Shown here piece after piece: positions 1 to 64,000 of a stretch of 64,000 bases of DNA (position 1 is the first letter of the stretch; each line of letters opens with the position of its first letter). The translations under genes and the position numbers were made by a program. Where the stretch lies: positions 6,014 through 70,013 of the forward strand of contig JAAXJR010000009.1 of the NCBI GenBank assembly GCA_012269745.1. Reading direction: 5' to 3'. The notes beneath the pieces are model-generated. The model was given only the letters and a program-made list of their open reading frames with translations, made no database searches and was not told where the DNA came from. Origin of the DNA: Flavobacteriales bacterium (GTDB lineage: Bacteria > Bacteroidota > Bacteroidia > Flavobacteriales > Schleiferiaceae).

Positions 1-810
1 ATTTCGTGCCTCTACCCTGCCCCCTACCCACCTAGATCGCTGAGTTTCAAGTTCAGTTGTGCGGGCGATAGTAGCATCAGATACACCGGGAATTCTCATG
101 TATCTTAAGTGTTCTCCTTGCTGTATCAAGAATAAATCTAGCGCTTTGTCCTCTACATTAGTGTTGCTAAATTCATTTACAAAACGCTTGTACAAATCTG
201 CTTTTACAGCGAAACCTGAACCTAATATGAAGGGTGAAAGCCTTAATGATAAGCGACTGTGCAACGCCAACGCGATTCCAACAGCCGTATTCCAGTAATC
301 CAGCACAGATAATGGAGTCTCAGGTTTTGTTTTTTCGCGCTCAAGCTGCACTACTTTAGTAGTTTTTAGTGCTGCACTACATACTTTTAGGGCATTCTCA
401 TAAATCAGATTATCTGCATCCAAGATGAACAAATGCTCATTTGTTGGTTCAATGGAATTGATCCAATTCTTTATCGCATTCATTTTAGAACCGAGCGCAC
501 CGGTCTCAATAATAGTGATCGGATATTGTCTCAAAGTACCCAGTAGGACTTCATCTAATTCCTGTGCCAGTAGAACAACCTCGCGTTTATCCTTGGGATA
601 ATTTACATTTAGCGCAGTTTCTATTGTTTGTATGAGAATGCCCCCTTCTTTGTATGCAGGAATAACCAAATAGAAGAATTCATCCTCTGACCCTTCATAA
701 TCTCCCTTTTTCGAGAACAAAGCACAAATGGCCAAAAAGAAATCGTAACCACTCCAAAAGATGAGGTAGGCTGTAACTGGAACAAGGCCAACTAACATAA
801 ATTCTCGCAT
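1..810 (-). CDS. Glycosyltransferase family 2 protein, C-terminus cut by window edge
   Basis: The reverse strand is open from ATG at 810 to the window edge (270 codons, no stop), so the protein continues beyond position 1. Reading the complement gives a hydrophobic N-terminus (about residues 5-32, membrane anchor), then a GT-A fold start (FYLVIPAYKEGG), a metal-binding DAD motif in FILDADN, and the acceptor-side motif ED followed by QRSRW near the cut. These are hallmarks of processive membrane GT2 enzymes that transfer sugar from a nucleotide-sugar donor at the inner face of the membrane. The substrate is unknown; surface polysaccharide is an inference. A second ATG at 798 is an alternative start. 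It is divergent from the SRPBCC gene. Confidence 0.8.
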   Translation of the reverse strand, partial: MREFMLVGLVPVTAYLIFWSGYDFFLAICALFSKKGDYEGSEDEFFYLVIPAYKEGGILIQTIETALNVNYPKDKREVVLLAQELDEVLLGTLRQYPITIIETGALGSKMNAIKNWINSIEPTNEHLFILDADNLIYENALKVCSAALKTTKVVQLEREKTKPETPLSVLDYWNTAVGIALALHSRLSLRLSPFILGSGFAVKADLYKRFVNEFSNTNVEDKALDLFLIQQGEHLRYMRIPGVSDATIARTTELETQRSRWVGGRVEARN

Positions 811-907
811 GAGATAAAAATACCAATGTTACAGCTTGTTGATTCTCAGATTGAACTCACGTTTCATAACTTTACTCAAATATTCAAGTCAACTAAACTA
901 AACACCC

Positions 908-1498
908 ATGAAAACTTTAAAAATTGTCCTTGCCGTTGTTGCAGTAGCTATTATTGGTTTTGCCACCTATAATGCTACCCTTGATAAAGAATACGCCGTC
1001 TCTCGATCAACTGTTATGAATGTTGATGCTCATATCGTTCAAGAATTAGTTAGTGACTTTAGCACCTGGCCTAAGTGGAGCGCTTGGTTTGAAGCCGATT
1101 CGACCATGGAATATTCCCTAGGAGAGAATTACACCGGTAAAGGTGCTACTTATAGCTGGACTAGCGAAAATTCAGGAAGTGGCTCAATGGAAATTTTGTC
1201 GCTGACGGACAATACAATGGAGACAAAGATCGAATTTGTAGGTCAAGGCACCAGCAATGGGCATTGGACATTTGAAACTATGGAAGACGAAACTACCAAA
1301 GTCACTTGGGGATTCAGTGGTGAGATGCCTTTTATGATGCGATGGATGGGGGCACAAATGGACAAATGGGTTGGGCCTGATTTTGAAACTGGTCTTGCCA
1401 ACTTAACTGCACTTTCAGAAGAAGAGGCTATTGCTCAAGAAGTTGCGGAACAGATGACCATGCAGCCGGTTGAACCAATAGAAATGGACGCAGAATAA
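908..1498 (+). CDS. SRPBCC (polyketide cyclase/START-like) protein with N-terminal membrane anchor
   Basis: The 196-aa product begins with one hydrophobic helix (about residues 4-23) followed by an SRPBCC helix-grip fold: the segment around VSDFSTWPKWSAW (residues 47-60) is the family's typical first helix/Trp motif, and GHWTFE..ETTKVTWGFSG is the characteristic strand pair. Such proteins bind hydrophobic ligands in a deep cavity; no specific ligand can be read from the sequence. The C-terminus (after about residue 170) is acidic and probably disordered. Monocistronic, divergent from the glycosyltransferase and closed by a strong hairpin shared with the convergent lycopene cyclase gene. Confidence 0.8.
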   Translation: MKTLKIVLAVVAVAIIGFATYNATLDKEYAVSRSTVMNVDAHIVQELVSDFSTWPKWSAWFEADSTMEYSLGENYTGKGATYSWTSENSGSGSMEILSLTDNTMETKIEFVGQGTSNGHWTFETMEDETTKVTWGFSGEMPFMMRWMGAQMDKWVGPDFETGLANLTALSEEEAIAQEVAEQMTMQPVEPIEMDAE

Positions 1499-1523
1499 AA
1501 CGTAAGCATCTTTTTAATCTCTT

Positions 1524-1553
1524 TTTGAGGCGGGCCTAGCGGCCCGCCTCAAA
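1524..1553. terminator. Bidirectional intrinsic terminator overlapping the lycopene cyclase stop codon
   Basis: A perfect 13-bp inverted repeat (1524-1536 and 1541-1553) with a 4-nt loop is flanked by T-runs on both strands (T5 on the left, A/T-rich with T5 on the right). Because the reverse-strand gene's TAG stop is 1536-1538, the hairpin contains the last codons of the lycopene cyclase while also terminating the SRPBCC gene. Confidence 0.85.
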
Positions 1554-2237
1554 TTTTTCGTAGAAATGCACGGTGCCCATGATCAGCAACATGCCATAGA
1601 ATATGTCTTCGAAAGGAATGGTACCTAATCTAAACCCAAGGTTTTCGGCATTATTGTACCAGACCACCTGAGTCTCTAAGAACGAGCCTGTGAGGATGCC
1701 ATTTTTAATAAAGAATGGGATGATTGCGAGGGTGTAACTCTCGTAGAAACGAGGAAGCCAAGACAAATTGGCCACAAACTGAACATAAGCAGTGAATAGT
1801 CCTAGTAAGACAAACGTAGACCCAGTGTACCATAATCCTTCGATAAGCGCATAAGCGCTGAGTACAGCACATAAAATCAACAATACCAAACTCACCTTTC
1901 GAGCTGCGGCGGCTCCCATTAATCCGTCAGGGAAGAAATACTTCAAACACTCGTAAATAAATACACATGAAAACGGTACTGTAACGAAGAACAGGTACTC
2001 ACCTAGGGGTAAACCAAAAAGATCGAGGCCTGATAAATAGGCTGGCGTGAAACCCCATACTCCCATCTCCGTGAACCAAATATCCCAAATAAGGAAGAAG
2101 CCACTAACAATGAACATTGCCTTGAACAGAGAGGCGAAACCTTTGTAGTAGGCAACCTTAGATTCAAAGCTTCTCAGCAATGGAAAACTTATGGTGAAGG
2201 CGTTTAGGATAAGGTATAACCACTTGGTTTCAAGCAT
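1536..2237 (-). CDS. Lycopene cyclase domain protein (CrtYc/CrtYd-type fusion)
   Basis: The 233-aa integral membrane protein has about six to seven hydrophobic helices and two repeats of the small lycopene cyclase domain: IWFTEMGVWGF followed by LPLGEYLFFVTVPFSC, and later TQVVWYNNAENLG followed by IPFEDIFYGMLLIMG. The PxE(D/E) motif (LPLGEYLFF and IPFEDIFYG) marks each half. In actinobacteria and archaea this family cyclises the psi ends of lycopene to beta-rings; here both halves are in one chain. It is the last gene of bcp-crtZ-cyclase (4 nt after crtZ). Phytoene synthase and desaturase are not in the window. Confidence 0.88.
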   Translation of the reverse strand: MLETKWLYLILNAFTISFPLLRSFESKVAYYKGFASLFKAMFIVSGFFLIWDIWFTEMGVWGFTPAYLSGLDLFGLPLGEYLFFVTVPFSCVFIYECLKYFFPDGLMGAAAARKVSLVLLILCAVLSAYALIEGLWYTGSTFVLLGLFTAYVQFVANLSWLPRFYESYTLAIIPFFIKNGILTGSFLETQVVWYNNAENLGFRLGTIPFEDIFYGMLLIMGTVHFYEKFEAGR

Positions 2238-2241
2238 ATAA

Positions 2242-2715
2242 CTAAGCTTTGGCGGTAGATTTCATGGCCCGGACTTGACGGATATATTTGGGATGTACCC
2301 ACAACATACCGAAGTTCTCACCATCCTCTTTACCTAGGTGTCTGTGGTGCATTTTATGGGCCAAACGAACCGCTTCCCAATAAGTACTGTTACTTTTTCT
2401 AAGAAAGGGTAATCTCTGGTGAATGAATACTTCATGTACGATCGCATATGCAAGACCATAAAGAGCGATGCCAAGTCCAATAGCCACAGAAATTCCATTA
2501 CCAGCCATCATTCCCAGCATGATACACAGCCATGAAGGGACAGCAAAAATGAGAAAGAATGTGTCGTTCTTCTCTAGTGCTCCAGGTGTCTTTGTGTGAT
2601 GATCTTCGTGCAAGAACCATAAAAAGCCATGCATGAGGTAGCGATGTGCTAGCCAAGCCGTTCCTTCCATAGCAAAGAAGGTGAGCAACATGATTCCGAT
2701 TTCTAATCCGCTCAT
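2242..2715 (-). CDS. crtZ: Beta-carotene 3-hydroxylase CrtZ
   Basis: The 157-aa membrane protein belongs to the fatty-acid-hydroxylase-type di-iron family. The histidine clusters that bind iron are all visible: H24-x4-H29 in WLAHRYLMHG, H36/H39/H40 in FLHEDHH, then HEVFIHQR and HKMHH further on. CrtZ hydroxylates the beta-rings of beta-carotene to zeaxanthin. Its start codon overlaps the stop of bcp (ATGA), and the cyclase follows after 4 nt, so the three are surely one transcript. Zeaxanthin-type pigment is a reasonable inference, typical of marine flavobacteria. Confidence 0.95.
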   Translation of the reverse strand: MSGLEIGIMLLTFFAMEGTAWLAHRYLMHGFLWFLHEDHHTKTPGALEKNDTFFLIFAVPSWLCIMLGMMAGNGISVAIGLGIALYGLAYAIVHEVFIHQRLPFLRKSNSTYWEAVRLAHKMHHRHLGKEDGENFGMLWVHPKYIRQVRAMKSTAKA

Positions 2716-3182
2716 GAATTCAGTTTTTTCAAGAAGTTAAGACTTTCATCTATATGGTCGGTTGCTTTCGACATGCTCTTAAAGATAAAGGCAACTTTAT
2801 GCTCTGCATCGGTTACAAAAGTGATGCGATCCGCGACCATGTTAAATAGTAGACCGGGAGCTCCGAAGGATTTTCTCACCTTGTGCCCTGGGTCACTAAG
2901 AACAGGGAAATTCAAATTGTATTTTTCTGCGAACCCTTTGTGTTCTTTCACAGATCCACTGTTTACTCCAATTACCTGAGCACCAGCGGCTGCAAATTCA
3001 CTTTCGTGGTCTCTAAAGCTACAAGCCTGAGCCGTGCAACCAGGAGTATGGTCTTTAGGATAAAAGAAAATCACTAGTGGCTTTCCTTTGTATTCTTCAG
3101 AATTGAACTCTTTACCGTCCTGGTCTTGTAAAGAGAATGCTGGGATAGCTTCTCCTATGGCTAGCGGTTTTTTTCTTGACAT
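2712..3182 (-). CDS. bcp: Thioredoxin-dependent peroxiredoxin (Bcp/PrxQ type)
   Basis: The 156-aa protein is a complete AhpC/TSA-fold peroxiredoxin: the catalytic segment HTPGCTAQACSFRD has the peroxidatic Cys49 and the PrxQ-type resolving Cys54 five residues later, and GVNSGSVKEHKGFAEKY is the usual second motif. It reduces hydroperoxides with electrons from thioredoxin in the cytoplasm. It is first in the operon with crtZ and lycopene cyclase and overlaps crtZ by 4 bp; co-expression of a peroxide scavenger with carotenoid (singlet-oxygen quencher) synthesis fits a photo-oxidative stress unit. Confidence 0.94.
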   Translation of the reverse strand: MSRKKPLAIGEAIPAFSLQDQDGKEFNSEEYKGKPLVIFFYPKDHTPGCTAQACSFRDHESEFAAAGAQVIGVNSGSVKEHKGFAEKYNLNFPVLSDPGHKVRKSFGAPGLLFNMVADRITFVTDAEHKVAFIFKSMSKATDHIDESLNFLKKLNS

Positions 3183-3263
3183 GTCTAGTTTATCCGTTGA
3201 AAGGGGATTCGTAAATTTTTATTGAAATTACAACATTGTACCCTGACTTAATGTTTAATCTAT

Positions 3264-4361
3264 ATGCAAGGAATTAGGTTTTCAGCCCCAGATAATTCAA
3301 ATGAAAGTCCCTTTGATACGCTATTGAAGCTTTTCAAGGAGGTCATCGTTCATACATCAGGCGATGTGGATGAAGCACTTGATTGGTTGAAACAATTGGA
3401 CCAGCATTATAACATTACCGATGACGAGTATACCTTCGATGACTTCGTTCAAGAATTGAAAGACAAAGGGTTTATCAAAGATAAAGGTGATGGAAATGGA
3501 GGAATTGCTCTGACATCGAAAGCCGAAGGTGCCGTTAGAAAGGCAGCAATGGATCAGCTTTTTGGCACGTTAAAAAAAGGAGAAAACGGCGATCATCAGA
3601 GCAACAGTCCAATGGGCAAGGGAGATGTCACGGGAGATTTTAGAAATTTTCAATTTGGTGATCCTTTGGACAACATAGTCATGAATGAAAGTCTGAAAAA
3701 CGCTCTTGTATCGGGTGGTATCGACGAATTCAGAATGACGCATAATGACCTAGTGGTTGAGGAAGCCTATCAAAACACGAGCTTAGCGACGGTATTGATG
3801 ATCGATATCAGCCACAGTATGATTCTTTACGGCGAGGATAGGATTACTCCGGCAAAAATGGTTGCCATGGCGCTAGCAGAGTGGATCACGACCAAATATC
3901 CCAAAGACACACTTGATATTATTGTCTACGGTAACGAAAGTTGGCCCATTCAAATTAAAGACCTCCCCTACCTTCAAGTAGGTCCTTATCACACAAATTT
4001 TGTGGCCGGATTAGAACTAGCCATGGGATTATTAAAACGCAGAAAAACCAGCAATAAGCAAATCTTCAACATTACGGATGGGAAACCGAGCTGTTTGATA
4101 GAACCTGATGGTAGTTTTTACAAGAATAGCTTTGGCTTAGATCCCTATATCACTGGGAAATGCTTAGAAATGGCCGCCAAGACGAAAAAAGCAAACATCC
4201 CGGTGAACACCTTTATGATTGCCAAAGACGCCTACTTACAACATTTTATTCGATCGTTCAGTGAGATCAACGGAGGCAATGCTTATTACACTGGACTAAA
4301 CAAGCTGGGACAATTAATCTTCAGCGATTACCAACAACAGAAAAAACGCAATTCACGATGA
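3264..4361 (+). CDS. von Willebrand factor A domain protein paired with an AAA+ ATPase
   Basis: The 365-aa cytoplasmic protein has a charged N-terminal region (residues 1-135, with a glycine-rich linker around 100-130) and a C-terminal VWA domain. The MIDAS metal site is intact: D181-x-S183-x-S185 in MIDISHSM, with a conserved Thr/Asp further on in NITDGKPS. VWA partners of MoxR/ChlI-type AAA+ proteins act as substrate adaptors or metal-chelatase subunits; the substrate here is unknown. Stop and next start overlap (4 bp) with the ATPase gene, so the two are translated together. No porphyrin or gas-vesicle genes are adjacent. Confidence 0.85.
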   Translation: MQGIRFSAPDNSNESPFDTLLKLFKEVIVHTSGDVDEALDWLKQLDQHYNITDDEYTFDDFVQELKDKGFIKDKGDGNGGIALTSKAEGAVRKAAMDQLFGTLKKGENGDHQSNSPMGKGDVTGDFRNFQFGDPLDNIVMNESLKNALVSGGIDEFRMTHNDLVVEEAYQNTSLATVLMIDISHSMILYGEDRITPAKMVAMALAEWITTKYPKDTLDIIVYGNESWPIQIKDLPYLQVGPYHTNFVAGLELAMGLLKRRKTSNKQIFNITDGKPSCLIEPDGSFYKNSFGLDPYITGKCLEMAAKTKKANIPVNTFMIAKDAYLQHFIRSFSEINGGNAYYTGLNKLGQLIFSDYQQQKKRNSR

Positions 4362-5827
4362 ATAAGCCTACCATTACCACATTAGGAGAACTCAAAGCTT
4401 CAGGCTACAAAAGCCGTTCGATAAAAGAAGAAATGCGCGAAAACCTGATCCCCCTATTGAAGGCAGGCAAACATCCATTTCATGGTATTTATGGCTATGA
4501 AGATAGTGTGCTTCCAGCAGTTGAACGCGGAATCTTAGCAGCGCATGACATCTTATTATTGGGACTTCGCGGCCAGGCAAAAACGAGAATTGCGCGCCAA
4601 ATGATTGAACTATTGGATCCTTGGATGCCGGTAATAAAAGGCAGCGAGCTTAATGAAGATCCAATGGCGCCAATCACAAGAGAATACCAAGTATTGGTGG
4701 CAACGCAAGGAGATGCCACCGAAATTGATTGGATCGCAAGAGAAGATAGATTTTTTGAAAAACTAGCCACACCCGATACTACAGTTGCCGACCTAATCGG
4801 AGATATTGACCCAATCAAAGCAGCCAATGAGAAACTGAGTTTCTCTGATGATCGCGTCATTCACTATGGTATGATTCCACGGGCCCATCGCTCCATATTC
4901 GTGATTAATGAATTACCGGATCTACAACCTAGGTTGCAGGTAAGTTTGTTCAATATTCTGCAAGAAGGAGATATTCAGATTCGTGGTTTTCAGAAGCGTC
5001 TGCATCTCGATTTGCAATTTGTGTTCACCGCCAACCCTGAAGATTATACGAACAGAGGAAGTATTGTTACGCCCCTTAAAGACAGAATTGGCTCACAAAT
5101 TCACACACACTATCCTAAAACATTGGATACTGCACTGAAGATTACAGCGCAAGAAACAGAACGAATCGCATTATTGTATCCTAATATCCATGTGAGTGAA
5201 CTTGCCAAAGAGATCATCGAGCAATTGGCCTTTAGCGCCAGAGAAAGTTCTTTTATCGATGCCGGCAGCGGTGTAAGTGCGCGAATGACGATAAGCGCTT
5301 ACGAAGCATTACTTACTAGTGCTGAGCGCCGAAGACTCATTGAAGGTGCGCCTAGCACTACAGTGCGCCTATCAGATTTTTACGGTACCATTAGCGCCAT
5401 TGTCGGTAAGGTGGAATTGGTTTACGAAGGAGAACAGGAAGGTGCACAAAATGTCGCTGAAAATTTACTTGGACAAGCCGTGAAGGCTGCCTACGAGCGT
5501 TATTTCCCGAAATTCAGAAACCTTAAACGCACCAATGAAAACAACCCATTCATTGAGCTGCAGGATTGGTTTGGTCGTGGGGGAAAAATTGAGCTTTACG
5601 ACGAGTATTCTACTAAGGAATATGAGGGTGCGTTAGATGTGGCGGTACTGAATGATTTCGTTGCAAAGCACTGGTCGAATAAGATTGATGCAAGCAATGA
5701 ATTCCTAAAAGAAATGGTTCTTTGGTCTCTTGCGGAATACAGTCAAGTCAATAAGGAGCGCACAAATGTCAAAACAGACTTTAATGATCTGTTTGGCAAT
5801 ATGATTAGCGGACTGAGTGAGGAATAA
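4358..5827 (+). CDS. MoxR/magnesium-chelatase ChlI-like AAA+ ATPase
   Basis: The 489-aa protein has Walker A GLRGQAKT (69-76), a Walker B-like IFVINE (180-185) and a sensor-1-like FTANPEDY segment with Asn, in the order typical of the helix-2-insert clade (MoxR, ChlI, RavA). After the AAA+ core it has a C-terminal part of about 200 residues (RYFPKFRNLKR onward) without a recognised domain. It probably remodels a client presented by the VWA protein encoded just upstream, using ATP hydrolysis. The gene ends exactly where the convergent LysM/PBP1 gene ends (5827/5828). Confidence 0.85.
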   Translation: MNKPTITTLGELKASGYKSRSIKEEMRENLIPLLKAGKHPFHGIYGYEDSVLPAVERGILAAHDILLLGLRGQAKTRIARQMIELLDPWMPVIKGSELNEDPMAPITREYQVLVATQGDATEIDWIAREDRFFEKLATPDTTVADLIGDIDPIKAANEKLSFSDDRVIHYGMIPRAHRSIFVINELPDLQPRLQVSLFNILQEGDIQIRGFQKRLHLDLQFVFTANPEDYTNRGSIVTPLKDRIGSQIHTHYPKTLDTALKITAQETERIALLYPNIHVSELAKEIIEQLAFSARESSFIDAGSGVSARMTISAYEALLTSAERRRLIEGAPSTTVRLSDFYGTISAIVGKVELVYEGEQEGAQNVAENLLGQAVKAAYERYFPKFRNLKRTNENNPFIELQDWFGRGGKIELYDEYSTKEYEGALDVAVLNDFVAKHWSNKIDASNEFLKEMVLWSLAEYSQVNKERTNVKTDFNDLFGNMISGLSEE

Positions 5828-7528
5828 CTACGGCAGAAGTTCCCAACGGAGGTTTTTGAATTCTCTAGCTTCGGTATAAGAATTTTCCTTAGCCTCTTGG
5901 CCGTAACGATATCCTTTGCGAACACCCCTCCATTCTTTTACGCCTTGCGTTAAGCGAAGCAAATGAAATTTGGTATTGTCGTAGGCCTCCATTGCCATCT
6001 TATCAGGATGTCTTCCGTACGTATTTCTAAAAGAGGTAATGAAGTCTATGACCTCCTGCTCATCATAATCTGTGAAATTAGAGGCAAACATTACGACTTC
6101 TTCCCTCGCGAACACATTGCTTACGAGTCCATTGTCAATGGCTTGATATTCGTGCGTATACCAGTGGAAATCAATACTTGAAGAACGCAGATTCCTCAAT
6201 ACGTCAAGAATATATGCTGGATCATTTTCTGTGATTACTAAATCATAAGAAATCGAAGTATCCAATGCCGCCAACCGTTCATTATGTAACCAGGAGTTAT
6301 CACCTTCGATAATAAGGTAATCTGCTTCGTTTAAATCCTTGGTAATCATTCTAGATGCACTCGCACTATTCCCGAAATTAATTCCAGCTACCAGAAGTCT
6401 CCTATGATTAGCTGTGGATGAGTCTACAGTATTTATAGCCAAACGCTCAATGTAAGCGTCTTTAATCGCCATCCAGAAATAATCCTCAGGTACCACATTG
6501 TTCCACATGTTCGTGTTGCGAACAACGCCTTGCTTGGAGATTAAATTAACTGCCAAATGCTCGAGTTCTGTTCCGCTGAGCTGCATCAATCTCGAGCTGT
6601 ACATAGGCCCTAATATTAGGTCCGGTTGTTCGTTCTGAAGCTCCTCCATAATTCTTCGAACCGTATCCATTTGATTCATTGAATCATAATACTTGGTATC
6701 TATGGTTATACTAGAATCTTCAGTGAACTCAGAAATCGCTAAATCGATGCCTTGTCTATAACTAAACGCAAGTTGAGAACGTCTTTTGCCTGGTCCTTCA
6801 TTGATATACTGATCCAAAAAGAATGGCAATACACATGCAATACTTAAACTCTCATTCAAAACAGCTGTAGTATCTTCTTCTAACACATCTTGAATGTTGA
6901 ACTGATATTGCGCTGCAGCCTTATTAATAGGTTTTACCAAGGCCATGCCTTTATACCAGTTGTTACGTGCATCTGGATTAAGACTGTAAAACTCATCAAT
7001 AGTACGAATACCCCAGGCCTGCTGTAATTCCTCCGGAGTATCTTTCTTTTTAACTATGTATACCTCGTATTTGGGCTTTTCGTTTGGTATAAGCGAGTCA
7101 AATTCTCCACTCTTTTTTCGCCAACCATCCGGATCTTTTGGAATCCTAAGTATTTGGTCTTTCTGAAGAATCGCAGAACCTTCTAAAACAGGATTGTGCC
7201 AAAAAATAGTACTATCCTTCAGCTCGTACTTATTTGCTACGCTGTATACGCTTTCAAAGCTACGCACCTTGTGAAAGATGTAAAGTGAAGAGTCGATCTT
7301 CTCTTTTTCAGGGATGGGTATTGTCAGGATATCACCGATAACTAGGTTTCTAACCCCAATATTTGGATTCGCTTCGTATATGGCCTCTACAGTACTACCG
7401 TATTCTTTGGCTAAACCATAGATTGTATTGCCTGAAACAATCTCATGCTCTACAGAAGATTGCCCGAAAGCTGCAGCCAACGAGGCTAGAAAAAATAAGG
7501 CTGATAAAAGCGGACGTTTTATTCCCAT
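5828..7528 (-). CDS. Secreted LysM-repeat protein with periplasmic-binding type 1 domain
   Basis: The 566-aa product starts with a signal peptide (about residues 1-22, ending AAAFGQ). Three LysM-like modules follow (about 25-70, 83-128 and 152-197; e.g. [16 protein letters not shown], and [16 protein letters not shown]), which bind peptidoglycan. Residues about 228-560 form a PBP1/leucine-binding-protein-like domain beginning [13 protein letters not shown]. This LysM plus PBP1 fusion is widespread in flavobacteria but its ligand is unknown; it probably sits on the periplasmic cell wall. It overlaps guaA by 10 bp and may be co-transcribed with bshC-guaA. Confidence 0.85.
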
Positions 7529-9045
7529 TCAATTGTTGCAGGCGGTTTAGAGCTAATGTCGTAAACAACTCTATTGACACCTTTTACTTTATTTATGATT
7601 TGGTTACTCACCTTGGCAAGGAAATCATACGGTAAGTGCACCCAATCTGCAGTCATTCCGTCTGTACTTTCTACAGCTCTTAACGCAACAACTTTCTCAT
7701 AAGTACGCTCATCACCCATAACTCCCACCGAGTTTACTGGTAACAAAATACTACCGGCTTGCCAAACTTTGTCATAAAGACCCTCATTTTTAAGCCCATT
7801 GATAAATATGGCGTCGACTTCTTGTAAAATTTGAACTTTTTCACGCGTAATATCTCCAAGAATTCTAATGGCAAGTCCTGGCCCAGGGAATGGATGACGT
7901 CCTAATAGATCAGCAGACATGTCCATTGAAGCACCTACTCGACGAACCTCATCTTTAAACAACGTCTTCAATGGCTCAACAACTTTTAACTTCATAAAAT
8001 CTGGAAGTCCACCAACATTGTGGTGCGATTTAATAGTCGCTGAAGGTCCTTTAACACTTACACTTTCAATGATATCAGGGTAAATGGTCCCTTGTGCCAA
8101 CCACTTCACATCTTCAATTAATGTAGCTTCTTGGTCAAATACCTCAATGAACACACGGCCAATAGTCTTACGCTTCGCTTCAGGCTCTTCGATACCTGCT
8201 AGAGCATCCATGAACTGATCAGTGGCATCAACACCTTTCACATTGAGACCCATGCCTTCGTATTGTTCTAATACGTCAGTGAATTCGTTTTTACGCAATA
8301 AGCCGTTGTTCACGAAAATACAGTAGAGGTTTTCTCCTATAGCTCTATGAAGCAACATCGCTGCAACAGAACTATCTACCCCACCTGAAAGACCCAGTAC
8401 AACTTTATCGTTGCCTAATTGACCCTTTAAGTTGGCTACCGTTTCATCCACAAAATGAGCAGGTGTCCAATCACCAGATACTCCTACAACTTTGTAGAGG
8501 AAGTTCTCCAGGAGCTGCTTACCATCGGTGCTGTGATAGACCTCAGGGTGAAACTGAATACCAAATGTTTGTTCTCCTTGTACCGCATATCCTGCTACAC
8601 GAACATCTTCTGTAGATGCAATCACTTCAAAACCTTCAGGAAGTGAGGTTATTGTATCCCCGTGGCTCATCCAAACTTGCGATCCAACAGGTACATTCTC
8701 GAAAAGAACATTCTCTCCTACCTCGCTAAGGTTAGCACGACCATATTCTCTAATTGTACTCGGGGCCACTTCTCCTCCACCCGTAAGCGCCATGTATTGA
8801 GCGCCATAACAAACGCCAAGTAACGGCATTTTACCTTTGATCTCTGCTAAATCGAATTGCGGTGCATCTTCTTGAAGTGTGCTAAAAGGCGAACCAGATA
8901 AGATTACCCCTTTAATGTCTTCAGTAATAGCTGGCGGGTTATTGAAAGGATGAATTTCACAGTAAACATTCAATTCTCTGACGCGACGAGCGATCAATTG
9001 TGTGTATTGAGAACCGAAATCGAGGATGAGTATAGTTTCTTGCAT
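7519..9045 (-). CDS. guaA: GMP synthase (glutamine-hydrolysing)
   Basis: GuaA converts XMP to GMP with ATP and glutamine, the last step of guanine nucleotide synthesis. From ATG at 9045 the protein has 508 aa, normal for the family: class I amidotransferase domain with Cys79 (LLGVCYGAQ) and His166/Glu168 (FHPEV), the PP-loop SGGVDSS (220-226) of the ATP pyrophosphatase domain, and the C-terminal dimer domain ending [12 protein letters not shown] at 9060 would add five residues (MYFCS) that the family lacks, so I prefer ATG 9045. It lies 21 nt after bshC and overlaps the next gene by 10 bp. Confidence 0.96.
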
Positions 9046-9049
9046 GCTG

Positions 9050-9057
9050 CAAAAATA
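9050..9057 (-). promoter_or_regulatory. Bacteroidota -7 element directly before guaA ATG
   Basis: The reverse strand reads TATTTTTG, a perfect TAnnTTTG, only 4 nt before the ATG at 9045. If used, transcription would begin at or within a base or two of the start codon. No good TTG lies at the usual distance, so this is a tentative call. Confidence 0.3.
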
Positions 9058-9066
9058 CACCTATTT

Positions 9067-10590
9067 TCATCCAATTAAAACGTGAGTACCTGCCTTTATT
9101 GTTGACATTTTTTCAACCAAAAACTCCTTAGGATCCTCTCCTAAAATTCCGATCAAATCTGCATAAGAGGCTTTACGCTCCCAGAAAGTGCCTTCCGGAT
9201 ACATGGCATTAAAAATACGATCTAAGCCTGCGATGAATTCTTGATTTCGACGCTTCTGAACTCTATACCGCTGTTCAACTGTTTTGGTGGCCAATTTTTC
9301 CATCTTCACTTTTGTAGCCTGTGTATGGGCTAGCATCTCAGGGTAAGCTTCCAGCATTTTTTCTTCCCAAAGTCTTATGGCATCGAAAATTGGTGAAGCA
9401 TAATCTTGAGTTTCCTTGTTCAACAATCTTAGGTAATTCAATCGCTCTTTGATCAATGGCTCTTTGTTCGCTCCTACAAGTTGTGACCAACTGAATTCTA
9501 GTCCTTTTCTAATTCGCTCCGTTTTTTCAGAACACGCCAACACAGAATCACGCAAGTACAATCTTGGCATTGGAATATTTAACGCTTCAAACACGGTACC
9601 CAGCTGTAACCAATAAGCAAGTTCACCACCTCCACCTACATAAGCAAGGTTAGGTAATAGCAACTCTTGATAAACCGGTCGTAAAAGTGCATTTGGACTA
9701 ATAACCTCTGAAGGAAGGTTCTTAAAGGCTCGTATGCGCTCCCTCGCATTCCTACCAAGCTCGAAGAGGTTAATGTCTCTAGGATATACTTGTGCCTTGA
9801 GGCCTAAATCTTCTAACTGTGTAGTTCTTTTTTTTATCAGAACGCTTAATTCTCCGCGAAGCTCTTTTTCCCAGATTTCACTTGCCAAAGACTTGAGCAC
9901 AGCATCATCTCCATCTAATACAAGGACGCCGAATTCTGATGCCCATTCTCTGACAATCTTACGAGTGCCCTCGGATAAATTTTCAGTGGTTTTGTATGCA
10001 TCAAGCCTTTTCTGTAAAAATTCACGCTGCACCTCTGTTAACGTTGCGCTTTCTACAAAGGCCTCTAGTTGCTCGCAAAGACTGTCTGTTTTTATCCGTC
10101 CAACTGCGCCGCCAGTTTCTGAAAAATCCCATGTGAACTTTTGTCCTCCTACACCAAAAGAGGCTATTTCCTCGAAGTCATGATCTTCAGTAGCCATCCA
10201 AAAGACCGGCACTACAGATTTCCCTAAATAACGAGTAGACTCTTTAGCTAGGGCAATTGCAGACAGAATTTTAATTTCAAAAAAGGCCGTACCACCAGAG
10301 ACCATTAGTTGATGCCCTGTTGTGATGGTTAAAGCACCGGCTTCAAATTCCTTAAGGTTATCTTCTTCCGCAGTTGAAAGATGGGTATTCTGATTTCGGA
10401 AAACACTGGCAACCTTCTGTCTTATCTCTTGCGAATAGCACTGGTCTTTAGTAACTGATATTGACTTTAAATCTTCAAGCGACCGTATTGCTTCTCCAAA
10501 TTGCCTTGGAAATCCATCGGCACTCAATAAGTGCTTCATTATCTTTGAAGGCAAGCCAGAATCGGTATGTGGAATAAAATCGTAAGTCAT
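9067..10590 (-). CDS. bshC: Bacillithiol synthase BshC
   Basis: BshC adds cysteine to glucosaminyl-malate, the final step in making bacillithiol, the low-molecular-weight thiol of Firmicutes, Deinococcus and Bacteroidota. The 507-aa length fits the family. Recognisable blocks are TITTGHQLMVSGG (near residue 92), FWMATEDHDFEEI, YVGGGGELAYW and a long C-terminal coiled coil around residues 400-455. It is upstream of guaA on the same strand. Its N-terminal coding end overlaps the leader of the divergent lipoprotein gene. BshA and BshB are not in the window. Confidence 0.93.
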   Translation of the reverse strand: MTYDFIPHTDSGLPSKIMKHLLSADGFPRQFGEAIRSLEDLKSISVTKDQCYSQEIRQKVASVFRNQNTHLSTAEEDNLKEFEAGALTITTGHQLMVSGGTAFFEIKILSAIALAKESTRYLGKSVVPVFWMATEDHDFEEIASFGVGGQKFTWDFSETGGAVGRIKTDSLCEQLEAFVESATLTEVQREFLQKRLDAYKTTENLSEGTRKIVREWASEFGVLVLDGDDAVLKSLASEIWEKELRGELSVLIKKRTTQLEDLGLKAQVYPRDINLFELGRNARERIRAFKNLPSEVISPNALLRPVYQELLLPNLAYVGGGGELAYWLQLGTVFEALNIPMPRLYLRDSVLACSEKTERIRKGLEFSWSQLVGANKEPLIKERLNYLRLLNKETQDYASPIFDAIRLWEEKMLEAYPEMLAHTQATKVKMEKLATKTVEQRYRVQKRRNQEFIAGLDRIFNAMYPEGTFWERKASYADLIGILGEDPKEFLVEKMSTIKAGTHVLIG

Positions 10591-10602
10591 AAAAGCATCA
10601 AG

Positions 10603-11193
10603 ATGAGAACGAAGATAAGCGCAATATTGTTGATGGGAATACTCCTTTCTTGTACAAATTCATCTTCGACACACGAGGAAGAATGCAACTTAGATGCTTA
10701 TTACACGTTCAACTTCGAGCAAGCACAATACTACGCATTGCCCTCAATCGATTTTAGCTTTAATTTGGATTATTCTTGGCAAGTAAGAATGCCAGAATTC
10801 GCAAAACAGAACTTTTATTATTACGAGGCAGCAAGAGTAAATGACGCTGAAACTAATTCTATTTTACTAAGAGTGGCGCCTTTTAAAAGACAAGGAGCCT
10901 TTATTAGTGTTAGTGAGCAAAGTCAGGCCTTAATCAACAGATCTATAGTAATGGCGGCTAGAGACTCTTGGGTGACCGAATCTAAAGATACTGTAGACGG
11001 TTGGTGGGTCAACTATGGACGTTATGAGCAAGAACCATGGGATTACGTGATAGCACATAAGCTCATAAGTCGGGATACTCTAATGAATTCTGTTTTGCTA
11101 GAACTGCAGATGCAGTGTCCTGCAGATTCATTTTCAACAAAAAACGAGCGATGCCTCGATGAGGTCATTCGCTCGTTCAAAGTTTATTTGTAA
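10603..11193 (+). CDS. Putative lipoprotein of unknown function
   Basis: From ATG 10603 the product is 196 aa with a classic lipoprotein signal: MRTKI, hydrophobic core, then LLSC lipobox with the acceptor Cys near residue 17. An in-frame ATG at 10567 would put 12 polar residues before the signal and overlap bshC by 24 bp, so the internal start is preferred. The mature part is a mixed alpha/beta sequence with C-terminal CLDEVIRSFKVYL, a pattern seen in small PsbP/SSF-like bacterial lipoproteins, but I do not recognise the family. The 3' coding end carries the terminator of the convergent response regulator gene. Confidence 0.75.
   Translation: MRTKISAILLMGILLSCTNSSSTHEEECNLDAYYTFNFEQAQYYALPSIDFSFNLDYSWQVRMPEFAKQNFYYYEAARVNDAETNSILLRVAPFKRQGAFISVSEQSQALINRSIVMAARDSWVTESKDTVDGWWVNYGRYEQEPWDYVIAHKLISRDTLMNSVLLELQMQCPADSFSTKNERCLDEVIRSFKVYL
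11138..11177 (-). terminator. Intrinsic terminator of the response regulator gene, embedded in lipoprotein coding sequence
   Basis: AACGAGCG (11143-11150) pairs with CGCTCGTT (11170-11177); inside, ATG/CAT and CCTC/GAGG pair as well, giving about 15 pairs with two single-base bulges and a GAT loop. On the reverse strand the hairpin is followed by six T residues. The stop of the reverse-strand gene is at 11202, 25 nt before the hairpin. Confidence 0.75.
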
Positions 11194-11201
11194 GCATTCT
11201 T

Positions 11202-11972
11202 TTAGACAGCTTCTCTCAATAGCTCACGTCTTTTCTTTACAGGATCTGTACCGAAGTAATCTTTAAAGCACCTCGTGTAATATGAGTGACTCTTAAAGCC
11301 AACTAGGTGCGCAATCTGTGCAATTGAATTTTCCTCATCTACCATGAATTCCAAGGATTTCTCTAAGCGTACTGAACGAATAAATTTGCTGACGCTCAAT
11401 CCTGTGAATTGCTTAATTCTTTTTTGAACGGCACTTCGACTGTAATGCAGCTCTGCACTGAGTTCGTCTAATGAGAATTCACTCGAGGTTAGATTGTCCA
11501 GAACTATTTGTTCCGCCTCACCAATCCATGACTCCACAGCTGTCTTCTTCACAGCTTGTTCAGCATTCGCCTTCGGTAGTTCCGAGGTGATTTTTGAAAA
11601 TTGCGTGAGGATACTTCTTACCGCGGCTTCTAGCTCGTAAGGATTGATAGGCTTATTTACAAAATGAATCGCACCTGCTTTAAAAGACTGGAATCGTACG
11701 TGATTTTCGTGCAAAGAAGTCATTACTAGCACTGCCAAATCTGAAAATTTAGGATTGGCCTTGATGTTTTGAATCAATTCAATACCGTCCATCTCAGGCA
11801 TATCCAAATCGGTGACAATTAAAGAAGGCTTTTTTGTCTTCACTCTTTCTAAAATCTCCTTGGCACTGTAGAAAGTTTCAACATTCCATCCTCCCTTCGT
11901 GAAGAACGTTTTGAGGTATCTTAAAATGACCTTATCGTCATCAACAATAAACAGCGTATGATTCTCTCCCAT
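11202..11972 (-). CDS. Response regulator with AraC-type DNA-binding output
   Basis: The 256-aa protein has an N-terminal receiver (about 5-125; acidic pocket FIVDDD, phospho-acceptor Asp in LIVTDLDMPEMDG, switch Thr/Ser in VLVMTS, Lys in FVNKP) and a C-terminal AraC/XylS double helix-turn-helix (about 155-250; YSRSAVQKRIKQFTG and IAQIAHLVGFKSHSYYTRCFKDYFG). It should be a phosphorylation-controlled transcription factor. No histidine kinase is adjacent; the nearest in the window is at 45.7 kb. It has its own promoter region toward 12.0 kb and a terminator inside the facing lipoprotein gene. Confidence 0.93.
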   Translation of the reverse strand: MGENHTLFIVDDDKVILRYLKTFFTKGGWNVETFYSAKEILERVKTKKPSLIVTDLDMPEMDGIELIQNIKANPKFSDLAVLVMTSLHENHVRFQSFKAGAIHFVNKPINPYELEAAVRSILTQFSKITSELPKANAEQAVKKTAVESWIGEAEQIVLDNLTSSEFSLDELSAELHYSRSAVQKRIKQFTGLSVSKFIRSVRLEKSLEFMVDEENSIAQIAHLVGFKSHSYYTRCFKDYFGTDPVKKRRELLREAV

Positions 11973-11993
11973 GGTATTTGTTATTCATTTCTT

Positions 11994-12018
11994 CAAATTT
12001 AGGAGATTATCCTCCCAA
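11994..12018 (-). promoter_or_regulatory. Candidate promoter/operator of the AraC-type response regulator
   Basis: The reverse strand has a perfect -7 element TAAATTTG (11994-12001), 21 nt before the ATG. Directly upstream is GGAG-N6-CTCC (12002-12015), an inverted repeat, then TTG (12016-12018). The 14-nt TTG to -7 distance is shorter than the usual 17-23, so either the dyad is an operator or the -33 is elsewhere. Confidence 0.4.
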
Positions 12019-12135
12019 ACATCATCTATCTATCTAAGAATTTATACTCAAATTGTTACAAAGCGGTAATAACTCCAATTGTTTCACCCTATATTGCAAC
12101 TATTCAAGGGCAACTTTGAATTAGGTTAGGGGTAC

Positions 12136-12163
12136 GGAGCCAAGAAATTGGCTCCTTTTTTTT
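12136..12163 (+). terminator. Orphan intrinsic terminator upstream of the photolyase operon
   Basis: GGAGCCAA (12136-12143), GAAA loop, TTGGCTCC (12148-12155) and then eight T residues. It works only on the + strand (no T-run on the other side), yet no + strand gene lies between 11193 and it. It stands 38 nt before the photolyase ATG, as a leader attenuator or the 3' end of a small RNA would. Confidence 0.8.
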
Positions 12164-12201
12164 GCCCTAAACTTTCGGCGAGAATTGCTTGTTTAAAAGG
12201 C

Positions 12202-13731
12202 ATGTCTAAGATTATTCGTCTCGTTCTAGGAGATCAACTCAACCCCCGTCATTCTTGGTTTTCCGAGGTAAATCCTGATATAACCTATGCGTTCATTGAA
12301 TGTAAAGGAGAAGGCAGCTACGCCCCCCATCATGTCCAAAAGGTAGTGGGTATATTTCAGTCCATGCGCACCTTTGCTTCCCGACTTGAGAGCCAAGGCC
12401 ATAAGGTGTATTACCACAAAATTCTCGACTCAAGAGAAATTGAACTTATAGATATTCTGCATTCCGCATCAGTGAAAAATAATACTCATGAGTTACAATT
12501 TATGATGCCAGACGAGTGGAGAGTGAAAGAAAACCTAGAAAGTCTCAAATCGAGAGGTTTTAAGATATCATTCGTCAGTAGTGAACATTTCATTTCCACC
12601 CCTGAAGAATTTAGCAACACTTTCAAAGGCAAAAAGAGTTACCTCATGGAAAGCTTTTACAGGAAGCTGAGAAAGCGCACCGGAATCTTAATGGAAGGTG
12701 GCAACCCAACAGGAGGTAAGTGGAACTATGATGCTCAAAACCGTAAAAAACTGCCCAAAAACCATGTGCTGCCTGCAGCGCATGTTCCAAGCACCAATGT
12801 AGAAGACGTTTACCAAGAAGTACTCGAAGCTAATTTGCCTGTAATAGGATCTTTAAGGGACCCTAAACACTTTTACTGGCCGACTACACCCGAGCAAGCC
12901 ATGGATATATTCGAGAACTGGCTGGAACATTGTTTCGAATTTTTCGGGGATTTTCAAGACGCAATGACCGTCTCTAATTGGGCCCTTTACCATAGTAGAA
13001 TTTCTTTTGCATTAAATACCAAGATGATAGATCCTTTGACCATTTGCCAAATGGCCGAGGAATACTACCATAACAATGAAAATATACCCCTAAATGCTGC
13101 TGAGGGTTTCATTCGCCAAATCTTGGGATGGAGAGAATTTATGAGAGGTGTGTATTGGGAACGTATGCCCGAATTCGCGGATACAAATTACTTCAACCAT
13201 CAAGCAAAGCTCCCACAATGGTTTTGGAACGGAAAAACAAAAATGAAGTGCCTCTCCCACTCCATCAAACAAAGTTTAGATCATGCCTATGCCCATCACA
13301 TACAACGTTTAATGGTAACAGGTAATTTTGCTCTATTAGCAGGTATACATCCGGACGAAGTCGATCTGTGGTACCTGGGAATATATATCGATGCATTTGA
13401 ATGGGTTGAGATCACCAATACCCGCGGTATGAGCCAATATGCGGATGGTGGATGGATTGCAACCAAACCCTATGTCGCCTCCGCCAACTACATGAAAAAA
13501 ATGGGCGATTATTGTCAAAATTGTTCCTACAACGAGAAAACAAAAACAGAATCTGATAGTTGTCCATTTAACTCGCTGTACTGGAACTTCTTCGAGCGTC
13601 ATCGCGACCTACTTGGTAATAACTTCAGACTTGGTATGGTCTACAGAACCTTTGACAAAATGGATGTACATACAAAAGAGGCCATACGACAGCGTGCAAC
13701 CTATGTATTAGAACATCTAGACACTTTATAA
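12202..13731 (+). CDS. phrB: Fe-S bacterial cryptochrome/photolyase (PhrB-type, probable (6-4) photolyase)
   Basis: Started at ATG 12202 the 509-aa protein matches the FeS-BCP class: DLG-like N-terminal domain (IIRLVLGDQLN), FAD-binding C-terminal domain, and the four [4Fe-4S] cysteines at 350, 438, 441 and 454 (CLSHS; CQNC; SCPFN), the same numbers as in Agrobacterium PhrB. The coincidence supports this start over the in-frame ATG at 12148, which lies inside the terminator hairpin. PhrB enzymes repair (6-4) photoproducts using blue light, FAD and a lumazine antenna. The stop overlaps the next start (TAATG), coupling it to the DASH cryptochrome. Confidence 0.93.
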   Translation: MSKIIRLVLGDQLNPRHSWFSEVNPDITYAFIECKGEGSYAPHHVQKVVGIFQSMRTFASRLESQGHKVYYHKILDSREIELIDILHSASVKNNTHELQFMMPDEWRVKENLESLKSRGFKISFVSSEHFISTPEEFSNTFKGKKSYLMESFYRKLRKRTGILMEGGNPTGGKWNYDAQNRKKLPKNHVLPAAHVPSTNVEDVYQEVLEANLPVIGSLRDPKHFYWPTTPEQAMDIFENWLEHCFEFFGDFQDAMTVSNWALYHSRISFALNTKMIDPLTICQMAEEYYHNNENIPLNAAEGFIRQILGWREFMRGVYWERMPEFADTNYFNHQAKLPQWFWNGKTKMKCLSHSIKQSLDHAYAHHIQRLMVTGNFALLAGIHPDEVDLWYLGIYIDAFEWVEITNTRGMSQYADGGWIATKPYVASANYMKKMGDYCQNCSYNEKTKTESDSCPFNSLYWNFFERHRDLLGNNFRLGMVYRTFDKMDVHTKEAIRQRATYVLEHLDTL

Positions 13732-15011
13732 TGAGTACCTGTATCCTTTGGTTTAGAAACAATTTACGATTAGGCGACAACATGCCTGTAGCGGAGGCCT
13801 ATGCCCAGTTCGACACTGTCATTCCGGTATTTATTCTATCCGATTCACAACATTCAAGTAAGTGGGCTGAACCTGGAATGGGCCCCCACCGAGCTCGCTT
13901 TTTAGTAGAAAGCCTGGAAGATTTGAAGCAGGGGTTAAGGAATGCATCCAGTGATCTGCTTATTATTCCTTCTGAAGACCCCGTAAAAACCTTACTTGAG
14001 ATAGCTAATCAAACCAATTCTTGCGCAATTTACGGTCCCAAAGAATTCGCATTTAACGAGGTTAGACAAGAATCTGAATTAGTCTCAAAGGCAAAGCAGG
14101 AGCGTCTCGAAGTCAAATTCTACACCGAACGTACCCTTTACTTACAAAGTGATCTGCCATTCGGACTCGATGATTTGCCTGAAGTCTTCTCTCGTTTCAG
14201 AGGAAAAGTTGAAAAACGAAGCAGGGTACAACCACCTATCGAAGAACCAGAAATCACATCATTTGACCCCCTTGACTTTAATTTGGAAGGTTCTGAAATC
14301 CCAGTGCTTTCAGATTCAAAAGATTCTCGTTCTGCAGTGCCTTTCAAAGGTGGAACTACGGCAGCCTGGAAAGAGGTGGACTACTACCTATGGGAAAGCG
14401 AGGCCGTTCTCGAATACAAACTCACACGAAACGGGATGGTCGGCCGAAAATACAGCTCAAAGTTATCTGCCTTTTTGTCCTTAGGCTGCCTAAGTGCTCG
14501 ACAGATTTACGACGAACTGAAAAGATTTGAAGAAGAAGTTGAATCCAATGAAAGTACTTACTGGCTATTTTTTGAATTATTGTGGCGCGAATACTTCCAA
14601 TGGATAGCATTAAAGCATGGTAAAGACTTGTTTACTGCCCACGGTTTACAACCCGAAAAGCCATTGAAACAAGGTTTTAATGCGAGGGCCTTTGAAAAGT
14701 GGACCTCCGGAAACACGGGAGATCGTTTTGTCGATGCCAATATGAAGGAACTTGTAGCTACAGGTTTTATGAGTAATCGTGGACGTCAAAATGTGGCTTC
14801 CTATCTCGTTCACGATATGGGAATAGATTGGCGCGCCGGTGCAGCATTTTTTGAGAAACATTTGATTGATTACGACCCATCATCCAATTATGGAAATTGG
14901 TTATATAATGCAGGAAGAGGCAACGACCCGCGTCCTTTCAGGAAATTCAACACCAAAATGCAAGCGGAGCGATACGATTCCAAAGGAGAGTTTGTAGAAA
15001 CTTGGACGTAA
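13731..15011 (+). CDS. DASH-family cryptochrome
   Basis: The 426-aa protein has the photolyase N-terminal antenna domain (ILWFRNNLRLGDN at the start, a typical class I/DASH opening) and the FAD domain with DASH signatures: DANMKELVATGFMSNRGRQ and DYDPSSNYGNWLYNAGRGNDPR near the C-terminus. DASH cryptochromes bind MTHF and FAD and repair cyclobutane dimers in single-stranded DNA, and may also signal. It is translationally coupled to the Fe-S photolyase upstream, and the PLP decarboxylase follows after 15 nt. Confidence 0.94.
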   Translation: MSTCILWFRNNLRLGDNMPVAEAYAQFDTVIPVFILSDSQHSSKWAEPGMGPHRARFLVESLEDLKQGLRNASSDLLIIPSEDPVKTLLEIANQTNSCAIYGPKEFAFNEVRQESELVSKAKQERLEVKFYTERTLYLQSDLPFGLDDLPEVFSRFRGKVEKRSRVQPPIEEPEITSFDPLDFNLEGSEIPVLSDSKDSRSAVPFKGGTTAAWKEVDYYLWESEAVLEYKLTRNGMVGRKYSSKLSAFLSLGCLSARQIYDELKRFEEEVESNESTYWLFFELLWREYFQWIALKHGKDLFTAHGLQPEKPLKQGFNARAFEKWTSGNTGDRFVDANMKELVATGFMSNRGRQNVASYLVHDMGIDWRAGAAFFEKHLIDYDPSSNYGNWLYNAGRGNDPRPFRKFNTKMQAERYDSKGEFVETWT

Positions 15012-15026
15012 ACTACCTTTAATGCC

Positions 15027-16283
15027 ATGAGTTGGCAGCATTTAAAATCCCTAAAGTTTCTGGATCTTCCACTAGATGAGGTGGATCGCAAAGTACTTGA
15101 CGAATTAGCTGAGCGTCTCCAAGATAACTATCCATATAACCAGCAGAACTATGCTGGTCAAATGATTAAGCCTCCTCATACGCTTGCTCAAGCAGCATAT
15201 TGGATGAGTACGTTTGTCAATCCAAACAATCACGCGCTAGATGGAGGACGTGCGACATCTGCTTTAGAATTAGAAATCATGGCCAGTCTAGGAAAGATGA
15301 TTGGTTATAAGCAGAGCTTAGGACACCTCACATCTGGAGGGACCATGGCAAATCTTGAGGCACTTTGGGTAGCTCGTCAATGTCAATCAAAGGCCACAGT
15401 ACTAGCAAGCTCCGCATCACACTACACCCACAGCCGAATGTCTGAGGTATTGGGAATGCCCTTTAAATCCATAGCCACATTGGCAAATGGAGCAATGGAT
15501 ATAGAAGACTTAGAAAGAGTCATTTCAAAAGTTGAATCTGCAGTTGTGGTAGTGACTATGGGAACAACAGGATTGGGTAAAGTAGACCCACTTGCAGAAA
15601 TTCTCGAACTTCAAAAAAGCTATAAATTCAGGATTCATATCGACGCTGCTTATGGTGGCTATTTCAAAATTGCCAACTTAGAACTCGATACTAATCGCCA
15701 TTTTGACCTGATGCACAAGGCAGATTCTGTGGTCATTGACCCACACAAACATGGACTACAACCCTATGGGTGCGGTGCAATTTTACTAAAAAACCCAGAG
15801 GAAGGTCGATTCTACAAACACGACTCTCCCTATACCTACTTCACTAGTGGCGATTTGCATTTGGGTGAGATCACTCTAGAATGCTCCCGCCCTGGCGCAG
15901 CATCTGCTGCCTTATGGGCTACCATGCAAAAATTCCCTTTGGAACAAGGAGGCACCTTTTCTCAAAGACTAAACGAATCGCTTCTTGCTGCGAGAGGCCT
16001 ACACATGTGTGCAGAGTCAAAGGGATACTGGAGCTTAGAACCAGAATTAGACATTTGCATCTTCTCTAATAAAGGGAAACGTGCCGGTGAAATAAGTCAA
16101 AAAAACAGAGCATTCTTCGAGCGCAAAGCGAAAGAGGGCATTCACTTAGCATTGTTAAAAATTAAAAAAGAGAATTGCCCGTGGCCCTTGGAATGGGACA
16201 CAGAAGAACTCGTAGTGGTGCGCAGTGTTTTAATGAAGCCTGAGCACAACGATGCCGAATTTTGGGATCGACTACTTAATTAA
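15027..16283 (+). CDS. Group II PLP-dependent decarboxylase family protein
   Basis: The 418-aa protein has the fold-type I PLP site of glutamate/aromatic-amino-acid decarboxylases: GHLTSGGTMANLEAL (99-113), the His stacking segment SSASHYTHSR, Asp206 in HIDAAYGG, and Lys241 in VIDPHKHG that forms the Schiff base. The substrate cannot be read; diaminobutyrate, glutamate, aspartate and aromatic amino acids are all decarboxylated by this family. It lies 15 nt after the cryptochrome on the same strand, so probably the third gene of the light-repair operon. Its end overlaps convergent hisS by 12 bp. Confidence 0.85.
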   Translation: MSWQHLKSLKFLDLPLDEVDRKVLDELAERLQDNYPYNQQNYAGQMIKPPHTLAQAAYWMSTFVNPNNHALDGGRATSALELEIMASLGKMIGYKQSLGHLTSGGTMANLEALWVARQCQSKATVLASSASHYTHSRMSEVLGMPFKSIATLANGAMDIEDLERVISKVESAVVVVTMGTTGLGKVDPLAEILELQKSYKFRIHIDAAYGGYFKIANLELDTNRHFDLMHKADSVVIDPHKHGLQPYGCGAILLKNPEEGRFYKHDSPYTYFTSGDLHLGEITLECSRPGAASAALWATMQKFPLEQGGTFSQRLNESLLAARGLHMCAESKGYWSLEPELDICIFSNKGKRAGEISQKNRAFFERKAKEGIHLALLKIKKENCPWPLEWDTEELVVVRSVLMKPEHNDAEFWDRLLN

Positions 16284-17615
16284 AGTCACAATTTCATCAA
16301 GGGTCATCGCCTTTTGCTCTCCACTAGATAGATTTTTCACTGGAATAGCATCTGCCGCCATTTCATTGGTTCCAACCATAGCCATAAATGTGATGCTTTT
16401 TTTGTCCGCGAAGTCAAACTGCTTTTTAAGCTTGGAAGCCTCAGGATATAATTCAGCGCGTACTCCTCTAACCACTAGGTTCTGCACCCACTGGTAGGCA
16501 ATTTCGCTTTCTGCTGTACCGAAGTTTGCAAAAAGAATAGAAGGCTTTCTAGCTACGGCTTCTGGGAATAAGTTCAATTCCTCTAAGCAAAGGTAGATAC
16601 GGTCGAGTCCGAAACTTATTCCTACTCCTGAGGTATCTTTCATCCCGAAGATGCTCGTTAAATCGGCGTAACGCCCCCCTCCTCCAATAGATCCCATAGC
16701 TACACCTTTAGCTACTACTTCAAAGATGGTTCCTGTGTAGTAATTCAATCCTCGTGCTAGCGTAAAATCGAACTCTAGTTCGCAATCCTTAAGGTTTTTA
16801 GACGAATTGCTCAGTACGAAGTTCAGTTCTTCCAATCCTAGTTTTCCCTCCTCACTTGATTCGAGAAGGTCCTCTAATCGCTGGATACTAAGCCCCTCAG
16901 TCAACCAAGATTCAAATGTAGCCACTGCACGCTCTGCTAGGCCTTGCTTGCGCATCTCGTCACAGACGCCCTGAGGTCCGACCTTATCGAGTTTATCGAT
17001 AGCCACGGTGAAGGCAATGAATTGATCAGAAATACCTAATACTTCTGCCATTCCGGCCAAAATCTTACGGTTGTTTACCTTGATAGTCGCAGGCAGTCCA
17101 AGTTTTGTAAATGCTGCATCGTATATATGAATGAGTTCCACTTCTTGCCAGAGGCTGTCAGACCCTACGACATCAGCGTCGCACTGATAAAATTCTCTAA
17201 AGCGACCTTTTTGCGGACGATCTGCCCTCCAAACAGGCTGCATTTGGTAACGCTTAAATGGAAAGGCTATTTCATTTCTGTGCTGAACTACGTAGCGGGC
17301 AAAAGGTACCGTAAGGTCATAACGCAACGCTTTATCAGCAACCTTTGAAGCCAACTTTGCAGGTTGTTTTTCTGCCCAAAGCTCATCCGCAATTTTAGAG
17401 GTGAAATCTCCAGAACGCAGAATTTTAAAAATTAGTCGGTCGCCCTCTTCACCATATTTACCTGTAAGCGTCTCAAGATTCTCAAACGATGGCGTTTCAA
17501 TAGGATCGTATCCGCGCAATTCGAATTGTTCTTGCAAAACACTCATGATATACTGACGTTTTTGAACAACTTCTGCTGAGAAATCTCTTGTACCCTTAGC
17601 TAATGATGGCTTCAT
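16272..17615 (-). CDS. hisS: Histidine--tRNA ligase
   Basis: The 447-aa class II synthetase charges tRNA-His. Visible are motif 1 region (ETPSFENLETL), motif 2 (KRYQMQPVWRADRPQKGRFREFYQCDADVVG), the histidine A motif LARGLNYYTGTIFEV, motif 3 (GISFGLDRIYLC) and a C-terminal anticodon-binding domain (SILFANFGTAE onward). The length is normal. The convergent decarboxylase overlaps its last codons by 12 bp; upstream lies a separate J-protein gene on the same strand. Confidence 0.96.
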   Translation of the reverse strand: MKPSLAKGTRDFSAEVVQKRQYIMSVLQEQFELRGYDPIETPSFENLETLTGKYGEEGDRLIFKILRSGDFTSKIADELWAEKQPAKLASKVADKALRYDLTVPFARYVVQHRNEIAFPFKRYQMQPVWRADRPQKGRFREFYQCDADVVGSDSLWQEVELIHIYDAAFTKLGLPATIKVNNRKILAGMAEVLGISDQFIAFTVAIDKLDKVGPQGVCDEMRKQGLAERAVATFESWLTEGLSIQRLEDLLESSEEGKLGLEELNFVLSNSSKNLKDCELEFDFTLARGLNYYTGTIFEVVAKGVAMGSIGGGGRYADLTSIFGMKDTSGVGISFGLDRIYLCLEELNLFPEAVARKPSILFANFGTAESEIAYQWVQNLVVRGVRAELYPEASKLKKQFDFADKKSITFMAMVGTNEMAADAIPVKNLSSGEQKAMTLDEIVTLIK

Positions 17616-17638
17616 AATGATGGAATCGGAATGAGAAA

Positions 17639-17646
17639 CAAAGGTA
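17639..17646 (-). promoter_or_regulatory. -7 element upstream of hisS
   Basis: The reverse strand reads TACCTTTG, a perfect TAnnTTTG, 23 nt before the hisS ATG and in the 49-bp gap after the J-protein gene. No TTG lies at the consensus distance, so only the -7 half is supported. Confidence 0.4.
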
Positions 17647-17664
17647 ATCCTAGAAGGTCAATTC

Positions 17665-18546
17665 CTAAGGACGCACCAAACAACTTCTGTACATTTTTTT
17701 ATAGTCCTCAGATTCAATTAAGCCTTGAAAGGTACCTTCATTGTGGTACCAATTCTTACGAAATGGCGTCGTAGAAAACAGCACATGAGCTAGACCATCT
17801 ACTCCAAACCTATCGAGCAAACTCCAGTACAAACAAACCACAGCAGGGTCTTCCACTGAAATGCCCAAGTGATTGGACAAAGGATGTCGCACAATATTGA
17901 AAAAAACTTCTGCCGTCTCTGGGCTGATAAATTCATCTTTAAGTACAGCGAAATTTGGCCTATTAGCGTTGAATCTCACAATGTACTGGTTTCCAAGAAT
18001 AACTGGCATCCCAGCATCTGCCACGAGCCATTTAGCATCCACGAATCGGCCTTTAAAAGTCTTCTCATAATCCGTCCCGTCCCAATTCCATGTAACCATA
18101 AACTTATCGGTTCGATCGGAATAAGTCACTGTCCCCATCTGTTCAATAGGGTTTCGCTCAACCATAAATGCATTGAAACGAGGTTTTATAAGAATGATTA
18201 ATAAGATCATGCCCAAAACCCCAAGAATGGCATAGATACCCTTGGTCGCTTGGACGTTCCGGCGATGATCTTCAACTGCTCTGCGTTTAAGCATTTCTTC
18301 ACGCATAGCATCTCTTTTGCGCTTAAGGGCTTCTTCTTTGGGATCCTTCTCAACCGCTTTAAAAACTACTTTTAACGCTTTTAAGGCAATGTCATATGCT
18401 TCGCTCAACTCTTGAAATGCCTCCTCGCTTCCACCAACGTCAGGATGTAACTTTTTGGCACGAAGCTTATAAGCCGTCTCTATGTCATCTTTTGATGCAG
18501 GCAGCTTTTCTAAGTTTAAAATCTCAAGAGCTTTGTTTATTTTCAC
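17665..18546 (-). CDS. Membrane-anchored J-domain protein
   Basis: From a GTG at 18546 the product (293 aa) starts MKINKALEILNLEKLPAS, exactly at a J domain with HPD at residues 34-36 (KKLHPDVGGS). A charged helix follows, then one membrane segment (about 106-123, ILGVLGMILLIILI) and a C-terminal domain of about 165 residues with no recognised family. J domains stimulate DnaK ATPase; here the client-side domain would lie beyond the membrane. An ATG at 18651 would add a 35-residue hydrophobic stretch and overlap the divergent receiver gene, so the GTG is favoured. Confidence 0.75.
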   Translation of the reverse strand: MKINKALEILNLEKLPASKDDIETAYKLRAKKLHPDVGGSEEAFQELSEAYDIALKALKVVFKAVEKDPKEEALKRKRDAMREEMLKRRAVEDHRRNVQATKGIYAILGVLGMILLIILIKPRFNAFMVERNPIEQMGTVTYSDRTDKFMVTWNWDGTDYEKTFKGRFVDAKWLVADAGMPVILGNQYIVRFNANRPNFAVLKDEFISPETAEVFFNIVRHPLSNHLGISVEDPAVVCLYWSLLDRFGVDGLAHVLFSTTPFRKNWYHNEGTFQGLIESEDYKKMYRSCLVRP

Positions 18547-18634
18547 AAATAAGTAGCTAGTTCGGCTTAAAAGTAAAAAAAGAAGCCAAGTAAGGACTAT
18601 CGGTTTACTTTCGTAATGACCAAAATGTAAAACC

Positions 18635-19003
18635 ATGAGTGCAAAACGCATATTAGTAGTTGACGATCACGAACAGATAAGAGACAGTATTTCTGAAATA
18701 CTAGAACTTCAGGGATATGAGGTAAAAACTGCTATCAATGGTAAGGATGCGATGGATCAAGTAGGCGGCTTCCAGCCCGACCTGATTGTCACAGATATTC
18801 TAATGCCCGATATGGACGGCTATGAATTGATGATGAAAAAGTGGACCGATCAACAGATTTATGAAGTTCCTATCGTAGTTGTTTCAGCTATGGTCAGTAA
18901 ATACGATATTGCAGCAGGGAAAGCCTTGGGTGCAAAAAAGTACATCACTAAACCGTTCAAGGCTCAAGAATTAATTGAAGCTGTAGCGGAATTTGTCAAG
19001 TAA
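18635..19003 (+). CDS. Stand-alone response regulator receiver protein
   Basis: The 122-aa protein is one CheY-like receiver: acidic pair in ILVVDDHEQ, phospho-acceptor Asp in LIVTDILMPDMDGYEL, switch Ser in VVVSAM and Lys in YITKPF. There is no output domain, so it acts by protein contact. Its end overlaps kdsB by 11 bp (kdsB uses a TTG inside its last codons), an odd pairing with a lipopolysaccharide gene. No kinase is adjacent. Confidence 0.92.
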   Translation: MSAKRILVVDDHEQIRDSISEILELQGYEVKTAINGKDAMDQVGGFQPDLIVTDILMPDMDGYELMMKKWTDQQIYEVPIVVVSAMVSKYDIAAGKALGAKKYITKPFKAQELIEAVAEFVK

Positions 19004-19724
19004 ACACAAGTATTTAGTCATTTTACCAGCCCGATTGGGCGCGCAACGATTACCTAAGAAACCCCTTCGGTTGCTAGGGTCGCTTCCCATTATTGGCCAC
19101 ACCTTCAACGGAGTGAAGAGCCTTTTCGAACACATTCATGTAGCCACTGATGATGAAGATATTGCCACAGCTTGCTTGGCATTAGATATCCCTTGTATCA
19201 TGACCAGCTCAGAACACAGAAATGGAACGACTAGAACACTTGAAGCTTATCAAAGCCTTGGCCAAGATTTCGATTACATCATAAATGTTCAAGGTGATGA
19301 GGCTTTCATTTCAGAAGAAGTACTACGTCCATTACTTGATCTATTGGAAGAAAAGAGTCCGGAGGCGGCGACTTTAAGAGCTCCTCTTCCCGAATACCAC
19401 AGCAATTCCAATGTTTTTGTAGTTACAGACAGTGCTCAAAACGCACTTTATTTTTCAAGAAGCCCAATACCTGCTGGAAGGGATGCCAAACCTACACGCT
19501 ACCAGCATGTGGGCGTTTACGCATTCACTCCGAAAGCCTTAAAGGAATACTGCAGCTTGAGTCCTACTCCACTGGAGCAAATGGAAATGCTAGAACAACT
19601 TCGCTGGCTCGAGCATGGAAATAATTGGGCTGTAGCTACCGCGCCCAGTAAACCTTTGAGCATAGACACACCAGCTGATTTAGAACGTGCCGAGTTCTTT
19701 CTTAAAAAACTAAATCAAGGCTGA
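18993..19724 (+). CDS. kdsB: 3-deoxy-manno-octulosonate cytidylyltransferase
   Basis: KdsB activates Kdo with CTP to give CMP-Kdo for lipid A core synthesis. The 243-aa protein shows ILPARLGAQRLPKKPL (residues 9-24, nucleotide-binding loop), INVQGDEAFI (metal site) and YQHVGVYAFTP. A stop in this frame lies at 18984-18986, so the start must be after it; the only plausible codon is TTG at 18993, overlapping the receiver gene by 11 bp. The end overlaps the convergent DUF4294 gene by 10 bp. Confidence 0.93.
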   Translation: MSSKHKYLVILPARLGAQRLPKKPLRLLGSLPIIGHTFNGVKSLFEHIHVATDDEDIATACLALDIPCIMTSSEHRNGTTRTLEAYQSLGQDFDYIINVQGDEAFISEEVLRPLLDLLEEKSPEAATLRAPLPEYHSNSNVFVVTDSAQNALYFSRSPIPAGRDAKPTRYQHVGVYAFTPKALKEYCSLSPTPLEQMEMLEQLRWLEHGNNWAVATAPSKPLSIDTPADLERAEFFLKKLNQG

Positions 19725-20392
19725 TATTTCTGCCGCTCTTCTTCTCTTGCCGGAACGAGCTGTCCCGAAATGAATTTTCGAATAAGTATATTCTCAATGA
19801 GCTGGTCTTCTGGGTCGTTTAGCGGATCATAAGGTCGCTTTAAGTCAATATCATACCACCACGCTGTCATAGACCAAAACCTAGCACTAAGTCCATTTCT
19901 GTAGGTTTTTATGATATCATATACGGGCATGCCGGTTTCTCGGTAAATTAATTTAGATAAAATTTGACCTTCACTCCTGGTCAATTTACGCAACTCCGGC
20001 TCAAAGCGCTCTTCAAGGTATTTTTGGTATTGTTTGGTATATTTTCTTCTTTGACGTTTTTTATCAATTCCTTCCAATTGCATGTTTACACTATCCATTC
20101 GTAGCGCTGCTTCTCGCACATAAGGATAGACCCTTCTCACCTTTCTTGTGAGGCTGTAATAGTTTCTCCTTGCTTGATGATCACTTAATGTAGGCTTAGG
20201 GACAAATAACACTTCGTCCAATACTGACCATGGAATGGTATCCCCGCCTACAACCAGCTGCCCTACTATTGGAGAGGCACCGTCCTTGACCCTGCTAAGG
20301 GTATCCACTTGGGCTGATAGCGTTGACCAACCTAATAGCAAGGTGAGTAGAATCTTACGTCCTGTTGGACTTCCATCGAGATGTTTTACCAT
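19715..20392 (-). CDS. DUF4294 domain-containing secreted protein
   Basis: The 225-aa protein has a predicted signal peptide (ILLTLLLGWSTLSAQ, cleavage near residue 27) and then the DUF4294 block: VRRVYPYVREAA, the Lys/Arg-rich KKRQRRKYTKQYQKYLEERFEPELRKLTRSEGQILSKLIYRETG. This Bacteroidota family has no known function; the high charge and export signal suggest a periplasmic role. The ATG at 20392 overlaps the upstream biotin carboxylase gene by 38 bp, a large overlap, so a later start at the signal-peptide Leu codons is possible. Probably in the same transcript as accC. Confidence 0.8.
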   Translation of the reverse strand: MVKHLDGSPTGRKILLTLLLGWSTLSAQVDTLSRVKDGASPIVGQLVVGGDTIPWSVLDEVLFVPKPTLSDHQARRNYYSLTRKVRRVYPYVREAALRMDSVNMQLEGIDKKRQRRKYTKQYQKYLEERFEPELRKLTRSEGQILSKLIYRETGMPVYDIIKTYRNGLSARFWSMTAWWYDIDLKRPYDPLNDPEDQLIENILIRKFISGQLVPAREEERQKYQP

Positions 20393-21842
20393 GGGTAACT
20401 ACGGATTGTTGCGCTTTACTACCCTGCAAAAGATTTGCCACGGCTGCAGCTCCAACGCTCTCTAAGTCCAAATCATCGTTAGAGAGAGCATCTTTATCAA
20501 AATATTTTGCGACGAAATGTGTATCAAAATCTCCAGAAATAAAGGCATTATGATCAAGCACAAAGCTGGCAAAATCAAGGGTCGTTTGAACTCCCGAGAT
20601 TCTATATTCTGAAATGGCACGCTTCATTCGTGCAATAGCTTCATCTCTGCTTGAGCCAAAGGTGATCAGTTTAGCAATCATTGGATCATAATATATGCTG
20701 ATATCCATACCTTGCTCCAAACCGTCATCTACGCGCACGCCCAGGCCTTGAGGACGTTTATATTCAAAAAGCTTACCTGTGGCTGGCATAAAATTCTCTG
20801 CCGCATTTTCGGCATATACCCTCACCTCTATAGAATGCCCTTGAATTCGAAGATCTTCTTGCTTCAAATCTAATGGATGTCCCTCAGCAATGCGAATCTG
20901 GGCTTTTACAAGATCTATTCCTGTGATCTGCTCTGTAACAGGATGCTCTACTTGAAGACGAGTATTCATTTCCAAGAAATAAAATTTGCCTCCAGGTTCA
21001 AAAATGAACTCCACAGTACCAGCACCTCTGTAATTACAAGATTTTGCCACATTCACCGCGGCTTCACCCATGGCTTTACGCAAGGCATCCGTCAATACAA
21101 CGCTTGGCGCTTCTTCTATGACTTTTTGATGTCTACGTTGGATGGAACACTCGCGTTCAAACAGATGAACTACGTTACCGTGCTCATCTGCAAGCACTTG
21201 AATTTCAATGTGACGAGGGTCCAGAACGTATTTTTCAACGAAAACCGCACCGTTACCGAAGCTATTGGTAGCTTCGCTCACTGCACGTTCCATTTGGGAA
21301 GAAAACTCCTCTTTGTTTTGAACGATGCGCATTCCTTTACCTCCGCCTCCTGCGCTTGCCTTGATCATAACAGGAAATCCAATTTTTTCAGCAAGCTTCT
21401 TTGCAGCATCAATATCAGTTACCTCTCCGTCGGAGCCTGGCACCAATGGAACATCGAATTCTTCAACAGCTGCCTTAGCACTGAGCTTATCTCCCATGAT
21501 TTCTATGGCATCAGGACGTGGTCCTATAAAAATGATACCGGCGTCTTCCACCCTTTGGGCGAATTGGGCATTCTCACTTAAAAAGCCATAACCCGGATGA
21601 ATGGCATCCACATTGAGTTCTATGGCTAAGGAAATAATCTTATCCCCTTTAAGATAACTATCAGAGGAGGGCGCCGGGCCTAACAAAACCGCTTCATCAG
21701 CAAACATGACGTGGGGTGCTCGGCGATCAGCTTCGGAATAAATCGCAACCGTTTTTATGCCCATCTCACGGGCACTACGCATAATTCTTAAGGCAATCTC
21801 TCCCCTGTTGGCAACAAGGAGTTTTTCTATGGTTCTAGACAT
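20355..21842 (-). CDS. accC: Biotin carboxylase subunit of acyl-CoA carboxylase
   Basis: The 495-aa protein carboxylates biotin with bicarbonate and ATP. The ATP-grasp features are plain: KLLVANRGEIALRI at the start, GGGGKGMR (P-loop-like), EKYVLDPRHIEIQVL, RECSIQRRHQKVIEE and the catalytic EMNTRLQVEHPVTE. It is about 45 residues longer than E. coli AccC because of a C-terminal tail, as in many Bacteroidota homologues, some of which belong to propionyl-CoA carboxylases. No biotin carrier or carboxyltransferase gene is adjacent, so acetyl- versus propionyl-CoA specificity is open. Confidence 0.9.
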   Translation of the reverse strand: MSRTIEKLLVANRGEIALRIMRSAREMGIKTVAIYSEADRRAPHVMFADEAVLLGPAPSSDSYLKGDKIISLAIELNVDAIHPGYGFLSENAQFAQRVEDAGIIFIGPRPDAIEIMGDKLSAKAAVEEFDVPLVPGSDGEVTDIDAAKKLAEKIGFPVMIKASAGGGGKGMRIVQNKEEFSSQMERAVSEATNSFGNGAVFVEKYVLDPRHIEIQVLADEHGNVVHLFERECSIQRRHQKVIEEAPSVVLTDALRKAMGEAAVNVAKSCNYRGAGTVEFIFEPGGKFYFLEMNTRLQVEHPVTEQITGIDLVKAQIRIAEGHPLDLKQEDLRIQGHSIEVRVYAENAAENFMPATGKLFEYKRPQGLGVRVDDGLEQGMDISIYYDPMIAKLITFGSSRDEAIARMKRAISEYRISGVQTTLDFASFVLDHNAFISGDFDTHFVAKYFDKDALSNDDLDLESVGAAAVANLLQGSKAQQSVVTHGKTSRWKSNRT

Positions 21843-21864
21843 CTGTGATTGTAAGTGTTCCTTA

Positions 21865-21872
21865 CAAATATA
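21865..21872 (-). promoter_or_regulatory. -7 element upstream of accC
   Basis: The reverse strand reads TATATTTG, a perfect TAnnTTTG, 22 nt before the ATG at 21842, within the 46-bp gap after the large surface protein gene. A weak TTTA lies 17 nt upstream instead of TTG. Confidence 0.45.
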
Positions 21873-21888
21873 AGCACGGATGGAATTG

Positions 21889-24800
21889 CTAAATTTTTGA
21901 GACGCTAAAGTAATATGGTCTATTATCCATCATCACTATTACTGTATAGGTGCCTGAAGGAAGTTCAGATACGTCAACCCTATTCAATGTAGCATTCACC
22001 GGGCGTGATGGTACTACGAGTTGTCCCTGTGCATTGAATGCGCTCAATGTTGCGTCAGCAGCCAAAGGAAGGTCAACTTCTATAAAGCTTGTGGTAGGAT
22101 TTGGGTAGATGTTAACCGGAATCGATTCCTCATTAATACCCACCTCATTTAATCTTCGAGTCACAACAGTACTATCGCCACAATCATTAATGAGAATGAG
22201 ATTAATCACGTAATTCAGCGTAATTACACCATAGGTATGCTGCGCATTCGGAGTAGTTCCTTTGTCGTTAGTTCCATCACCCCAGTACCAATGATACTCA
22301 TCGGCTCCTGTTGCCAAGGCAGTGAAGTTGACGACCATACCGTTAGCAGAGGTGCTCACAATATTGAAGCTAAAATCTCCAGCGGGCACATCACAAGTAG
22401 CAACGTCGTCAGAAAAACTAAACACATTTCCACAGCTATCCTCAGCGGTAACTGTAACGGTGAAAGTACCTTGAGTAGTATAGGTGTTGTTTGCGGTTAA
22501 TCCAGAAGCCGTATTCCCATCGCCAAAACTCCATTGATAGTTCAATAACCCTCCAGGAGTTGCTGTAAAGGAGAAGGTGCTTCCTGATATGGAAGAAGTG
22601 AATCCTAGATTAACAATAGGACAAACTGTAACATTAAATGAGGTCGAAACTGAATCGCCACAGCTGTTGACTAACAACAACACCACGCTGAAAGTACCGG
22701 AGGTAGCATAAGTATGTGTTGGGCTGGATGCAGTGCCGGTATTGCCATCGCCGAATTGCCAGTAATAATCTAGTGCCGTTCCTGTGGAAGTCGAGGCATC
22801 AAAACCAACACTTAAACCATTCACTGTGTAGGTATAATTAGCGATAGTCGTATCACAATAGCTGTAGTTTAATTGCAATGAATCTACATTGCCACAACTG
22901 TTGTAAACGACATGGTAAATGTCGAATAGGCCAAATGTGCTGTAGGTGTGCGAGGAAGTATCGCCTAAGGAATTGGTTCCATCGCCCCAGTACCAAATGG
23001 TTGAGTCTGCATCGGAAGTCGTTCCGAAACCATCAACACTTGCATTAATCCCTGTAACAGAACCTGTTGCTGTCACTGCAGGACAAGCGAGTGTTGTAAA
23101 CTGTGCCAAGGTCCAACTACTAGTCAAAGTGGATGTACAAGTATCCTGAACATAAGCATCGTAGGTGGTATTAGCCGCTAATCCGGTCAACACAGCGTTT
23201 TGATTCTGAGCGGCTACCATTGTTCCGTTTCCTTGGACGAAACCGTTAGGTCCATATTCAACGGCACTGGTATTTGCTCTTCCCAACCAATTCAATTCTG
23301 CACTGTTGAAGGTAATGTTAGATGCTAGCACATTCGGTGCTGGACAAGTAGCTGTTTCATCAATTTTTACATCGTCAATAGCAATATCTGAACGATAAGA
23401 GAAGGCTCCCGATCCATTTCTATAGGCCTTGAAAATAATTTGTACCGTATCTCCCTCATACGCAAGTAAACTGACCGTCCTTTTCAACCAACTTGCTGTG
23501 CTTGAGTTTTGCTGCTGACCTGTTATAGTGTTGACCAAAACGGCTGGGTCACCCGGCTTCTTTACAAAAACTCGAAGCTTATCTATATCCGGTCCAAACA
23601 TGTGGTACCAAAAAGTCAATTCTGGTGATTGTAGCGTGTCTAGGTCAATTAATGGAGTTCTAAGCTCGGTATCTACTGTGGAAGTCCAAGGGCTTGAACT
23701 ACGCGTGAACGCATACCCGCCCGTACCGGTGGTATGGTCTCCAGATGGCCCTGTACCCGCATAGTGTGAGGTAGTGCTGTTCCCACCAGTCCAGAACAAA
23801 TCTTCTGTATCGGAACGAAGCCAACACTGGTCAATATCACCAGTGGTATTCGTAAAATCAACAGTAACCCACTTGTTCGCATTTGAGAAGGTTTCCACGA
23901 AAGGTGCCGTGTAGAAACTACAGTTGGTTGTGAAATCTGGACCAGCCACCCAAAGACTCACGTCTCCAGAGCCACACGAATCCCTTACCTCCCACTCATA
24001 GGTCGTTTGTGAACTAAGTTGTGGAATGCCTTTATTCGAAGTATTTGAACTGGTCCAAGTCCAGCTTGAAGTTCCCACTTCTCTATATCTAATCTGCCAA
24101 TTAGAAGCACCACCACCGGTCCAATCCAGCTGCGCCACAAAAACTCCCACTGCAGTTACTGCGGTATTTTTGGGCTTCGCACAAGAAGGCGCGTTATCTA
24201 TTCGGATATCATCAAGAGCAAATTGGGTGTAAAATGAGCCCGCAGAAGCGTCATAGTCGAATCGAACACGAACGGTATCTCCTGCATAGGAGCTTATATC
24301 GATGATCTGCTCCAACCAAGGAGCATTGGAAGACGCATGTGTCAGCCCAGTAGTATCCCACAAAGATGACCAAGTGCCGCCTTGCTTTTGGATATAAACG
24401 TCTAAGTCGCCCATTTGCTGTCCGTAACCGTGGTACCAGAAACTGAGTTCAGGAGTGCTTAAAGTATCGAGATCTATCCATGGAGAAATTAATCTAGGGT
24501 CAATACCTGTGGCAAGTGTAGATGATTTCTGATGAAACGCATATTGTCCAGAACCGGTAGTGTGATCCCCAGAAGGACCTGTTTGCGTCCAAACAAAAAC
24601 AGGTGGTCCTACCGTCCAAAACTTTTGCGCGGCACCTTGAGTGATCCAACATTGATCGATATCACCCTGAACGTTCCAGGTAGTCGATGGCGCCCAACCA
24701 GAACCTTCAAAATCCTCTGAATATGGAGCAATGTAATTTGAACAACCGGTAGTAAATGTTCCCAAATTTGACCAAGCACTTGTATCTCCTGCGGTACAAA

Positions 24801-25677
24801 TTTCTCGTATTCGGATACGGTAATTGGTATTAGAGTTTAAACCCGTTAGGGTTGGTGTCGTCGTGGAATAAGTATTGATGGTTCCGTTTGCAATACCCGT
24901 TGTTCCTGAAGCAAACTGAACTTGAGTTCCAAACGGGGATGTATTCAAGGATGTCCAGCTAATAGAGGCAGAAGAAGAAGTAACAGAAGACGCTACGGGG
25001 TTAATAGGCTGATCGCAAGAAGGAGTCTCCTCAACGGCGATATCATCAATGGCAATTCTGCTTTGCGTAAAGGTTGAAAAATTCACATCTCTTTTAGCAT
25101 TGAAGCGAATTTGAATGGTATCACCAGCAAATTGAGACAGCGACTCTACATGTTTTCGCCAAGGTGAATTCTGAGAAGTGAACTGGCTCGCAGCAGTAGT
25201 GGCGTTAATTGTATGAAGGTTGACCCAAGTATTCGTGCCTACAACTCGAACACGGATGTTCAACCAATTGACATCCGATCCAAACATGTGGTAATAGAAC
25301 ACCAATCTTGGCACAGTATCGCTACTAAGGTCAATTGGCGGTGTAATAAGATTGGTTACGGTTTGATTCGCACTAGTAGAACCGGGGAACCATCCCTCGG
25401 CAAATGCATACCCCCCTGTTCCTGTGGTGTGATCGCCGCTGGGTCCTGTTTGATTATTAGCGAAAGCCGGATCTGATGCCATCCACAAATAGTTCGTGGT
25501 TGTTACATTTCTTGTCCAGCAGCTCGGAATTGAACCAGAATTTGTCCATCCACTAGGTCCCTGCCAAGCAGAACCATCAAAGTCCTCAGTATAAGGGGTA
25601 GATTGGATACATTGTGCATTTAGGCCTTGACCACAAGCAAATAGTACCAAAAAAAGTAGAAGTAGTCCTCGCTTCAT
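21889..25677 (-). CDS. Large secreted MAM/Fn3/PKD protein with type IX secretion sorting domain
   Basis: The 1262-aa protein has a signal peptide (1-21) and a clear modular order: three MAM domains (about 22-220, 313-500, 588-780), each with the GPSGDHTTG signature; fibronectin III-like domains between and after them; then four PKD domains (about 870-1175; WYWGDGT, WQFGDGN, WSFGDGN, WYWGDGT). It ends with a type A T9SS sorting domain (IYPNPTTSFIEVDLP ... SGTYTV). Such proteins are exported by PorSS/T9SS and anchored or released at the cell surface, usually as adhesins. No catalytic domain is visible. Its promoter faces the DUF4159 gene. Confidence 0.9.
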   Translation of the reverse strand: MKRGLLLLFLVLFACGQGLNAQCIQSTPYTEDFDGSAWQGPSGWTNSGSIPSCWTRNVTTTNYLWMASDPAFANNQTGPSGDHTTGTGGYAFAEGWFPGSTSANQTVTNLITPPIDLSSDTVPRLVFYYHMFGSDVNWLNIRVRVVGTNTWVNLHTINATTAASQFTSQNSPWRKHVESLSQFAGDTIQIRFNAKRDVNFSTFTQSRIAIDDIAVEETPSCDQPINPVASSVTSSSASISWTSLNTSPFGTQVQFASGTTGIANGTINTYSTTTPTLTGLNSNTNYRIRIREICTAGDTSAWSNLGTFTTGCSNYIAPYSEDFEGSGWAPSTTWNVQGDIDQCWITQGAAQKFWTVGPPVFVWTQTGPSGDHTTGSGQYAFHQKSSTLATGIDPRLISPWIDLDTLSTPELSFWYHGYGQQMGDLDVYIQKQGGTWSSLWDTTGLTHASSNAPWLEQIIDISSYAGDTVRVRFDYDASAGSFYTQFALDDIRIDNAPSCAKPKNTAVTAVGVFVAQLDWTGGGASNWQIRYREVGTSSWTWTSSNTSNKGIPQLSSQTTYEWEVRDSCGSGDVSLWVAGPDFTTNCSFYTAPFVETFSNANKWVTVDFTNTTGDIDQCWLRSDTEDLFWTGGNSTTSHYAGTGPSGDHTTGTGGYAFTRSSSPWTSTVDTELRTPLIDLDTLQSPELTFWYHMFGPDIDKLRVFVKKPGDPAVLVNTITGQQQNSSTASWLKRTVSLLAYEGDTVQIIFKAYRNGSGAFSYRSDIAIDDVKIDETATCPAPNVLASNITFNSAELNWLGRANTSAVEYGPNGFVQGNGTMVAAQNQNAVLTGLAANTTYDAYVQDTCTSTLTSSWTLAQFTTLACPAVTATGSVTGINASVDGFGTTSDADSTIWYWGDGTNSLGDTSSHTYSTFGLFDIYHVVYNSCGNVDSLQLNYSYCDTTIANYTYTVNGLSVGFDASTSTGTALDYYWQFGDGNTGTASSPTHTYATSGTFSVVLLLVNSCGDSVSTSFNVTVCPIVNLGFTSSISGSTFSFTATPGGLLNYQWSFGDGNTASGLTANNTYTTQGTFTVTVTAEDSCGNVFSFSDDVATCDVPAGDFSFNIVSTSANGMVVNFTALATGADEYHWYWGDGTNDKGTTPNAQHTYGVITLNYVINLILINDCGDSTVVTRRLNEVGINEESIPVNIYPNPTTSFIEVDLPLAADATLSAFNAQGQLVVPSRPVNATLNRVDVSELPSGTYTVIVMMDNRPYYFSVSKI

Positions 25678-25760
25678 ATGGTAAAAATAACATCAAACTT
25701 CAAGCCATGTTCACAGTGATGAATAAAGATATTCTACGAACAACCCTGTATATTTATCCC

Positions 25761-26405
25761 ATGAGTAAACGATTTCTGCTTTTTGTCATTTTCTCTTGCC
25801 AATTCAGCCTTTCAGGCCAAGTTCTAGGGCTCTTAAAATATGACGGTGGTGGAGATTGGTACGCTAACCCTACGGCATTAGAAAACCTCAGTGCTTTTTA
25901 CAATTTAGAAACCGAAGCGCGTAGCTCTGTTTTACCTCAAGAAATCGAGATTTCTAATTTATTAACCAGCGGAGTTTCCTTTCTTCATGCTACCGGACAT
26001 GGCAGAATAGTTTTAAGTGAGACTGAAAGAGAAATTTTAAATGAATTCGTTTCACGTGGAGGCTTCCTTCATATAGATGATAACTACGGGATGAAGGTTT
26101 TCGCCGAATCCGAATTGGACCAGTGTTTTCCAAATGCTGAGAAAGTCGAAGTGGCTACAAATCACCCTATTTTCAATACACTTTTCAAGCTCAAGGGCCT
26201 CCCGAAAATCCACGAACACGATAACGAAAAGCCCAAAGCACTGGGCTACTTCTTGGATGGGGAGTTGGTTGCTTTGCTCACCATAGAAAGCGATATAGGT
26301 GATGGCTGGGAAGACGAAGAAGTGCATAATGACCCAAAGGAAAAACGCGAAGAAGCGCTGAAAATGGGCGCAAACTTGGTACATTGGTCTTTAGTTAGAC
26401 ACTAA
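25761..26405 (+). CDS. DUF4159 domain-containing exported protein
   Basis: From ATG 25761 the 214-aa protein has a signal peptide (MSKRFLLFVIFSCQFSLSGQ) and a DUF4159 domain: LLKYDGGGDWYANPTAL near the N-terminus, LHATGHGRIVLS, FVSRGGFLHIDDNYGM and the C-terminal REEALKMGANLVHWSL. The fold resembles a class I glutamine amidotransferase-like flavodoxin domain, but function is unknown. Upstream in-frame ATGs (25614, 25707, 25719) would overlap the divergent gene and precede the signal peptide, so the 25761 start is chosen. The next gene follows after 3 nt. Confidence 0.87.
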   Translation: MSKRFLLFVIFSCQFSLSGQVLGLLKYDGGGDWYANPTALENLSAFYNLETEARSSVLPQEIEISNLLTSGVSFLHATGHGRIVLSETEREILNEFVSRGGFLHIDDNYGMKVFAESELDQCFPNAEKVEVATNHPIFNTLFKLKGLPKIHEHDNEKPKALGYFLDGELVALLTIESDIGDGWEDEEVHNDPKEKREEALKMGANLVHWSLVRH

Positions 26406-26408
26406 ACC

Positions 26409-27503
26409 ATGTTAGACCTCAAACTTCAACCGCTGACAAAATCAATCCTTCAACTCTTGTTGTTGGCACTTTGTGGCTATGCCTTATTTCTCATTCAAGG
26501 AATTTTAGTTTACGGCATCATCGCATTGTATATAAGCGTTTTAGGGCGCCCTATTATTTCTGGGCTGGGAATGCTACCTAAAGTTGGACATAGGCTTAAC
26601 CCTACTGTAAAAGCCGCCATTACTTTATTGACTTTAGGCACGATTGTTTTCGGTATTGCGACCTGGTTTTTCCCAGTTGTCATTCGTGAATTCAGTTTTA
26701 TTGGCACTATTGAATACGATGCCTTATTGTTAAGCTTACAAGACGAATGGAGTCAATTGGACGTATTACTCACTTCTTTTGGGATCGATTCTCAAGCAGA
26801 ATTGGCGCACATTAACGAAACCCTCCAAGAATTTGCTTCTATTGAAGCCATATCTGGCGCTTTAGGTAGTGTCGTTGGAGGTATGGGCCAATTCATCGTT
26901 GGCTTATTCTCAATCACATTCATTTCGTTTTTCCTGTTCAGGGAGCAAGATCTTGCACATCGATTTGTAGATTCAATTACACCCAAAAAATACCACGACA
27001 AGGTAGATATTATCACACCTCAGATTAAAACTGTGGTTACGAGATACAGCTTTGGAATTCTCTTTCAGATCACCGCCATATTCGCTCTGCTAGCCATTGG
27101 AATGAGCCTCATCGGCGTTGAAGGTGCCGTAGTACTAGCTTTGTGTGCAGCCGTATTCAATCTTATCCCCTACGTCGGTCCAATCATTGGAGCAGCCTTG
27201 GGCATACTTCTTGGCATGGGACAATTATATGCAAGTGGGATCGCTGATCCTTCTCTACAAATCAACCTATTGAATAGCTTATACATGTTAGCAGGATTGT
27301 TCTTGATTGTTCAGCTGTTGGACAATATAATTTTTCAACCCCTGATTTTCAGCAACAGTGTAGGTGCACATCCTTTGGAGATATTCTTGGTCATTTCAAT
27401 AGCAGGAACACTACTGGGAATTGGAGGGATGATTGTTGCGGTTCCAGTATATAGTATCGGTAGAATCATTTACAATACGGCGATTAAGACTATCGATGGC
27501 TAA
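26409..27503 (+). CDS. AI-2E family transporter (PerM-like permease)
   Basis: The 364-aa polytopic membrane protein has about eight transmembrane helices: two near the N-terminus, one at about 65-90, a periplasmic/soluble stretch (about 95-145), then a C-terminal helical bundle. The family signature FNLIPYVGPIIGAALG is present, followed by HPLEIFLVISIAGTLLGIGGMIVAVPVYSI. Family members export diverse small solutes or ions; the AI-2 name is historical. It starts 3 nt after the DUF4159 gene and overlaps the methyltransferase gene by 8 bp. Confidence 0.92.
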   Translation: MLDLKLQPLTKSILQLLLLALCGYALFLIQGILVYGIIALYISVLGRPIISGLGMLPKVGHRLNPTVKAAITLLTLGTIVFGIATWFFPVVIREFSFIGTIEYDALLLSLQDEWSQLDVLLTSFGIDSQAELAHINETLQEFASIEAISGALGSVVGGMGQFIVGLFSITFISFFLFREQDLAHRFVDSITPKKYHDKVDIITPQIKTVVTRYSFGILFQITAIFALLAIGMSLIGVEGAVVLALCAAVFNLIPYVGPIIGAALGILLGMGQLYASGIADPSLQINLLNSLYMLAGLFLIVQLLDNIIFQPLIFSNSVGAHPLEIFLVISIAGTLLGIGGMIVAVPVYSIGRIIYNTAIKTIDG

Positions 27504-28686
27504 TAGCTTACATCCATCCAATCAAGTACAACCCAATCTTTTTGATGAAGACCTCTGGGATTGGATTGAAGACAATGAAACTTCATCGGTTTCTGAACTC
27601 AGACTTAAATACGGCACTGAGGAGCCCTTTCATTCTGCTATAGCTCAGATTGAAGCTAAAAAGAAATACGCCTCAAAATTCAAATCGCTTTTCGAAAGTC
27701 GTTGGATCTTTCCCGCAGGACTTGCGCTTGAACAGAGTTCTTCTTTGGCTACTGCCTTTTACAAGGCCTCGCTTACCACTACCCCATACTCTGCCGATTT
27801 GTGCGCAGGAATGGGCATAGATAGTCGTGCTTTATCAAAGAGAGAAGAATGCGTGGGCCATTTGTGCTTTGAGCAAAATTTGGGGCTAGTAACATTACTT
27901 GAATACAACCTAAAAAAGGTATACGTTGCACCTACTCCATTTGAGCTTAAAACGCTTAAAAATTGGATTCTAGAGAACAACATCGAGCAAAGTGAACTAA
28001 CCATATATCTCGATCCGGATCGGCGTGCCAACCAATCAAGGACCTTCGCCATTGAAGAGGGTTCACCAAATCTTATTGAAATTCAAAGCGACCTTTTAGG
28101 ATTAGCAGCTAAAGTGGTGACTAAGCATAGTCCCATGATAGATATTCACGAATGCACGCGAAAACTTGAATATCTAGAAAGTATACACGTTGTTCAACAT
28201 CAAGGTGAATGCAAGGAAATCTTAACAGTGCAAGTCCCAGGAAACAAGGAGAAACCTTATTTAACAGTAGTTCAAGCAACTTCTGGACAAAGTATTAACC
28301 ACTCATATCCAAGCTCATTTGCGATCCCGCACGGCCCTTTGTCCAACTATATCATTCAACCCTCCGCAAGTTTGAATAAAAGTGAATTGCACGATTTACT
28401 CGCTAATCTGCACGATTGGAAACGGTTGGGAGTAGGCAATATCTACACAAGTACAACGTTACCCGAAACAAGTCCTTTTTATAAGATCTTTAAGGTTAAG
28501 TCATCGTTTGATTCGCTCAAAAAAATAAAGCTCTCCGGGGAATACGCTATTGAAAGTATTGGCTCAAAAATCACTGCAAAGGAGCTACGAAAAAGGCTAC
28601 GCCTGAAGGAAGGAAGGACTCAGAAACTATTCTATTTACAAAACGGTAGAACAAAACTAATTGTGGAAGGTCTTCTTATTGAATAG
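27496..28686 (+). CDS. THUMP-like domain class I SAM methyltransferase
   Basis: From ATG 27496 the protein has 396 aa: N-terminal helical part, a Rossmann methyltransferase core with motif I ADLCAGMGIDS, an acidic motif II LCFEQN and the catalytic-region YLDPDRR, then a C-terminal THUMP-like region ending KLRL..GRTQKLFYLQNGRT-type sequence. The family is thought to modify RNA or a related substrate; the DPDRR motif is typical of the THUMP-like group but the target is not known. An in-frame upstream ATG (27433) lies inside the permease gene and is not needed. Overlaps the permease end by 8 bp. Confidence 0.85.
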   Translation: MANSLHPSNQVQPNLFDEDLWDWIEDNETSSVSELRLKYGTEEPFHSAIAQIEAKKKYASKFKSLFESRWIFPAGLALEQSSSLATAFYKASLTTTPYSADLCAGMGIDSRALSKREECVGHLCFEQNLGLVTLLEYNLKKVYVAPTPFELKTLKNWILENNIEQSELTIYLDPDRRANQSRTFAIEEGSPNLIEIQSDLLGLAAKVVTKHSPMIDIHECTRKLEYLESIHVVQHQGECKEILTVQVPGNKEKPYLTVVQATSGQSINHSYPSSFAIPHGPLSNYIIQPSASLNKSELHDLLANLHDWKRLGVGNIYTSTTLPETSPFYKIFKVKSSFDSLKKIKLSGEYAIESIGSKITAKELRKRLRLKEGRTQKLFYLQNGRTKLIVEGLLIE

Positions 28687-28709
28687 GCACACTTTTTGGT
28701 TAATTTAGA

Positions 28710-31700
28710 ATGATGAGAAAAACCTTCGTGACTTTTTTAATGGCTTTGATTTTCACTCCCAGCCTATGGAGTCAAGAAGCTCTATTCATTCCGAACGAAG
28801 GTCAATGGGAAGGGTCCTTCTCTCATAAAATGCCACTGAAATATGGGGCCTTATTTTTCCAAGATAACAGCATCCAGTTTGTTCTGAAGGACGCCGCTCA
28901 AATTGAAGATTTACACGGTCACGATATCCATGAGGCAGGTCTCTCGCATCATGATGAGGATTTGCGATTTCATGTTTTAAATATGGAATTCATAGGGGCC
29001 AAAGAGGACGAAGGAATTGGCTACCAAAGGACAGAATTCAAACACAACTACTTCATAGGAAACGATGAATCCAAGTGGCGCTCGGGTGTTGAACCCGCGA
29101 AAGCACTGAAATACAATGGCCTCTACGACAACGCCTATTTAGATTTCTACACGAAAGAAGGGCAGTTAAAATATGACTGGCATATTGGTGAGCCTTCAGC
29201 ACTACAAAACATTTCGTGGCGCTATAACGGCGCCTCCTCGGTGGAAATCCACCCTGAAGGTCACCTTATCGTCAATACATCCGTCGGGCACTTTTACGAG
29301 AGCAATCCCATCTCATGGGGTTGGAAAGACGGAGAACGAATAGATTTTGGCTCATGGTACGAGATTAATCAGGGCATTATAGCTTTTGGAGTAGAGGCCA
29401 TTGCTTACACATTAGACAGCTTGGTAATTGATCCTCAGTTAGTCTTTACTTCTTTCAGTGGATCATTGACAGATAACTGGGGCTTTACTGCTACCTATGA
29501 CGAACAAGGCAGGTTGTATGGGGGTGGTGTGGCATTCGCTACAGGCTATGTTAGTACAGTGGGCGCTTATCAAACAGGATTCAACGGTTCCTCTGGACCC
29601 TTTCAAGCCTTTCTCCCAGATGTCACGGTCAGCGTCTTTGACCCGAATGGCACAACATTACTCTATGCAACCTATTTGGGAGGAACGAAAAGCGATCACC
29701 CCCACTCTATGGTCGTCAATTCTAATGGCGAACTTATTGTAATGGGAACCACTGGCTCAACGAATTTCCCTACACAAAATGCCATTCAATCTTCCAATGC
29801 TGGAGGCTCTACAGTCAATGTTAATGGCTATGATTTCGAAGATTCTGACATTTTCGTCACGCGCTTTAATGCCGCCGGCTCTGCTCTGTTGAGCTCAACT
29901 TACATTGGAGGTACTGGTAATGATGGTATCAACATGAACATCAATAAGAATTATGGCGATGCCTCCCGAGGTGAAGTTGTTTTGGACGACAACGACAATA
30001 TTTACGTCACCGCTTCCACTACGAGCTCAAATTTCCCTTCTACCAACTGTTCTTCGTGTACCCTAGCTGGTGGACAGGATGCCGTTGTATTCAAATTAAA
30101 CAACACTGGAACTGCGCTTCAATGGAGTAATTTTTACGGTAGTACAAGTGACGATGCGGGCTACAGCGTGAAGGTTCGCGGCTCCAATGTATACATCTGT
30201 GGTGGTACCGAAGGGGGAAATCTCCCATCTACTACAGGAGCCTACAAGACTTCGAAGCTGGGAACCTTAGAGGATGGATTTGTAGCACGCTTTAATGCAT
30301 TAACCGGAGCACTTCTTCGCAGCACTTATGTGGGTACTTCAGACTACGACCAAACGTTCTTGTTAGACGTAGATAAACTGGGTAATGTCTTTGTTTTCGG
30401 CCAAACTTTTGGCAACTATCCAATCACTGCTGGGGCCTGGGGAACGCCTCAATACCGCAAACAATTTATCCATAAAATAAGTGCAGACCTCAGCGCCAGT
30501 ATGGCCTCTACGGCCTTTGGATCGCCACAAGGCACGTTGAACCTTGTGCCCACTGCTTTTAATGTTGACGACTGTTTGAATATTCTTTTATCTGGTTGGG
30601 GCGGTGTGACAAATTCTGGTTTTGTCCCTACCTCAGTTGATCAACTTCCGGTGAGCAGCGATGCCTTGCAAACAGCAACTAATGGCTCCGATTTTTACTT
30701 CATGGTTCTAGGTAAAAACTTTACTTCCTTCGATTACGGCTCTTACTTTGGTGGTGCTGTGAGCGCAGAACACGTGGATGGAGGAACCTCACGCTTCGAC
30801 GATCGCGGACGCATTTACCAAGCTGTATGTGCAGGTTGTGGCGGTAATGACGACCTACCTACAACACCGGGTGCTTTTTCCGTGGATAACAATAGTAGTA
30901 ATTGTAATCTTGGAGTCATCAAACTTGACTTTGAAACCGGTATCGAAGCCATTGCCGAAGTAGATTTTGATTACCTCATCGATACGAGCTGTTACGAGCT
31001 TACCTTAAGACTTTCTAATAACAGCGTGAACTCAAACGCCTACTTCTGGGATTTCGATCAAGGAGACACTTCCAACCAAAAAGAGCCTATTGTCACGTTT
31101 CCAAACTTAGGCACCTATGAAGTGATGTTGGTCGCGATTGATACCGTTTGCGACAGCTACGACACCACTTACATTACCATTGAACACGACACTGCTAATT
31201 TCCCTACTGCTGATTGGACTCCCAATTATGTAAGTTGTGATCTTTTCAGAGAAGTTGAGTTTGTCGAAAGCCTAGGTGATGCAGATTACTATGAATTCAA
31301 CTTTGGTGATGGAAATAGCATAGTCACCACAAGTCAAAACGTGCAGCACACCTACCCTTCTACCGGAACATTCATTACTACTATTACTGCACGCGATTCC
31401 TTCTGCGATATCAGCTCCCAGACCGTGCACGTTATCGAATTTGATAATGATGCAAACGTCCCTACAGTCAGCGTATTTACGGACAGTTGTCGCTACGGAG
31501 GTGTCGATGTAGTCTATACAAACGTAGATAGTACGATGATCTTCGAATGGGATTTTAGCGGAAATGCAGATACGGGTATGATCCCAACGTTCAGGTATCC
31601 AGAATCGGGCTTGGAAAATGTCACCTTAACTATTACCGATACTATTTGTAATCGGGACTACGACTTTGACTTCTTAGCGGATATTGTTAGGATTGACGGT

Positions 31701-31961
31701 CGTGTTTTCATTCCTACGGCCTTCACGCCAAACGGAGACAATAACAACGAAGAGTTTAAAATTTTCGGCAACAGCTGTTTAGAAAACCCCACCTTCATCA
31801 TTTACGATAGCTGGGGCAACGAAGTTTTTAGAAGTGAAGATCCATTTAAAGTCTTTTGGGACGGTACTTTTGAAGGTAAACAAGTACCCCAAGACGTATA
31901 TACCTACAGGTTTACAGGAGGTGATGAAGTTCGTATGGGAACCATCACTATCATTCGTTAA
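28710..31961 (+). CDS. Large secreted SBBP/PKD-repeat protein with gliding-type (type B) T9SS domain
   Basis: The 1083-aa protein has a signal peptide (about 1-21), an N-terminal domain opening with FIPNEGQWEGSF (DUF7948-type), then several SBBP-like beta-propeller repeats (about 300-730; pattern ATYLGGTKSDHPHSMVVN, STYIGGTGNDG). Two or three PKD-like domains follow (FWDFDQGD, NFGDGN, EWDFSGNA). The end is the gliding-motility-associated C-terminal domain (FIPTAFTPNGDNNNEEFKI ... WDGTFEGKQVPQDVYTYRF). It is exported by the type IX system and probably attached at the cell surface. It abuts the convergent desulfurase gene with no gap (31961/31962). Confidence 0.9.
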   Translation: MMRKTFVTFLMALIFTPSLWSQEALFIPNEGQWEGSFSHKMPLKYGALFFQDNSIQFVLKDAAQIEDLHGHDIHEAGLSHHDEDLRFHVLNMEFIGAKEDEGIGYQRTEFKHNYFIGNDESKWRSGVEPAKALKYNGLYDNAYLDFYTKEGQLKYDWHIGEPSALQNISWRYNGASSVEIHPEGHLIVNTSVGHFYESNPISWGWKDGERIDFGSWYEINQGIIAFGVEAIAYTLDSLVIDPQLVFTSFSGSLTDNWGFTATYDEQGRLYGGGVAFATGYVSTVGAYQTGFNGSSGPFQAFLPDVTVSVFDPNGTTLLYATYLGGTKSDHPHSMVVNSNGELIVMGTTGSTNFPTQNAIQSSNAGGSTVNVNGYDFEDSDIFVTRFNAAGSALLSSTYIGGTGNDGINMNINKNYGDASRGEVVLDDNDNIYVTASTTSSNFPSTNCSSCTLAGGQDAVVFKLNNTGTALQWSNFYGSTSDDAGYSVKVRGSNVYICGGTEGGNLPSTTGAYKTSKLGTLEDGFVARFNALTGALLRSTYVGTSDYDQTFLLDVDKLGNVFVFGQTFGNYPITAGAWGTPQYRKQFIHKISADLSASMASTAFGSPQGTLNLVPTAFNVDDCLNILLSGWGGVTNSGFVPTSVDQLPVSSDALQTATNGSDFYFMVLGKNFTSFDYGSYFGGAVSAEHVDGGTSRFDDRGRIYQAVCAGCGGNDDLPTTPGAFSVDNNSSNCNLGVIKLDFETGIEAIAEVDFDYLIDTSCYELTLRLSNNSVNSNAYFWDFDQGDTSNQKEPIVTFPNLGTYEVMLVAIDTVCDSYDTTYITIEHDTANFPTADWTPNYVSCDLFREVEFVESLGDADYYEFNFGDGNSIVTTSQNVQHTYPSTGTFITTITARDSFCDISSQTVHVIEFDNDANVPTVSVFTDSCRYGGVDVVYTNVDSTMIFEWDFSGNADTGMIPTFRYPESGLENVTLTITDTICNRDYDFDFLADIVRIDGRVFIPTAFTPNGDNNNEEFKIFGNSCLENPTFIIYDSWGNEVFRSEDPFKVFWDGTFEGKQVPQDVYTYRFTGGDEVRMGTITIIR

Positions 31962-33107
31962 TTAAGCTTCCTGCTGTACTGCGTAGATTTCGCGCACCGC
32001 ATTCAAAAATCCCTCAGCACATTCCTTGGTGTTGAATTTGCTAAACGATACGCGAACGGGCTGATAATCGGCAGTCCAAGGACCTAAAGCGCGAATGACA
32101 TGGGATCCTTGATTAGAACCTGATGTACAAGCTGAGCCACCGCTAACATTAATCCCTTTCATGTCCAAGGTAAAGGTCAGCATATCATTAGCAGTCTTTG
32201 GGAATGCAATAGACAAAACTGTGTATAGACTCTTATCCAATTCTGCACTGCGGCCAAAAAACTTCACCCCTGGTACAATCGACTTGATCTCATCAATAAT
32301 GTATTGCTTCAAGGATTCGACCTTTTTCTGGTCTTCGGCCATTTCAGAGGTAGCCACTTCAAACGCTTTACCCAATGCGCATATCCCTATGGTATTCTCC
32401 GTACCTGCACGCATGTTGCGCTCTTGTGCACCACCTTGGATCAGCGGTTTAATCTTGAGTCCTGAGCGCACGAATGCAAATCCCACCCCTTTTGGTCCGT
32501 GAATTTTATGAGCCGAGCACGTCAAGAAATCGTAAGGTGTCTCGCTCACACTGATGTGTAAATGACCCATTGCTTGAACGGTATCCGAATGGAACAGTGC
32601 ATCGTATTTCTTAGAAAGTGCACCAATCTCATTTACAGGATATAGATTACCAATCTCGTTATTGGCAAACATGAGAGAAACCAAAGTCTTAGGACCTTCT
32701 TTTAAAAGCGCTTCAAGCTCTGTAAGATCAATATCGCCATGTTCGTTCACACTGAGATATGCGACATCCACTTCCCCTCGCTCAACCATGAACTCAACGG
32801 GATGTCCAACAGCATGATGCTCGATGGCTGTGGTAATAATGCGCTTCACACCGAGATCTCGAACACTGCAGAAAAGAGCCATATTGTCTGCCTCTGTACC
32901 ACCTGATGTGAAGAAAATCTCACTAGGTTGAGCGCCAATTATTTTGGCTATTCTCTTACGTACAACCTCTACTTCTACCTTAGCTCCACGGCCACTTACG
33001 TGAGTTGACGATGGGTTACCAAAGTTTTCCATCATACGAATCATCTCCTCTTTAACACGTGGCTCAAGCGGAGTAGTTGCAGCATTGTCTAAGAAAATTA
33101 CGCCCAT
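31962..33107 (-). CDS. Cysteine desulfurase (NifS/IscS-type)
   Basis: The 381-aa PLP enzyme removes sulfur from cysteine for Fe-S clusters and tRNA thiolation. Lys201 (CSAHKIHGPKG) binds PLP, His97/98 region (AIEHHAV) stacks on it, and Cys327 in GSACTSGS carries the persulfide. The short loop around the Cys places it in group I (NifS/IscS). No IscU/SufU scaffold gene is adjacent, so it may serve tRNA or general sulfur transfer. A -7 element is present upstream. Confidence 0.95.
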   Translation of the reverse strand: MGVIFLDNAATTPLEPRVKEEMIRMMENFGNPSSTHVSGRGAKVEVEVVRKRIAKIIGAQPSEIFFTSGGTEADNMALFCSVRDLGVKRIITTAIEHHAVGHPVEFMVERGEVDVAYLSVNEHGDIDLTELEALLKEGPKTLVSLMFANNEIGNLYPVNEIGALSKKYDALFHSDTVQAMGHLHISVSETPYDFLTCSAHKIHGPKGVGFAFVRSGLKIKPLIQGGAQERNMRAGTENTIGICALGKAFEVATSEMAEDQKKVESLKQYIIDEIKSIVPGVKFFGRSAELDKSLYTVLSIAFPKTANDMLTFTLDMKGINVSGGSACTSGSNQGSHVIRALGPWTADYQPVRVSFSKFNTKECAEGFLNAVREIYAVQQEA

Positions 33108-33133
33108 GGTTCTCTGTAAGTTAGTGTTCTGCT

Positions 33134-33141
33134 CAAAGATA
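33134..33141 (-). promoter_or_regulatory. -7 element upstream of cysteine desulfurase
   Basis: The reverse strand reads TATCTTTG, a perfect TAnnTTTG, 26 nt before the ATG, in the 56-bp gap after glmM. No TTG lies 17-23 nt upstream. Confidence 0.4.
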
Positions 33142-33163
33142 GGTCGAAACCCGAAATTTTGCG

Positions 33164-34543
33164 CTATTTAGCCAAGGCACCTAGCTCGTCGATAAATCTC
33201 TTACCAAGATCCAAGGCTTCATCCGTGCTCGGAGCCTCCGTGTAGATGCGAATTATTGGCTCTGTGTTGGATTTACGCATGTGTACCCAACGGTCCGACC
33301 ATGTGATTTTCACACCATCTATGGTGCTTAGTTCTTCGTTTTGATAATTGGCTGCGATCGCCTGTAAAATTGCATCAACATCCAGATCTGGGGTCAATTC
33401 AATTTTCTGCTTACCCATATAATATTGCGGGTAGCCAGCTTTTAATTCGCTTAGTGTTTTGCCCGACTTCGCCAGATGAGTCAATGCCAAAGCAATCCCC
33501 ACAAGTGCATCGCGTCCATAGTGCAGTTCAGGGAGGATAATTCCACCGTTGCCTTCACCGCCTAAAATGCTACGAGTAGCCTTCATTTCATTCACCACAT
33601 TCACCTCTCCGACTGCTGAGGCAGAATAGGTCGATCCTTTACTTTCTGCTAAATCGCGCAGTGCTTTAGAAGAACTCAAATTGCTCACCACATTGCTCTT
33701 TGTATGGTCTAAGAGGTAATCAGCAACCAACACAAGGGTATATTCCTCGCCAAACATCTTGCCTTTTTCATCCACAAACGCAAGGCGGTCGACATCCGGA
33801 TCAACCACAATACCCATGTCGTAATTGCCCGAAGCGCACTCTTGTATAATCTCTGTCAGATGTTTCTCAAGGGGCTCTGGATTGTGGGGGAATTGGCCCG
33901 TAGGCTCAGGATATAGGTTATTGTAAGTAACACCCATTTTGTCCAAGAGCATAGGAATGGCTACCGAACCAGAACTGTGCACAGCATCAATAACCACATT
34001 GAAATTTTTCGAAGCAACCAATGCTGCATCTACCGAATCTAAAGCGAGAATTTGATCGATATGCCATGATATCCCATCATGGTCCTCGGTTACTTTACCT
34101 AAATCATCAACCTCAGCAAAGGCAATTTCTCCACCTTCAGCCAAGGCCAAGATTTCGGCACCATCGTCGCCGCTTACAAATTCACCTTTTTCATTGAGGA
34201 GCTTTAGTGCATTCCATTGCTTCGGGTTGTGTGAAGCAGTGAGGATAATTCCTCCTTGCGCATGGTATCTCGGCACGAGCATCTCAACCGTAGGTGTAGT
34301 ACTCAATCCCGTGTTGATCACATTAATGCCCAATCCTTGCAAGGTGCTAACCACTAGGTTTTCGATCATCTGACCTGATGGTCTTGCATCGCGACCTATG
34401 ACTACCGTACAATCTCCGGGCTGTTTCTTCAGCCAGGCGCCATAGCCCGCCGCAAATTTCACCGCGTCCATTGGGGTTAGATTTTCACCTGCTCCACCTC
34501 CAATTGTTCCTCGAATTCCTGAAATGCTCTTGATTAAAGTCAT
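33164..34543 (-). CDS. glmM: Phosphoglucosamine mutase
   Basis: GlmM interconverts glucosamine-6-P and glucosamine-1-P for peptidoglycan and lipopolysaccharide. From ATG 34543 the 459-aa protein opens MTLIKSISGIRGTIGG; Ser104 in TASHNP is the phospho-serine, DPDVDRL binds metal, GGEGNGG is the sugar-binding loop, and RKSNTEPIIRIYTEA is the phosphate-binding loop. An upstream start at 34603 adds 20 non-homologous residues inside the promoter, so it is rejected. Bacteroidota often annotate this type simply as phosphoglucomutase/phosphomannomutase family; GlmM is the most likely role. Confidence 0.9.
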   Translation of the reverse strand: MTLIKSISGIRGTIGGGAGENLTPMDAVKFAAGYGAWLKKQPGDCTVVIGRDARPSGQMIENLVVSTLQGLGINVINTGLSTTPTVEMLVPRYHAQGGIILTASHNPKQWNALKLLNEKGEFVSGDDGAEILALAEGGEIAFAEVDDLGKVTEDHDGISWHIDQILALDSVDAALVASKNFNVVIDAVHSSGSVAIPMLLDKMGVTYNNLYPEPTGQFPHNPEPLEKHLTEIIQECASGNYDMGIVVDPDVDRLAFVDEKGKMFGEEYTLVLVADYLLDHTKSNVVSNLSSSKALRDLAESKGSTYSASAVGEVNVVNEMKATRSILGGEGNGGIILPELHYGRDALVGIALALTHLAKSGKTLSELKAGYPQYYMGKQKIELTPDLDVDAILQAIAANYQNEELSTIDGVKITWSDRWVHMRKSNTEPIIRIYTEAPSTDEALDLGKRFIDELGALAK

Positions 34544-34561
34544 GGTTATTTTGGTTTTGAG

Positions 34562-34592
34562 CGAAGATAGCAGGCCTTTTCGTGGACGACAA
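34562..34592 (-). promoter_or_regulatory. Candidate promoter of glmM
   Basis: On the reverse strand TTG (34590-34592) is followed after 20 nt by TATCTTCG (34562-34569), one mismatch from TAnnTTTG. Spacing fits the Bacteroidota consensus; the predicted start lies about 15 nt before the ATG at 34543. Confidence 0.5.
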
Positions 34593-34698
34593 CATAGTGG
34601 CACCGATTTTGACCTATGTTAATAACAGTGTTCATATGTGCGACGAATAAATTTTTGCTTCCGGGAATTGGACACAAAATGCCATTAACTTCACAATA

Positions 34699-36000
34699 AT
34701 GAGATTTGAGGACCGCGAGGTACATAGCTTAGTTCAATCCTACGAGCGCGCGATGGAAAACGATCGCCAGCCCTACTATGATGTAGAGGATTTAGAAACT
34801 ATCGTGAACTACTATTACGATACGGGTTCTTTTGAGCAAATGGCTCAAGCCATCAAATTCTCTATCCTTTTGCACCCGCACTCTTTGGTCTTCAAAATCA
34901 AAGAAATCCAACTGGACTTAGCCATTAAAGATTTCACTAAAGCACAAGCCAAACTTCAGCAGATGGAGGGATTAAGCGACCATCATGTGGAACTCTTGAT
35001 TGCCCGTGCTACCCTATTCATGCACGAGGGTAAAACGGGGAAGGCGCTAGAGTTGTTAGATAGTGCGCTAAAACGTGCTGAGGATCAAGAGGAGATCTTA
35101 CAACAAATTATCGATGCACATCTAGCACAAGGATCCTATGCATATGCAGCAGAGGCCATCTTGAAACTATGTGAATTGGACGAGGTTTTGGACGATGGCA
35201 CCATTTATCAATTAGCGCTCTGTTTTGATTTTATGCATCAATATGACAGGGCTATTGAGGTATTCGACAAATTCATTGAGCGCGAACCATATAATGCGCT
35301 GCTTTGGTATCAGAAAGCAGCATTTTCTCTACGTCTCAATAAGGAAAATGAGGCCTTGGAATATTTCGATTGGGCCATTACTGCAGACGATAGTTTCCAT
35401 GCAGCTCATTTTGAAATTGGGCGAATTCACGAGCGAAACGATCGACTAATCGAAGCAATGAATGCGTACCGTCAGAGCATTAGCGAAGAGGTTCCTTCTG
35501 GATACATCTACTTCCGCATTGGTATGATAGAGCAAGAGCTGGGCTCTCTCAACGCTGCGTTACGAGCTTTCAATGCAGCCGTCGAACAAGAGCCTGATCT
35601 GGAAGATGTCTATTTAGAAAGAGCGAATGTCCTTTGTGAGTTGGACCGTCACAAAGAGGCGATTACTGACTACAAGAAGGTCTGGATTACCGGAAATTAT
35701 GGTGCTGAAGATGTCATTGATTACGTTGAAGCTTTGGTAGAACTAGATTTATTGGACGATGCCATTCAAATCCTCTATCAAGGTGTCGGCCAGTTTGACG
35801 ATAACCCACAATTGCGTCTCATACTTGCCGGCTATCTCTTTGCCACCGCTTCTTACGAGGAGGCACGCGTCATTATGAACGAGTGCTTGGACTTAGAGCC
35901 TACTTCAATTGAACTATTCCACCAATACTTCCCAGCTTTTGGGAAAATACCTGAGATTACAGGTATTTTAGCCGAAATTCAATCGGCACACGATGCTTAA
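34699..36000 (+). CDS. Tetratricopeptide repeat protein
   Basis: The 433-aa soluble protein is built almost wholly of TPR-like helix pairs (roughly ten from residue 30 to 420), with typical W/L-G-A-F-A-P spacing, e.g. ALWYQKAAFSLRLNKENEALEYFDWAI and GYIYFRIGMIEQELGSLNAALRAFNAAVEQEP. TPR arrays are protein-interaction scaffolds; no enzyme domain or signal peptide is visible. It overlaps the DUF368 gene by 8 bp and so leads the TPR-DUF368-aroE-DUF349-uvrB run. Confidence 0.9.
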   Translation: MRFEDREVHSLVQSYERAMENDRQPYYDVEDLETIVNYYYDTGSFEQMAQAIKFSILLHPHSLVFKIKEIQLDLAIKDFTKAQAKLQQMEGLSDHHVELLIARATLFMHEGKTGKALELLDSALKRAEDQEEILQQIIDAHLAQGSYAYAAEAILKLCELDEVLDDGTIYQLALCFDFMHQYDRAIEVFDKFIEREPYNALLWYQKAAFSLRLNKENEALEYFDWAITADDSFHAAHFEIGRIHERNDRLIEAMNAYRQSISEEVPSGYIYFRIGMIEQELGSLNAALRAFNAAVEQEPDLEDVYLERANVLCELDRHKEAITDYKKVWITGNYGAEDVIDYVEALVELDLLDDAIQILYQGVGQFDDNPQLRLILAGYLFATASYEEARVIMNECLDLEPTSIELFHQYFPAFGKIPEITGILAEIQSAHDA

Positions 36001-36898
36001 ACACATTCAGTTATTTCTCAAAGGCATGGCCATGGGTGCAGCAGACGTTGTTCCTGGTGTCAGCGGTGGAACTATTGCTTTTATCACAGGTATCTACGAG
36101 GAGTTAATCGGATCTATTTCCTCCGTCAACAAAGACACTTTTAAACTACTTTTTCGTGGCCAATTCCGCGAGCTTTGGACTTCCATTAACGGGAATTTTT
36201 TAGCCGTTCTCTTTGCTGGAATATTTACGAGCATTTTAACACTGGCCTCTGTCCTCACTTTCACTTTAGAGCACTACCCCATTCTTACCTGGAGCTTTTT
36301 CTTTGGTTTAGTGGCTGCATCTGTGTGGATGATGGGCAGAACGGTTAAACAGTGGAATGTTAATGCCCTACTGGCATTTCTGATTGGCACTGTGGTTGCT
36401 TACGCCATTACCGAAATGGGTACGACTGCCGGGTCCGATGCACCATGGTACCTAGTCCTTAGTGGTGCTTTGGCGATCTGTGCCATGATTTTACCGGGCA
36501 TTAGTGGCAGCTTTATTTTACTGCTTTTGGGTGCTTATTCCACCGTATTGGCGGCAGTGGCTAACCGAGAATTACTAACCATTGCCTACGTAGGCATTGG
36601 CGCCGTTGTGGGTTTGCTCCTCTTCAGCAAAGGCTTGAAGTTCATTTTTGAGCGTTATTACAACTTTACCATTGCCCTGCTCAGTGGATTCTTGCTGGGT
36701 TCTTTAAATAAATTGTGGCCTTGGAAAGAGGTGCTTGAGACTTTTACAAAACACGCGGGTACTGAGAAAGAAGAGATGGTTGCTCTGAGTGTTCAAAATC
36801 TTGCACCGGGTAGTGATTGGCCCACAGCACTAATTTTCGCACTTTTTGGTGCAGCTCTTGTTCTTGGATTAGAATTCGCTGGTAAAAAACTAAAATGA
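35993..36898 (+). CDS. DUF368 family protein, probable undecaprenyl-phosphate transporter
   Basis: The 301-aa polytopic membrane protein (about eight helices) has the DUF368 signatures: GAADVVPGVSGGTIAFITGIYE near residue 15 and the mirrored ILPGISGSFILLLLGAY later, an inverted-repeat arrangement. DUF368 (PopT) and DedA (UptA) proteins were shown to recycle the C55 lipid carrier across the membrane in Gram-positive and Vibrio species; this role here is inference from family. It overlaps the TPR gene by 8 bp and aroE by 4 bp. Confidence 0.9.
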   Translation: MLKHIQLFLKGMAMGAADVVPGVSGGTIAFITGIYEELIGSISSVNKDTFKLLFRGQFRELWTSINGNFLAVLFAGIFTSILTLASVLTFTLEHYPILTWSFFFGLVAASVWMMGRTVKQWNVNALLAFLIGTVVAYAITEMGTTAGSDAPWYLVLSGALAICAMILPGISGSFILLLLGAYSTVLAAVANRELLTIAYVGIGAVVGLLLFSKGLKFIFERYYNFTIALLSGFLLGSLNKLWPWKEVLETFTKHAGTEKEEMVALSVQNLAPGSDWPTALIFALFGAALVLGLEFAGKKLK

Positions 36899-37635
36899 TC
36901 AAACTCGGACTAATTGGTTCCCCCATTGCGCACAGCCTAAGCCCAAAGATTCATCACGGATTTATCGAAAGTGCAGGAATGATCGGGAGTTATGAGTTGT
37001 TCGAAATGGACCAATTACCTACTGAAGGTCTCAAGGCATTTATGATCAGCAAAGGGTTAACTGGGCTCAATATTACCATTCCCTTCAAAGAATCAGTATT
37101 GAATGAACTCGATGAAGTGGAATTCTCAGCCAAAGAACTAGGTGCCGTAAATACTGTTGTTCTTCAAAATCAAAGACTGTTAGGCTACAATACTGATGTT
37201 TATGGGATCACTACAAGCATCGAAGAATTAGATGTTACGCCGTGCAAAACATTAGTCTTCGGTAGCGGCGGGGCCTCCAAGGCAGTAGTTAAAGTGCTCG
37301 AAGACAGAGGATTTAGACCTATAGTTTTGAGCAGAAATTCTACCTCTACTAATTATGATAATTTATCAAGTCAAGAAGCAGCAGAATGTCGGTTTTGGGT
37401 GAACTGTACCCCTGTTGGAACTGAAGGTTTGACACCTAATCTTTTACCCCTTCCTTTTGCTGTTTTAAACGAGGAATTCGCCATATTTGACCTAGTATAT
37501 AAACCCAACCCTACTCCATTAATGACAGAAGCTCTAAAGCGAGGTGCGAAGGTCATAGGCGGAGAAAAAATGTTAACTGAGCAAGCGAGAAAATCATGGC
37601 AATTGTTCCATGACGCTTACTACAAAAATTTGTAG
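36895..37635 (+). CDS. aroE: Shikimate dehydrogenase
   Basis: The 246-aa enzyme reduces 3-dehydroshikimate with NADPH in the chorismate pathway, which also feeds menaquinone. Key parts are GSPIAHSLSPKIH (shikimate-binding Ser pair), NITIPFKESV (catalytic Lys), GAVNTV, an Asp in YNTDVYGI, and the NADP loop GSGGASKAV. Slightly shorter than E. coli AroE (272). ATGA overlap with DUF368; the DUF349 gene follows immediately after the stop. Confidence 0.95.
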   Translation: MIKLGLIGSPIAHSLSPKIHHGFIESAGMIGSYELFEMDQLPTEGLKAFMISKGLTGLNITIPFKESVLNELDEVEFSAKELGAVNTVVLQNQRLLGYNTDVYGITTSIEELDVTPCKTLVFGSGGASKAVVKVLEDRGFRPIVLSRNSTSTNYDNLSSQEAAECRFWVNCTPVGTEGLTPNLLPLPFAVLNEEFAIFDLVYKPNPTPLMTEALKRGAKVIGGEKMLTEQARKSWQLFHDAYYKNL

Positions 37636-39492
37636 ATGATGAACCAAGAAGAATTGAAACCAGAAGAAGTACAACAGGGAACTCCTGCACAAATTGAATC
37701 GGTCACCGAGGAAACAACAGAAACTGTTATGCAGAACCAGGAAGATCAAGTTCGTACTGTTGAAGCGGAGGAGGATCATGAGGAACCAAAAGAGCAAAAG
37801 CTCAATATTCCAGATTTCGATGCCCTCGATTTGGATCAATCTTTATCGGTTATTAAAGACCACATAGGCCAATTCCCGGCACACCGAATTAAAGGCATTG
37901 TAGAGAGCGGACGTTCGCGAATGTTACGTGAGCTCAATGCACAGCAAGCCGAAGCCAAGGAAAAGTACCTTGCAGAAGGCGGCAACATCATCGACTTCAG
38001 ATACGATCAGCCAATTCGCAAGGAATTAGGCGCAGTTTATGGCGGCTATCGTGATGCTTTAAGAAAGCACTACAGTGACCTTGAAGCACAATTGTCAAGC
38101 AACTTGAGCACCAAGCTTGAGATTATTGAAAAAATTAAGGCACTTCCTACCTCGGAGGGAAGCGCCAAAGAGAAATATGATGCCTTTAAAGCTTTACGCG
38201 AGCAGTGGAACAACACTGGTCTTGTACCGAAGGCAGAAGCACGCAACGTTTGGGCGAACTTTAACCACCATGTAGACAACTTCTTCAACTTCTTGCGATT
38301 GGCTTATGATTTAATCGACAAGGAGTATCAAAACAACTTGACGGAAAAAATCGCCATGATTGAAGAGCTCGAGGCTATGATAGAAGGCGGTGCTTCAGCC
38401 GAGCTGTTCAGGACACTTCAAAAAGCGCACAGTCGCTGGAAGAAAATTGGCCCTGTCCCTAGAGAACAGAAGGACATTATTTGGGACCGATTCAAAGCAG
38501 TCACTGCCAAGGTGCATGAGCAACGTGAGCAATACAATGAGGTCTTGAAGGCCCAGAATGATGCTAAAATTGCTGCTAAGCGCGCCGTTGTTGAGGGCAT
38601 TGAGTCATTGACTAAAGAGCTGCCAGCCAAGCACAGCGGATGGCAAAAAGCAAGTAAAGAGCTCAACCAATTCCGTGAACAATTCAAGAAAATTGGCTTT
38701 GTTAAGAGCGAAGAAAATGATGCCGTTTGGGAAGACTACAAAGTAGCTCAACGTGAATTCAATCGTTTGAAAAACGCCTTCTACAAAGAGGAGAAAAAAG
38801 CGCATCGCGAGAATATAGAAAAGAAGCGTGCGTTGATCGAATTGGCCAATAGCTGGAAGGACAGCGACGACTTTGGCGCCGCTGCAAGTGCTCTAAAGAA
38901 GGCTCAAGCCGACTGGAAGCGAACAGGATACGTGCCAAAAAAAGAAGGCGACAAGCTCTGGGAAGAGTTCCGTGGTGCCTGTAATCACTTCTTCGACAGA
39001 ATGAATGGTGAACGCAAGGCACGCGAAAAGAAAGTAAGCGCAGCCAATAAAGCGAAGGAAGCAAAACTCGCTGAAATCAAGGATGCCAGTGTAGCTTCGA
39101 TAGAGGATGCCGTTTCTCTAAGCGAAGAATGGGGTGCAATGGGAGCTCCAAACCGCAAATTGGATGCTCAGTTTGATGCTCTATTAGAAGATAAACTAAG
39201 TGGTCTTGGACTAGAGAAATCTGTTTTAGAGCGTACGCTGTTCGAGGCAAAAGTTAAGGCACTTGTCGAAGCTGATGATCAACAGGGACTCTTAGCTCAG
39301 CGTTCGTGGATACGAGAGGAGACTGATAAGGCAAAGAAGGAATTACACCAGCTTGAGAACAACATTGCCTTCTTTGGCAACGCTAAGGGCAACCCACTAC
39401 TTGAGGCAGCTCAACAGAATATTGAAAATCAAAAAGCCAGAGTTGAAGAATTGACAGCATTGCGTAAGCTATTCAATTCTTTATTGAAATAA
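37636..39492 (+). CDS. DUF349 repeat protein
   Basis: The 618-aa cytoplasmic protein has an acidic, low-complexity N-terminus (about 1-60) and then at least four DUF349 helical repeats, each with a W-x5-G-x-V-P/V core (e.g. REQWNNTGLVPKAEARNVW, RWKKIGPVPREQKDIIW, QFKKIGFVKSEENDAVW, DWKRTGYVPKKEGDKLW). The remainder is strongly charged alpha-helix/coiled coil. The family is common in Bacteroidota and actinobacteria and its function is unknown. It starts directly after the aroE stop and precedes uvrB by 6 nt. Confidence 0.9.
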   Translation: MMNQEELKPEEVQQGTPAQIESVTEETTETVMQNQEDQVRTVEAEEDHEEPKEQKLNIPDFDALDLDQSLSVIKDHIGQFPAHRIKGIVESGRSRMLRELNAQQAEAKEKYLAEGGNIIDFRYDQPIRKELGAVYGGYRDALRKHYSDLEAQLSSNLSTKLEIIEKIKALPTSEGSAKEKYDAFKALREQWNNTGLVPKAEARNVWANFNHHVDNFFNFLRLAYDLIDKEYQNNLTEKIAMIEELEAMIEGGASAELFRTLQKAHSRWKKIGPVPREQKDIIWDRFKAVTAKVHEQREQYNEVLKAQNDAKIAAKRAVVEGIESLTKELPAKHSGWQKASKELNQFREQFKKIGFVKSEENDAVWEDYKVAQREFNRLKNAFYKEEKKAHRENIEKKRALIELANSWKDSDDFGAAASALKKAQADWKRTGYVPKKEGDKLWEEFRGACNHFFDRMNGERKAREKKVSAANKAKEAKLAEIKDASVASIEDAVSLSEEWGAMGAPNRKLDAQFDALLEDKLSGLGLEKSVLERTLFEAKVKALVEADDQQGLLAQRSWIREETDKAKKELHQLENNIAFFGNAKGNPLLEAAQQNIENQKARVEELTALRKLFNSLLK

Positions 39493-39498
39493 TCCTAT

Positions 39499-41508
39499 AT
39501 GGACTTTAAGCTCAAAGCTCCATTCGAACCCATGGGTGACCAACCCACGGCCATTAATGATTTGGTGGAGGGCTTAAACAGTGGTGAACGCGACCAAGTA
39601 TTGCTTGGGGTTACAGGATCAGGAAAGACCTTTACGGTTGCCAATGTCATTGAACGCACGCAACGTCCTAGTTTGATATTGTGTCACAACAAGACGCTTG
39701 CTGCTCAGCTCTATGGTGAGATGAAAGAATTCTTTCCAGAGAATGCCGTAGAGTACTTCGTCAGCTATTATGATTACTATCAACCAGAGGCCTATGTTCC
39801 TTCTTCAGGCCTTTACATTGAAAAGGATCTGAGCATTAATGACGAGATCGAAAAGCTCCGCTTGAGCACTACCTCCTCCCTACTCTCTGGTCGTCGCGAT
39901 GTTATCGTTGTTGCATCCGTATCTTGTTTGTACGGGATGGGAAACCCCGAAGCCTTCAACGCAAGTGTAGTAAATCTGAAAGTCGGCGAAATGATCAGCC
40001 GTCAGGCCTTGCTTCACAAGTTCGTCAATGCACTTTACGCCAGAACTACAGCTGAATTTAAACGGGGTTCCTTCCGAGTAAAAGGAGATACTGTGGACAT
40101 TTTTCCAGCGTACGCAGAATCCTACTTCCGCATCAGTTTTTGGGGAGACGAGGTTGAATCTATTGAACACATGGATCCCATAAGTGGGTCGCGAATAGAG
40201 CACATGAACGAGATGCGTTTGTTCCCGGCAAACTTGTTCGTTACAGAGAAAGATCAACTTCAGAACGCCATCCATCAGATTCAAGACGATTTGATGTCTC
40301 AGGTAGACCATTTCAGGAACGTAGCACGTCCATTGGAGGCTAAGCGACTGGAAGAACGCACCAATTTTGACCTTGAAATGATTCGCGAGCTTGGCTATTG
40401 TTCCGGCATTGAGAATTACAGTCGTTACCTAGACGGCCGTCAACCTGGCGTTCGTCCTTTCTGCCTTTTAGATTATTTCCCAGACGACTTCTTGTTGGTC
40501 ATTGATGAGAGCCACGTAACCATTCCTCAAGTTAGAGCTATGTACGGTGGCGATAGATCTAGGAAAGAGAATCTAGTAGAATACGGATTCCGTCTGCCAG
40601 CAGCCTTGGATAATCGTCCTTTGAAGTTTGAAGAATTTGAAAACATCCGAGGCCAAGCGCTCTTTGTTAGTGCAACACCTGCTGAGTATGAGTTAGAATT
40701 AAGTCAAGGCGTTTTTGCCGAACAGGTCATTCGTCCCACAGGTCTTTTGGACCCAATCATTAGCGTTAGACCTAGCGAGAATCAGGTGGACGATTTGATG
40801 GAGGAAATTCACAAGCGTGTAGAACTTGACGAGCGTGTTCTGGTCACAACATTGACCAAAAGAATGGCGGAAGAGCTTACCAAATACTTCACTCGCTACG
40901 ATATACGTTGCCGTTACATCCACAGTGATGTAGATACATTGGAACGTGTAGAAATCATGCGTGATCTACGACTAGGAGTGTTTGACGTACTCATTGGTGT
41001 AAACCTTCTTCGTGAAGGATTAGATTTCCCTGAGGTAAGTCTTGTGGCTATAATGGATGCTGATAAGGAAGGCTTCCTTCGTAGTGAAAGAAGCTTAGTC
41101 CAAACCATAGGACGTGCAGCTCGTAATGTCAATGGACTAGCCATCCTCTACGCCGATAAAATTACTGATAGTATGCAACGCACCATTGATGAAACGGAGC
41201 GTCGCAGAAAGAAACAAGATGAATTTAACAAGGCCAATGGCCTTGAACCTAAAGCTCTTAAGCGCAGTCGCGAGGAGATCTTGAGTAAATCCAGCGCAGT
41301 TGGTCGCAATGTAGAATACGAGGTTAGTAAGGTGAATCTCAAAGCCGCCGAGCAAGCGATGAACTACACTACACCTGAAGATCTTGAATCCAGTATTAGA
41401 AAGGTGCGCAAGGATATGGAAGAAGCTTCGAAGACGCTCGACTTTATTGAAGCTGCAAGATTGCGTGATCTATTAATTGAGCTTGAAGGTAAAAGGGAGA
41501 AGCGTTAG
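39499..41508 (+). CDS. uvrB: Excinuclease ABC subunit B
   Basis: UvrB is the damage-verifying helicase of nucleotide excision repair. The 669-aa protein has Walker A GVTGSGKT (37-44), the beta-hairpin region YYDYYQPEAYVP, Walker B DESH, the helicase motifs around LFVSATPAEYE and QTIGRAARN, and a C-terminal UVR domain (IRKVRKDMEEASKTLDFIEAARLRD) that contacts UvrC. Length is normal. Overlaps the convergent membrane-protein gene by 4 bp. Confidence 0.97.
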   Translation: MDFKLKAPFEPMGDQPTAINDLVEGLNSGERDQVLLGVTGSGKTFTVANVIERTQRPSLILCHNKTLAAQLYGEMKEFFPENAVEYFVSYYDYYQPEAYVPSSGLYIEKDLSINDEIEKLRLSTTSSLLSGRRDVIVVASVSCLYGMGNPEAFNASVVNLKVGEMISRQALLHKFVNALYARTTAEFKRGSFRVKGDTVDIFPAYAESYFRISFWGDEVESIEHMDPISGSRIEHMNEMRLFPANLFVTEKDQLQNAIHQIQDDLMSQVDHFRNVARPLEAKRLEERTNFDLEMIRELGYCSGIENYSRYLDGRQPGVRPFCLLDYFPDDFLLVIDESHVTIPQVRAMYGGDRSRKENLVEYGFRLPAALDNRPLKFEEFENIRGQALFVSATPAEYELELSQGVFAEQVIRPTGLLDPIISVRPSENQVDDLMEEIHKRVELDERVLVTTLTKRMAEELTKYFTRYDIRCRYIHSDVDTLERVEIMRDLRLGVFDVLIGVNLLREGLDFPEVSLVAIMDADKEGFLRSERSLVQTIGRAARNVNGLAILYADKITDSMQRTIDETERRRKKQDEFNKANGLEPKALKRSREEILSKSSAVGRNVEYEVSKVNLKAAEQAMNYTTPEDLESSIRKVRKDMEEASKTLDFIEAARLRDLLIELEGKREKR

Positions 41509-42041
41509 AGATAGTGTGCCACCCCTACTGCGAAAGTCCAAACACGGTGGCCATCAATACGCTGGTCCAAATACAATGTTGGTGTCCATTCCCACCGGTC
41601 GTTCAACGGCACCTCCGCTTCTAAACCAAATCGAATCAAAGTCTTAATTTCCGAATTCTCTTTGGTAAGGCCAGGACCAATGCCGACGATGAGATTATGA
41701 TTCAACCTATAGAAAATATCTAGGGTAGAAATCATCGGAGTCTCTATTTCTAGCTCAGTTCCATTATCTGTGACAATGACATAATTCTCGAGCTCGACAT
41801 CACTGTGCCAACCAATGGACCAAGAATCGCTCAAATGATAATCCAGGTCTATTCCCCAGGTAGGCACAAAGTAGATACCATCTCCTCCTACCTCCGGCAC
41901 CATACCATGTCCCAAAAGGACCGCAGCCCGAAGTGGGTGTCTTTGATGATGGGGATCTGAGAACTTATCGTCTATCTTATGCTGTGCCTTCAATTGAACT
42001 GTAAGGATTACAACAAGGGTGAAAACCACTTTTAACTTCAC
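41505..42041 (-). CDS. Probable outer-membrane beta-barrel-like exported protein
   Basis: The 178-aa product uses GTG at 42041 (no upstream ATG in frame). It has a signal peptide (KVVFTLVVILTVQLKAQ) and then alternating hydrophobic/polar strands with aromatic ends, finishing with a terminal aromatic-rich strand (VWTFAVGVAHYL), as in small porin-like outer-membrane proteins. No family name is recognised. Monocistronic, convergent with uvrB (4-bp overlap), divergent from the DUF3784 gene. Confidence 0.75.
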   Translation of the reverse strand: MKLKVVFTLVVILTVQLKAQHKIDDKFSDPHHQRHPLRAAVLLGHGMVPEVGGDGIYFVPTWGIDLDYHLSDSWSIGWHSDVELENYVIVTDNGTELEIETPMISTLDIFYRLNHNLIVGIGPGLTKENSEIKTLIRFGLEAEVPLNDRWEWTPTLYLDQRIDGHRVWTFAVGVAHYL

Positions 42042-42106
42042 GTCAACAATATTTTCATCTAAGGTGAGGTATCTTTAGGGTATACTTCATAACCAAAGTC
42101 ACGCCG

Positions 42107-42835
42107 ATGTTTTTTGTCATATTAGGAATGGGCCTACTCTTCTTCGGATTAGGGTTCATGATTACTGAAAACAATGCCAGCTCTTTGCTCAGTGGATACA
42201 ACACCATGAGCAAGGAAGAGCAGGAACAATTTCCTTTAACCGAATATCTAGAGCGATTTAAAAGTTTTCATGTCCGATTCGGCGTTCTATTCACTGTCCT
42301 TGGCGTTTTATTCTATGTAACCAATGCAGCGCTCTTGGGATGGCACATGGGCATTACTCCTATCCTTGCCTACATCTATTTTTTCTATCAGACCAAGGAT
42401 TTGAGCTCGAAGTTAGAGTCCCAGAAAAATTCATTTAAAGTGGGCATCGCAGTACTCATAGGAACACTGGTTTTCGTCATCGGCATGTTTTATTGGTCGG
42501 ACCGTCCCTCAGATGTTGTGTTGGACGGTGACATTTTAAGAATTTCTGGACCGTACGGGATAGATTTACCGCTCGACAAAATTGACTCTTTAGGCATCTC
42601 AGTATCCCTACCTGAGATTTCGACAAGAAGACATGGGATTTCTACTGGAACTATCGCTAAGGGCAAGTACCGCGGACCTGAAGGTGATTACTTGCTATTG
42701 ATCGATAAACCTTACGAAAAGGTACTGTGGATTGGTAGAAAGAGCGCAGATCCGGTGTTGATTTCACTCAATGAATTGGACGAAGAAAAACTACTACTTG
42801 AACTCAAGGAATCCCTAGAGCTTGATGCCCCGTGA
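42107..42835 (+). CDS. DUF3784-like membrane protein with C-terminal PH-like domain
   Basis: The 242-aa protein has four hydrophobic helices (about 3-18, 58-75, 80-95, 112-130). The N-terminus matches DUF3784 (LLSGYNTMSKEEQEQF). Residues about 140-225 (LDGDILRISGPYGIDLPLDKIDSLGI) look like a bacterial PH/DUF2244-type beta domain on the inner side. Function unknown. The ATG at 42107 is the first in frame after a stop; it overlaps the convergent glycosyltransferase gene by 21 bp. Confidence 0.75.
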   Translation: MFFVILGMGLLFFGLGFMITENNASSLLSGYNTMSKEEQEQFPLTEYLERFKSFHVRFGVLFTVLGVLFYVTNAALLGWHMGITPILAYIYFFYQTKDLSSKLESQKNSFKVGIAVLIGTLVFVIGMFYWSDRPSDVVLDGDILRISGPYGIDLPLDKIDSLGISVSLPEISTRRHGISTGTIAKGKYRGPEGDYLLLIDKPYEKVLWIGRKSADPVLISLNELDEEKLLLELKESLELDAP

Positions 42836-43828
42836 GTTTCCTTTGATATACACTTCAATGTAGTTTCGTAAAAAACCCATTCCGTAGCCTGCATTCATGG
42901 TAATCGTCGTACGAATGGCCAAGGTGGCCACCTTTACATTTTCAGTTCTTGAAGCCTCTACAAACACCGCGGATAAGTAGCCTACAAAAGCCAAGAAAGG
43001 CACAGCCAACAAGGAGTTACCCTGTAATAGACTCAGAACAAATAGTAGAAAACTGGCATAGCGGTAAAGGGTAAAAACCGTTGGAAACAAGTGCGTGATT
43101 TTCAAATTCCCAGGATGCGCTTTTGCCAATAATGGTCGTGCTGCACCGAAACGAAATACTTGACGACGGAACTGTTTCAGTGTCGCACGACGCTTGTGAT
43201 ATACATGCGCCTCTGGAATGAAACGGCTAATGGCACCTGCCTTCTGCAAACGAAGACTTAGTTCTACATCCTCACCACAGACAAACTCCTCGTCGTAACC
43301 GCCAACTTCTTTAAAAAGTGCAGCCGACATGCCCATGTTAAATCCTCTCGGTTGGTACGAAGTTACTGAAGCTTTACCCCCTCTAATCCCACCGGTAGTA
43401 AGGAAAGAGGTCATTGAAAAGTTAATGGCCTTTTGAAGGTCGGTGAAATCGGCTGAAGCCGCATCTGGACCACCAAAGAGCGTAGTATCAGGGTATTCGG
43501 AAAGGAAGGCGTCGATACCTTTGAGGTATGCGCTTGGAATAATACAATCCGAATCCAGGAAGATGAAATATTCAGCATCAGCGAGCTCAGCAGCGCGATT
43601 GCGTGCATCACTTACAGGAAGAAACTCTTCGTAATAGATTTGAAGCGGCAGCGTATCAAAATACTCCTGAAGTACCGGGCGCAGTTCATCCCCTGGAGTA
43701 CCGTCGCCAAGGATGACTTGGTATTGATCTTTGGGGTAATCGAGCTGCTCTAGGCTTGCTAGAAATTCAGTAACCTCATCCGGACGTTTAAACGTTGGCG
43801 AGATTAAAGCGTACTTCACTTTTGCCAT
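42815..43828 (-). CDS. Glycosyltransferase family 2 protein
   Basis: The 337-aa enzyme has the GT-A fold: nucleotide-sugar loop (LISPTFKRPDEV), metal-binding DSDC motif (FIFLDSDCIIP), acceptor motif with GEDVELSLRLQKAG (ED), and one or two C-terminal hydrophobic segments (about 255-290). It lies at the membrane and transfers an activated sugar, probably to a surface glycan; donor and acceptor are unknown. Its ATG shares a base with the stop of the preceding GT2 (TAATG), so the two are coupled. Confidence 0.9.
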   Translation of the reverse strand: MAKVKYALISPTFKRPDEVTEFLASLEQLDYPKDQYQVILGDGTPGDELRPVLQEYFDTLPLQIYYEEFLPVSDARNRAAELADAEYFIFLDSDCIIPSAYLKGIDAFLSEYPDTTLFGGPDAASADFTDLQKAINFSMTSFLTTGGIRGGKASVTSYQPRGFNMGMSAALFKEVGGYDEEFVCGEDVELSLRLQKAGAISRFIPEAHVYHKRRATLKQFRRQVFRFGAARPLLAKAHPGNLKITHLFPTVFTLYRYASFLLFVLSLLQGNSLLAVPFLAFVGYLSAVFVEASRTENVKVATLAIRTTITMNAGYGMGFLRNYIEVYIKGNSRGIKL

Positions 43829-44790
43829 TAGAGGCCAATTTTTTTATCGACGGTATAATCGTGCTTTTTCGTGCTTTCGCGCAGCAAAAGTTCTGCGATG
43901 AAACCCACGCCAAACAATTGGACCCCAATGACATTCAAGGCGAGCAAAATGAAAAACAACGGATTCTCGGTGATCAGACGTGCCTCTACCCCTGCGCCCA
44001 AGGCCCAAAGTTTATAAATCCCTAAGTAAGCCAACAGTAGCGCTGAAAGCGCGAACATTAGCGTACCTGCAGCGCCAAAGAAGTGCATAGGACGCCTCCC
44101 GAATTTACCAATGACCGCCAGCGTTCCTAGGTCTAAAAAACCATTAATAAAGCGGTCAAGACCGAACTTTGTAGTACCGTACTTTCTTGCTTGATGCTGC
44201 ACCACTTTCTCACCAATCTTATCGAAGCCCTTGTTCTTGGCTAAGAATGGAATGTATCGGTGCATCTCGCCGTATACATCAATATTGTGTACCACTTCCA
44301 GCTTGTAGGCTTTTAGTCCACAATTGAAATCGTTCAATTTGATCTTGGAAATTCTTCTCGTGGCGGCGTTGAAGAGTTTCGTCGGAATGGTCTTACTGAG
44401 CGGATCGAAGCGCTTCTGCTTCCAACCACTAACAAGGTCGTATCCATCTTCAATGATCATGCGTCTTAGCTCCGGAATTTCTTCAGGGCTGTCCTGTAAA
44501 TCTGCATCCATAGTGATCACTACATCTCCAGAAGCGGCCTTGAAGCCTTGATTCAGTCCGGCACTCTTACCCTGATTTTTACGAAAGGAAATGGCCTTGA
44601 CGTTTTCGTTATTGCGACGTAACTCCTCTATTACAGCCCAACTATTATCCGTTGATCCGTCGTTGACGAAAATGATTTCATAGGTATATCCTTCCCGTTC
44701 CATCACCTTGGCAATCCAATCGGTCAATTCAGGAAGACTTTCATCTTCATTGAATAAAGGAATTACAATACTTAAATCCAATTTACTCAT
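43828..44790 (-). CDS. Polyprenyl-phosphate glycosyltransferase (GT2, ArnC/DPM1-like)
   Basis: The 320-aa protein has the GT2 domain of dolichol-/undecaprenyl-phosphate sugar transferases: LSIVIPLFNEDESLPEL, VITMDADLQDSPEEIP (DXD-type), and LNDFNCGLKAYKLEV, followed by two C-terminal membrane helices (about 240-262 and 275-297). It would load a sugar on the lipid carrier. Coupled to the second GT2 by a TAATG overlap and preceded 17 nt away by the DUF4199 gene; the three probably form one operon for envelope glycan transfer. Confidence 0.92.
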   Translation of the reverse strand: MSKLDLSIVIPLFNEDESLPELTDWIAKVMEREGYTYEIIFVNDGSTDNSWAVIEELRRNNENVKAISFRKNQGKSAGLNQGFKAASGDVVITMDADLQDSPEEIPELRRMIIEDGYDLVSGWKQKRFDPLSKTIPTKLFNAATRRISKIKLNDFNCGLKAYKLEVVHNIDVYGEMHRYIPFLAKNKGFDKIGEKVVQHQARKYGTTKFGLDRFINGFLDLGTLAVIGKFGRRPMHFFGAAGTLMFALSALLLAYLGIYKLWALGAGVEARLITENPLFFILLALNVIGVQLFGVGFIAELLLRESTKKHDYTVDKKIGL

Positions 44791-44807
44791 GCTCCTTGTT
44801 CTCCTGA

Positions 44808-45335
44808 TTAAAACTCAGGATTGTTCTTTTTCATTGCTGCACCTACGATCAAAGCGATAATCGCATTGAACATTACTGAGAACGCCGCACTTTTGAATTG
44901 TCCCGCTATACCAAATGGATTGCTACCTTCAATTCTACTAATGATTTGGTCGATTTGTTCATCACTCATACCTGAAGATTCAAATCTTTCTAAGGTAACT
45001 TCAACAATCATATCCATTGCATCTACTGCAAACTGTGGATCAATAATCGAGAAAAGTAGAACTGTAAAGACCGTTCCAATAAGTGTAGCAACTATTGCGG
45101 TCAATATGTATGCAGAAAATACTTCTTTGAAACTGGCATACCCGTCATTGCTTTGTTTAAATTTTCCAACGGCAAAAACTCCAAAACCGATTCCAAAGAA
45201 AAATAAGATTATTCCAGGCCAAGTCTGAGTAAACACTGAAATATCGATTAGATAGGCATAGAGTAAGTAGGCTATGTTGATTAAAGCTAAGTAAGTTCCG
45301 TACTTAATTGAAATCTGTTTCATTGCATCATTCAT
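44808..45335 (-). CDS. DUF4199 domain-containing membrane protein
   Basis: From ATG 45335 the 175-aa protein has four transmembrane helices (about 12-30, 40-57, 75-103, 145-165) with the DUF4199 pattern: YGTYLALINIAYLLYAYL, a FKQSNDGYASFKEVFSAY loop after helix 2 and a large middle soluble segment. Function unknown; the family often sits beside polyprenyl-phosphate GT2 genes in Bacteroidota, as here. The in-frame ATG at 45395 lies too close to the SRP RNA promoter and adds a hydrophobic extension, so it is not used. Confidence 0.85.
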   Translation of the reverse strand: MNDAMKQISIKYGTYLALINIAYLLYAYLIDISVFTQTWPGIILFFFGIGFGVFAVGKFKQSNDGYASFKEVFSAYILTAIVATLIGTVFTVLLFSIIDPQFAVDAMDMIVEVTLERFESSGMSDEQIDQIISRIEGSNPFGIAGQFKSAAFSVMFNAIIALIVGAAMKKNNPEF

Positions 45336-45399
45336 GGGTAGCGATTTTTCAGTGTTTGGACAAAGATAACCGAACAGGTGAATTATTTTGATCAAATCG

Positions 45400-45431
45400 T
45401 TGCTTTCTCCATACTTACCTTCTTAACTTTG
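45400..45431 (+). promoter_or_regulatory. SRP RNA gene promoter
   Basis: TTG (45400-45402), 21 nt, then TAACTTTG (45424-45431), a perfect Bacteroidota -7 element. It ends 4 nt before the first base of the SRP RNA stem (45436), which fits the usual start distance. Confidence 0.8.
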
Positions 45432-45435
45432 CATC

Positions 45436-45531
45436 GGGCAAGTCTTACACAACCAGCTCCTAATGAATCCCCCAGGGCGGGAACGCAGCAAGGGTAATTG
45501 GTCGTAGCGGTGTGATGTAAGTAGCTTGCCC
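45436..45531 (+). ncRNA. ffs: Signal recognition particle RNA (small bacterial 4.5S type)
   Basis: The region contains the conserved SRP RNA domain IV core: CCCCCAGGGCGGGAACGCAGCAAGGG (seen as GGAA tetraloop-type hairpin with the asymmetric loop bases). The ends GGGCAAG (45436-45442) and CTTGCCC (45525-45531) close the terminal helix, and a T6 tract follows (45532-45537). Length is about 96 nt, normal for the small form lacking the Alu domain. It binds Ffh and targets nascent membrane proteins. Its promoter is immediately upstream. Confidence 0.95.
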
Positions 45532-45622
45532 TTTTTTACTGTCTATCAATAAGTGTAAAAGCTTAAAAAGACTTGGCTTTTGTAATTTAACAGGGATTTA
45601 AAAGCTAAATTTTATACTTATA

Positions 45623-45646
45623 TTTAACACGCCATAAGTCGTTAAA
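45623..45646. promoter_or_regulatory. Dyad upstream of sensor kinase gene
   Basis: TTTAAC (45623-45628) and GTTAAA (45641-45646) form an inverted repeat with a 12-nt spacer, ending 7 nt before the kinase ATG. In an A/T-rich leader this could be chance; no known operator is matched. The rest of 45538-45653 shows no other clear signal. Confidence 0.25.
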
Positions 45647-45653
45647 TATATTT

Positions 45654-47168
45654 ATGAAAAGGAGGTTTTCACAGCTTATAACTTTTATAAATTCCAGGTG
45701 GAGTAATATTGCTCTACTCAGCTTTGCACTGGTTGTTTCCTACTTTTCTTTCCGAGGGATCACAAGTACATTTCGCGGAAGTACCTACCAAGATATTTTC
45801 CAGCTTCAGGAACTGTTCCAAGAATATACTGCTTCCATCGAAGATTATTCTAGGCAAGTAGTTAATTCTGAAAACGCGGAGAGGATTATGCCTCGTTTAC
45901 TCCAGAGAGACAACATTTTTCAAATTCGATTGATTGATAGTGCGGGTATAGAACAATCCAAATTTGATGAATATGGTTTCAACAATAAAAATGATGTTAC
46001 CACACGTCCTTATTGGGAGAATGTTTCCAACCTAGATACAGACCGTTGGTTTGTTACGCAGGCAGAACCGAACTATGAAAATGACCCAGAAACTGGAGAG
46101 CAAATTATTACAAATAAAACGATCAGATATTTCTACCACTTTCCAAAAAGCATTCAAACCAATGACTCTCAATACACACATTATTTTGCAGTAAACCTTG
46201 ATTACACCAAGCTCGAGGAAGAGTTAGATTCCATTTTCACTAACCAAAAACTCTTTCTTTTAGGGTCTGAAGACCTTCAATCTCCGAAGGAATATTTAAG
46301 CGGAACTAGCTGGATCACGGAAATACCACTAAAAATAACTTTTGACAATAACCGCTGGACTATATTAGGCACAAGATTTACCTACGATCTCAGCTGGTTC
46401 TATTTCTTGTCGGTTTGCTTGGTTATTGCTCTTTATTTACTGAAAGAAAGCTTTGTTCAATGGCAGGCAAAACGTCTATTAACCGAGAGAATGGAAGGTC
46501 AAGATAAATTTGTCCAATCTTGGGTCAATATGGCTTCTCATCACTTCAGACATCCATTGGCAAACATTAGTGCTCGATTAGACATTCTCAAATACAAGAA
46601 AGAAGCTCCAACGAAGAAAGAGATAGAGAACATTCAAAGCAGCTTTAACGACTTTTTAGAGGTTTTTGAATATCTCAAAAAGCTCCAGATTCTAAATGAT
46701 CTTGATAATCGCGAATTCAAATGGCATTCCTTGAAAGCTATCAATGAATTAATCTTAAATAGAAAAGCAACTAGTTTTGAAACAATAGGTATTCCTATCG
46801 AATTCGAAGACATCGAAGTTTATGTTGATCCGTTGCCGTTTGAGTGGGCCATCAGTGAAATCATAGATAACTCTATTACACACAGTAAGGGCAATAAGGT
46901 CGCCTTATCATTGAATCATACAGATAAATATCTGTTTATCCGCATTGAAGATGATGGTGAGGGAATACCTTCTAAAGTGCTTGAGACTATTAACCAGCGT
47001 TCTTTGAAACAAGATAAAGGCTTTGAAACGGGCTCTTTTGGCCTAGGTCTACTTCAATTCAACAAAATCATGGACCAGCATAGTTTTAAAGTTCGTGCAG
47101 AAAATCTCGGAATTGGTGGAAGTCGGATTGAAATAGGAATTCCAAACACCAGCATTTTACGTAAGTAA
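45654..47168 (+). CDS. Membrane-bound sensor histidine kinase
   Basis: The 504-aa protein has two membrane helices (about 17-35 and 248-263) that enclose an extracytoplasmic sensor region of about 210 residues (CHASE/dCache-like; not a named family to me). The cytoplasmic part has a dimerisation/phospho-acceptor segment ASHHFRHPLANI with His296 and a HATPase domain: N-box EIIDNSITHS, G1 EDDGEGIP and GSFGLGLLQF. It should autophosphorylate on a signal outside the membrane. No response regulator is adjacent (orphan); it lies 122 nt after the SRP RNA on the same strand. Confidence 0.9.
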   Translation: MKRRFSQLITFINSRWSNIALLSFALVVSYFSFRGITSTFRGSTYQDIFQLQELFQEYTASIEDYSRQVVNSENAERIMPRLLQRDNIFQIRLIDSAGIEQSKFDEYGFNNKNDVTTRPYWENVSNLDTDRWFVTQAEPNYENDPETGEQIITNKTIRYFYHFPKSIQTNDSQYTHYFAVNLDYTKLEEELDSIFTNQKLFLLGSEDLQSPKEYLSGTSWITEIPLKITFDNNRWTILGTRFTYDLSWFYFLSVCLVIALYLLKESFVQWQAKRLLTERMEGQDKFVQSWVNMASHHFRHPLANISARLDILKYKKEAPTKKEIENIQSSFNDFLEVFEYLKKLQILNDLDNREFKWHSLKAINELILNRKATSFETIGIPIEFEDIEVYVDPLPFEWAISEIIDNSITHSKGNKVALSLNHTDKYLFIRIEDDGEGIPSKVLETINQRSLKQDKGFETGSFGLGLLQFNKIMDQHSFKVRAENLGIGGSRIEIGIPNTSILRK

Positions 47169-47221
47169 TTTACAGTCAATTACATTTTCATCATAAATGC
47201 TGTTATTAATAATGAAGCGAT

Positions 47222-47229
47222 TATTTTTG
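47222..47229 (+). promoter_or_regulatory. -7 element upstream of the transaldolase gene
   Basis: TATTTTTG, a perfect TAnnTTTG, lies 25 nt before the ATG at 47255. No clear TTG at 17-23 nt upstream. Confidence 0.4.
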
Positions 47230-47254
47230 CATCTCATAAACAGCATATCTACAC

Positions 47255-47911
47255 ATGAAATTTTTCATTGACACAGCAAATCTTGCACAAATCAAAGAAG
47301 CCCAAGACTTAGGTGTTCTTGACGGAGTAACAACCAACCCATCTCTAATGGCCAAAGAAGGCATCAGCGGAGAAGAAAATGTGCTTAACCACTATAAAGC
47401 CATTTGTGAAATCGTTGACGGGGATGTTAGCGCAGAAGTAATCTCAACTGACTTTGAAGGAATGGTTCGTGAAGGTGAAGCGCTTGCTGCACTTGATGAA
47501 AAAATCGTAGTAAAAATCCCAATGGTAAAAGACGGCGTTAAGGCGTTGAAATACTTCTCAGATAAAGGGATTAAAACCAACTGTACTTTGATTTTCTCTG
47601 CTGGCCAAGCGCTATTAGCTGCCAAAGCTGGTGCGACTTATGTGAGCCCATTCATCGGTCGTTTGGATGATATTTCAACAGACGGTTTAGGTCTTATAGA
47701 GAGTATCCGTGTGATTTTTGACAACTACGGATTTGATACGGAAATTCTAGCTGCTTCTGTTCGTCACCCAATGCACATTATCGAATGTGCACAGATTGGC
47801 GCGGATGTTATGACAGGTCCTTTGAGTGCTATTGAAGCACTATTGAAGCACCCATTGACTGATATTGGTCTAGCGAAATTCTTGGCTGATCACGCGAAAG
47901 CAAATAGCTAA
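47255..47911 (+). CDS. fsa: Small transaldolase / fructose-6-phosphate aldolase family
   Basis: The 218-aa protein belongs to the short TalC/Fsa family: [15 protein letters not shown] at the N-terminus, [12 protein letters not shown], catalytic Lys in [11 protein letters not shown], and [30 protein letters not shown]. Enzymes of this size transfer or release dihydroxyacetone units in the pentose-phosphate pathway; transaldolase and F6P aldolase activities cannot be told apart by eye. Monocistronic, closed by a strong terminator. Confidence 0.93.
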
Positions 47912-47931
47912 TTCGAAAGAAAAGAATACTC

Positions 47932-47960
47932 AAAAGCCCCGCATTAGCGGGGCTTTTTTT
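47932..47960 (+). terminator. Intrinsic terminator of the transaldolase gene
   Basis: AAAAGCCCCGC (47932-47942), ATTA loop, GCGGGGC (47947-47953) and then seven T residues; the A/T-runs extend the stem. It separates the gene from the threonylcarbamoyl-AMP synthase 24 nt on. Confidence 0.9.
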
Positions 47961-47983
47961 ATTTTAGAATAAAGCTCCAAATC

Positions 47984-48604
47984 ATGATTTACACCTTATA
48001 CCCAGATAGCATCAATCAACAGATTATCAAAGAATGTGCGCAAAAGCTCATCGCGGGAGAGGTAGCTATCATTCCTACCGACAGTGTTTATGCGGTAGTA
48101 GGGGATTTCATGAATCCAAAGTCATTGAAAAAGCTTGCAGAGATTAAGAAGGAATCCATCAAAGAGGCAGAATTTTCATTCCTTTTCACCAATCTGAGCC
48201 AAGTTTCTGAGTACACCCAAAGTGTAGGTGGATCTACTTTTAAATTTATGAAGCAATGTTTCCCAGGGCCGTACACCTTGGTTTTAGAGTCGAATATTAC
48301 ACTTGCACGCAAGCTTGGTCAGAAGAGAAAAACTATTGGAGTACGATTACCCGATAATGAGATAGTACGCGCCTTGGCAGAAGAGATTGGTCGTCCTTTG
48401 GCTTCAGCCTCATTGCATCATGATGATGAGTTATTGCAATATCCTACCGACCCTGATGAAATTGTGGCAAATTATGCACACAAGGTAGATTTCGTTATTA
48501 ACGGAGGTTGGGGCGACAATATACCCTCAACAGTCATCGATTTGACCACTCCTACTCCTACCCTTATCCGAGCGGGGAAAGGAGATGTGGAAATTCTTGA
48601 ATAA
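47984..48604 (+). CDS. L-threonylcarbamoyladenylate synthase (Sua5/YrdC family)
   Basis: The 206-aa protein makes threonylcarbamoyl-AMP from threonine, bicarbonate and ATP for the universal t6A37 tRNA modification. Family signs: GEVAIIPTDSVYAVVGD, FPGPYTLVLE, TIGVRLPDNEI, and RPLASASLHHDDELL. It lacks the C-terminal Sua5 extension, so it is the YrdC/YwlC-type short form. Convergent with menE and overlapping it by 41 bp, the largest convergent overlap here. Confidence 0.93.
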   Translation: MIYTLYPDSINQQIIKECAQKLIAGEVAIIPTDSVYAVVGDFMNPKSLKKLAEIKKESIKEAEFSFLFTNLSQVSEYTQSVGGSTFKFMKQCFPGPYTLVLESNITLARKLGQKRKTIGVRLPDNEIVRALAEEIGRPLASASLHHDDELLQYPTDPDEIVANYAHKVDFVINGGWGDNIPSTVIDLTTPTPTLIRAGKGDVEILE

Positions 48605-49607
48605 GCCTACGCAACTCTTTTCTATCGAGCTTACCACTGGATAGAACGGGCAATTTCTCTACTGAAAAACACCATTTAGGACGTTGTGTACGCGGTAGTG
48701 AAGAAACTGCATTGGAGAGCTCCAACTCTTTAAATTGCCCCGTATAAACCAGCACCAACTGCTCGCCTAGTTGCTCATTTTCTCTTGAAGAAATGTAGAT
48801 ATCTTTTAACCCCAGATTGTGGAGGTCACTCTCAATCTTGCTAGGGTGCATTTTGATTCCGCCTGAATTAATTACATAATCTAATCTCCCCAATAGCTTA
48901 AAGGAAGTAGCGCTTGTTAATTCAGCAGCATCATTGGTTTTTAACTGATTTATTCCGAGGTGTGATGCAGTAATTAATAAAGCCTCATTAGCTAAGGCGA
49001 AATACACGCCTTCCACCGATTTAAATTCTTCTTCGCCGTAAGACCTCAGAGCAACATGTGAGGCTGTCTCCGTCATCCCATAACCTTCGTAAACTTTCAG
49101 GCCACCAATGTCAAGATGTTTTTGAGAGGGCGCTCCCCCAAGAAGAATTTGTCCGGAAAAATCATTGAGGACGTTATTATCTAGCATAGACAAGAACTGA
49201 GCCGGTGTACAAGGCAAGAAATCCACGGATGGTACTTCCTTGATTGAAAGCTTTGGTTCTACTAAATGTAAGGTCAAGCCTCCCACCAAAGCTCGAATGA
49301 GCATCATTGCTCCTCCTGTATACTGAGCGGGAAGCATTAAGAGGGCCGAACTACCTATATTTAAATCGAAAAAATCTAGTGTTCTTCGCGCCGAGGCTAT
49401 CAAACACTTCTTATTGTGAAAAATTGTTTTCGGAGCACCTGTACTCCCGCTGGTGTGGAAGGCCATCTCATCACTATCTGAAGCAAATTCAACTAATTGA
49501 TTTTGAACTATTTCAACCCAATTAGGAACCTTCTTCAATGAAATAAATTCTTCTACAGAATATTCCTTGAGTTGGAATACAATTCTAGTGTGCTCGAATG
49601 TGGTCAA
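48564..49607 (-). CDS. menE: 2-succinylbenzoate--CoA ligase
   Basis: MenE adenylates o-succinylbenzoate and ligates CoA. The 347-aa ANL-fold protein has the AMP-binding P-loop TSGSTGAPK (52-60), YEGYGMTETASHV, YVINSGGIKMHP and the C-terminal GKLDRKEL, and is short like other Bacteroidota MenE. A stop (TAA) lies directly before TTG at 49607 in frame, and the first in-frame ATG is 48 codons in, so translation starts at TTG 49607 or a later unusual codon. It is separated from the other men genes by the TonB receptor gene. Confidence 0.88.
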   Translation of the reverse strand: MTTFEHTRIVFQLKEYSVEEFISLKKVPNWVEIVQNQLVEFASDSDEMAFHTSGSTGAPKTIFHNKKCLIASARRTLDFFDLNIGSSALLMLPAQYTGGAMMLIRALVGGLTLHLVEPKLSIKEVPSVDFLPCTPAQFLSMLDNNVLNDFSGQILLGGAPSQKHLDIGGLKVYEGYGMTETASHVALRSYGEEEFKSVEGVYFALANEALLITASHLGINQLKTNDAAELTSATSFKLLGRLDYVINSGGIKMHPSKIESDLHNLGLKDIYISSRENEQLGEQLVLVYTGQFKELELSNAVSSLPRTQRPKWCFSVEKLPVLSSGKLDRKELRRLIQEFPHLLSPLG

Positions 49608-49637
49608 TTAGGTACAGTTTTTGTTTCTTGTGGGCCG

Positions 49638-52073
49638 ATGCTCAAAATTAGAACAATCTTTCTATTCCTTTTGATTTCAAGTGCAATGACTTTGTCCGCA
49701 CATGTAGTCTCACATGGACCTCATTGGATTACCGTAGTAAGTAAAAACAGTGACCGACCTATTGAGGGAGTGAGTATTACTGTGAATGATAAATATATAG
49801 CCACCACTGGTCCTTTGGGACGTGTTATGGTGGGAGCTTTATCAGATGAAGATGTGGTTTCTTTCTACCATACTTCCTACGCACCAAGACATTATAACTT
49901 CAAGCAATTAGCTCGTGCACATTTTAAAGTAGGACTTTATGAGAGTGTGCTGAACATACAGGAAGTCGTCATCAAAGCGAATCGCATGGAGGCAGACTTC
50001 AAACAGAATCCGCAAGAGGTTAGGACAATTAGTGCCAAACGAATGAAGAGTCAATTCATAGGAAACAGTGCCGATGCGCTAAGTTTGGATCCAAATGTGT
50101 TCATTCAAAAAAGTCAAAGCGGTGGTGGCTCTCCCATGATAAGGGGAATGAGTACCTCGCGTGTTCTTATTTTGATTGACGGAATGCGATTGAACAACGC
50201 AATCTTCCGTGCTGGAAATGTACACAATGTTATAAGCCTTGATCCTTTGAGCATTGCGGACATGGAAATCAGCCTTGGTCCTGGCTCCGTATTACACGGA
50301 TCGGATGCCTTAGGCGGCACCATGCACATCAACACTTTTGACGCGCATTACGGTGATAGTACAGAGGTCTTGCAAAGTTTGGTCTATGATTTCAGTACCA
50401 ACAACGCACAATTGACAAGAAGACCCAACTTCCGAATCAACTATGGTGGATTGAATTGGGCAGGGATGACAAATATCACCTATAGCCAATACAGCGATGT
50501 ACGAATGGGAAGAAACATTTTCCCTTGGACTCCGGAAGATGCATTACGCAATTACCCTGCAATGTGCGAGCCAATCACGTTTGCCACTTTAGATACCATG
50601 CGCAAGCCTATGAATACGCTTGTTCAACCAAAAACGGCTTACGATCAGCGCAACCTCACTCAGAAACTCAAGTTTCGTATTACTCCGACAGGTGAGCTCA
50701 AATTAGGATTCTACCTAAGCATGCTATCGGATGTGAACCGATACGACAGATTCATTGAGACAAGAAACGGTGCACCACGTTACGCATACTGGAACTATGG
50801 TCCGCAGATGTGGTCCATGGCAACAATTGCCTATGAAGACCGCAAAAGCACTGCATTTTATGATAGAATAAAGTGGGCCGGTGCGCTGCAGGGTTATCAA
50901 GAAAGTAGAGATGTAAGACGCTATAGAAATCCCGTTGGTCGTCTGCAGACTGAGCGTGTTCGTATGGCGCAAGGTAATGTTGATGCCACTAAGAAGATTA
51001 ATCAAAAACTGAACCTCAGCTATGGAGCTGATTGGAATTTGAACTTGATCTCAAGTAATGCCATTCATTATGATGCTCTAGACCGTGATAGTACATGGAA
51101 TGCACAATCGAGGTATGCAGATGGATCAAGATGGTCGAGTTCCGCAGCTTTTGTAAGTGCTCTGTACAACATCAACCCTAACCTATCACTTTCGGCAGGA
51201 TCTCGTTTGAACCACATTCATATGTTCACCCCGATACGCTTCGACGGATACGAGAACGATGCAACTTGGAACTTCTTAGCTCCGAGTGGCTCTGTTGGCG
51301 CGAGCTATTCTAAAAAGAGTTTCAAGTATTTCTTTAATCTGAGTACCGGTTTCCGTGCGCCAAATGTGGATGATGCTTCTAAAGTTTTTGATTCGCAGCC
51401 TGGTGCCTTAATCGTTCCCAATACAGACTTAAAAGAAGAACGTCTGTATAGCGCCGAAATAGGTATGAAGCACCTTATCGGCGATAACGTAGTCCTAGAT
51501 GCTAGCTTTTATTACAGTTACTTGGATGATGCCATGATTCGCGCACCATACAGCTTCAATGGTCAAGACAGTATTATGTATGACGATGAGCTGTCTGAAG
51601 TATTGGCCATTCAAAATTTAGATTACGCCACCATTTGGGGTTACCAATTTGGCGTTCGCTCAGAATTGAGTAAGTCTTTGTTCTGGACCGTTCACTGGTC
51701 ACACCCTTTTGGAACTGACAGTGAAGGTCAACCTTTGAGACATGCCAGTCCCTTCAATGCCACATCGCAACTCGTATACCGCAAGAAAAAGTGGACCGCT
51801 ACTCTAACCGGGAGATACAATGGGGAAATGAGTCATGAAGACTTAAGCTTCAGTGAACGTAGTAAGACGCACATCTATGCCATTGATGAGAATGGTCTGC
51901 CTTATTCTCCAAGATGGTACACTTTGAGTCTAATGACCAACTACGAATTCAACAAGAATATTTTGCTTAGAGCGGGAATAGAGAACATTATGGATGCACA
52001 GTACCGGCCGTATTCTTCGGGAATTGTAGCTCCGGGTAGAGCCCTTTTTATCGGTCTTAGAGGATCGATTTAA
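49638..52073 (+). CDS. TonB-dependent outer membrane receptor
   Basis: From ATG 49638 the 811-aa protein has a signal peptide (MLKIRTIFLFLLISSAMTLSA), a carboxypeptidase-regulatory-like domain (about 25-105), a plug domain with MIRGMSTSRVLILIDGMRLNNAIF, and a C-terminal beta-barrel whose last strand ends RALFIGLRGSI. The plug segment resembles heme/hemoglobin-receptor-type plugs of Bacteroidota, but the ligand (heme, siderophore or other) is not determinable. Faces divergently from menE with a 30-bp gap and convergently overlaps menC by 17 bp. Confidence 0.92.
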   Translation: MLKIRTIFLFLLISSAMTLSAHVVSHGPHWITVVSKNSDRPIEGVSITVNDKYIATTGPLGRVMVGALSDEDVVSFYHTSYAPRHYNFKQLARAHFKVGLYESVLNIQEVVIKANRMEADFKQNPQEVRTISAKRMKSQFIGNSADALSLDPNVFIQKSQSGGGSPMIRGMSTSRVLILIDGMRLNNAIFRAGNVHNVISLDPLSIADMEISLGPGSVLHGSDALGGTMHINTFDAHYGDSTEVLQSLVYDFSTNNAQLTRRPNFRINYGGLNWAGMTNITYSQYSDVRMGRNIFPWTPEDALRNYPAMCEPITFATLDTMRKPMNTLVQPKTAYDQRNLTQKLKFRITPTGELKLGFYLSMLSDVNRYDRFIETRNGAPRYAYWNYGPQMWSMATIAYEDRKSTAFYDRIKWAGALQGYQESRDVRRYRNPVGRLQTERVRMAQGNVDATKKINQKLNLSYGADWNLNLISSNAIHYDALDRDSTWNAQSRYADGSRWSSSAAFVSALYNINPNLSLSAGSRLNHIHMFTPIRFDGYENDATWNFLAPSGSVGASYSKKSFKYFFNLSTGFRAPNVDDASKVFDSQPGALIVPNTDLKEERLYSAEIGMKHLIGDNVVLDASFYYSYLDDAMIRAPYSFNGQDSIMYDDELSEVLAIQNLDYATIWGYQFGVRSELSKSLFWTVHWSHPFGTDSEGQPLRHASPFNATSQLVYRKKKWTATLTGRYNGEMSHEDLSFSERSKTHIYAIDENGLPYSPRWYTLSLMTNYEFNKNILLRAGIENIMDAQYRPYSSGIVAPGRALFIGLRGSI

Positions 52074-53106
52074 GGGAAGATAAATCCCAATCGGTAAGAA
52101 TATCCTTCTTCACCTTTAGTAGTCCCCCTTCCACATTGTAAGGCCCTTCGATATTATTCGTGAACAAACTACCCGTACCTAATCCTTGCGGAATTGAATT
52201 TGATTTAGTGAATGTCCATTGAGCAATTGCATTTAGCCCAACGTTACTTTCTAGCGCAGAGGTTGCCCACCATTGAATATCGCGCTCTGCAGCAAGCTCA
52301 ATCCATTCATCAGCACCTTTCCAGCCACCAATGAATGAAGGCTTCAGTATGATATATTGTGGTCTAATGGTCTCTAATAATTCTTTCTTCTGTTTATGCT
52401 CTATCATTCCAATGAGACTCTCATCGAGCGCCACAGAGATATGCATCTGCTCTACCGCCTTGGCCAGTTCCTCGTTTCTTCCTGCCTTTATGGGCTGCTC
52501 CATTGAATGGACAGAAATATCACGTAAATACTTGCTGATTTCGACGGCTTCTTCCAGTTCAAAGGCACCGTTTGCGTCTACACGAAGCTCTAATTGATCT
52601 TCAGAAAACTCCTTTCTTAATGCGCTTAAAATGGACTTTTCTTCTTCCCAGCCTATAGCACCTACTTTCATTTTTAAGGTGGTGAAACCTTCATCCAAAC
52701 GTTTAGCTACTTGATCGCGCATAAAAGCGAGGTCTCCCATCCAGATCAGCCCATTGATTGGCTGATGCGATTGGCGCTGGGTAAAAGCAGAAGGAAAATG
52801 CTCGAAACCATTCTCTAAATGACTGAACGCTTGCTCTAAGGCAAACTGAATACTTGGGAACTGTTGATTCGCTTGATACAATTCATCTAAGCCAAGATGA
52901 ATATTCTCACACGTCCATGCTATCTGTGTTTCCAATTCTGGAACATCATCAAACGAGAGTCCGCGGAGCACACCTACCTCGCCTAAACCCACTTTTTCCA
53001 TGTCATGGATGGCAATGAAGAAGCTCTCTTTAGTCGTTAAAACACCTCTAGAGGTACCACCAGGAATCTTGAAATTTAGGACGTAATTAGTGTATTTAGC
53101 TTTCAT
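52057..53106 (-). CDS. menC: o-Succinylbenzoate synthase
   Basis: MenC dehydrates SHCHC to o-succinylbenzoate. From ATG 53106 (sharing a base with menA stop) the 349-aa protein shows the enolase-superfamily set: FTTLKMKVGA (Lys pair), RVDANGAF and SMEQP (metal Asp/Glu), ALDESL, and YIILKPSFIGGW (second Lys). The in-frame ATG at 53139 lies inside menA and is less likely. The 3' end overlaps the TonB receptor gene. Confidence 0.93.
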   Translation of the reverse strand: MKAKYTNYVLNFKIPGGTSRGVLTTKESFFIAIHDMEKVGLGEVGVLRGLSFDDVPELETQIAWTCENIHLGLDELYQANQQFPSIQFALEQAFSHLENGFEHFPSAFTQRQSHQPINGLIWMGDLAFMRDQVAKRLDEGFTTLKMKVGAIGWEEEKSILSALRKEFSEDQLELRVDANGAFELEEAVEISKYLRDISVHSMEQPIKAGRNEELAKAVEQMHISVALDESLIGMIEHKQKKELLETIRPQYIILKPSFIGGWKGADEWIELAAERDIQWWATSALESNVGLNAIAQWTFTKSNSIPQGLGTGSLFTNNIEGPYNVEGGLLKVKKDILTDWDLSSLKSIL

Positions 53107-54026
53107 TAGAGAAACAACGAGATTGATGTAAGTACACAATACAACAAGGTCATTAGCGCTAAAGGTTTAAGCAAGGCGTCATATTCTTCTGGAGTGCTTG
53201 CCTGACTGAACTTTTTGAATTGGCCCCGCAAGGCAAATTGAAAAACGAGGTGTCCTATGATTGGGTAATATTCCTTAGAAAGTACACTGGCCAGTATTGA
53301 GAAAATGAGACTAACGAGGATCGAAACGATGAGTAAGGTTTTGAAATACCCCCTACCCCATTTTTCACCAAATCGAACGACTAGAGTTCTTTTGCCGTGT
53401 TGAGCATCTCCATCTCTATCTCTGAGATTATTCAAAGTTAGAACGGAGGCACTCATCGCACCCGCTACAAGAGAAGGAAGGGCATCCAAAGCATTTAACG
53501 AACCAGTTTGAAGCGCTGAAGAACCCATAACACCTACAAAGCCAAAGAAAATAAAGACAAATAAATCGCCGCCGCCCCAATAGGCATAGGGATTACCGCC
53601 AAGCGTGTATGAACGAGCGGCCCAAATAGCTGCAAGGTTCAAAACTGAAAAAATGTAGAAGTATAGTGTTCCGAAAAAAGCAAAGTATACGAGTGTGCCA
53701 CCTGATATTAAAGCGAGTATAGTAAACGCGTTCGTGGCCGCTCGCATTTGAGAAATCGAGATCAATCCAGAAGCTACAGCGCGTTGTTCGCCTTTTTTAT
53801 TCTCGTCGGTCCCTTTGATGCCGTCTCCAAGATCATTGGCATAGTTGGACAGGACCTGGTACGCAAAACTCGTAAGTAAGGCTAGGACAAAAAGAGAGGC
53901 AGAGAATTGACCCTGGTGAAAGTAGCCTAATCCACTACCTAGAATGATAACTGCAAAAGCTAGAGGTAGCGTTCTTAACCTCGCTGCTTTTACCCAATGC
54001 TTAAATGCAACTGTTTCTTTAGTCAT
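53106..54026 (-). CDS. menA: 1,4-Dihydroxy-2-naphthoate polyprenyltransferase
   Basis: MenA prenylates DHNA in the inner membrane. The 306-aa protein has eight to nine helices and the two UbiA-family Asp motifs: NYANDLGDGIKGTDE (about 62-76, NDxxDxxxD) and NLRDRDGDAQHGKRT (about 194-208). MenA stop and menC start overlap (TAATG), and its start overlaps the H-NOX gene by 8 bp, so all three are translated in tandem. Confidence 0.95.
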   Translation of the reverse strand: MTKETVAFKHWVKAARLRTLPLAFAVIILGSGLGYFHQGQFSASLFVLALLTSFAYQVLSNYANDLGDGIKGTDENKKGEQRAVASGLISISQMRAATNAFTILALISGGTLVYFAFFGTLYFYIFSVLNLAAIWAARSYTLGGNPYAYWGGGDLFVFIFFGFVGVMGSSALQTGSLNALDALPSLVAGAMSASVLTLNNLRDRDGDAQHGKRTLVVRFGEKWGRGYFKTLLIVSILVSLIFSILASVLSKEYYPIIGHLVFQFALRGQFKKFSQASTPEEYDALLKPLALMTLLYCVLTSISLFL

Positions 54027-54570
54027 TTATAATGGTCACCCGGATCTCCACCTCGGTACCATTATTATCTGGGGTTAAATCTTCTTTTTCGATGGACACC
54101 TTGTTTCCAAAATGTTTCGCCGACCCTTTGATCATTCCGATACCGAAGTCTGACATTGCTCGCTCACTTTCGTAGATCATTTTCAGATTATTGTCGTCAA
54201 TTCTCTTGTAAGTAAAGGATGGCAATGAAGCGTCCGGGAATTGTTGGTTCACATGTACATGTACGTGATCCTCAAGCGATTCCAAGAAACCGAACAAATC
54301 GACTCCTTCACCTAAGTACTTCGCGTACGATACCGCTAAGATATCGAACAAGTAATAACCGTAGTCTTCTAAAATTTTCGGCACTGAATCTCCTGTATGA
54401 GCGTGGGTTTGAGCCACTACCCCATAAAGAGATTTGAATGGATAAGTGCCCATGACTTCGTAAGAATCTCTATCGCCTGAACCAGCGTCGCGAAGAATAA
54501 AATTCTTGAGCTCCTCTCCGTGAGACTTGGTCAAGAAGTCGATATAAGTTTGAAAAATCAGTCCTTTCAT
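54019..54570 (-). CDS. H-NOX (heme nitric oxide/oxygen-binding) protein
   Basis: The 183-aa protein is a complete, stand-alone H-NOX: start MKGLIFQTYIDFL, heme-iron ligand His104 (with His102 and His106 beside it), the propionate-binding motif Y133-x-S135-x-R137 exactly 29 residues after His104 as in the Thermoanaerobacter protein, and GIGMIKGSAKHFG. The distal Tyr that stabilises O2 in some H-NOX is replaced by Phe142, suggesting NO rather than O2 selectivity. It leads menA and menC (8-bp overlap with menA). H-NOX usually signals to a kinase, cyclase or phosphodiesterase; none is adjacent. Two 19-bp repeats lie directly upstream. Confidence 0.93.
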   Translation of the reverse strand: MKGLIFQTYIDFLTKSHGEELKNFILRDAGSGDRDSYEVMGTYPFKSLYGVVAQTHAHTGDSVPKILEDYGYYLFDILAVSYAKYLGEGVDLFGFLESLEDHVHVHVNQQFPDASLPSFTYKRIDDNNLKMIYESERAMSDFGIGMIKGSAKHFGNKVSIEKEDLTPDNNGTEVEIRVTIIND

Positions 54571-54589
54571 TTTGGTCTATTTAGTTTCC
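54571..54589 (-). repeat. 19-bp operator-like element, copy A, directly before H-NOX
   Basis: The + strand reads TTTGGTCTATTTAGTTTCC, identical at 16 of 19 positions to copy B at 54617-54635. Its core CTA-TT-TAG is a dyad flanked by GG and CC. It abuts the H-NOX ATG. It also forms the left arm of a hairpin with ATAGACCA (54603-54610) plus TTTC/GAAA (54585-54588 with 54598-54601), which would be in the H-NOX mRNA leader. Confidence 0.55.
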
Positions 54590-54616
54590 GTAACAAAGAA
54601 ACATAGACCATGGGCC

Positions 54617-54635
54617 TTTGGACTATTTAGTAACC
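54617..54635 (-). repeat. 19-bp operator-like element, copy B
   Basis: The + strand reads TTTGGACTATTTAGTAACC, same orientation as copy A, 46 bp from it (start to start). It contains the longer dyad ACTA-TT-TAGT. It lies between menD stop (54668) and the H-NOX gene, where a promoter would be; a single imperfect -7 candidate TATGTTTC lies between the copies on the reverse strand. Confidence 0.55.
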
Positions 54636-54667
54636 GATAAGTGTTTATACTTACCTATAATTGAAAA

Positions 54668-56206
54668 TCAATTCAACTTCTTCAGCGCTGCAAAGGCCTC
54701 GCTGTTCTTACCTTCCACGGTGAGCACCTCTACTAAAGTGCTTTTAGCATTTTTCAGTTCACTCAGATTTTGCACAACCTCACTACGACAATCGTAGGCT
54801 AGTGCAAGAGTGGCAATGTCCACCTCTTGATAATTGGCGTAAACCGCCTGTGCTGCCTCAGAAGTCTGTGATGTACCTGGAAGCCAATTAAAAATTTCTC
54901 CAACACAATTATTGATCACAAATACTCGAAGGTTATCTAAATCCTTAAGATGCATCAATCCATTGCTGTCGTAGAGAAAGCTCTGATCTCCTATGATAAG
55001 CACATGATTCTTCTCTGGACTTACTCGAGCCGCTCCAATAGCCGTGCTTAAAGTACCGTCAATACCACTAACACCACGGTTACAATAGACTGGGCCTTCA
55101 TGCAAGAAATAGCTCAAATAGCGAGGAATAGAACTGTTCCCTAAATGAAGCACGTCATCTGCAGATAAAGATTGGATGATAGCTCTGATCGCGAGCGCAT
55201 CCGACCATGGAAGATCTGGGATTTTGAGTGGCTTTTCTTCTATTTTCAGAAAACTGCACGTCGACCAGCTTTTCAAATCTTGAAGTGAAACTCTCCACGA
55301 GATAAAACTTAGTGCGTCACTTACGTTCCACGCTTGGTAAGGATCATGATGAATGTGAACCTTCAAATTCAATTTTCTCACGTGAAACTTAGGAAATTTG
55401 CTCATCCATTGACCGCCAAAGGAAAGCAACCCGTCAAATTCATGGTGAACCAATTCATCAATATTCACACAATTTTCTTCCCCTAACAAACCACTCAATG
55501 GATCCACAAACCACGTGGCGTTGGAGGAAGAAATCAAACCTGAGTATTTTACAAATGCTGCATCCTCAGGGCGTAATTGACCACAAACTATGGCCACCTT
55601 TTGGCAGGTATTTAACGGAGATAAATCTACAGGCTTAGCCTTTGGAACCGTGTACTCCTGAAATTCTAAAGATTCTATACTTTCCACCTGACCATATAAT
55701 GGCTCATCGAAATGGATGTTGATATGTACAGGCTCTCTCAACACCGTCAAACAATGATGGAGTTGCTCAAAGACTTGTTTAAACTCGTCTGCCGTGGTGC
55801 TTTCATCGAAAGACGCAGAAAACCCAATATGGGCATCAAAAAAATCCGTTTGCTCACAGGTTTGCCCCTCTCCTTTACCTATTCTATCTACCGGGCGATC
55901 AGCTGTAATAAGCACAATCGGGATTTTGCTATAATAGGCTTCTAGAACAGCTGGGTAATAATTCGCCAAAGCGCTACCTGAGGTGCAGCACACCCCAACA
56001 ATGTTACCGGTCATCAAAGAGGCCCCAATGGCTTGAAAAGCCGCACTGCGCTCGTCCAATACGGTATTGTGCTCGATACCTGGATGCGCCGTTCCTGCAA
56101 TAATTAATGGTGTATTTCTAGATCCTGGAGAAAAAATAAGGCGTTGCATACCCACTTGTGCGAGTGCATCTAGGGTCCAATGTGCTATAGCCTTATCCGA
56201 GGTCAT
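54668..56206 (-). CDS. menD: 2-Succinyl-5-enolpyruvyl-6-hydroxy-3-cyclohexene-1-carboxylate synthase
   Basis: MenD joins isochorismate and 2-oxoglutarate with thiamine diphosphate. The 512-aa protein has the ThDP-activating Glu in VLDERSAAF, SPGSRNTPL at the start, an HINIHFDEPLY stretch and the Mg/diphosphate segment (IIGDQSFLYDSNGL). It overlaps menF by 14 bp at its start. The gap to the next gene (97 bp) holds the paired elements before H-NOX, so menD may end its transcription unit. Confidence 0.95.
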   Translation of the reverse strand: MTSDKAIAHWTLDALAQVGMQRLIFSPGSRNTPLIIAGTAHPGIEHNTVLDERSAAFQAIGASLMTGNIVGVCCTSGSALANYYPAVLEAYYSKIPIVLITADRPVDRIGKGEGQTCEQTDFFDAHIGFSASFDESTTADEFKQVFEQLHHCLTVLREPVHINIHFDEPLYGQVESIESLEFQEYTVPKAKPVDLSPLNTCQKVAIVCGQLRPEDAAFVKYSGLISSSNATWFVDPLSGLLGEENCVNIDELVHHEFDGLLSFGGQWMSKFPKFHVRKLNLKVHIHHDPYQAWNVSDALSFISWRVSLQDLKSWSTCSFLKIEEKPLKIPDLPWSDALAIRAIIQSLSADDVLHLGNSSIPRYLSYFLHEGPVYCNRGVSGIDGTLSTAIGAARVSPEKNHVLIIGDQSFLYDSNGLMHLKDLDNLRVFVINNCVGEIFNWLPGTSQTSEAAQAVYANYQEVDIATLALAYDCRSEVVQNLSELKNAKSTLVEVLTVEGKNSEAFAALKKLN

Positions 56207-57155
56207 CTATTTGAATTAATTCCTTTAATGCGGAAATTTTGTGTTGAGTTTCCATCCACTCGTCCAAAGGTACACTGTCTTTGGTTATGCCACCACCAGC
56301 ATAAAATTGGACCCCGTTTGAAAACCATTGCATAGTTCTCAGCAAAACTGTTGCATGCACATTATCCTCAAACAATCCCAAGTAACCTGCATAAAGTGAT
56401 CGGTCATACCCCTCCAATTGCTCAATTAATTCTTGCGCTTTTACGGAAGGTGAGCCACAAATGGCAGGCGTTGGATGCAACTCTTCCGCTGCTGCCTTCG
56501 GGTCCAATTCTAGATTGTCAGTATTGACCCATGTTAGCAGATGCTCTACAGGTCCAGCACTGAATGTGCTTTGTTTATCCCTAGTGATCTTGCCACCAAA
56601 TTCTTTTAGACTCTTATGGACCTCCTTTGTGACAAATTTTTGCTCTTCAAGCTCCTTTTGACCCCAATGAGTAGTGCCTTTAAGTCGAGTTCCTGCCAAA
56701 GACATACTTCTATACCCCTGAGCAGAGCTCTCAAGTAGAACTTCAGGAGAAGCGCCCATCCAAGAACCGAACTGCTCATGCTTCAAAGCGAAAACTGTGC
56801 ACGAAGGGTAATTCTCTAGTAGCTTTTCAAATGTTAATTTTGGATTTGCGCCAGGACGATCCCAGAAGAGCCTACGGCTTAAAACGACCTTTTGAACGGT
56901 GTGTTTTTGAATCTCTGAAATAGCACCTGTCACCATTTCCTGGTATTCTGAAGCACTTTTATTTTCAGAAGCGTCGTTAACACTGGCTGAAAATGAATCC
57001 CAAAAAGTGGCATCAATTTCTACGTCATTTGATTGAAAATAGCTCACATCTCCTTTGAAACCACGTAGAACCAAATTTGCAGCATCAACCGAGGTTTCCT
57101 CGCAGTGAAGACTCCGGAGTGGTTGGTTGGGAATGCGAAGTAGTACCTCGAGCAT
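56193..57155 (-). CDS. menF: Isochorismate synthase
   Basis: MenF isomerises chorismate to isochorismate. The 320-aa protein has the C-terminal chorismate-binding domain: QKVVLSRRLFWDR, GASPEVLLE, MSLAGTRLKG, EELHPTPAICGSP and YAGYLGLFE. It lacks most of the N-terminal half of E. coli MenF (431 aa), as is usual in Bacteroidota. Start overlaps the thioesterase stop (TAATG) and its end overlaps menD by 14 bp. Confidence 0.93.
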   Translation of the reverse strand: MLEVLLRIPNQPLRSLHCEETSVDAANLVLRGFKGDVSYFQSNDVEIDATFWDSFSASVNDASENKSASEYQEMVTGAISEIQKHTVQKVVLSRRLFWDRPGANPKLTFEKLLENYPSCTVFALKHEQFGSWMGASPEVLLESSAQGYRSMSLAGTRLKGTTHWGQKELEEQKFVTKEVHKSLKEFGGKITRDKQSTFSAGPVEHLLTWVNTDNLELDPKAAAEELHPTPAICGSPSVKAQELIEQLEGYDRSLYAGYLGLFEDNVHATVLLRTMQWFSNGVQFYAGGGITKDSVPLDEWMETQHKISALKELIQIDDLG

Positions 57156-57589
57156 TATTTGCGTTGTTTAACGAAGTTTAAAAGCTTGACCATTGAGATT
57201 AAATCGCCACTTTCATTTTCCACACGAATGTGGTACAAATGAGAACTTTTACCATGATGAACACACTCAGCGGTCGCTGTAAGTATTCCAGTGCGCGCAC
57301 TTTTGAGATGATTCGCAGAAATTTCAGCGCCAACTGCCATTTCTTTTTCAGGGTCAATCAGCATTTGAGAAGCAGCCGAGCCAACACTTTCAGCGAGGGC
57401 TACAGTAGCCCCTCCATGCAATATTCGCATCGGTTGGTATACACGCGAATCAACTGGCATAGTGGCAACTAGCTTACCCGTGAGAGGGTCAGCGTCCACG
57501 TATTTAATGTTAAGCGTCTCCATGAGTGTGTCTTTAGAAAGACGGTTCATGGTTTCTAAAACTTGCTCCTTGGTTGGCGTGTTTTTCAT
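57155..57589 (-). CDS. Hotdog-fold acyl-CoA thioesterase, probable DHNA-CoA hydrolase
   Basis: From ATG 57589 the 144-aa protein has the PaaI/MenI-type hotdog domain: MRILHGGATVALAESVGSAAS (Glu acting as general base, helix capping the active site) and ANHLKSARTG. Its position, first in the menF-menD transcript and joined to menF by TAATG, suggests it hydrolyses 1,4-dihydroxy-2-naphthoyl-CoA, but PaaI members also act on phenylacetyl-CoA. Earlier in-frame starts (57787) would cross the thrS promoter and are rejected. Confidence 0.88.
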   Translation of the reverse strand: MKNTPTKEQVLETMNRLSKDTLMETLNIKYVDADPLTGKLVATMPVDSRVYQPMRILHGGATVALAESVGSAASQMLIDPEKEMAVGAEISANHLKSARTGILTATAECVHHGKSSHLYHIRVENESGDLISMVKLLNFVKQRK

Positions 57590-57661
57590 TAGGGCTAAAT
57601 TACTATCGAAATATGGTTTATAAAATCGGTTCGAAAAAAACATCAAATGCCGACGAACACT

Positions 57662-57669
57662 TAAATTTG
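57662..57669 (+). promoter_or_regulatory. -7 element upstream of thrS
   Basis: TAAATTTG, a perfect TAnnTTTG, lies 31 nt before the thrS ATG in the 111-bp divergent gap. No TTG at consensus distance. No T-box-like structure is apparent. Confidence 0.45.
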
Positions 57670-57700
57670 CGCTCTTAGTCATAACACAAAAAGAGTAAAA

Positions 57701-59629
57701 ATGATTACTGTAACGTTCCCAGACGGAAATCAGAGATCCTACGAGCAGGGCACAACAGCCATGGATGTTGCGAAAAGTATCTCTCACGGTCTTGCTAGAA
57801 ATATCTTATCGGGCAGCTACGACGGACAAACCATTGAGTTGAACGATGAATTGACGCACGACGGTACGCTACAGTTTTTTACCTGGAATGATGCAAAGGG
57901 CAAAGAGGCCTTCTGGCACAGTTCTGCGCACGTCCTAGCACAGGCTATCCTCCACTTCTATCCGAATGCCCAGTTAACCATTGGCCCGGCTATTGAGAAA
58001 GGATTCTACTACGATGTAGATTTCGGAGAAGAAAGCATCGGTGAAGGGGATTTTGCGAAGATTGAAAAGCAGATGCTCGAATTTGCTCGTGCGAAATCTG
58101 AATTCAAGCTACGTCCTGTGACCAAAGCAGAAGCCCTAGAGGTGTACAAGGACAATCCGTACAAAACGGAATTAATCTCGAACCTTGAAGACGGCACCAT
58201 TACCTTCTGTGACCATGCAGATTTTACCGACCTCTGTCGTGGTGGACACATTCCGCACACTGGTTATATCAAAGCTGTGAAGATTATGAACGTTGCTGGA
58301 GCCTACTGGCGAGGTGATGAAAACAATCCTCAGTTGACTCGTGTCTACGGTATTTCTTTCCAAAAGGCTGGTGAACTCAAGGAATACCTGGAGTTGCTAG
58401 AAGAAGCGAAGAAAAGAGACCATAGAAAACTCGGGAAAGAGCTTGAGCTGTTCACTTTCTCTCAACGCGTAGGTCAAGGTCTTCCATTGTGGTTGCCGAA
58501 AGGTGCGGCGCTTCGTGAGCGTTTGGAAAATTTCCTGAAGCGTGCACAAAAGAAAGCAGGTTACGACGGTGTGATTACACCGCACATTGGAAACAAAGAA
58601 TTGTACGTTTGTTCTGGACACTACGCCAAATACGGTAAAGACAGTTTCCAGCCGATCAATACACCGGAAGAGGGCGAAGAGTACTTGCTCAAACCGATGA
58701 ATTGTCCGCACCACTGTGAGTTGTACAAAGCAACACCGAAATCGTACAAAGAACTACCTGTACGCTTTGCCGAATTTGGAACCGTATACCGTTATGAGCA
58801 AAGTGGTGAATTGCATGGATTAACACGCGTTCGCGGCTTTACTCAGGACGATGCACACATTTTCTGTACACCCGACCAGCTCAAGGATGAGTTTAAGAAT
58901 GTAATTGACCTTGTTTTGTACATCTTCAAAACATTAGATTTCACAGATTACGTAGCCCAAGTGAGCTTGCGTGATCCTGAGAAACCCGAAAAATACATTG
59001 GCTCGGACGAAAACTGGATGAAGGCGGAAAGCGCTATTATTGAAGCAGCTGACGAGAAAGGTTTAAATACTGTTGTGGAATACGGTGAAGCAGCCTTCTA
59101 CGGTCCTAAGCTCGATTTCATGGTGAAAGATGCTCTAGGCAGAAGCTGGCAGCTAGGAACTATTCAGGTAGATTACAACCTTCCGGAACGTTTCGAGCTC
59201 GAATACAAAGGTTCAGATAATGAGAGCCATCGTCCTGTGATGATTCACCGTGCACCATTCGGCTCTATGGAGCGCTTTGTAGCTGTATTGCTTGAACACT
59301 GTGGTGGTAATTTCCCGTTGTGGTTGACTCCAGAACAAGTGAAGATTTTACCGGTTAGTGATAAATACAATGAGCACGCCCGAGAAATAGCACAATTCCT
59401 AGAAATTTCCGATATTCGCGCCCTCGTAGATGATCGTAACGAAAAGATTGGCAGGAAGATACGCGATGCGGAAGTGACCAAGATTCCTTACATGTTGATT
59501 GTCGGCGAGAAAGAAGCCACAAGCGGTGAACTAAGTGTTCGTCGTCACGGCCAGGGAGATTTGGGAACAATGACCCGTGAAGAATTTGTAAAAAGTATTG
59601 AGGATGAAATTTCTCAATTAATTGATTAA
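57701..59629 (+). CDS. thrS: Threonine--tRNA ligase
   Basis: The 642-aa class II synthetase has an N-terminal TGS domain ([17 protein letters not shown]), the editing domain with [12 protein letters not shown] and [15 protein letters not shown], the zinc-binding core ([36 protein letters not shown]), and an anticodon-binding domain from about residue 540. Full length. First gene of thrS-infC-rpmI-rplT, as in many bacteria. Confidence 0.97.
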
Positions 59630-59656
59630 TAGTAGTTTAACTAAAAGAACCGAACA

Positions 59657-60199
59657 CTGAGAAGAGGTAAAAGAAAGCAGCCAAAAGAGAAACTAGCTGC
59701 AAACCACAGAACAAACGAACGCATCCGCGTTCCTAAAATTCGCTTGGTAGGTGATAACGTAGAACCTGGTGTTTACGATACACGTCAAGCGAAACGCATG
59801 GCTGAAGATATGGATTTGGATTTGGTGGAGATTTCGCCTAAAGCTGATCCACCGGTGTGTAAAATCATCGATTACAGCAAATTCATGTACGATCAGCGCA
59901 AAAAGCAGAAAGAACTTGCTGCCAAAGCTGTGAAAGTGGTGATTAAAGAGATTCGTTTCGGACCAAATACCTCAGATCACGATTACGAGTTCAAGAAAAA
60001 GCATGCCATCGAATTCTTGCAGAGCGGTGCTAAAGTGAAAGCATTCGTATTCTTCCGTGGACGTTCGATCGTGTTTAAAGAGCAAGGTGAAATCTTACTC
60101 CTACGTCTCGCCCAAGATTTGGAAGAGTACGGTAAAGTAGAGCACATGCCGTCCATGGATGGTAAGAAGATGAACATCACTATTGCTCCTAAGAAATAG
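59657..60199 (+). CDS. infC: Translation initiation factor IF-3 with a probable CTG start
   Basis: IF-3 keeps ribosomal subunits apart and proofreads start codons. The reading frame is open from 59645 (TAA at 59642) and runs through [25 protein letters not shown], so the conserved N-terminal domain begins well before the TTG at 59744. The best initiation codon is CTG at 59657 ([12 protein letters not shown]), giving 180 aa, the normal length; no ATG or GTG exists in frame. Non-AUG starts of infC mediate autoregulation in E. coli (AUU). C-terminal domain [25 protein letters not shown] is intact. 29 nt precede rpmI. Confidence 0.85.
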
Positions 60200-60228
60200 A
60201 AGTTACTCCAAATAAATACAGTTGAATC

Positions 60229-60426
60229 ATGCCAAAGATGAAAACTAAATCCAGTGCAAAGAAGCGTTTTAAGCTGACAGGTTCTGGTAAGATCAAAAGA
60301 AAGCACGCTTTCAAGTCACACATCTTGACAAAGAAAGCAACTGATCAGAAGCGTCGTTTGACGAAATCTGGTTTGGTTTCTGATTCTGATGAGAAAAACA
60401 TCAAGAATCAATTGGGAATGAAGTAA
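60229..60426 (+). CDS. rpmI: Ribosomal protein bL35
   Basis: The 65-aa basic protein has the L35 consensus: [43 protein letters not shown]. It is a 50S component, in the conserved infC-rpmI-rplT order. The gap to rplT is 86 bp and holds a structured element. Confidence 0.97.
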
Positions 60427-60450
60427 TTCCCAGAGTTAGTTAATAACCCT

Positions 60451-60496
60451 GTGCTCGGTAACTAAACCTTCTTGAAATAGTGGAAGTACCGCTCAC
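60451..60496 (+). promoter_or_regulatory. Structured leader upstream of rplT
   Basis: GTG-CT-CGGTA-A-CT (60451-60463) pairs with AG-TACCG-CT-CAC (60485-60496): 10 pairs with a CT/CT internal loop and one bulged A, capped by a 21-nt loop that can pair again (CC/GG, TTC/GAA). It ends 16 nt before the rplT ATG. Candidate L20 autoregulatory site by position; not a known named motif to me. Confidence 0.5.
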
Positions 60497-60512
60497 AAAA
60501 AATTAAACAATT

Positions 60513-60857
60513 ATGCCACGTTCAGTAAATGCTGTAGCTTCTAGAGAGCGCAGAAAAAAATTGATGAAGCACGCCAAAGGGTACTTTGGTCGTCGCAAAA
60601 ACGTTTGGACGGTAGCTAAGAATGCTGTTGAGAAAGGTCTTCAGTACGCTTACCGCGACCGTAAGAACAAGAAACGCACGTTCCGCGCATTGTGGATTCA
60701 GCGTATTAACGCTGGTGCACGTATGCACGGTATGTCTTACTCACAATTCATGGGTAAGGTGAAAAAAGCGAACATTGAATTGAACCGTAAGGTTTTGGCG
60801 GATTTAGCCATGAACCACCCTGAAGCGTTCAAAGCGATCGTAGATAAGGTGAAGTAA
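60513..60857 (+). CDS. rplT: Ribosomal protein bL20
   Basis: The 114-aa protein has the L20 signature block [51 protein letters not shown]20 is needed for early 50S assembly and in several bacteria represses its own operon. Last gene of thrS-infC-rpmI-rplT, followed by a strong terminator. Confidence 0.97.
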
Positions 60858-60876
60858 TAATCTTTGGAGTTAACTT

Positions 60877-60910
60877 AAAAACGCCTCGTTCCTTTGGAGC
60901 GGGGCGTTTT
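60877..60910. terminator. Intrinsic terminator between rplT and the convergent ABC ATPase gene
   Basis: AAAACGCCTC (60877-60886) pairs with GGGGCGTTTT (60901-60910) with one T:G, and GTTCC/GGAGC continue the stem to a TTT loop. T/A tracts on both sides make it usable in both directions. Confidence 0.85.
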
Positions 60911-60921
60911 ACTTTTAAAGA

Positions 60922-61818
60922 CTATTTAGAAATAAGTCGGTGTCCTTGGAAATTGTAGAGGCGCATCTCCCCTTTTGGCAAAGGAATAGTCTCTATAACC
61001 TCCGTGTCCAATTCCGGTAATTCGTGCGCATAACACCACTTGTAATCACCATTACTTCGCCAGTTGCCCGGCAGCTCTACCTCTTTTGGAACGACATTAA
61101 TATAATCGAACAAGCCCGCGATCTCGTGATGGACAGGTTCTGCTATGATTTCATTGGGCCTGCCCTGCTGTACTAGTTTGCCGCCACGGATTACCCAGAG
61201 GGTATCGGCAACAAAGAGTGCATCGGCTGGGTCGTGAAGCACCAATAGTGCCGCACAGCCTTCGCGTTTAATCATAGCTTTAAAGTCCATCAAAATGAGC
61301 GACTTCGTCCTCAAGTCCAGCTGCGCCAAACTCTCGTCCATCAATAGTACCGGTGGACTTCCTGCCATTGCCTTGGCTATACTCACACGCTGACGCTGAC
61401 CGCCACTGAGGGTTCGCACCTTTTGACCGCTGTAAGCTTGCAAGTGCATTGCAGCCTTGAGCTCTTCGACACGCGCCAGCTTGTCTTCCGGGTCCATCCT
61501 AAGAATATGATGACCGATATTGTCTTCGAGGCTGAGCATACTTTGTAAATCGTCCAGCTGAGGTACCCATCCCGCCTTCGTCTCATCAAGAACCAAGCGC
61601 TTCTTGCGCGTTTCTACCTCCTTTCCGGCAATAATGACCTTTCCGTCTCCAGGATCCAACTCTCCGCGCAAAAGACGCATCAAAGTGCTCTTACCCGCAC
61701 CTGAGGGACCAACGATCACTACAATCTCCCCTGGAGCAATAGAAGCATTGCCAAAATCAAATTTTAGCTCGTCGTATGCGAAGCGTAATTCTTGGAATTC
61801 TAAGAGTGGTTGTGCCAT
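60922..61818 (-). CDS. ABC transporter ATP-binding protein without adjacent permease
   Basis: From ATG 61818 the 298-aa ATPase has Walker A GPSGAGKST, signature LSGGQRQRVSIAKA, Walker B LLMDES and H-loop VLHDPADAL. The last 80 residues form an extra domain ending KGEMRLYNFQGHRLISK, like a TOBE/regulatory tail but not clearly a known one. A TTG at 61833 would add five residues and overlap the lpd terminator, so ATG is preferred. No membrane or binding-protein gene is adjacent; the transported substrate is unknown. Confidence 0.85.
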   Translation of the reverse strand: MAQPLLEFQELRFAYDELKFDFGNASIAPGEIVVIVGPSGAGKSTLMRLLRGELDPGDGKVIIAGKEVETRKKRLVLDETKAGWVPQLDDLQSMLSLEDNIGHHILRMDPEDKLARVEELKAAMHLQAYSGQKVRTLSGGQRQRVSIAKAMAGSPPVLLMDESLAQLDLRTKSLILMDFKAMIKREGCAALLVLHDPADALFVADTLWVIRGGKLVQQGRPNEIIAEPVHHEIAGLFDYINVVPKEVELPGNWRSNGDYKWCYAHELPELDTEVIETIPLPKGEMRLYNFQGHRLISK

Positions 61819-61831
61819 ATGGGGAAGTAAC

Positions 61832-61861
61832 AAAAAAACCGCCCCAAGGTTGGGGCGGTTT
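61832..61861 (-). terminator. Intrinsic terminator after lpd
   Basis: On the reverse strand AACCGCCCCAA pairs with TTGGGGCGGTT around a CC loop and is followed by seven T residues. It ends the lpd gene and lies 14 nt before the ABC ATPase start. Confidence 0.85.
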
Positions 61862-61883
61862 GAAACTATTTAATAAGCTCTTC

Positions 61884-63272
61884 TTACAAGTGGATTACCT
61901 CGTCGTAAGCAGCTGCTGTTGCCTCCATAAACGCCTCACTGAGGGTTGGGTGTGGGTGAACAGCTTTCAAAATCTCATGACCAGTAGTCTCTAGCTTACG
62001 CGCTAATACAGCCTCAGCAATCATCTCAGTTACGTTTGAACCGATCATGTGTGCACCGAGTAATTCGCCGTACTTCGCATCAAAGATTACCTTGATAAAA
62101 CCGTCTTTGTGGCCTGAAGCAGATGCCTTACCTGAAGCAGAGAATGGGAACTTACCTACTTTAAGATCGTAACCCGCTTCTTTTGCCGCTTTCTCAGTCA
62201 TACCTACAGAGGCTACTTCAGGGAAACAGTACGTACACCCTGGGATGTTACCGTAATCTAAAGGCTCTACGTTGTGACCCGCGATTTTCTCAACACAAAG
62301 GATACCTTCAGCAGAAGCCACGTGTGCCAATGCTGGCCCCTTCACGATATCACCAATGGCGTAGTATCCAGGAACGGTAGTCTGGTAGTAATCGTTGACC
62401 ATAACACGACCGCGATCTGTTGCGATTCCAACATCTTCAAGGCCTATACCTTCAATGTTTGGCGCAATACCCACAGCAGAAAGAACGATATCAGCATCCA
62501 GTACCTCTTCACCTTTCTTCGTTTTAACCGTCACCTTACAACCGTCGCCTGAGGTATCTACCCCAGTTACTTCAGAGCTCGTCATCACTTTAATGCCGCT
62601 CTTCTTGAATGTACGCTCAAGCTGCTTGCTTACTTCCTCATCTTCCAATGGAACGATGTTCGGTAAGTATTCTACCACTGTTACATCAGTGCCCATGCTG
62701 TTGTAGAAGTACGCGAATTCGATGCCGATAGCACCAGAACCTACAACCACCAATTTCTCAGGCTGCTTGTCCAAAGTCATTGCTTGGCGGTAACCAATGA
62801 TTTTCTTACCGTCTTGTGGCAATGATGGAAGCTCACGCGAACGAGCACCAGTTGCGATGATGATGTGGTTTGCAGAATATACAGTCTCTTTACCGTCCTC
62901 AGCAGTTACTGCCACTTTCTTTCCTGGCTGTACCTTACCGAATCCGTCGATGACTGTGATTTTGTTTTTCTTCATCAAGAATTGGACACCGCCGCTCATA
63001 CCGTTGGCCACCTGACGTGAACGATTTACTACAGCGTTGAAATCCTTGTCGTATTCGCTTACCTTGATACCAAAGTCTTCTGCGTGCTTCACGTATTCAA
63101 ATACTTGAGCACTCTTTAGTAGAGCTTTAGTAGGGATACAACCCCAGTTAAGACAAACGCCTCCTAGATTTTCTTTTTCTACTACAGCGGTTTTCAGTCC
63201 CAACTGCGATGCACGAATTGCGGTTACATAACCACCCGGACCTGAGCCCACTACAATTACGTCAAAATCCAT
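61884..63272 (-). CDS. lpdA: Dihydrolipoyl dehydrogenase
   Basis: The 462-aa FAD enzyme (E3) reoxidises dihydrolipoamide in 2-oxoacid dehydrogenase or glycine cleavage complexes. It has the FAD loop VGSGPGGY (8-15), redox disulfide Cys40/Cys45 in GGVCLNWGCIPTKAL, the NAD loop VVGSGAIGIEF, and the active-site His in AVHPHPTLSEA near the C-terminus. Complex partners E1/E2 are not in the window. Single gene closed by its own terminator. Confidence 0.96.
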   Translation of the reverse strand: MDFDVIVVGSGPGGYVTAIRASQLGLKTAVVEKENLGGVCLNWGCIPTKALLKSAQVFEYVKHAEDFGIKVSEYDKDFNAVVNRSRQVANGMSGGVQFLMKKNKITVIDGFGKVQPGKKVAVTAEDGKETVYSANHIIIATGARSRELPSLPQDGKKIIGYRQAMTLDKQPEKLVVVGSGAIGIEFAYFYNSMGTDVTVVEYLPNIVPLEDEEVSKQLERTFKKSGIKVMTSSEVTGVDTSGDGCKVTVKTKKGEEVLDADIVLSAVGIAPNIEGIGLEDVGIATDRGRVMVNDYYQTTVPGYYAIGDIVKGPALAHVASAEGILCVEKIAGHNVEPLDYGNIPGCTYCFPEVASVGMTEKAAKEAGYDLKVGKFPFSASGKASASGHKDGFIKVIFDAKYGELLGAHMIGSNVTEMIAEAVLARKLETTGHEILKAVHPHPTLSEAFMEATAAAYDEVIHL

Positions 63273-63316
63273 TTCTGATGTGTTTAAAATGAGGGTGCAA
63301 TTTAATACCCAATTCC

Positions 63317-63700
63317 TTAACTCTTACGGACTGCAATGCAGGATATCTCCACATTCACATTTTTAGGCAAAGTTTTTACCGCGACCGTCTCTCTTGCAGG
63401 GTACGGTGGGCTGAAATGACGCGCGTACACCTCGTTCACCTTTGGAAAATCGTCCATGCTGCTCAAGAAAATAGAGGTCTTCACGACGTTGTTGAAATCG
63501 GACCCCGCGGCTAAAAGGACGGCCTGAAGATTACACATAACGCGCTCAGTCTCTTTCTCAATGTTATCCAACTCCAGCTCACCTGTGTGCGGGTCCATGG
63601 CAATTTGACCCGAGGTGAATATCATGTTTCCAACCTCTACACCTGCACTATATGGGCCAATAGCCGGTGCCAAGCCCTTGCCTTCAATTGCTTTTTTCAT
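63317..63700 (-). CDS. RidA family reactive intermediate deaminase
   Basis: The 127-aa protein is a RidA/YjgF trimer subunit: GLAPAIGPYSAGVEVGNMIFTSGQIAMDP, the catalytic Arg in VMCNLQAVLLAAGSDFNNVVKTSIFL, and PPYPARETVAVKTLPKNVNVEISCIAV at the end. It hydrolyses enamine/imine by-products of PLP enzymes. Start overlaps the upstream DUF1801 gene's end by 17 bp. Confidence 0.95.
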   Translation of the reverse strand: MKKAIEGKGLAPAIGPYSAGVEVGNMIFTSGQIAMDPHTGELELDNIEKETERVMCNLQAVLLAAGSDFNNVVKTSIFLSSMDDFPKVNEVYARHFSPPYPARETVAVKTLPKNVNVEISCIAVRKS

Positions 63701-63998
63701 AACTCTGATATGCTTTTTTGATCAACTTTTCTAAGACATCTAAACGAACATCTGCCAACTTTTTTAAATACAGACACCCTCTTCCTCTAGTATGTGGGCC
63801 CAATTCACTTAGGTGTTCTTCGTACAGGTCCAAATCTGTAGTAAGGTAAAGTGTCACTTTATTCTTTCGCACCGCAAACCCCGATTTGAACCACCTATGA
63901 GTTTCCTTGCTCCCTTTTCGAGAATACGAATATTCGCCAAAGCCAATAATGAAATACGCTCCCCAAACAACGGCTTTTTCACCGGTAAGCTTTTCAAA
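63684..63998 (-). CDS. DUF1801 domain-containing protein, N-terminus cut by window edge
   Basis: The reverse strand is open to the right window edge; the first whole codon is at 63998. The translated segment begins FEKLTGEKAVVWGAYFIIGFGEY and continues through FKSGFAVRKNKVTLYL to GPHTRGRGCLYLKKLADVRLDVLEKLI, matching the DUF1801 family (small predicted protein-binding domain). A GTG at 63872 opens a shorter frame but the homology extends upstream of it, so the real start lies outside the window. Overlaps ridA by 17 bp. Confidence 0.82.
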   Translation of the reverse strand, partial: FEKLTGEKAVVWGAYFIIGFGEYSYSRKGSKETHRWFKSGFAVRKNKVTLYLTTDLDLYEEHLSELGPHTRGRGCLYLKKLADVRLDVLEKLIKKAYQSYEKSN

Positions 63999-64000
63999 TA

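Follow-up and report, generated by a model that had tools for sequence, protein, structure and literature searches.

Two small RNAs of the Bacteroidota and one general class of regulator are the described systems closest to the element reported here. FopS, an RNA of Bacteroides, is characterised in PMC11697453 as multicopy, with a single-stranded 5′ stretch, and as bound by the RRM protein RbpB. Rfp18 of Flavobacterium psychrophilum was found by way of transcriptome and conservation data and, according to PMC9723704, pairs with protease mRNAs through its third stem-loop. Antiterminator-type transcription attenuators place an intrinsic terminator ahead of the gene that they control. Little has been mapped of the small RNAs in marine and freshwater Flavobacteriales, and the literature searched gave no description of an RNA adjoining a photolyase gene in the Bacteroidota. 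Judged by its sequence, the locus described below appears to hold a real, so far uncatalogued and genus-specific small RNA gene beside the photolyase-related gene phrB.

Anatomy and conservation of a 62-nt element upstream of phrB

The features referred to below are listed by their coordinates in the window, i.e. the whole 64,000-nt stretch of Flavobacteriales DNA that was analysed.

2712–3182, −: peroxiredoxin-like gene (named from a reading of the sequence, not from a database call)
11202–11972, −: response regulator with an AraC-type HTH, between a lipoprotein-like gene and the RNA (family searches)
12090–12095, +: −10 box TATATT of the putative small RNA, 6 nt upstream of its predicted first base (TATATT or TATCTT in 21/21 loci)
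12102–12163, +: putative small RNA gene, predicted transcript of 62 nt (conservation, structure and covariance model)
12102–12121, +: hairpin 1, AUUCAAGG-GCAA-CUUUGAAU, with a GNRA loop in most sequences (all cells paired in 12 distinct rows)
12122–12135, +: single-stranded linker UAGGUUAGGGGUAC, where binding is presumed to occur (no pairs in the fold; GTTAGGGGTAC the same in 15/15 rows)
12136–12163, +: intrinsic terminator hairpin and T-tail (8/8 pairs unvaried; loop GAAA, or GCAA in locus L014)
12170–12195, +: phrB promoter-like motif AACTTT-N15-GTTTA, ECF-like (AACTTT-N14/15-GTT[AT] in 21/21 loci)
12202–13731, +: phrB-type photolyase-related gene (Pfam PF04244 DPRP, E = 3.5e-64)
13731–15011, +: DASH-family cryptochrome, next after phrB (TIGR02765, E = 1e-141)

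The original prediction was of an orphan intrinsic terminator with an 8-bp stem, a GAAA loop and a T8 run at 12136–12163, standing 38 nt before the PhrB start. Both sequence inspection and a terminator scan returned this hairpin (GGAGCCAA-GAAA-TTGGCTCC at 12136–12155 on the + strand, followed by T8 at 12156–12163), and 38 nt do separate the T-run from the ATG of the photolyase-related gene at 12202. The description as an orphan fails: the hairpin is the last part of a 62-nt unit that is conserved and has a −10 box to itself. This unit (12102–12163) consists of an 8-bp GNRA-capped hairpin, the invariant single-stranded linker, the 8-bp GAAA-capped terminator and the T8 tail. By count alone the terminator is unremarkable, since 12 kb held 12 terminator-like sites against 10.0 (sd 3.5) in shuffled sequences; it is conservation that settles that the hairpin is real.

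A 51-nt exact word, 12112–12162, is common to the window and all four syntenic 16-kb loci compared; the next longest word shared by all of them is 18 nt, and is the sole other one of at least 14 nt. Over 16 loci, the mean pairwise identity is 95% for the element, 44% for the 100 nt that precede the −10 box, 45% for the stretch from the T-run to the ATG and 32% for the fourfold sites of phrB, the mean identity of the PhrB protein being 69%. On whether the hairpin is conserved in relatives, a check that the original prediction had named, the outcome is positive: the hairpin is kept along with the rest of the element. Together, the shared word and the element's identity amount to far more conservation than a terminator by itself requires, and a 62-nt RNA that is nearly unchanged while fourfold sites in the adjoining gene have reached saturation points to a sequence-specific role.

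The fold of 12102–12163 has an energy of −21.1 kcal/mol (z = −3.44; 1 of 200 shuffles equally good) and comprises two 8-bp hairpins with GNRA loops and an open linker between them, a structure that RNAalifold reproduced identically. In the 12 distinct rows of the alignment, all 16 pairs are formed in every row. Four of the eight pairs of hairpin 1 vary, exclusively between A-U and G-U or between U-A and U-G, in each case on one side and with pairing kept; in the terminator hairpin no pair varies. By way of covariation, a further check that the original prediction had named, the region offers pairing-preserving one-sided changes in hairpin 1; no pair of the element has a two-sided compensatory change in these rows or in the RNAalifold alignment, so that covariation lends the structure modest support at most. 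Two loci (L014 and L015) have one extra nucleotide between hairpin 1 and the linker, which argues against a coding role. The reading frame of phrB has its conserved start at the ATG of 12202 and is open further upstream, as far as a TTG at 12148 inside the terminator stem.

Linkage to phrB and restriction to the genus

Used as a query, the photolyase protein had a match in 57 of 100 genomes, and orthologues came both from the genus of the window and from other genera. Within the genus, a 30-nt core of the element (up to five substitutions allowed) stands shortly before phrB in 19 of 20 loci (L001–L009, L011–L017, L018, which is cut by the start of its contig, L019 and L020). The sole locus without the core, L010, is on a contig that begins 16 nt before phrB. 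The element thus directly precedes phrB in the genus wherever the contig continues, and is absent from this position in the ten loci of other genera inspected (L021–L030). The gene on its other side varies while the element stays unchanged: most relatives have a + strand lipoprotein-like gene upstream, and the divergent response regulator is found in the window and in L090 and not in L089, L091 or L092.

Two observations on the assemblies belong here. The G022 bin carries two copies of phrB (contigs C13 and C243), each with a copy of the RNA upstream, and may be a mixed bin. The metagenome-assembled genomes (MAGs) G008, G009 and G001 have contig breaks at the element or close to it (the ends of L093, L094 and L095 and the start of L018), perhaps because the sequence is common to co-occurring species.

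With a covariance model of the element, matches of at least 86 bits were obtained in 20 of the 25 genus genomes searched. The window's own genome gave one strong match, and a second copy of the terminator with up to three mismatches was not found in it. Three of the five genomes lacking the RNA (G012, G014 and G018) have no phrB match either. The G006 contig, after a run of Ns, breaks off within phrB. The fifth, G001, has no phrB match, and its contig tracks those of its relatives until TATATTCA, continues as other sequence and then ends, which may reflect an assembly chimera.

Outside the genus, the model found no strong match, the top score being at most 31 bits among the remaining genomes of the 198 searched. 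Samples of the phylum and of the order, 395 genomes each, added to the genus only two matches of 33–35 bits, both rejected as homologues on inspection because they are terminators that lack the linker. All weak matches inspected outside the genus, L158 among them, were rejected, being terminators or sequence of another kind and in each case lacking the linker. Across 84,980 species genomes (GTDB), a pattern scan returned 21 stretches, all from MAG records labelled Cryomorphaceae, Schleiferiaceae, Flavobacteriales or Bacteroidetes, and by-eye comparison identified these as the contigs already found through the genus genomes. Viral contigs gave zero matches to a 17-nt core. Over the element, whether that of the window or those of 17 related loci, no Rfam family reached its gathering score. 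Within the searches made, the element is confined to the genus. Elsewhere in the window, a Bacteroidales small SRP RNA (RF04183) lies at 45429–45535 (+; 112.8 bits).

Predicted transcription of the element and of phrB

In all 21 loci with upstream sequence, the element is preceded by TATATT or, in L009 as read by eye, TATCTT. The spacing from this box to ATTC is 6 nt in 20 of these loci and 7 nt in L020, and there is no clear conservation in the −33 region. The TAnnTT core of the box fits the flavobacterial −7 box TAnnTTTG, as given in PMC9723704.

A second motif, AACTTT-N14/15-GTT[AT], is found between the terminator and phrB in each of the 21 loci that have downstream sequence; the first ATG follows after 7–9 nt in 17 loci and after 18–19 nt in four. 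Genome-wide, the motif with a nearby ATG showed no excess over a reversed-pattern control in seven genomes; one match common to G011 and G016 is, by eye, part of a terminator-like hairpin in the G011 locus (L099). We read the motif upstream of phrB as a putative promoter of that gene, perhaps of the ECF type.

On sequence, the element has the attributes of an independent small RNA: its own promoter, its own intrinsic terminator, a non-coding sequence and a conserved structure. We consider that 12102–12163 is probably a stand-alone small RNA gene, transcribed apart from phrB and with a linker that acts in trans. RNA polymerase would use the TATATT promoter to initiate near 12102 and would stop in the T-run at 12163, giving an RNA with a 5′ hairpin, the linker exposed and the terminator hairpin at its 3′ end. 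phrB would have a separate start, from the motif at 12170–12195, and the terminator would part two transcription units rather than switch phrB. As a counterpoint, constant adjacency to phrB would be expected equally of an element acting in cis.

A cis-acting leader would have phrB transcribed from TATATT, with the hairpin as an attenuator or riboswitch-like switch and the linker as its sensor. The linkage to phrB in all loci inspected and the near-invariance of linker and stem are consistent with this arrangement, as is an outer pairing, TTAGGG/CCCTAA, kept in 91% of cells over 10 rows. This pairing encloses the terminator and does not compete with it, the phrB motif begins with its conserved 3′ part, and several rows break it. 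The original prediction had offered an attenuator as one of two readings, with CTCCAATT at 12073–12080 as the antiterminator. The sequence is there, but of the 18 loci with enough upstream sequence only L001 and L002 have it, and an attenuator built on this pairing partner was rejected. Nor did Rfam give a riboswitch match. The rarity of the antiterminator and the separate promoter-like motif of phrB, present in every locus, favour an independently transcribed small RNA over an attenuator, which we regard as unlikely, as we do a cis-acting leader in general; the other half of the prediction, a small RNA, finds good support in the conservation, the structure and the fixed −10 box.

The proposal that CAACTTTG at 12111–12118 is a −7 box was also rejected. 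The sequence is present as described, but most of it makes up the 3′ arm of hairpin 1, a hairpin whose variants keep RNA pairing; the sequence might conceivably still serve as an additional start.

A DNA site at which a protein binds for phrB, such as an operator, with the hairpins as palindromic binding sites, would account for an invariance beyond the needs of a terminator and for the occurrence of AACTTT both in the 3′ part of hairpin 1 and in the phrB promoter motif. However, the one-sided A-T to G-T changes in hairpin 1 break the DNA palindrome and keep the RNA stem, L014 has GCAA in place of GAAA as its terminator loop, and the T-run is one-sided with a −10 box at fixed spacing. We therefore think a DNA-level element very unlikely. 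Least credible of all is a plain terminator insulating phrB against read-through from upstream, for which the + strand lipoprotein-like gene in most relatives could be cited, because the element is unchanged where the divergent response regulator intervenes and termination does not require an invariant loop, linker and stem sequence.

Candidate partners of the linker and comparison with known systems

Returning to the stand-alone small RNA, an invariant open linker suggests recognition of an mRNA or a protein, and the linker would most likely act in trans, either through pairing with mRNAs close to their start codons or through a protein that it binds. Hfq (PF17209) was detected in none of 10 genus genomes (control positive in 5 of 14), and RRM_1 (PF00076) in none of nine (control positive in Bacteroides ihuae), so that neither type of partner is evident. 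The UUAGGUUAGG repeat resembles hnRNP A1 sites; an RRM-protein partner for this repeat was rejected on the RRM_1 result in the nine genomes.

Outside the element, the 11-nt sequence GTACCCCTAAC, an exact complement to the linker, occurred once among 10 genomes (in G013); neither it nor the 15-mer with up to two mismatches was above control. When duplex energies between the linker and 13 local gene families were compared, the start of the peroxiredoxin gene ranked first, a value reached by 1 of 100 shuffled linkers. With naive starts it ranked second of 15 families, a count that includes some mis-started or paralogous entries. Of the six loci then inspected, two were new, and both of these gave weak values (−11.0 and −10.4). 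Over 21 orthologues, several of them near-identical close relatives, the mean was −13.5 compared with −8.9 for shuffled linkers (0 of 500, post hoc), and the predicted pairing site wanders from −15 to +18 of the start codon. The peroxiredoxin start region is thus a weak, post-hoc lead as a candidate target.

Upstream in the same locus, the region 2242–3182 (−) of the window holds a carotene-hydroxylase-like gene, for which no Pfam or NCBIfam family was found, as well as the peroxiredoxin-like gene, and the two genes suggest a light-stress neighbourhood. In a more speculative scheme, the linker of a genus-specific small RNA would control photo-oxidative defence in trans without Hfq or RRM proteins, for example by pairing at the start codon of the peroxiredoxin-like gene, and the RNA would be kept beside the photolyase gene as part of one light-stress programme. 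We infer transcription, trans action and any link to light or oxidative stress from the sequence, and hold this full scheme to be unlikely. The fixed position before a photolyase gene offers a definite starting point for work on light-stress control in these aquatic bacteria.

Antiterminator-type attenuators share with the element an intrinsic terminator before a gene; unlike them, the element has no conserved alternative pairing upstream, and the gene has a separate promoter-like motif. The FopS/GibS RNAs of Bacteroides (RF04319, BTncRNA_FopS) are, like the element, short Bacteroidota RNAs in which a single-stranded region is followed by an intrinsic terminator. FopS is the best near-match from the Bacteroidota, with AGGUUA aligning to the element; it scores 13.4 bits (E = 9.8), where the gathering score is 56. 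In contrast to FopS, the element is single copy in the window's genome, has a 5′ hairpin and occurs in a genus with no RRM_1 protein in the nine genomes searched; membership of the family was rejected on the sub-threshold score, the missing RRM partner and the lack of multicopy paralogues. Rfp18 is, as described in PMC9723704, likewise a genus-conserved structured small RNA of the same phylum, from which the element, with its two hairpins and exposed linker, is set apart by that description rather than by sequence. Beside these RNAs, the element would represent a new small RNA family of an ordinary kind.

Follow-up and report, generated by a model that had tools for sequence, protein, structure and literature searches.

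An H-NOX gene overlapping menA in Schleiferiaceae: a predicted nitric oxide sensor that may have moved from a kinase partnership to the menaquinone unit

The window analysed here, a whole stretch of 64,000 nucleotides from a Flavobacteriales genome of the family Schleiferiaceae, carries a gene for an H-NOX heme protein embedded in a block of menaquinone-synthesis (men) genes. The reading developed here, to which we give a little less than an even chance, is that a nitric oxide (NO) sensor left its kinase partnership, joined the menaquinone unit and may tune quinone output. It draws on a single H-NOX lineage, monophyletic with support of 99/96, that adjoins men genes in four species, which belong to three genera of one family; on an overlap of 8 bp between H-NOX and menA in the window, in its sister species (G076) and in a species of another genus (G025), where H-NOX heads an H-NOX-menA-menC unit; on the helix-bearing kinases that adjoin other close relatives, the helix being absent from the men loci; and on intact heme-pocket residues together with a dN/dS of 0.038, which is below that of any men gene tested. 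Weighing against it, gene overlap is known also between proteins without contact, no residue of MenA or MenC tracks the H-NOX beyond controls, menA in the third genus (G024) lies on another contig than H-NOX, 22 other species of the window genus do without H-NOX, searches of the window genome yielded no gene for the production or reduction of NO, and the men-linked set comprises only four genomes, all metagenome-assembled.

Organisation of the men block

The features of the locus are as follows.

54019..54570, minus strand: H-NOX (HNOB) heme protein, 183 aa from its ATG, complete; identified by its PF07700 match, matches to H-NOX structures in the PDB, heme-pocket residues and dN/dS against G076
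54019..54026, minus strand: overlap of the H-NOX stop and the menA start, exactly 8 bp, ATGACTAA; from ORF coordinates and junction sequence
53106..54026, minus strand: menA, prenyltransferase of menaquinone synthesis, 306 aa; named from a reading of sequence and context, with neighbour order kept in the genus and a menA tree
52057..53106, minus strand: menC, probable start ATG at 53106, TAATG overlap with menA; kept after menA in relatives
54668..56206, minus strand: menD, homologous to a G024 protein with TPP-enzyme domains
56193..57155, minus strand: menF-type isochorismate synthase, named by reading
48564..49607, minus strand: menE, named by reading
54574..54609, minus strand: inverted repeat (hairpin) in the spacer between menD and H-NOX, z about -4 in the window and in G076

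The genes follow one another on the same strand in the order thioesterase, menF, menD, a spacer of 97 bp, H-NOX, menA and menC, and menE lies past menC, beyond an oppositely oriented gene for a TonB-dependent receptor. This receptor gene (49572-52073) adjoins menC, and its place is kept across most of the genus. An earlier note on this DNA had described the H-NOX as heading menA-menC with its stop overlapping the menA start by 8 bp; the overlap proved exact, and the gene order and both junctions bear the description out, menA and menC also being coupled, through TAATG. The overlapping reading frames would provide matched and local production of H-NOX and MenA, which would suit a complex with MenA. 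The further statement that no signalling enzyme is adjacent also holds, the neighbours being menD and menA, with no kinase, cyclase or phosphodiesterase among them. The nearest kinase within the window (45654-47168) is about 7 kb from H-NOX and was rejected as its partner, being absent from that place in the sister species.

The inverted repeat of the spacer, GGTCTAT...ATAGACC, stops 3 nt ahead of the H-NOX start codon, and the spacer folds about 4 SD better than its shuffles both in the window and in G076 (L017, about 9417-9452). It may represent an operator or an RNA element, between which two such close sequences do not distinguish. Elsewhere in the window, a pair of lycopene-cyclase-like and carotenoid-hydroxylase-like genes (1536-2715) and two tandem photolyase/cryptochrome-like genes (12148-15011) were recognised by reading only.

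Heme pocket, predicted ligand and sources of NO

The protein, the single H-NOX of the window genome (2.27 Mb in 87 contigs), matches the HNOB profile PF07700 with an E-value of 1.1e-35 over profile positions 1-162 of 163 in the Pfam profile search, and its family score of 123.4 bits passes the curated cut-off of 25.5. It possesses the proximal His104, the heme-distorting Pro117 and Tyr133-x-Ser135-x-Arg137, with the family spacing of 29 between His104 and Tyr133, in agreement with the earlier description of a complete H-NOX. His104, Pro117, Ser135 and Arg137 are identical in all 63 aligned H-NOX, and Tyr133 in 62 of them. The nearest solved structures, 6bde and 6bdd (E 8e-27), carry an aldolase as the molecule name given by their depositors and are followed by other H-NOX structures; we take them to be the H-NOX of Kordia algicida. 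The two proteins are alike as stand-alone-domain H-NOX of Bacteroidota, the Kordia protein being the closest in sequence among those solved, and differ at hinge position 71 (Gly in the window protein, Ala in 6bdd) and in the placement of the window protein in a separate, men-linked clade.

Residue 142, which corresponds to the distal Tyr site of the O2-binding H-NOX subgroup, is Phe in the window protein, as the earlier note had observed. The special weight given there to this residue for NO selectivity does not stand, since Phe142 is ordinary among the relatives: the position is occupied by Leu in 29, Phe in 26 and Val in four of the 59 comparison H-NOX. There is no cysteine among the 183 residues, and with it the conserved Cys zinc site of the zinc/thiol redox H-NOX is missing; a zinc/thiol switch, as described for the Vibrio cholerae H-NOX (PMC8738867), is therefore excluded for the window protein. 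The protein is predicted to be a heme-based and probably NO-selective sensor. Purifying selection on the gene, as judged from the comparison of the window with G076, marks it as a working gene; the men genes tested range in dN/dS from 0.053 to 0.20, and thrS and lpd lie lower than H-NOX.

Searches of the window genome for genes of NO chemistry did not find a copper nitrite reductase (NirK) or an NO reductase, the heme-copper family being represented there only by aa3-type oxidase genes, and the hybrid-cluster protein (Hcp) was found neither in this genome nor in the whole family. The link with denitrification put forward earlier is thus unsupported for the window organism, for which NO would come from outside. 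G025, where NirK and a cNOR cluster (NorBCQ) accompany the men-linked H-NOX, is the one genome for which it is retained. An association of H-NOX with a second terminal oxidase was likewise rejected: the extra aa3 gene of the window genome (L194) shares 81% identity with the main copy and resides on a 3.1-kb contig (G000:C72), which is probably assembly contamination. A cbb3 fragment was found in G076 and not in the window genome.

Men-linked relatives and the partners of other H-NOX

H-NOX was identified in 15 of the 88 genomes of the family and in two of the 25 genomes of the window genus, namely the window genome and G076. The H-NOX of G076 is 97% identical to that of the window and occupies the same men block, with the same overlap. 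In G025 the H-NOX is 41% identical, the gene preceding the unit is on the other strand, and the overlap reads ATGTCTAA, so that a second genus has an overlap of equal length and equal form (ATGNCTAA). In G024 the H-NOX is 43% identical and is found in the order menD-menB-H-NOX, with menA-menC on a separate contig. The four proteins constitute one clade in 200 of 200 bootstrap trees in the analysis of 64 H-NOX, and a quick tree of 78 H-NOX gives this clade a support of 96; the very high profile score of the men clade is partly circular, its members having gone into the profile itself, and the argument rests on the trees. A scan of named genomes with two narrow peptide patterns retrieved the three men-linked relatives (JAAZVU, Flavobacteriales MAG KhW_metabat.3; JAUHWL, Bacteroidia MAG 2_bin.22; JAOARK, Schleiferiaceae MAG McBI.9), one distant H-NOX and nothing else. 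The concern raised earlier, that H-NOX might adjoin menA only in this strain, thus does not apply to a lineage that recurs in three genera, with the overlap in two of them.

In 22 other species of the genus menA comes straight after menD, or in two of them after an intervening menB, and the junction is without H-NOX; therefore, the H-NOX is an optional addition to the block. Since the menA tree nests the window gene inside its genus, menA is considered to be vertically inherited, and a recent transfer of the whole men block was rejected. Two histories would account for this distribution, an ancestral H-NOX lost many times or an entry at the menD/menA junction in the common ancestor of the window species and G076. 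The overlap of equal length in G025 would speak rather for an H-NOX and a menA already paired in a common ancestor.

In the literature covered (PMC6759604, PMC8738867), H-NOX genes lie beside those for kinases, c-di-GMP enzymes or chemotaxis proteins, and the H-NOX systems described there act through such proteins. Scans of ten neighbours of the other H-NOX genes of the family identified nine as hybrid histidine kinases; the remaining one is the PAS portion of a protein truncated at the edge of its contig. The close relatives elsewhere adjoin a histidine kinase or, in one case, a SpoIIE phosphatase. The H-NOX loci read from 396 sampled genomes of the order, 395 of the class and 395 of the phylum had, apart from the men-linked set, no men gene in their 1.5-kb flanks. 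The partner proteins have in common, at the N terminus, a helix of roughly 55 residues (LxRRLEREKxARKxAExxLExKALELYxxNxxLxxLNxxLE), which is probably a docking piece for H-NOX. An ORF with this helix occurs at 59 of the 74 non-redundant other H-NOX loci (E < 1e-3) and extends to the SpoIIE phosphatase partner in G552; the helix is missing from every ORF of the four men loci. The helix-bearing loci include L020, L022-L029 and L115, along with 50 other H-NOX loci in Bacteroidia. The 15 loci without the helix belong mostly to distant H-NOX types, and no signalling neighbour was seen at five of them. At L160, L161, L164, L165 and L166, which hold other H-NOX types of the phylum, no signalling gene was seen alongside, the neighbours in view encoding DUF3298/PdaC, DUF2911, DUF2064 and rhodanese proteins.

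Candidate targets and alternative readings

The window gene resembles the H-NOX/hybrid kinase systems of the HqsK/HahK/HnoK type (PMC6759604, PMC8738867) in its sensor family and heme-pocket residues, in being a one-gene H-NOX apart from its effector, and in that its genome keeps a kinase related to theirs in its core. It differs from them in lacking an adjoining kinase or c-di-GMP enzyme (as in G076, men genes being the neighbours in G025 and G024 too), in the absence of a helix-bearing partner, both among the ORFs of the men loci and in the related kinase, and in being built into a biosynthetic block with an overlap into menA. A survey of H-NOX neighbourhoods (PMC8738867, figure 6) records that some hnox genes have a gene for a chorismate-binding enzyme no more than five genes away; its network was seeded from the V. 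cholerae and P. denitrificans H-NOX, and it does not mention menaquinone or specify the chorismate enzyme. No link between H-NOX and menaquinone is apparent from the titles, abstracts and word counts of the literature covered, which does not include most subscription journals.

It is unlikely, in our estimate, that the system is a canonical one that has been split, in which the H-NOX would control a histidine kinase encoded elsewhere and the men site would only set its expression. The candidate is a 689-aa PAS-HisKA-HATPase-REC-Hpt kinase of the window genome (L198, G000:C5:5698-7764), unlinked to H-NOX, that scores 354 bits against a profile of H-NOX partner kinases, the next in the genome scoring 113; G076 reaches 356 bits, and G074 and G069, which have no H-NOX, reach at most 113. 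Most of its top matches beyond the genus are kinases adjoining H-NOX genes, and its core groups with the H-NOX kinase of G032 and with G024:C287 (support 95/96). On these grounds a kinase derived from an H-NOX partner kinase appears to survive in the window genome, so that the term 'stand-alone' used in the earlier note is correct for the locus and needs qualification for the genome. However, this kinase is devoid of the N-terminal helix, its ortholog (65%) persists in G066, where H-NOX was not detected, no counterpart was found at E 1e-40 in G025, which has the men-linked H-NOX, and the kinases most closely related to it are found with H-NOX of the other type. We think that it may be the former partner of a lost kinase-type H-NOX, G024 being a species that keeps both types; there, the start of G024:C287 roughly coincides with the point at which the H-NOX-adjacent kinase fragment on G024:C85 is cut short, and the two are probably one gene. 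The hybrid kinases L198, L204 and L223 all have a core that appears to descend from H-NOX partner kinases, and lack the helix of these kinases.

Action on some other diffusible target, or a role as NO sink or heme carrier with the men block providing steady housekeeping expression, is likewise considered unlikely. It would suit an optional gene that 22 relatives lack in the block, that is not beside menA in G024 and that shows no co-variation with MenA or MenC, and other H-NOX types of the phylum are also without a signalling neighbour in view; a junction and an overlap kept in two genera, with men linkage in a third, are nevertheless hardly those of neutral parking. That the protein senses O2, redox state or quinone rather than NO appears very unlikely. 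The missing genes of NO chemistry and the position among quinone genes would be in keeping with it, but stable O2 binding is unlikely for a protein that lacks the distal Tyr, given the role of Tyr140 (PMC7356049), and the want of cysteine excludes the redox switch of the V. cholerae type (PMC8738867).

Under the reading in which the H-NOX has joined the menaquinone unit, the protein would be made together with MenA through the overlapping frames, would bind NO and would then change menaquinone output, through contact with MenA or with a different men enzyme of this unit, when respiration is challenged by NO. Its most specific form, in which H-NOX is an NO-gated regulatory subunit of MenA or other men enzymes and NO sets the menaquinone pool directly, with no kinase or second messenger, is doubtful though quite conceivable. 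The proposal of the earlier note that NO controls menaquinone prenylation through MenA accords with a linkage recurring in three genera and an overlap in two; it gains nothing from co-variation, as the single MenA and MenC columns that track H-NOX (F36 and E253, respectively) fall within the control range and were rejected as co-varying residues.

The N-terminal helix marks the partner proteins of H-NOX in Bacteroidia and offers a means of recognising H-NOX that have gone from that partnership. If true, an H-NOX lineage with the quinone pathway as its partner would carry this sensor family into a biosynthetic pathway of the respiratory chain and would provide a simple link between NO and quinone supply.
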